Assembly (NCBI GenBank): GCA_030608825.1
Contig: JAUWDL010000007.1
Location: 1-13,701 of the forward strand
Origin: Gemmatimonadales bacterium
GTDB taxonomy: Bacteria; Gemmatimonadota; Gemmatimonadetes; Palauibacterales; Palauibacteraceae
Reading direction: 5' to 3'
Length of the DNA stretch: 13,701 nucleotides
Below, piece after piece: positions 1 to 13,701 of the stretch. Each line of letters starts with the position of its first letter. Position 1 is the stretch's first letter. The position numbers and the translations under genes were made by a program. The notes under the pieces were generated by a model. It saw nothing but the letters and a program-made list of their open reading frames with translations. It was not told the DNA's origin and did not search any database.

Positions 1-414
1 GATCCGAAGAAGGACCTGCAGTTCCGCCAGGTCTACTCCGCGGGGCTCGGTTACCAGTTCGTCCAGAACGACAACACGAACCTGCTGGCCTCATTGGGAG
101 CGGGCGGCCGATTCGACAATCTGACGACGATCGATCCGAGCAAAAGGAACACGCCGATCCTGGACTTCTCCAGCCAGTTCAGACAGCGAGCCGGCCCGGT
201 GGTGTTCCGCCTTCGCATCTCCTACGACCCATCTCTTCAGAACTTCAGCGAATTCGAGCTGCTCAACTCGCTGGACATCGGGATCGGGCTCGTCGAGGGC
301 CTCACCTTCAAGTGGACCATCCTCCACGAGTACAACAACCCGGCTCCCTCGGAGGATCCCCAGCACAACGACCTGACCATGACCTTCCAGCTCGGCTGGG
401 CAGCCGGTGGGTAG
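1..414 (+). CDS. DUF481-family outer-membrane protein, C-terminal part (5' end outside window)
   Basis: The reading frame is open from the first base and ends at TAG 412-414, giving 137 visible residues; the start lies upstream of the window. The visible part shows alternating polar/hydrophobic stretches rich in aromatic residues, as in outer-membrane beta-strands, for example near LQFRQVYSAGLGYQF (residues 6-20), and it closes with NDLTMTFQLGW. This is the pattern of the DUF481 / YdiY 'salt-induced outer membrane protein' family, in which the last strand ends the barrel. The role of the family is poorly known; outer-membrane location is inferred. The OPT transporter gene begins 6 bases after the stop, so the two are probably co-transcribed. 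Family assignment is from remembered sequence pattern, not a search. Confidence 0.72.
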   Translation, partial: DPKKDLQFRQVYSAGLGYQFVQNDNTNLLASLGAGGRFDNLTTIDPSKRNTPILDFSSQFRQRAGPVVFRLRISYDPSLQNFSEFELLNSLDIGIGLVEGLTFKWTILHEYNNPAPSEDPQHNDLTMTFQLGWAAGG

Positions 415-420
415 GTAAGC

Positions 421-2412
421 ATGGACTCCGCGGCCGGCACGTCTGAAGGAGGAGCGGGAGGAGCAAGAGAGCCCCGAAAGCTCCCTCCCACCGCCTACGA
501 GCTGAAGGAGGGCGAGGAGTACGTCCCGCTCACCTACGGGGAGACGCCGACCGAGTTCACGATCAAGGCGGTCGTGGCGGGCGCGATCCTCGGCATGGTG
601 TTCGGGGCGGCGAACACCTACCTGGGCCTCAAGGCGGGGCTGACGATCAGCACCTCGATCCCGGTGGCGGTGCTCACCGTGGTCGCGTTTCGGCTCTTCA
701 CCGCCTTCGGCCTGCGGCACAGCATCCTCGAGAGCAACATGTCGCAGACCGTGGGCTCGGCGAGCTCCTCGGTCGCCTCGGGTGTGCTCTTCACGATCCC
801 GGCCCTGTTCATCTGGGGAATGAGCCCGGCATGGGCCCAGATCACCCTGCTCACGATGGCGGGCGGGCTGCTGGGCGTGCTCGCGATGATCCCGCTCCGG
901 CGTTACCTCATCAAGCGCGAGCACGGGATACTCCCCTACCCCGAGGGACTGGCGTGCGCCGAGGTCCTCGTCGCGGCGGAGGGCGGAGGCAGCCAGGCGC
1001 GAGGCGTGTTCTGGGGCCTTGGCGTGGGGATGCTCTTCAAGCTGATCACCGACGGCTTCAAGTTCGTGGTCGGAACCTTCCAGGTCGTCCTCCCGCTCAA
1101 GGCGCAGCTATCGATCAGCGTCTCGCCTCCTCTGATCGGTGTGGGCTACATCCTGGGCATCCGTATCGCCAGCATTATGGTCGCCGGGGCCGCGCTCTCG
1201 TGGCTGATCATCATCCCCCTCATCAACCTCTGGGGAGCGGGCATGACAGAGCCGCTGTACCCCGAGACCGAGATGCTCATCCGCGACATGGCCCCGGGAG
1301 AGATCTGGCACCGCTACGTGCGCTACATCGGTGCGGGAGCGGTGGCGACCGGCGGGATCATCACGCTCATCAAGTCGATCCCGACGATGGTCGAGTCCTT
1401 CCGGCTCAGCGTCCGGCATATCTCCACGGGCGTCACCACCGCCATCGAGAGAACCGATCTGGACCTCTCCTTTCGCACCATCGTGCTCTGGATGATCGGG
1501 ATCCTCGCGGTGCTCACTCTCGTGCCGGGGATTCTCGGCTACATCGACTCGATTCCGGTCCGGTTCGTGGCCTCGATCCTCATCGCGGTCTTCGCCTTCT
1601 TCTTCGTGACGGTCAGCGCCCGAATCGTGGGATTGGTCGGCGTGACCTCGAACCCGACATCCGGGATGACGATCGCCACCCTGCTGGGAACGAGCGCGAT
1701 CTTCCTCCTCTTCGGCTGGACGGACCTGGCCGGCAAGGCGACGGCGCTGATGGTCGGCACGGCCGTGTGCATCGCCTCATCGATAGCCGGAGACACCTCC
1801 CAGGACCTGAAGACCGGCTTCCTCCTGGGCGCCACGCCCCGATTCCAGCAGATCGGCGAGCTGGTGGGGGTGATCACTTCGGCCGGCGTGGTCGCCATCG
1901 TCGTGATCCTCCTCAACCAGGGCGTGCCGGGCGGCCTCGGCGGCGCCGAGCTTCCGGCTCCGCAGGCCGTGCTCATGAAGCTGGTGATCGACGGGGTGCT
2001 GGATCAGAGCCTTCCCTGGGCCCTCATCCTGATCGGAGTCGGGATCGGGCTCGTCGCCAGCCTCTTCAAGATCCCGGTGCTCGCCTTCGCCGTCGGCGTC
2101 TACCTTCCGCTCTCGACGATGGCAGCGGTCTTCGTCGGCGGGCTGACCCGGCACCTGCTGACCCGGAATCAGGCTCCCGAGGAAGCCGAACGGCGGCGGG
2201 AGGAAGGGGTGCTGTTCGGCTCCGGCCTCGTCGGCGGTGGAGGCCTCACCGGCGTGCTGCTGGCGATCTGGGTGGTGGCACGGGGCGGGGTGCCGATCCG
2301 GGGCTTCCCTCCCGACTTGCCCCCGGCCGCCGAGCAGGCGTTGGCGCTCCTTACGATCGCCGCCCTCGTGGGGCTGCTCGTGTGGCACGCGAAGCGGAAG
2401 CCAGCGGCGTAG
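421..2412 (+). CDS. OPT-family oligopeptide/metal-chelate transporter
   Basis: A 663-residue polytopic inner-membrane protein. Family hallmarks are visible: NTYLGLKAGLTISTSIP at about 65-81, NMSQTVGSASSSVASG at about 106-121 and LPYPEGLACAEVL at about 171-183, then many hydrophobic segments through to the C-terminus. The length fits bacterial OPT proteins (roughly 600-700 residues). OPT proteins are secondary transporters, usually proton-coupled, that move oligopeptides, glutathione-like compounds or metal chelates; the substrate cannot be told from sequence. The first 40 residues are a hydrophilic Gly/Ala/Glu-rich cytoplasmic leader. The ATG at 421 is chosen because it is the first start after the upstream stop at 414; the Shine-Dalgarno sequence there is weak (GGTAAGC directly before ATG), so coupling to translation of the DUF481 gene is likely. 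Confidence 0.9.
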   Translation: MDSAAGTSEGGAGGAREPRKLPPTAYELKEGEEYVPLTYGETPTEFTIKAVVAGAILGMVFGAANTYLGLKAGLTISTSIPVAVLTVVAFRLFTAFGLRHSILESNMSQTVGSASSSVASGVLFTIPALFIWGMSPAWAQITLLTMAGGLLGVLAMIPLRRYLIKREHGILPYPEGLACAEVLVAAEGGGSQARGVFWGLGVGMLFKLITDGFKFVVGTFQVVLPLKAQLSISVSPPLIGVGYILGIRIASIMVAGAALSWLIIIPLINLWGAGMTEPLYPETEMLIRDMAPGEIWHRYVRYIGAGAVATGGIITLIKSIPTMVESFRLSVRHISTGVTTAIERTDLDLSFRTIVLWMIGILAVLTLVPGILGYIDSIPVRFVASILIAVFAFFFVTVSARIVGLVGVTSNPTSGMTIATLLGTSAIFLLFGWTDLAGKATALMVGTAVCIASSIAGDTSQDLKTGFLLGATPRFQQIGELVGVITSAGVVAIVVILLNQGVPGGLGGAELPAPQAVLMKLVIDGVLDQSLPWALILIGVGIGLVASLFKIPVLAFAVGVYLPLSTMAAVFVGGLTRHLLTRNQAPEEAERRREEGVLFGSGLVGGGGLTGVLLAIWVVARGGVPIRGFPPDLPPAAEQALALLTIAALVGLLVWHAKRKPAA

Positions 2413-2417
2413 CCAGC

Positions 2418-2432
2418 CCTCCGCGGCGGAGG
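2418..2432. terminator. Candidate bidirectional hairpin between convergent genes
   Basis: CCTCCGC-G-GCGGAGG is a perfect 7-base inverted repeat (in practice a 6-bp stem with a 3-base loop). It lies in the 21-base gap between the convergent stop codons of the OPT gene (2412) and the small minus-strand gene (2434). Position and symmetry suggest it ends transcription from both sides. There is no T-run on either side, so it is not a classical intrinsic terminator. Confidence 0.4.
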
Positions 2433-2433
2433 A

Positions 2434-2523
2434 TCAGCTGACGCCGAGGGAGATGATCGTCAGGATGAAGAAGGCCGCGAGCAGCGCAGCGACCAGAAGG
2501 ACGGGGATGATCGAGGGACGCAT
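2434..2523 (-). CDS. Tiny single-pass membrane protein, 29 residues, function unknown
   Basis: Reading from ATG 2523-2521 to TGA 2436-2434 gives a 29-residue protein, MRPSIIPVLLVAALLAAFFI followed by LTIISLGVS. It is almost entirely one hydrophobic helix of about 22 residues with a single positive charge at the N-terminus. The start is supported by AGAGG six bases upstream of the ATG (minus strand). An in-frame ATG eight codons further upstream (2547-2545) would give 37 residues (MVTKQRFE plus the above) but has only AAGG almost touching it. A sigma70-like promoter is present upstream (2594-2622). I recognise no family. Expected location is the inner membrane; such micro-proteins often modulate a membrane partner, but no partner is shown here. 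It could still be a chance ORF. Confidence 0.5.
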   Translation of the reverse strand: MRPSIIPVLLVAALLAAFFILTIISLGVS

Positions 2524-2593
2524 CTCAAACCTCTGCTTCGTGACCATGCCTTGTTCGTGACGGCGCCGGCTCCATCGAGCCATACGCGGCCGT

Positions 2594-2622
2594 ATTGTGG
2601 CGGGCCGCTCCGGGCCCGTCAA
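2594..2622 (-). promoter_or_regulatory. Candidate sigma70-type promoter for the 29-residue protein gene
   Basis: On the minus strand TTGACG (2622-2617) is followed, after exactly 17 bases, by CACAAT (2599-2594), a 5/6 and a 4/6 match to the -35 and -10 consensus. Transcription would start near 2587, giving a leader of about 60 bases before the ATG at 2523. The -35 element overlaps the stop codon of the nickel transporter gene. Matches of this quality can arise by chance. Confidence 0.35.
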
Positions 2623-3350
2623 TAGCCGAGAGGCGTGAGGGCGCCGGCGGCGCCGATGATCCACCACAGGCCCACGGCGAGACTCGCCACACCGGTGGCC
2701 AACGCGACGCCACGAGCCACTCGCACGGTGGACGAAGCCCGACGGGCCGCGGCGGCGGCCAGGAAGGCGTACAGGCCCATCGCGAGAACCGTCCCCGCCC
2801 CGAAGGCCGCCAGGTAACCGATCGCGGGCCAGATCCCGGGCAGCAGCGTGACCGGGATCAACGCCACGATAGGAGCGGTTCCAGCCAGGCCGTGGACCGC
2901 CCCCACCAAGGTGGAAAGGTGTCCGTGGTGTGACACTTCGTGTCCGTGGCGCGATCCCGCCTCCGCGTGATCGTGGGAGTGGGGATGGCGTTCCGGGGTG
3001 TGGGCGTGCAGGTGTGCATGCCCGTGGTGGTCCTCCGGCCGGTGCACGTGGAGGCGGCGGGAAGCTCGCATGGCCCAGAACCCGAGCGCGACGAGCATCA
3101 CGCCGACGGCCAGCTCGGCCCAGGCCTCGGCGCCGCTCGGGACGGAGACGCCGGTCCAGGCCAGCACTCCCCCGACGACCAGCACGACCAACGCGTGACC
3201 GAAGCCCCACCGGAATCCGAACAGGGCGGCGCTTCCCGCTCTGGGCGACCTGCCGACGAACGCCGTGACGGCGACCATGTGATCCACCTCCAGAGCATGT
3301 GATGCCCCGAGGGTGAAGGCCGCCACGTAGGCGGCAAGCCACTCGCTCAG
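2619..3350 (-). CDS. Nickel/cobalt transporter, UreH/NiCoT-like, with His-rich cytoplasmic-type loop
   Basis: A 243-residue inner-membrane protein. The first membrane segment carries H18-A-L-E-V-D23-H24, the HX4DH signature of nickel/cobalt permeases. GFRWGFGHALVVLVVGG (about 45-61) and LVGAVHGLAGTAPIVALIP (about 148-166) match the UreH-like branch. Between them, residues 101-144 contain 17 histidines, the sort of loop that binds Ni, Co or Zn in this family. The role is Ni(II) or Co(II) transport; direction and exact metal are uncertain (RcnA-like exporters also have His loops). The start is taken as CTG at 3350-3348 because GGAGGT (3362-3357) sits 6 bases before it and the membrane segment begins right after. 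The alternative TTG at 3437-3435 would add 29 low-complexity residues, overlap ppsA and lack a good ribosome site. The gene lies 67 bases downstream of ppsA on the same strand, so co-transcription is possible. Confidence 0.8.
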   Translation of the reverse strand: MSEWLAAYVAAFTLGASHALEVDHMVAVTAFVGRSPRAGSAALFGFRWGFGHALVVLVVGGVLAWTGVSVPSGAEAWAELAVGVMLVALGFWAMRASRRLHVHRPEDHHGHAHLHAHTPERHPHSHDHAEAGSRHGHEVSHHGHLSTLVGAVHGLAGTAPIVALIPVTLLPGIWPAIGYLAAFGAGTVLAMGLYAFLAAAAARRASSTVRVARGVALATGVASLAVGLWWIIGAAGALTPLGY

Positions 3351-3356
3351 ATGCCT

Positions 3357-3362
3357 ACCTCC
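3357..3362 (-). promoter_or_regulatory. Ribosome binding site that decides the CTG start of the nickel transporter gene
   Basis: Minus-strand GGAGGT, a near-perfect Shine-Dalgarno, is followed by the 6 bases AGGCAT and then CTG AGC GAG TGG (3350 downward). No in-frame ATG, GTG or TTG occurs at a usable distance, so the site points to initiation at CTG. Confidence 0.5.
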
Positions 3363-3417
3363 GTTGCCGAGGTCTGCCTCCGCGCCGAGCGTGGCGCGTC
3401 CGGCGCAGCCCGCCGGG

Positions 3418-5778
3418 TCAGATCTCCTGGCCGGCAAGATAAAGCCAGGTCTCGAGCACCGTGTCGGGATTGAGCGACATGCTCTCGATCCCCTCGCTCA
3501 GCAGCCACTCCGCCAGATCGGGATGGTCGGAGGGGCCCTGGCCGCATATGCCGATGTACTTGCCGGCCTTCCTGCAGGCCACAATGGCCATCGAGAGCAG
3601 CGCCTTTACCGCGTCGTCCCGCTCGTCGAAGATGCCCGCGATGATCGCGGAATCGCGGTCCAGACCGAGAGTGAGCTGCGTGAGGTCGTTCGACCCGATC
3701 GACATCCCGTCGAAATGCTCCAGAAAGGCATCGGCGAGGATCGCGTTCGAGGGGACCTCGCACATCATGATCACCGTGAGGTCGTTGACGCCACGCTCGA
3801 GGCCGTTCTCGGCCAGCAGCTCCACGACCTGCCGGCCTTCTTCGACGGTGCGGACGAAGGGCACCATCACCCATACGTTCGTGAGACCGATGTCGTCCCG
3901 CACCAGCTTCAGCGCCCGGCACTCGAGCTCGAAGCAGGGGCGGAAGTTCCCGTCCACGTATCGGGAAGCCCCCCGGAACCCGAGCATCGGATTCTCCTCG
4001 TGCGGCTCGTATCGGTCTCCGCCGATCAGATTGGCGTACTCGTTCGACTTGAAATCAGACAGCCGCACGATGACCGGCTCGGGGGCGAACGCGGCAGCGA
4101 TCGTGGAAATCCCTTCGGCGAGCTTCTCGACGTAGAACTCGACGGGGTCCGTGTAGCCGGACATCTGAAGGTCGATCGTCTCCTTGAGCTCCTCGGGCAG
4201 GTCATCGTATTCCAGCAGCGCCCGCGGGTGAACGCCGATCATCTTGTTGATGATGAACTCGAGGCGAGCGAGGCCGACGCCGCTATGCGGGATCGCGGCG
4301 AAATCGAACGCGCGGTCCGGGTTCCCGACGTTCATCATGATCTTGACGGGTATCTCGGGAAGGGCGTCCAGCTCGATGAGCGTCGTATCGTAGCCGAGCA
4401 GACCGTCGTACACGAACCCCTCGTCCCCCTCCGCGCAGGAGACGGTGACGTCCTGGCCGCCCTTGATCGTGTCCGTGGCGTCCCCACAGCCGACGACGGC
4501 CGGAATGCCCAGCTCGCGCGCCACGATCGCGGCGTGACAGGTACGCCCGCCCCGGTTGGTCACGATCGCCGAGGAGATCTTCATCACGGGCTCCCAATCC
4601 GGATCGGTCATGTCGGTCACCAGCACATCTCCGCGCCGGACCACGCCGATCTCCGTGACCGACTCCACGACTCGGGCCGGCCCGCTGCCGATCTTGTGGC
4701 CGATGCTGCGCCCCTTCGCGATGACGCGGCCGCTCTGCTCGAGTGTGAAACGCTCGATCAGCCGCCCGCTCCGGCTCTGGACGGTCTCGGGCCGTGCCTG
4801 GACGATCCGCAGCCGTCCGTCGACGCCGTCCTTCGCCCACTCGATGTCCATCGGACAGCCGTAGTGCCTCTCGATCCTCATGGCCTGCCGTGCGAGCTCC
4901 TCGATCTCGGCATCGGAGATGCTGAACCGCCGTCGGTCTTCCGCCGGCACCTCCACGGTGGTCACCGGGGTCGCAGCGCCATTCTCGGCGTAGACCATCT
5001 TGAGGGCCTTCGTCCCGAGCGTCCGGCGTAGGATCGCACTGCGGCCTGCCGCCAGGGCAGGCTTGTAAACATAGAATTCATCCGGATTGACGGAGCCTTG
5101 CACGAGTGTCTCACCGAGCCCGTACCCGGCCGTGATGAAGACCACGTCACGGAACCCCGAGTCGGTGTCCAGCGTGAACATGACCCCGCTCGAGCCGAGG
5201 TCGGCACGGACCATCTCCTGGACTCCCACGGAGAGCGCCACCTGCCTGTGGTCGAACCCGTGGTGGGTGCGGTAGGAGATGGCCCGGTCGGTGAACAGGG
5301 AGGCGTAGACGGCGTGCACTCCCTCCACCACGGCAGCGAGCCCCCGGATGTTGAGCAGCGTGTCCTGCTGCCCGGCGAAGGAGGCCTCGGGAAGGTCCTC
5401 GGCCGTCGCCGAGGAGCGAACGGCCACCGCTACCTCCTCCCCGTCGCCGAGGGCGGCGTAGGCCGCCTCGATCTCCACTCTCAGCGTATCGGGAAACGGA
5501 GCCGCCTCGATCCAGCGGCGGATCTCGGCTCCGGTGCTCCGGAGCGCGCCGACGTCTTCCACGTCCAGCAGATCCAGCGCCCCGTAGATGCGCTCACCCA
5601 GGCCGTCGTTGGCCAGAAAACCGCGATAGGCCAGCGCCGTGATCGCGAAACCGCCTGGCACGTCGATCCCTTCCTCGGAGAGCGCGCTGATCATCTCTCC
5701 GAGGGAGGCGTTCTTGCCTCCGACCGTTTCGATGTCGTCTCTACCGACGGATTCGAAGGGGACGATGTACTCGTTCAT
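3418..5778 (-). CDS. ppsA: Phosphoenolpyruvate synthase (pyruvate, water dikinase)
   Basis: A 786-residue cytoplasmic enzyme, close to the usual length of about 790. It converts pyruvate + ATP + water to PEP + AMP + phosphate, the entry to gluconeogenesis from pyruvate. Three domains are visible in order: an N-terminal ATP-binding domain ([10 protein letters not shown] from residue 20; [19 protein letters not shown] at 120-138); a swivelling phosphohistidine domain with [21 protein letters not shown], in which H415 is the phosphorylated histidine; and a C-terminal PEP/pyruvate barrel with [15 protein letters not shown] (about 695-709) and the catalytic cysteine in [18 protein letters not shown] (C745). 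All key residues are present. The ATG at 5778 has AGGG 8 bases upstream. The gene is divergent from ppsR, whose product phosphorylates and dephosphorylates this enzyme in other bacteria, so both expression and activity are probably controlled locally. Confidence 0.97.
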
Positions 5779-5888
5779 CGCCGTTTCCCTTGTTCGGTGT
5801 GTATATAGGTAGAAGAATCACCGCTGGGCCGGCGCGCGCCAGGGCCGCCGGCACGCGTCAGCGGATCCCTCGAGGTGTCGCAAAGCTC
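5779..5888. promoter_or_regulatory. Divergent ppsA/ppsR intergenic region
   Basis: This 110-base gap separates the start codons of ppsA (minus) and ppsR (plus) and must hold both promoters unless transcription enters from outside. The only AT-rich spot is TATATA at 5802-5807, a possible -10 for ppsA about 24 bases before its ATG; I see no convincing -35 at the right distance for either gene. The rest is GC-rich, including the self-complementary GGCGCGCGCC at 5831-5840. Confidence 0.35.
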
Positions 5889-6713
5889 ATGAGCTCGCGA
5901 ACGGTCTTCTTCATCTCCGACCAGACCGGCGTGACGTCGGAAACGCTCGGTAACAGCCTGATGACCCAGTTCGACGGTCTGCAGGTCCAGAGAATCACCC
6001 TACCATTCCTGGAAAGCGCCGACAAGGCGCGCGAAGCCGTCCAGACGATCAACGCGATAGCCCGGAGCGATGGCAGAAAACCCATCGTCTTCAGCACGCT
6101 GGTGCAGGATGAGCTCCGCGACATCGTCACGGGCGCCGACGCCTTCGTCCTCGATTTCTTCGAGACCTTCCTCGAGCCGCTCGAGCGCGAGCTCGGCCAG
6201 CCGTCGGCGCACGCCACCGGACGCGCCCACGGGATGGCGGACACGCAGATCTACGATCGTCGGATCGAGGCCACCAACTTCGCCCTCTCCTGCGATGACG
6301 GCAGCCGAATCGAGGACTATTCTCAGGCTGACCTCATCCTCGTAGGCGTGTCCAGATCCGGGAAGACCCCCACCTCTCTCTACCTGGCTCTGCAATACGG
6401 GATCTTCGTTGCCAACTTCCCGCTAACGGAGGACGAGTTCGAGGGAGAGGGCCTGAGCTCCGCCCTGGCGGCGTACCGGGACAAGCTGTTCGGACTCACG
6501 ATCGCACCGCGGCGGCTCGAGGAGATCCGAGAGGCGAGGCGGGCGGGGAGCCGCTACGCCTCGCCGCAACAGGTCGGCTACGAGCTTCGGCAGGCCGACG
6601 CGCTCTTCGACCGATACGGGATTCCACACCTGGATACCACGGCCCGCTCGGTGGAGGAGATCGCGAGCTGGATCCTGAGGGAGACGGGCATCAGGCGAAC
6701 GCAGGCCTCGTAG
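5889..6713 (+). CDS. ppsR: PEP synthase regulatory protein (kinase/pyrophosphorylase, DUF299)
   Basis: A 274-residue protein, close to the roughly 270-280 of the family. Members inactivate PEP synthase by ADP-dependent phosphorylation of a threonine next to the catalytic histidine and reactivate it by phosphate-dependent removal. Family signatures visible are RTVFFISDQTGVTSETLGNS at 4-23, the phosphate-binding loop GVSRSGKT at about 153-160, and NFPLTEDE further on. PpsA here has T413 two residues before H415, the expected target position. The chosen start is ATG 5889-5891, where the conserved SRTVFFISD begins; GAGGTG (5872-5877) lies 11 bases before it. An in-frame TTG at 5790 would add 33 non-conserved residues. 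Adjacency to ppsA supports this substrate over the pyruvate phosphate dikinase handled by the related family branch. Confidence 0.95.
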   Translation: MSSRTVFFISDQTGVTSETLGNSLMTQFDGLQVQRITLPFLESADKAREAVQTINAIARSDGRKPIVFSTLVQDELRDIVTGADAFVLDFFETFLEPLERELGQPSAHATGRAHGMADTQIYDRRIEATNFALSCDDGSRIEDYSQADLILVGVSRSGKTPTSLYLALQYGIFVANFPLTEDEFEGEGLSSALAAYRDKLFGLTIAPRRLEEIREARRAGSRYASPQQVGYELRQADALFDRYGIPHLDTTARSVEEIASWILRETGIRRTQAS

Positions 6714-6773
6714 CCAAGCGCGAAGGCCCGCTGGTCCAAGTCGTTGCAACCTCTGCCCGGCTCGACCCGTCCT

Positions 6774-9227
6774 ATGAGCGTGGAGACGTTTCTGAAGGAT
6801 CTCCGGTTCTCGATTCGCACCCTGCTCAGGCGGCCGGGCTTCGCCATCGTGGCCGCGCTGACCATCGCGCTGGGAATCGCCGCCAACACGGCGATCTTCA
6901 GCGTGGCCAACGCCGTACTTCTCGAGCCCCTGCCGGTGAGCGATCCCGATGATCTCTTCGTTCCCGACGTCATCGCCCCCTCCGGCTTCTCGATATCGCT
7001 TTCCATCCCGAATTTCAGGGACTGGAGCCAGAGAACCCGCACCTTCGAGTCCTGGGGTGCGAACGCTGGACGCTGGCGCACGCTCACGGGGGGCGATCGT
7101 CCGGAGGTAATCCGCATCCGGCTGGTGCTCGGCGACTTCTTCCGGACGCTGGGAGTCTCGGCGGCACTGGGGCGGACCTTCACGGGGGATGAGACGTGGG
7201 AGGGCGCAGAGCCGGTCGCCGTCGTGACCCATCGCTTTTGGGAGGGGCGTCTCGGATCCGACCCGGACGTCCTCGGAGGCTCCATCACGCTCGATGGCCA
7301 GCCGTATACCATCATCGGGGTGATGGCGCCCGAGTTCGTCTTCCCCAGCGCGGACACGGAAGTATTCCTTCCGATGGGGTTCTTCTCCGATCAGATGTGC
7401 TGGGAGGAGCGTGGTTGCTCGCAGGGCACATGGGCGATCGCCCGCCTCGCCGCCGGCTCGACTCTCGCGCTGGCGCAGGAGGAGATGGATCGCGTGACCC
7501 GCGAGATCACCGAGGAGGAGGGCAATCAGCAGGCGGTGGCGCGCCTGGAGACGCTCGAGCAGGCTTACGTGGGGGACGTCCGTACGCAGATCTGGATCCT
7601 GATGGGTGCCGTCGTCTTCGTGCTCCTCATCGCCTGTGCGAACGTGGCGTCGCTTCTGCTCGCCCGGGGCGAGAGCCGGCGGCAGGAGATGGCGTTACGG
7701 ATGGCGATCGGAGCCGGACGGGGGCGTATCGTCCGTCAGCTGCTCACCGAGAGCACGGTGCTCGCGCTCGCCGGCGGCCTTCTGGGCGTGCTCCTGGCAT
7801 TCCTCGCAGTCCGGCTCATGATCCCGAGGCTCCCGGATGCGATCCCGTCTCTGATGGCCGAGCGGGTCGGCTTGGACCTGGACGTTCTGCTCTTCACCCT
7901 CGGGATCGCGCTCTTGACCGGGCTTCTCTTCGGCCTGGCGCCCGCGTTGCGGGGATCTCGTCACGATCTGAGCCAGGAGCTCAAGGAGGGAGGACGTGGC
8001 GGGACGGCCGGGAAAGGCCGTCAGCGGCTGCGCTCGGCGCTGGTGATCGGCGAGGTGGCGCTGGCCCTCGTCCTCCTGATCGGCGCCGGCCTGATGATCC
8101 AGAGCCTCACGGAGCTCCAGCGGGTGGACACGGGATTCGTCGAGGACAACGTCTTCACCGCTCGCATCTCGCTCCCGGTGTCGGAATACACCGAGAAGGA
8201 ACAAGCCTGGGCCTTCTTCGACCAACTACACGAGAGGCTGGCCGCTCTGCCGGACGCCGAAGCCGTCTCGCTATCCAACATCGTTCCCCTGCAGGGCAAC
8301 TCGTGGGAGCAGGCCATCGTGCCCGAGGGGGTGCCCTTCGAGCCGGAGCACTTGGAGTCGGTCTTGTTCCACATGGTCAAGCCCGACCACTTCGATGTGC
8401 TCGGCATCGAGCTGGTGAGGGGAAGCGCGTTCACGGACGCGGACCGCGAGGAGAGCCCGCCGGTGTGCGTGATCGACGAGACGATGGCCGATAAGTTCTG
8501 GCCCGGCGAGGACCCGATCGGGAAGCGTGTCGCGTTCGAGATCACGGAGGACTCCGATTTCGACAACCCGGTCCCCATCTACCGAACGGTCGTCGGCGTC
8601 GCCCGAAACGTCCGCCACTACGAGCTCGAGAATCCTTCACGCGTCCAGGTCTACGTGCCCTTCAACCAGAGCGGGCGAGCCTGGTCGAACCAGATGTTCG
8701 TCCTCGTGAAGACGCGGGACGACCCGCTCCAGCTGACCCAGCTCGTCCGCGAGGAGGTGAGCGCGCTCCACTCCGACGTGCCGCTCCACTCCGTGCAGAC
8801 GATGCAGGACTATGTTCGAGAGGCGATGGCCGGAACGCGCTCCACGGGCTCCCTGCTGGCTCTCTTCAGCGCCGTGGCCCTCCTGCTCTCAGCCATCGGG
8901 ATCTTCGGCGTCATGTCGTTTTCCGTGGTCCAGCGGGTGCGCGAGATCGGGATTCGGATGGCTCTTGGAGCCAGCTCCTCGCAAGTGCTCCGGATGATCT
9001 CCCGCCACGGTCTGATCCTGGGCGGACTCGGGATCGGGCTCGGCCTCCTGACGGCTCTGGCGCTCACGCGTCTGCTCGCCGGTCTGCTCTACGAGGTCAA
9101 CCCGATCGACCCGGCGACCTATGCGGGCTTCTCCGCTTTTCTCCTGGCGATCGCGCTGCTCGCCTCCTACCTGCCGGCCAGGCGTGCGACGCGCGTGGAT
9201 CCCGCCGTCGTGCTCCGAGAGGAGTAA
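6774..9227 (+). CDS. ADOP-type ABC transporter permease (duplicated MacB-core/FtsX architecture)
   Basis: An 817-residue inner-membrane protein made of two similar halves. In each, a membrane helix leads into a periplasmic MacB-like core domain and then an FtsX-type membrane region. The first helix is at about 22-45 (within it LTIALGIAANTAIFSVANAV), the first FtsX region at about 270-392, the second half starts with a helix near 425-445, and the last FtsX region covers about 692-817, ending YLPARRATRVDPAVVLREE. This matches the 'acidobacterial duplicated orphan permease' type. Known relatives with ATPase partners export macrolides, peptides or lipoproteins, or drive periplasmic machinery; the substrate here is unknown. 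No ATP-binding subunit gene is adjacent. The start is ATG 6774, where the family's usual N-terminus begins; a TTG at 6744 would add 10 residues. The gene follows ppsR by 60 bases with no evident terminator between them. Confidence 0.88.
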   Translation: MSVETFLKDLRFSIRTLLRRPGFAIVAALTIALGIAANTAIFSVANAVLLEPLPVSDPDDLFVPDVIAPSGFSISLSIPNFRDWSQRTRTFESWGANAGRWRTLTGGDRPEVIRIRLVLGDFFRTLGVSAALGRTFTGDETWEGAEPVAVVTHRFWEGRLGSDPDVLGGSITLDGQPYTIIGVMAPEFVFPSADTEVFLPMGFFSDQMCWEERGCSQGTWAIARLAAGSTLALAQEEMDRVTREITEEEGNQQAVARLETLEQAYVGDVRTQIWILMGAVVFVLLIACANVASLLLARGESRRQEMALRMAIGAGRGRIVRQLLTESTVLALAGGLLGVLLAFLAVRLMIPRLPDAIPSLMAERVGLDLDVLLFTLGIALLTGLLFGLAPALRGSRHDLSQELKEGGRGGTAGKGRQRLRSALVIGEVALALVLLIGAGLMIQSLTELQRVDTGFVEDNVFTARISLPVSEYTEKEQAWAFFDQLHERLAALPDAEAVSLSNIVPLQGNSWEQAIVPEGVPFEPEHLESVLFHMVKPDHFDVLGIELVRGSAFTDADREESPPVCVIDETMADKFWPGEDPIGKRVAFEITEDSDFDNPVPIYRTVVGVARNVRHYELENPSRVQVYVPFNQSGRAWSNQMFVLVKTRDDPLQLTQLVREEVSALHSDVPLHSVQTMQDYVREAMAGTRSTGSLLALFSAVALLLSAIGIFGVMSFSVVQRVREIGIRMALGASSSQVLRMISRHGLILGGLGIGLGLLTALALTRLLAGLLYEVNPIDPATYAGFSAFLLAIALLASYLPARRATRVDPAVVLREE

Positions 9228-9240
9228 CGCTGAACTCCAT

Positions 9241-9254
9241 TGACAATATCGTCA
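9241..9254. promoter_or_regulatory. Palindrome 1, candidate operator overlapping the -35
   Basis: TGACAATATCGTCA has dyad symmetry in 6 of 7 base pairs (TGAC arms around an AT-rich centre) and covers five bases of the TTGACA -35. MarR-family dimers typically bind such 14-20 bp inverted repeats, so binding here would block RNA polymerase. Assignment to the adjacent MarR protein is an inference. Confidence 0.45.
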
Positions 9255-9258
9255 GGTA

Positions 9259-9273
9259 GGTTAATATTTAACC
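9259..9273. promoter_or_regulatory. Palindrome 2, candidate operator overlapping the -10 region
   Basis: GGTTAA-TAT-TTAACC is a perfect 6+6 inverted repeat with a 3-base centre. It overlaps the TAATAT -10 candidate and lies directly upstream of TATAAA. Its centre is about 18.5 bases from the centre of palindrome 1, and the arm sequences of the two differ, so they may be sites for one relaxed-specificity protein or for two different ones. Confidence 0.5.
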
Positions 9274-9322
9274 AAGTATAAAGACCGCTGGCCCACTCTG
9301 CCCTCCCTCGAGGGTCGCGACG

Positions 9323-9931
9323 ATGGAAGCCCAGAACGGATATCGGCGCACCTGGCTCGAGGCCGCCAACGACCTCGTCGGCAGCACGCAGATCTTCTCC
9401 TCCACGATCGACGCGCTGATCCAGATACGCCTATCCGAGGGTGGCGATCCTCTCCTGACGCTCGGCCAGCTCAAGCTCATACAAATCGTTGACCTCGTTG
9501 AGGCGCCCACCCTCAGCGACGTGGCTCGTCTGCTCGATGTCAGCCCGGCTGCGGCCAGCAAAGCCGTGGACCGGCTCGTCGGGCGGAATCTGCTCCACCG
9601 GACGGCGGCGGAGACCGATCGTCGAGCGCTCCACCTCTCGCTTACCGATGACGGAAGGCTCGTCCTCGAGGAGTACGCGGAGTTGAAGCAGGGCATGTTG
9701 ATGGAGCTCTTCGAAGGACAATCAAAGAGCGAGCTTCGGGACATCGCCAACTTTCTCGACCGACTCTCCGTGCAGTTGATCGCGTGGAACGATGATCCGC
9801 CCGACAAGTGCATGCGATGCGGAATCTACTTCCGCCGCAAGTGCGTCCTGCGCGAGCGGTTTCCGCACGCATGTCCCTACCACTCGAGCTGGCGGCGGAC
9901 GGCTACGTCAGAGGTGGGCGCCCCAATGTAG
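9323..9931 (+). CDS. MarR-family transcriptional regulator with C-terminal four-cysteine tail
   Basis: A 202-residue protein, longer than the usual 140-160 of MarR proteins. Residues 47-115 form the winged helix-turn-helix: TLGQLKLIQIVDL, then APTLSDVARLLDVSPAAASK (61-80) as the helix-turn-helix, and ETDRRALHLSLTDDGR (97-112) as the wing with the family's D-x-R pattern. After the dimerisation helix comes an extra tail with C163-x2-C166-x7-C174-x9-C184-x2-H187, a set of ligands suited to a zinc ion or an iron-sulfur cluster. The gene starts at ATG 9323 with AGGG 8 bases upstream, is preceded by two palindromes in its promoter, and lies 36 bases before hdrC on the same strand. It is therefore likely to regulate itself and the Hdr operon. 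The ligand and whether it represses or activates are not shown. Confidence 0.88.
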   Translation: MEAQNGYRRTWLEAANDLVGSTQIFSSTIDALIQIRLSEGGDPLLTLGQLKLIQIVDLVEAPTLSDVARLLDVSPAAASKAVDRLVGRNLLHRTAAETDRRALHLSLTDDGRLVLEEYAELKQGMLMELFEGQSKSELRDIANFLDRLSVQLIAWNDDPPDKCMRCGIYFRRKCVLRERFPHACPYHSSWRRTATSEVGAPM

Positions 9932-9945
9932 GAACGGCGATCGAC

Positions 9946-9963
9946 CGACCCCTGGAGGGGTTG
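9946..9963 (+). promoter_or_regulatory. Hairpin enclosing the hdrC ribosome binding site
   Basis: In the 36-base gap between the MarR gene and hdrC, CGACCCC-TGGA-GGGGTTG can fold into a 7-bp stem (one G-U pair) with a 4-base loop. The Shine-Dalgarno GGAGGGG (9954-9960) is partly in the loop and partly in the 3' arm, 7 bases before the ATG at 9968. Folding could limit translation of hdrC relative to the regulator; this is inference from sequence alone. Confidence 0.35.
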
Positions 9964-9967
9964 AACG

Positions 9968-10549
9968 ATGAGGCCGAACATCCGAACGGAGGCCGACCGC
10001 AGCCCCGAATTCGCTCACTGGATCACGAGCCTGCCCGGTGCGGAGAAGATTCGGGAATGCATGCACTGCGGCCTCTGCAGCGCCAGCTGTCCCCTCTTCG
10101 CCTACATGGACTACAGCCCCCGCCAGCTGATGTACCTCGGGCGGGAGGGCTTCCGCGACGACGTCCTCGGGAGCTTCACCATCTGGCTCTGTACGAGCTG
10201 CTACCAGTGTACGGTGGAGTGCCCGCGGCAGATTCCCGTCACAGAGATCATGTACGCCCTCAAGCGGCGGGCGATAGAGGAGAAGACGTACCCCAAGCGC
10301 CTGGCGATCCCCGTGCTGGCGCGCGAGTTCCGCCGCATGGTTTACGACAGGGGGCGAATCAGCGAAAGCTGGCTGGTCATGAAGCTGATGCTGAAGACCG
10401 GGATCCACCGGATGTTCGGCATGGTCGGGCTGGGATGGAACCTCCTGCGCACGGGGCGCTTCTCGCTGCGCAGGGAGACCATTCGGCATCGCGGCGATCT
10501 GGCCCGCATGCTGGAGGCAGTCGGGCACGACTCGGAGGTGGTGCCATGA
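9968..10549 (+). CDS. hdrC: Heterodisulfide reductase-like subunit C (two [4Fe-4S] ferredoxin-type)
   Basis: A 193-residue cytoplasmic iron-sulfur protein. Two classical C-x2-C-x2-C-x3-C-P motifs are present: CMHCGLCSASCP (C31, C34, C37, C41) and CTSCYQCTVECP (C75, C78, C81, C85), followed by a mostly helical C-terminal part. In HdrABC complexes this subunit passes electrons from the flavin subunit HdrA to the catalytic subunit HdrB. The ATG at 9968 has a strong GGAGGGG 7 bases before it. The stop overlaps the hdrB start by 4 bases (ATGA), so translation is coupled. The order C-B-A-mvhD identifies it as HdrC rather than a succinate dehydrogenase or glycolate oxidase iron-sulfur subunit. Confidence 0.93.
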   Translation: MRPNIRTEADRSPEFAHWITSLPGAEKIRECMHCGLCSASCPLFAYMDYSPRQLMYLGREGFRDDVLGSFTIWLCTSCYQCTVECPRQIPVTEIMYALKRRAIEEKTYPKRLAIPVLAREFRRMVYDRGRISESWLVMKLMLKTGIHRMFGMVGLGWNLLRTGRFSLRRETIRHRGDLARMLEAVGHDSEVVP

Positions 10550-11424
10550 AGAAGCTGGCTTACTACCCCGGCTGCTCCCTGACGGGAACGGGTCGGGCCT
10601 ACGACGAATCCCTGCGTGCGGTGTTCGCCGCGTTGGGCGAGCCGCTCGAGGAACTGGATGACTGGAACTGCTGCGGCGCGACCTCCTACATGTCGATCGA
10701 CAAGGCGAAGGCCTACGCCCTGGCCAGCAGGAACCTGGCCCTCGCCGAGCGGGAGGAGGCGGATCTTCTCACCCCGTGCAACGCCTGCTATCTCGTCCTC
10801 GAGAAGACTCGCCGCCATCTGGCCGATTCCGCCGAAATGGGTCAGCGCGTCCAACATGCGCTCGACGCCATCGGGCTCCGCTACGAGGGAAAGGTCCGGA
10901 TCCGTCACCCTCTAGAGATCCTGACGCGGCAGATCGGTGTGGAGCGGATCAAGGAGGCCGTGAAGGAGCCCCTGAAGGGCCTCAAGGTCGCGCCCTACTA
11001 CGGCTGCCAGGTCGTGCGGCCGTACGCGACGTTCGACGACCAGTACGATCCGCAGACGATGGATCAGCTGTTGAAGGCAACGGGCGCCAAGGTCGTCGAC
11101 TACCCGTTCAAGACGCGATGCTGTGGGGCCAGTCAGACGGGGACGCTCCCCAAGGTGGGGCTGCACCTCGTGTACCGGCTTCTCAAGGAGGCTCAGGACC
11201 GCGGCGCGGATGTCATGGCGGTGATCTGCTCACTCTGCCAATTCAACCTCGACGTCTACCAGAGCAAGCTCAGGCGGGTGTACGACCTTCCGCCGATCCC
11301 GATCCTCTACTTCCCGCAGATCCTCGGACTGGCGCTCGGAATCCCGGCGGACGAGCTGGGCATCGACCGATGCGTCGTGAGCGCGAGACCCGTCCTGGAA
11401 AGGAGGGCGGCCCATGCTGCGTGA
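10546..11424 (+). CDS. hdrB: Heterodisulfide reductase-like subunit B (two CCG domains)
   Basis: A 292-residue protein of two cysteine-rich (CCG) domains. The first has C10, C42-C43-G, C78 and C81 (in CNAC); the second has C154, C192-C193-G, C228 and C231 (in CSLC). In structurally known HdrB these two sets hold the unusual noncubane [4Fe-4S] clusters that cleave the heterodisulfide CoM-S-S-CoB. All ten cysteines are present, so full catalytic capacity is expected. A bacterium without those coenzymes would use another disulfide or acceptor, which is unknown. The start is ATG 10546 with GGAGGTG just upstream, overlapping the end of hdrC by 4 bases; the 3' end overlaps hdrA by 11 bases. Confidence 0.94.
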   Translation: MKKLAYYPGCSLTGTGRAYDESLRAVFAALGEPLEELDDWNCCGATSYMSIDKAKAYALASRNLALAEREEADLLTPCNACYLVLEKTRRHLADSAEMGQRVQHALDAIGLRYEGKVRIRHPLEILTRQIGVERIKEAVKEPLKGLKVAPYYGCQVVRPYATFDDQYDPQTMDQLLKATGAKVVDYPFKTRCCGASQTGTLPKVGLHLVYRLLKEAQDRGADVMAVICSLCQFNLDVYQSKLRRVYDLPPIPILYFPQILGLALGIPADELGIDRCVVSARPVLERRAAHAA

Positions 11425-13459
11425 GAACGGTTTCGGCCCCGACCCGCTGACGAACGGCGATCCGAGCGACGGCGATCTGACCAACGGCGATCCGCCGGTC
11501 CGTATCGGCGTCTACGTGTGCCACTGCGGGACCAACATCGCGCGCACGGTCGACGTACTACGGGTTACCGAGAAGGCCGGCAAACTGCCGGGCGTGACCG
11601 TTGCCCGGGACTACAAGTACATGTGCTCCGATCCGGGACAGGAGCTGATCAAGGAGGACATCGAGGAACTCGGCCTGAACCGGATCGTCGTCGCCTCCTG
11701 CTCGCCCAACCTGCACGAGGGAACCTTCCGCGGCGCGACCGCTGCGGGAGGGCTCAACCCCTTCTTCTTCCAGATGGTCAACATCCGGGAGCACGCCTCC
11801 TGGGTGCACGAGGACCGCGAGTCGGCTACGGAGAAGGCCATCGATCTAGTTCGTGCAGCCGTGCGCCGTGTGCACCACCACAAGGCATTGGAGACCCGGC
11901 GGGTGCCGATCCGCCCCGAAGCCCTGGTCGTCGGCGCGGGGATCGCCGGTATCACGGCAGCCCTGACCCTGGCCGATGCCGGGAAGCACGTCTACCTGAT
12001 CGAGCGGGAGGCCTCGATCGGCGGCCACATGGCGCAGTTCGACAAGACCTTCCCCACCCTCGACTGCGCGGCCTGCATTCTGACGCCGAAGATGACGCAG
12101 GTGAGGAACCACCCGAACATCACGCTGATGACGATGACGGACGTGGTGAAGGTGGATGGCTACGTCGGGAGCTACGAGGTCACGGTCAAGCACCGCCCGC
12201 GCTACATCGACGCTTCGCTCTGCGTCGGATGCCAGCTGTGTGTCGACGCCTGTGTCTACAAGCGGGGCAAGTTCGAAGACGAGTTCGACCTCGGCCTCTC
12301 CATGCGCAAGCCGATCTACCTTCCCAACGCGCAAGCCGTGCCGCAGGTCGTCCTGATCGACCCCGAGCAGTGCATCCAGTTCAGCTCCGGCAAGTGCAAG
12401 CAGACCTGCATCGAGGCCTGCGACCGGGACGCGATCTTCCTGGACCAGGAGGAACAGGTCGAGACCCTGGAGGTCGGCGCGATCATCCTCTCCACCGGCT
12501 TCCAGACCTTCGATCCGCGCCGCTCCCCGCACTACGGCTACGGCGTCTACCCGAACGTCTACACGGCGCTCGAGGTGGAGCGGCTGGTCAACGCCTCGGG
12601 CCCGACCGACGGCGAGATCGTGCTGCGCGACGGCGAGAAGCCCACGTCCGTGGGGATCGTGCACTGCGTGGGCAGCAGAGATGAGAAGACCAACCCGTGG
12701 TGCTCCAAGGTGTGCTGCATGTACTCGCTGAAGCTCGCGCACCTGATCAAGGAGAAGACGGACGCGGAGGTCTACAACTTCTACATCGACATGCGCACGC
12801 CCGGTAAGGGTTTCGAGGAGTTCTACCAGCGCATCGCCAGCGAGGGAACGCACCTGATCCGAGGCAAGGTCGCCTCGGTCTACCAGCCCGCCGATGGAGA
12901 CGGCGAGCTGCTCGTGGACGTTGAGGACACGCTCGCCGGAATGGTGCGGCGGATCCCGGTCGACATGCTGATCCTGGCGGTGGGCCTGGAGCCGCGGGCC
13001 GACGCCGAGGAGGTCCGGCGGACCTTCAACATCACCTGTTCCGGCGGCGGATGGTTCATGGAGCGCCATCCCAAGCTGGCGCCGGTGGAGACGTTCACCG
13101 ACGGGGTGTACCTCGCCGGCTGCTGCCAGGGACCCAAGGACATTCCCGAGACGGTTGCCCAGGCCGGGGCCGCTGCGGGGCAGGCGCTGGCCTTGATCGA
13201 CCGGGCCTACATCGAGCTGGAGCCCAACACGGCCCACGTGATCGCCGAGGACTGCTCGGGCTGCAAGACCTGCATCCCCCTCTGTCCCTACCAGGCGATC
13301 CTCCATGACGACGAAAACGACCGGGCGGAGATCAACGAGGTCCTGTGCAAGGGCTGCGGCGTGTGCGTCGCAGCCTGTCCTTCCGGATCCATCATCCAGA
13401 ACCTCTTCGAGGATGCGGAGATCTACGAGGAGATCGAGGGGGTGTTGGCATATGCTTGA
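11414..13459 (+). CDS. hdrA: Heterodisulfide reductase-like subunit A (FAD, multiple [4Fe-4S]); electron-bifurcating flavoprotein
   Basis: A 681-residue cytoplasmic flavo-iron-sulfur protein. An N-terminal cluster domain (C36-H-C38-G-T-N, C71, C96) is followed by the FAD-binding motif [19 protein letters not shown] (172-190) and [20 protein letters not shown] (203-222), typical of HdrA. An inserted ferredoxin domain has C270/C273/C276/C280 and C320/C328/C332/C336. The thioredoxin-reductase-like fold then continues (HCVGSRDEK, 417-425; VCCMYSLK, 433-440; [20 protein letters not shown], 562-581). A C-terminal two-cluster ferredoxin has C614/C617/C620/C624 and C645/C648/C651/C655. In the studied complexes the FAD here splits electron pairs between HdrB and ferredoxin. 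The start at 11414 is set by AAGGAGGG 7 bases upstream; it gives an acidic Asn-Gly-Asp-Pro-repeat leader of about 28 residues. The last clusters of the inserted domain lack the usual Pro after the final Cys. Confidence 0.95.
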
Positions 13460-13701
13460 GCAAGCCGAAGAGTTCGAGCCCCGAATCGTGGCGCTGTTCT
13501 GCAACTGGTGCACCTACATGGCGGCCGACCTGGCCGGCACCGCGAGGATGAAGTACGCCCCGAACGTCCGGGTCGTCAGGGTCATGTGCTCGGGGCGCAT
13601 CGATCCGCAGTTCGTAATGCACGCGTTCTCGCGCGGCGCCGACGGCGTGCTGATCGGCGGATGTCACCCCGGCGACTGCCATTACCAGGAGGGCAACTAC
13701 G
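13452..13701 (+). CDS. mvhD: MvhD-type [2Fe-2S] electron-transfer subunit (3' end outside window)
   Basis: The first 83 residues of an MvhD/FrhD-family protein; the frame is open to the window end, and the family is usually about 140 residues. Conserved features visible are [13 protein letters not shown] (C17, C20), VMCSGRIDP (C46) and [10 protein letters not shown] (C71, C76), the cysteines that hold the [2Fe-2S] cluster. In methanogens MvhD carries electrons from a [NiFe] hydrogenase or formate dehydrogenase to HdrA; in many bacteria it sits with HdrABC and other donors. The start is ATG 13452, overlapping the hdrA stop by 8 bases, with a GGGGG run about 8 bases upstream. The gene for the electron donor should follow outside the window. 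Confidence 0.93.

What the first reader, a model, noticed from the sequence alone, without database searches (positions are those of the whole stretch)
9806..9885. MarR regulator with an extra four-cysteine tail next to an iron-sulfur electron-transfer operon
The sequence shows C163-x2-C166-x7-C174-x9-C184 (plus H187) after a complete MarR fold, a tail that ordinary MarR proteins lack. Cys clusters of this kind bind Zn(II) or [4Fe-4S]/[2Fe-2S]. Placed in front of hdrCBA-mvhD, which need many iron-sulfur clusters and work at low potential, the tail could sense oxygen, redox state, iron supply or a thiol/disulfide. This would be a possibly undescribed sensory variant of the family; novelty is my inference and has not been searched.
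Basis: partly seen in the sequence, partly recalled or inferred. Interest (0 to 1): 0.72.

Follow-up and report, generated by a model that had tools for sequence, protein, structure and literature searches.

The report
MarR regulator with conserved four-cysteine tail
A bacterial DNA-binding switch protein carries an extra, strictly conserved four-cysteine tail that probably holds a metal or iron-sulfur centre, and in this lineage it sits at the head of a hydrogen/electron-transfer operon that it most likely switches on and off.

Summary
Window 9323-9931 encodes a 202-aa MarR protein with C163-x2-C166-x7-C174-x9-C184 after a complete MarR fold. All 222 homologues listed keep the exact four-cysteine spacing, and in 336 genomes every strong hit of the tail profile (15) is this MarR lineage. 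H187 is not conserved. The gene heads hdrC-hdrB-hdrA-mvhD, which continues on another contig with mvhG-mvhA-protease: a hydrogenase-heterodisulfide reductase operon. Seven of 19 tail-MarR genes lie in or beside such clusters; for the other 12 none was seen in the stretches read. Tail-MarR genomes carry [NiFe] hydrogenase more often than others (14/17 versus 96/378). A palindrome GTTAA-TAT-TTAAC covers the -10 box of a consensus promoter just upstream; of eight genomes tested, three have one perfect copy each, always there. That suggests a local autorepressor. What the cysteines bind is not settled: an Fe-S centre sensing oxygen/redox is my leading reading, structural Zn the main rival. Structure prediction gave the tail only moderate confidence. 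MarR-type Fe-S sensors are known (ChlR), with other cysteines. Verdict: a new variant of a known kind; the paper searches made showed no description of it.

The parts
9240..9267 (+). sigma-70-like promoter: TTGACA (9240-9245), 16-nt spacer, TAATAT (9262-9267)
   Evidence: 10 of 12 matches, shuffles mean 0.1 (sd 0.4); same promoter in same-genus locus L027
9260..9272 (.). candidate operator GTTAA-TAT-TTAAC, perfect inverted repeat covering the -10 box
   Evidence: only perfect site in the held (82.7% complete) genome; also once each in G120 and G131, each upstream of the tail-MarR gene; none in five other genomes tested
9323..9931 (+). MarR-family regulator, 202 aa
9809..9874 (+). four-cysteine tail, residues 163-184, C-x2-C-x7-C-x9-C
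9968..10549 (+). hdrC, heterodisulfide reductase subunit C-like (4Fe-4S dicluster)
10546..11424 (+). hdrB, CCG cysteine-rich domain
   Evidence: PF02754; overlaps hdrC by 4 nt
11414..13459 (+). hdrA, 681 aa, HdrA2-like flavoprotein
   Evidence: NF040770, 814.6 bits, below the cut-off of 1100
13452..13701 (+). mvhD, start only (cut by the contig end; start codon read by eye); operon continues on G000:C45 (L044) with mvhD end, mvhG, mvhA, protease
   Evidence: the same-genus MvhD in L027 is PF02662

Best explanation
A homodimeric MarR-type local repressor whose subunits each carry, after the last dimerisation helix, a four-cysteine tail that binds one metal centre. Shown: the conserved Cys4 tail, its restriction to this MarR lineage among strong hits in the genomes scanned, the operon order, and a promoter whose -10 box lies inside a palindrome. 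Inferred, in falling order of certainty: (1) the protein binds the palindrome 9260-9272 and represses its own gene and the hdrCBA-mvhDGA operon behind it (and, where present as in L027, possibly the divergent hydrogenase operon); (2) the four cysteines bind one centre; (3) the centre is an oxygen- or redox-sensitive Fe-S cluster whose state sets DNA affinity, so that the oxygen-sensitive, low-potential hydrogenase-Hdr complex is made only under anoxic or reducing conditions. The polarity (which cluster state binds DNA) is not known.
For: Cys4 exact in 222/222 listed homologues; the four Cys, F170 and R171 invariant in 33 tail rows that include divergent ones (in the 222 position 170 is F in 191 and Y in 31). 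Tail profile hits at E below 1e-11 in 15 of 336 genomes, each on the tail-MarR gene. Gene heads an hdr-mvh cluster in G000, G120, G315 and G131, heads its remnant in G353, and lies about 0.6 kb downstream of the hydrogenase large-subunit match in G175 and G302, with hypB-, hypF- and hypC-type genes after it in G302. [NiFe] hydrogenase in 14/17 tail-MarR genomes versus 96/378 others, Fisher 2.7e-6; by genus 12/15 versus 49/123, p=0.0034. On the tree the linked genes are not one clade. One homologue, P0153, is joined to HypC. Operator over the -10 box. Precedents for Fe-S sensing by small winged-helix regulators: ChlR, ArnR, SufR.
Against: For 12 of 19 tail-MarR genes no mvh/hdr genes were found beside them in the stretches read, and HypC, present in 8 of those 12 genomes, lies on another contig or more than 140 kb away. 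The C-x2-C-G knuckle resembles zinc-ribbon/rubredoxin knuckles (recalled); weak matches of the tail are zinc fingers (PDB; Pfam GATA zinc finger at E 0.052 for P0103), though the window tail's own weak Pfam match is Fer4, E 0.28. The tail model is of moderate confidence. Five of eight genomes tested have no perfect operator, and the reversed control pattern occurs once in G131 and twice in G353, so the motif is firm only for G000, G120 and G131, and it was chosen after looking at these upstream regions. Shuffled labels are as clustered on the tree as the linkage in 67 of 500.
Confidence: 0.45

Rival explanations
1. Structural zinc tail: the four cysteines bind one Zn(II) that folds a small knuckle stabilising the dimer or touching DNA; the signal is an ordinary MarR small-molecule ligand.
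For: C-x2-C-G-[IV]-[YH]-[FY] knuckle, G167 in 222/222 listed homologues; weak matches of the tail to zinc-finger knuckles; the tail occurs in several contexts unrelated to hydrogenase.
Against: The weak matches are at chance level or below cut-off; the second half C-x9-C is not a second CxxC knuckle; enrichment with hydrogenase genomes and operons needs a separate reason; G167 is replaced by S or D in 5 of 16 loci while the four Cys never are.
Confidence: 0.35
2. Thiol/disulfide or metal-stress switch: the four cysteines form disulfides, or bind Zn/another soft metal reversibly, and so sense oxidants or metals directly (like OhrR/SarZ-type cysteine switches, but in the tail).
For: Cysteine-based sensing is established in the MarR family (OhrR and SarZ, passages).
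Against: Four invariant cysteines with fixed spacing plus R171 in 222/222 and an aromatic residue at 170 suggest a folded site; known MarR thiol switches use one or two cysteines in the core (recalled).
Confidence: 0.12
3. Operon neighbour by chance: the regulator controls something else (itself, or distant genes) and only happens to lie in front of hdr in this genus.
For: 12 of 19 tail-MarR genes showed other neighbours; 7 of 11 genomes with this type of HdrB lack a tail-MarR match.
Against: Similar linkage in other families and MarR subtypes; the palindrome at the promoter is the only perfect one in the held genome; 36-nt gap between the MarR stop and hdrC.
Confidence: 0.08

Closest known systems
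ChlR (cyanobacterial MarR-type oxygen sensor; passages of the reviews PMC4500134 and PMC13421787 seen, original papers not held)
   Same: MarR-type dimer; proposed [4Fe-4S] centre altered by oxygen; binds a palindrome; controls genes for low-oxygen life
   Different: 135 aa; proposed ligands Cys18 and Cys25 near the N-terminus, two per subunit; an activator of tetrapyrrole genes; motif TTMCC-N3/4-GGWAA, not GTTAA-N3-TTAAC. The window protein has no cysteine before residue 163
ArnR (Corynebacterium; passages of PMC12343034 seen)
   Same: N-terminal winged helix reminiscent of MarR/ArsR, C-terminal cysteines, [4Fe-4S], anaerobic respiration
   Different: three conserved cysteines (179, 193, 223) in a separate sensory domain; mostly Actinobacteria; narKGHJI and hmp targets
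SufR (cyanobacteria; passages of PMC13421787 seen)
   Same: repressor with cysteine-held [4Fe-4S]; a reduced cluster lowers DNA affinity; autoregulated
   Different: C164/C171/C206 with wide spacing; sufBCDS operon; motif CAAC-N6-GTTG
AdcR/ZitR zinc-dependent MarR regulators
   Same: MarR fold; metal-dependent
   Different: metal sites in the core, no Cys4 tail (recalled); NCBIfam model score 42 against a cut-off of 175
MvhADG-HdrABC (group 3c-like [NiFe] hydrogenase-heterodisulfide reductase; group name recalled) operons
   Same: gene content hdrCBA-mvhDGA-protease of the operon behind the regulator
   Different: I do not know of a methanogen system with a MarR of this kind (recalled, not searched)

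Membership tests
MarR family | MarR winged-helix domain above the curated cut-off | tested here: met
   PF01047 36.1 bits, cut-off 24.6
MarR family | MarR fold with N- and C-terminal dimerisation helices | tested here: met
ChlR-type [4Fe-4S] MarR sensor | N-terminal cysteine pair (Cys18/Cys25 in Synechocystis) | tested here: not met
   first Cys of the window protein is 163; ChlR positions
ChlR-type [4Fe-4S] MarR sensor | oxygen-labile [4Fe-4S] cluster | not testable with these tools
   needs purified protein
ArnR | three Cys at 179/193/223 | tested here: not met
   four Cys at spacing 2, 7, 9; ArnR
SufR | C164/C171/C206 pattern | tested here: not met
AdcR zinc-dependent MarR | NCBIfam NF038251 above cut-off | tested here: not met
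   42 bits against 175
Zinc-finger/Fe-S domain families in Pfam | tail matched by a curated model above cut-off | tested here: not met
   window tail alone: only Fer4, E 0.28, 11.5 bits against 21.1; in P0103 GATA zinc finger, E 0.052, 13.6 against 26.8
Known fold for the tail | structural match of residues 160-190 to a solved domain | tested here: inconclusive
   tail pLDDT 57-70; listed matches cover mainly 8-160; the tail was not modelled alone

The most novel reading that the evidence does not exclude
An undescribed class of MarR regulators with a C-terminal four-cysteine Fe-S cluster module (C-x2-C-G-I-Y-F-R-x2-C-L-x-R-x6-C) that senses oxygen or the low-potential redox state and locally controls hydrogenase-heterodisulfide reductase operons, recruited to such operons more than once in Gemmatimonadota and, judging by a few source names (Terriglobales, Terriglobia, Bryobacteraceae), present in acidobacteria too.
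Probability: 0.38. Interest if true: 0.65.

Novelty: new variant of a known kind. Interest (0 to 1): 0.5.

Why it matters
How uncultured soil and subsurface bacteria decide when to make oxygen-sensitive hydrogenase-Hdr complexes is, as far as I know, largely open. A small one-component regulator with a built-in, invariant metal-type site, a likely single operator and an obvious target operon makes that question directly testable in vitro, and would add a second, differently placed cluster module to the MarR family, where Fe-S sensing is so far known to me only from ChlR.

Tried and rejected
Tail as a C2H2 zinc finger: PDB hits for the tail (best E 0.00074) are sums of many weak tandem matches, best single-domain i-Evalue about 80 among the three shown; rejected as chance. 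PDB hit of the tail profile to ORF59a covers 12 residues, E 0.088; not significant.

Tail as a mobile module on other proteins: not found, with limits. Tail profile in 336 genomes: 15 hits at E below 1e-11, all the MarR genes; six more at 1e-3 to 1e-2 are short partial matches and were not examined. G353 and G337 are not among the hits; whether they were in that draw is not shown. The region search had only 13 candidates, all near relatives (12 with MarR domains, one 121-aa fragment, P0013), so it says little about other proteins. Tail-MarR in viral contigs: 44 pattern matches, none confirmed; plasmids: no match at 1e-10 with query P0103. The genome-contig scan gave one weak relative (L001, 24% identity), not examined.

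H187 as a fifth ligand: rejected, H in 110 of 222.

Tail tied strictly to hdrCBA-mvhD: rejected; 7 of 19 loci. Limits of the other 12: several lie near contig ends (for example L029, L031, L035, L036, L041, L109), and neighbours were sought by tblastn with hdr, mvh, hyb and Nuo-type queries; hyp genes were checked by HypC alone. Three weaker profile hits (G130, G032, G362) are MarR proteins without the tail and were left out of the 17 counted for the Fisher tests; G416 and G431 came from the class search and are in the 19, not in the 17.

Operator family-wide: only partial. 10/10 in window, L027, L034; 9/10 in L024; 8/10 in L026 and L037; 7 or fewer, reached by 7 to 100% of background windows, in the other 10 of the 16 regions (the L036 region was short). 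In L032 and L033 the gene seems to lie inside an operon, so an own operator is not expected there.

Cysteine convergence in the model could not be measured, no coordinates are given. Rfam: nothing over threshold in the window. Literature: searches listed no paper whose title or abstract start describes a MarR with a C-terminal Cys4 tail; the library holds open-licence papers only. SlyA (PMC12506092, passages) senses aromatic metabolites, not by cysteines.

Full report
What is there. Window 9323-9931 (+) encodes a 202-aa MarR-family protein (PF01047 over cut-off at residues 45-102). Its only cysteines are 163, 166, 174 and 184. AlphaFold2 with 36 and then 113 aligned sequences gives a confident MarR core (ten-residue means 84-97 for residues 11-150) with a last core helix at 135-155, and a tail of moderate confidence (57-70 for residues 161-190) with a short helix 175-179. 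PDB structure matches are MarR-type proteins; the alignments listed span mainly residues 8-160.

Conservation. The first search found 288 relatives, the profile search 1695; the best 120 of each were listed, 222 different proteins. All 222 keep C-x2-C-x7-C-x9-C exactly; G167 and R171 are also in 222 of 222, I168 in 217, R177 in 217; position 170 is F in 191 and Y in 31; H187 is H in 110. These lists favour near relatives. Genome loci reach further: 16 of 16 keep the four cysteines although position 167 becomes S or D in five of them (L025, L026, L032, L033, L037). In 33 tail rows, six of them from divergent loci, the invariant residues are the four Cys, F170 and R171.

The tail belongs to one MarR lineage. 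In 395 Gemmatimonadota genomes (phylum of the window, named by the source of P0006) the full profile matched 20; 17 carry the tail and three (G130, G032, G362) are MarR proteins without it. The class search added G416 and G431, 19 in all. The tail profile alone, in 336 genomes, hit 15 places at E below 1e-11, every one the tail-MarR gene, one per genome; six further hits at 1e-3 to 1e-2 are short partial matches, not examined. No Pfam or NCBIfam model covers the tail.

The operon. hdrC starts 36 nt after the MarR stop; hdrC-hdrB, hdrB-hdrA and hdrA-mvhD overlap. The contig ends inside mvhD; another contig of the same assembly, C45 (L044), starts with the end of mvhD and carries mvhG, mvhA and a maturation protease, in the order seen without a break in the same-genus genome G120 (L027). 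In L027 MvhD is PF02662 (methyl-viologen-reducing hydrogenase delta subunit), MvhG PF01058, MvhA PF00374 and the protease PF01750. This is an MvhADG-HdrABC-type [NiFe] hydrogenase-heterodisulfide reductase operon. In L027 a second [NiFe] hydrogenase operon (large subunit, protease, small subunit, Fe-S protein, NrfD) runs divergently from the same intergenic region; in the window that place is taken by a MacB/FtsX-type permease (6744-9227), and the only PF00374 matches in the own, incomplete genome are two pieces of one frame, mvhA on C45.

Linkage elsewhere. Of the 19 tail-MarR genes, seven are in or beside mvh/hdr clusters: G000, G120, G315 and G131 at the head of hdrC-hdrB-hdrA..., G353 at the head of a remnant in which an hdrC start runs into the end of mvhA and the protease (deletion or misassembly), G175 about 0.6 kb after hdrA-mvhD-mvhG-hydrogenase large subunit, and G302 about 0.6 kb after a partial large-subunit match at the contig start, with hypB-, hypF- and hypC-type genes following. 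Two others stand opposite a gene with Fe-S (Fer4_11) and NrfD domains, 35-45% identical to HybA/HybB of L027 (L035, L037), and one is near a multihaem/cytochrome b gene (L036). The rest have other neighbours: an era-like GTPase (L024, L028) with adenylate kinase and H+-pyrophosphatase on the other side in L024, a Na+/H+ exchanger (L029, L108, L109), acetate-kinase-family genes (L030, L031), a glutamate-synthase-like flavoprotein (L025); G226 is a contig-edge fragment with no query match but MarR in 6.8 kb. HypC occurs in 8 of these 12 genomes but on another contig or more than 140 kb away, so in those genomes any link to hydrogenase would have to act at a distance. In the tree of 46 proteins the seven linked genes need four changes of the label, at least two forced by well-supported branches, while shuffled labels are as low in 67 of 500: the linkage is not one clade, and the label is not strongly clustered.

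Statistics. [NiFe] hydrogenase (PF00374) occurs in 14 of 17 tail-MarR genomes and 96 of 378 others (Fisher one-sided 2.7e-6; by genus 12 of 15 versus 49 of 123, p=0.0034; lists compared by hand, test). Relatives of the window's HdrB occur in 4 of 17 versus 7 of 378 (p=6.5e-4; by genus 3 of 15 versus 5 of 123, p=0.042). Genomes are related and partly incomplete, so these are indications. HdrB clusters without a tail-MarR match exist (L058-L065, seven genomes); in L061 and L062, both of one genome, response-regulator-like genes lie upstream by eye.

Promoter and operator. Upstream lies TTGACA-16-TAATAT (10 of 12; shuffles 0.1), the same in L027. The -10 box lies inside the perfect inverted repeat GTTAA-TAT-TTAAC (9260-9272). 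Perfect GTTAA-N3-TTAAC occurs once in G000, once in G120 and once in G131, each time just upstream of the tail-MarR gene, and not at all in G315, G353, G158, G199, G050; the reversed control pattern occurs once in G131 and twice in G353. Looser versions stand upstream in L024 (9/10), L026 and L037 (8/10). The motif was found after inspecting these regions. A palindrome over the -10 box is a usual place for a repressor (general knowledge); a single perfect site per genome suggests a local autoregulator.

How it most likely works. I take it as a dimeric repressor of its own operon whose tail binds one metal centre per subunit. Shown: conservation, lineage restriction, operon, promoter/palindrome geometry. 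Inferred: DNA binding, repression, one joint metal site, Fe-S nature, oxygen/redox signal. Fe-S is favoured by the company of oxygen-labile, low-potential enzymes and by precedents; Zn is favoured by the CxxCG knuckle and by the many other contexts. I put the Fe-S sensor at about 0.45, structural Zn at 0.35.

Known relatives in function. ChlR is a MarR-type regulator with a proposed [4Fe-4S] oxygen sensor, but 135 aa with Cys18/Cys25 as proposed ligands (passages of PMC4500134 and PMC13421787). ArnR (PMC12343034, passages) and SufR (PMC13421787, passages) are [4Fe-4S] regulators with other cysteine patterns. None of my seven searches of the paper library (listings, apart from the passages named) showed a MarR with a C-terminal Cys4 tail. 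[quoted passage not shown] a new variant of a known kind.

Noticed in passing
window 6744-9227 and L027 10404-16193: Between the syntenic PpsR gene and the MarR promoter the window has a MacB/FtsX-type permease, where the same-genus genome G120 has a divergent [NiFe] hydrogenase operon of about 5.8 kb.
   Followed up: partly
L026 10300-11085: In G353 the tail-MarR is followed by an hdrC start running straight into the mvhA end and a maturation protease: an internal deletion of most of the hdr-mvh operon, or a misassembly. Described only.
   Followed up: partly
P0153 (281 aa): A tail-MarR reading frame joined to a HypC (hydrogenase maturation) domain; a fusion or an adjacent gene without a stop between.
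   Followed up: no
L029, L108, L109: A subgroup of tail-MarR genes stands next to a Na+/H+ exchanger gene (PF00999), with a diguanylate-cyclase gene beyond in L029: a different conserved neighbourhood.
   Followed up: partly
L034 11350-13322 and L066 10219-12182: A sensor-like protein (by eye) and a response regulator (PF00072 in L034) sit between mvhD and mvhG inside the hydrogenase cluster of G131 and G315.
   Followed up: no
L023 1289-3661: PHP, CBS-HATPase and two DRTGG proteins follow the NuoE/NuoF-like genes in the hdr cluster of G315.
   Followed up: no
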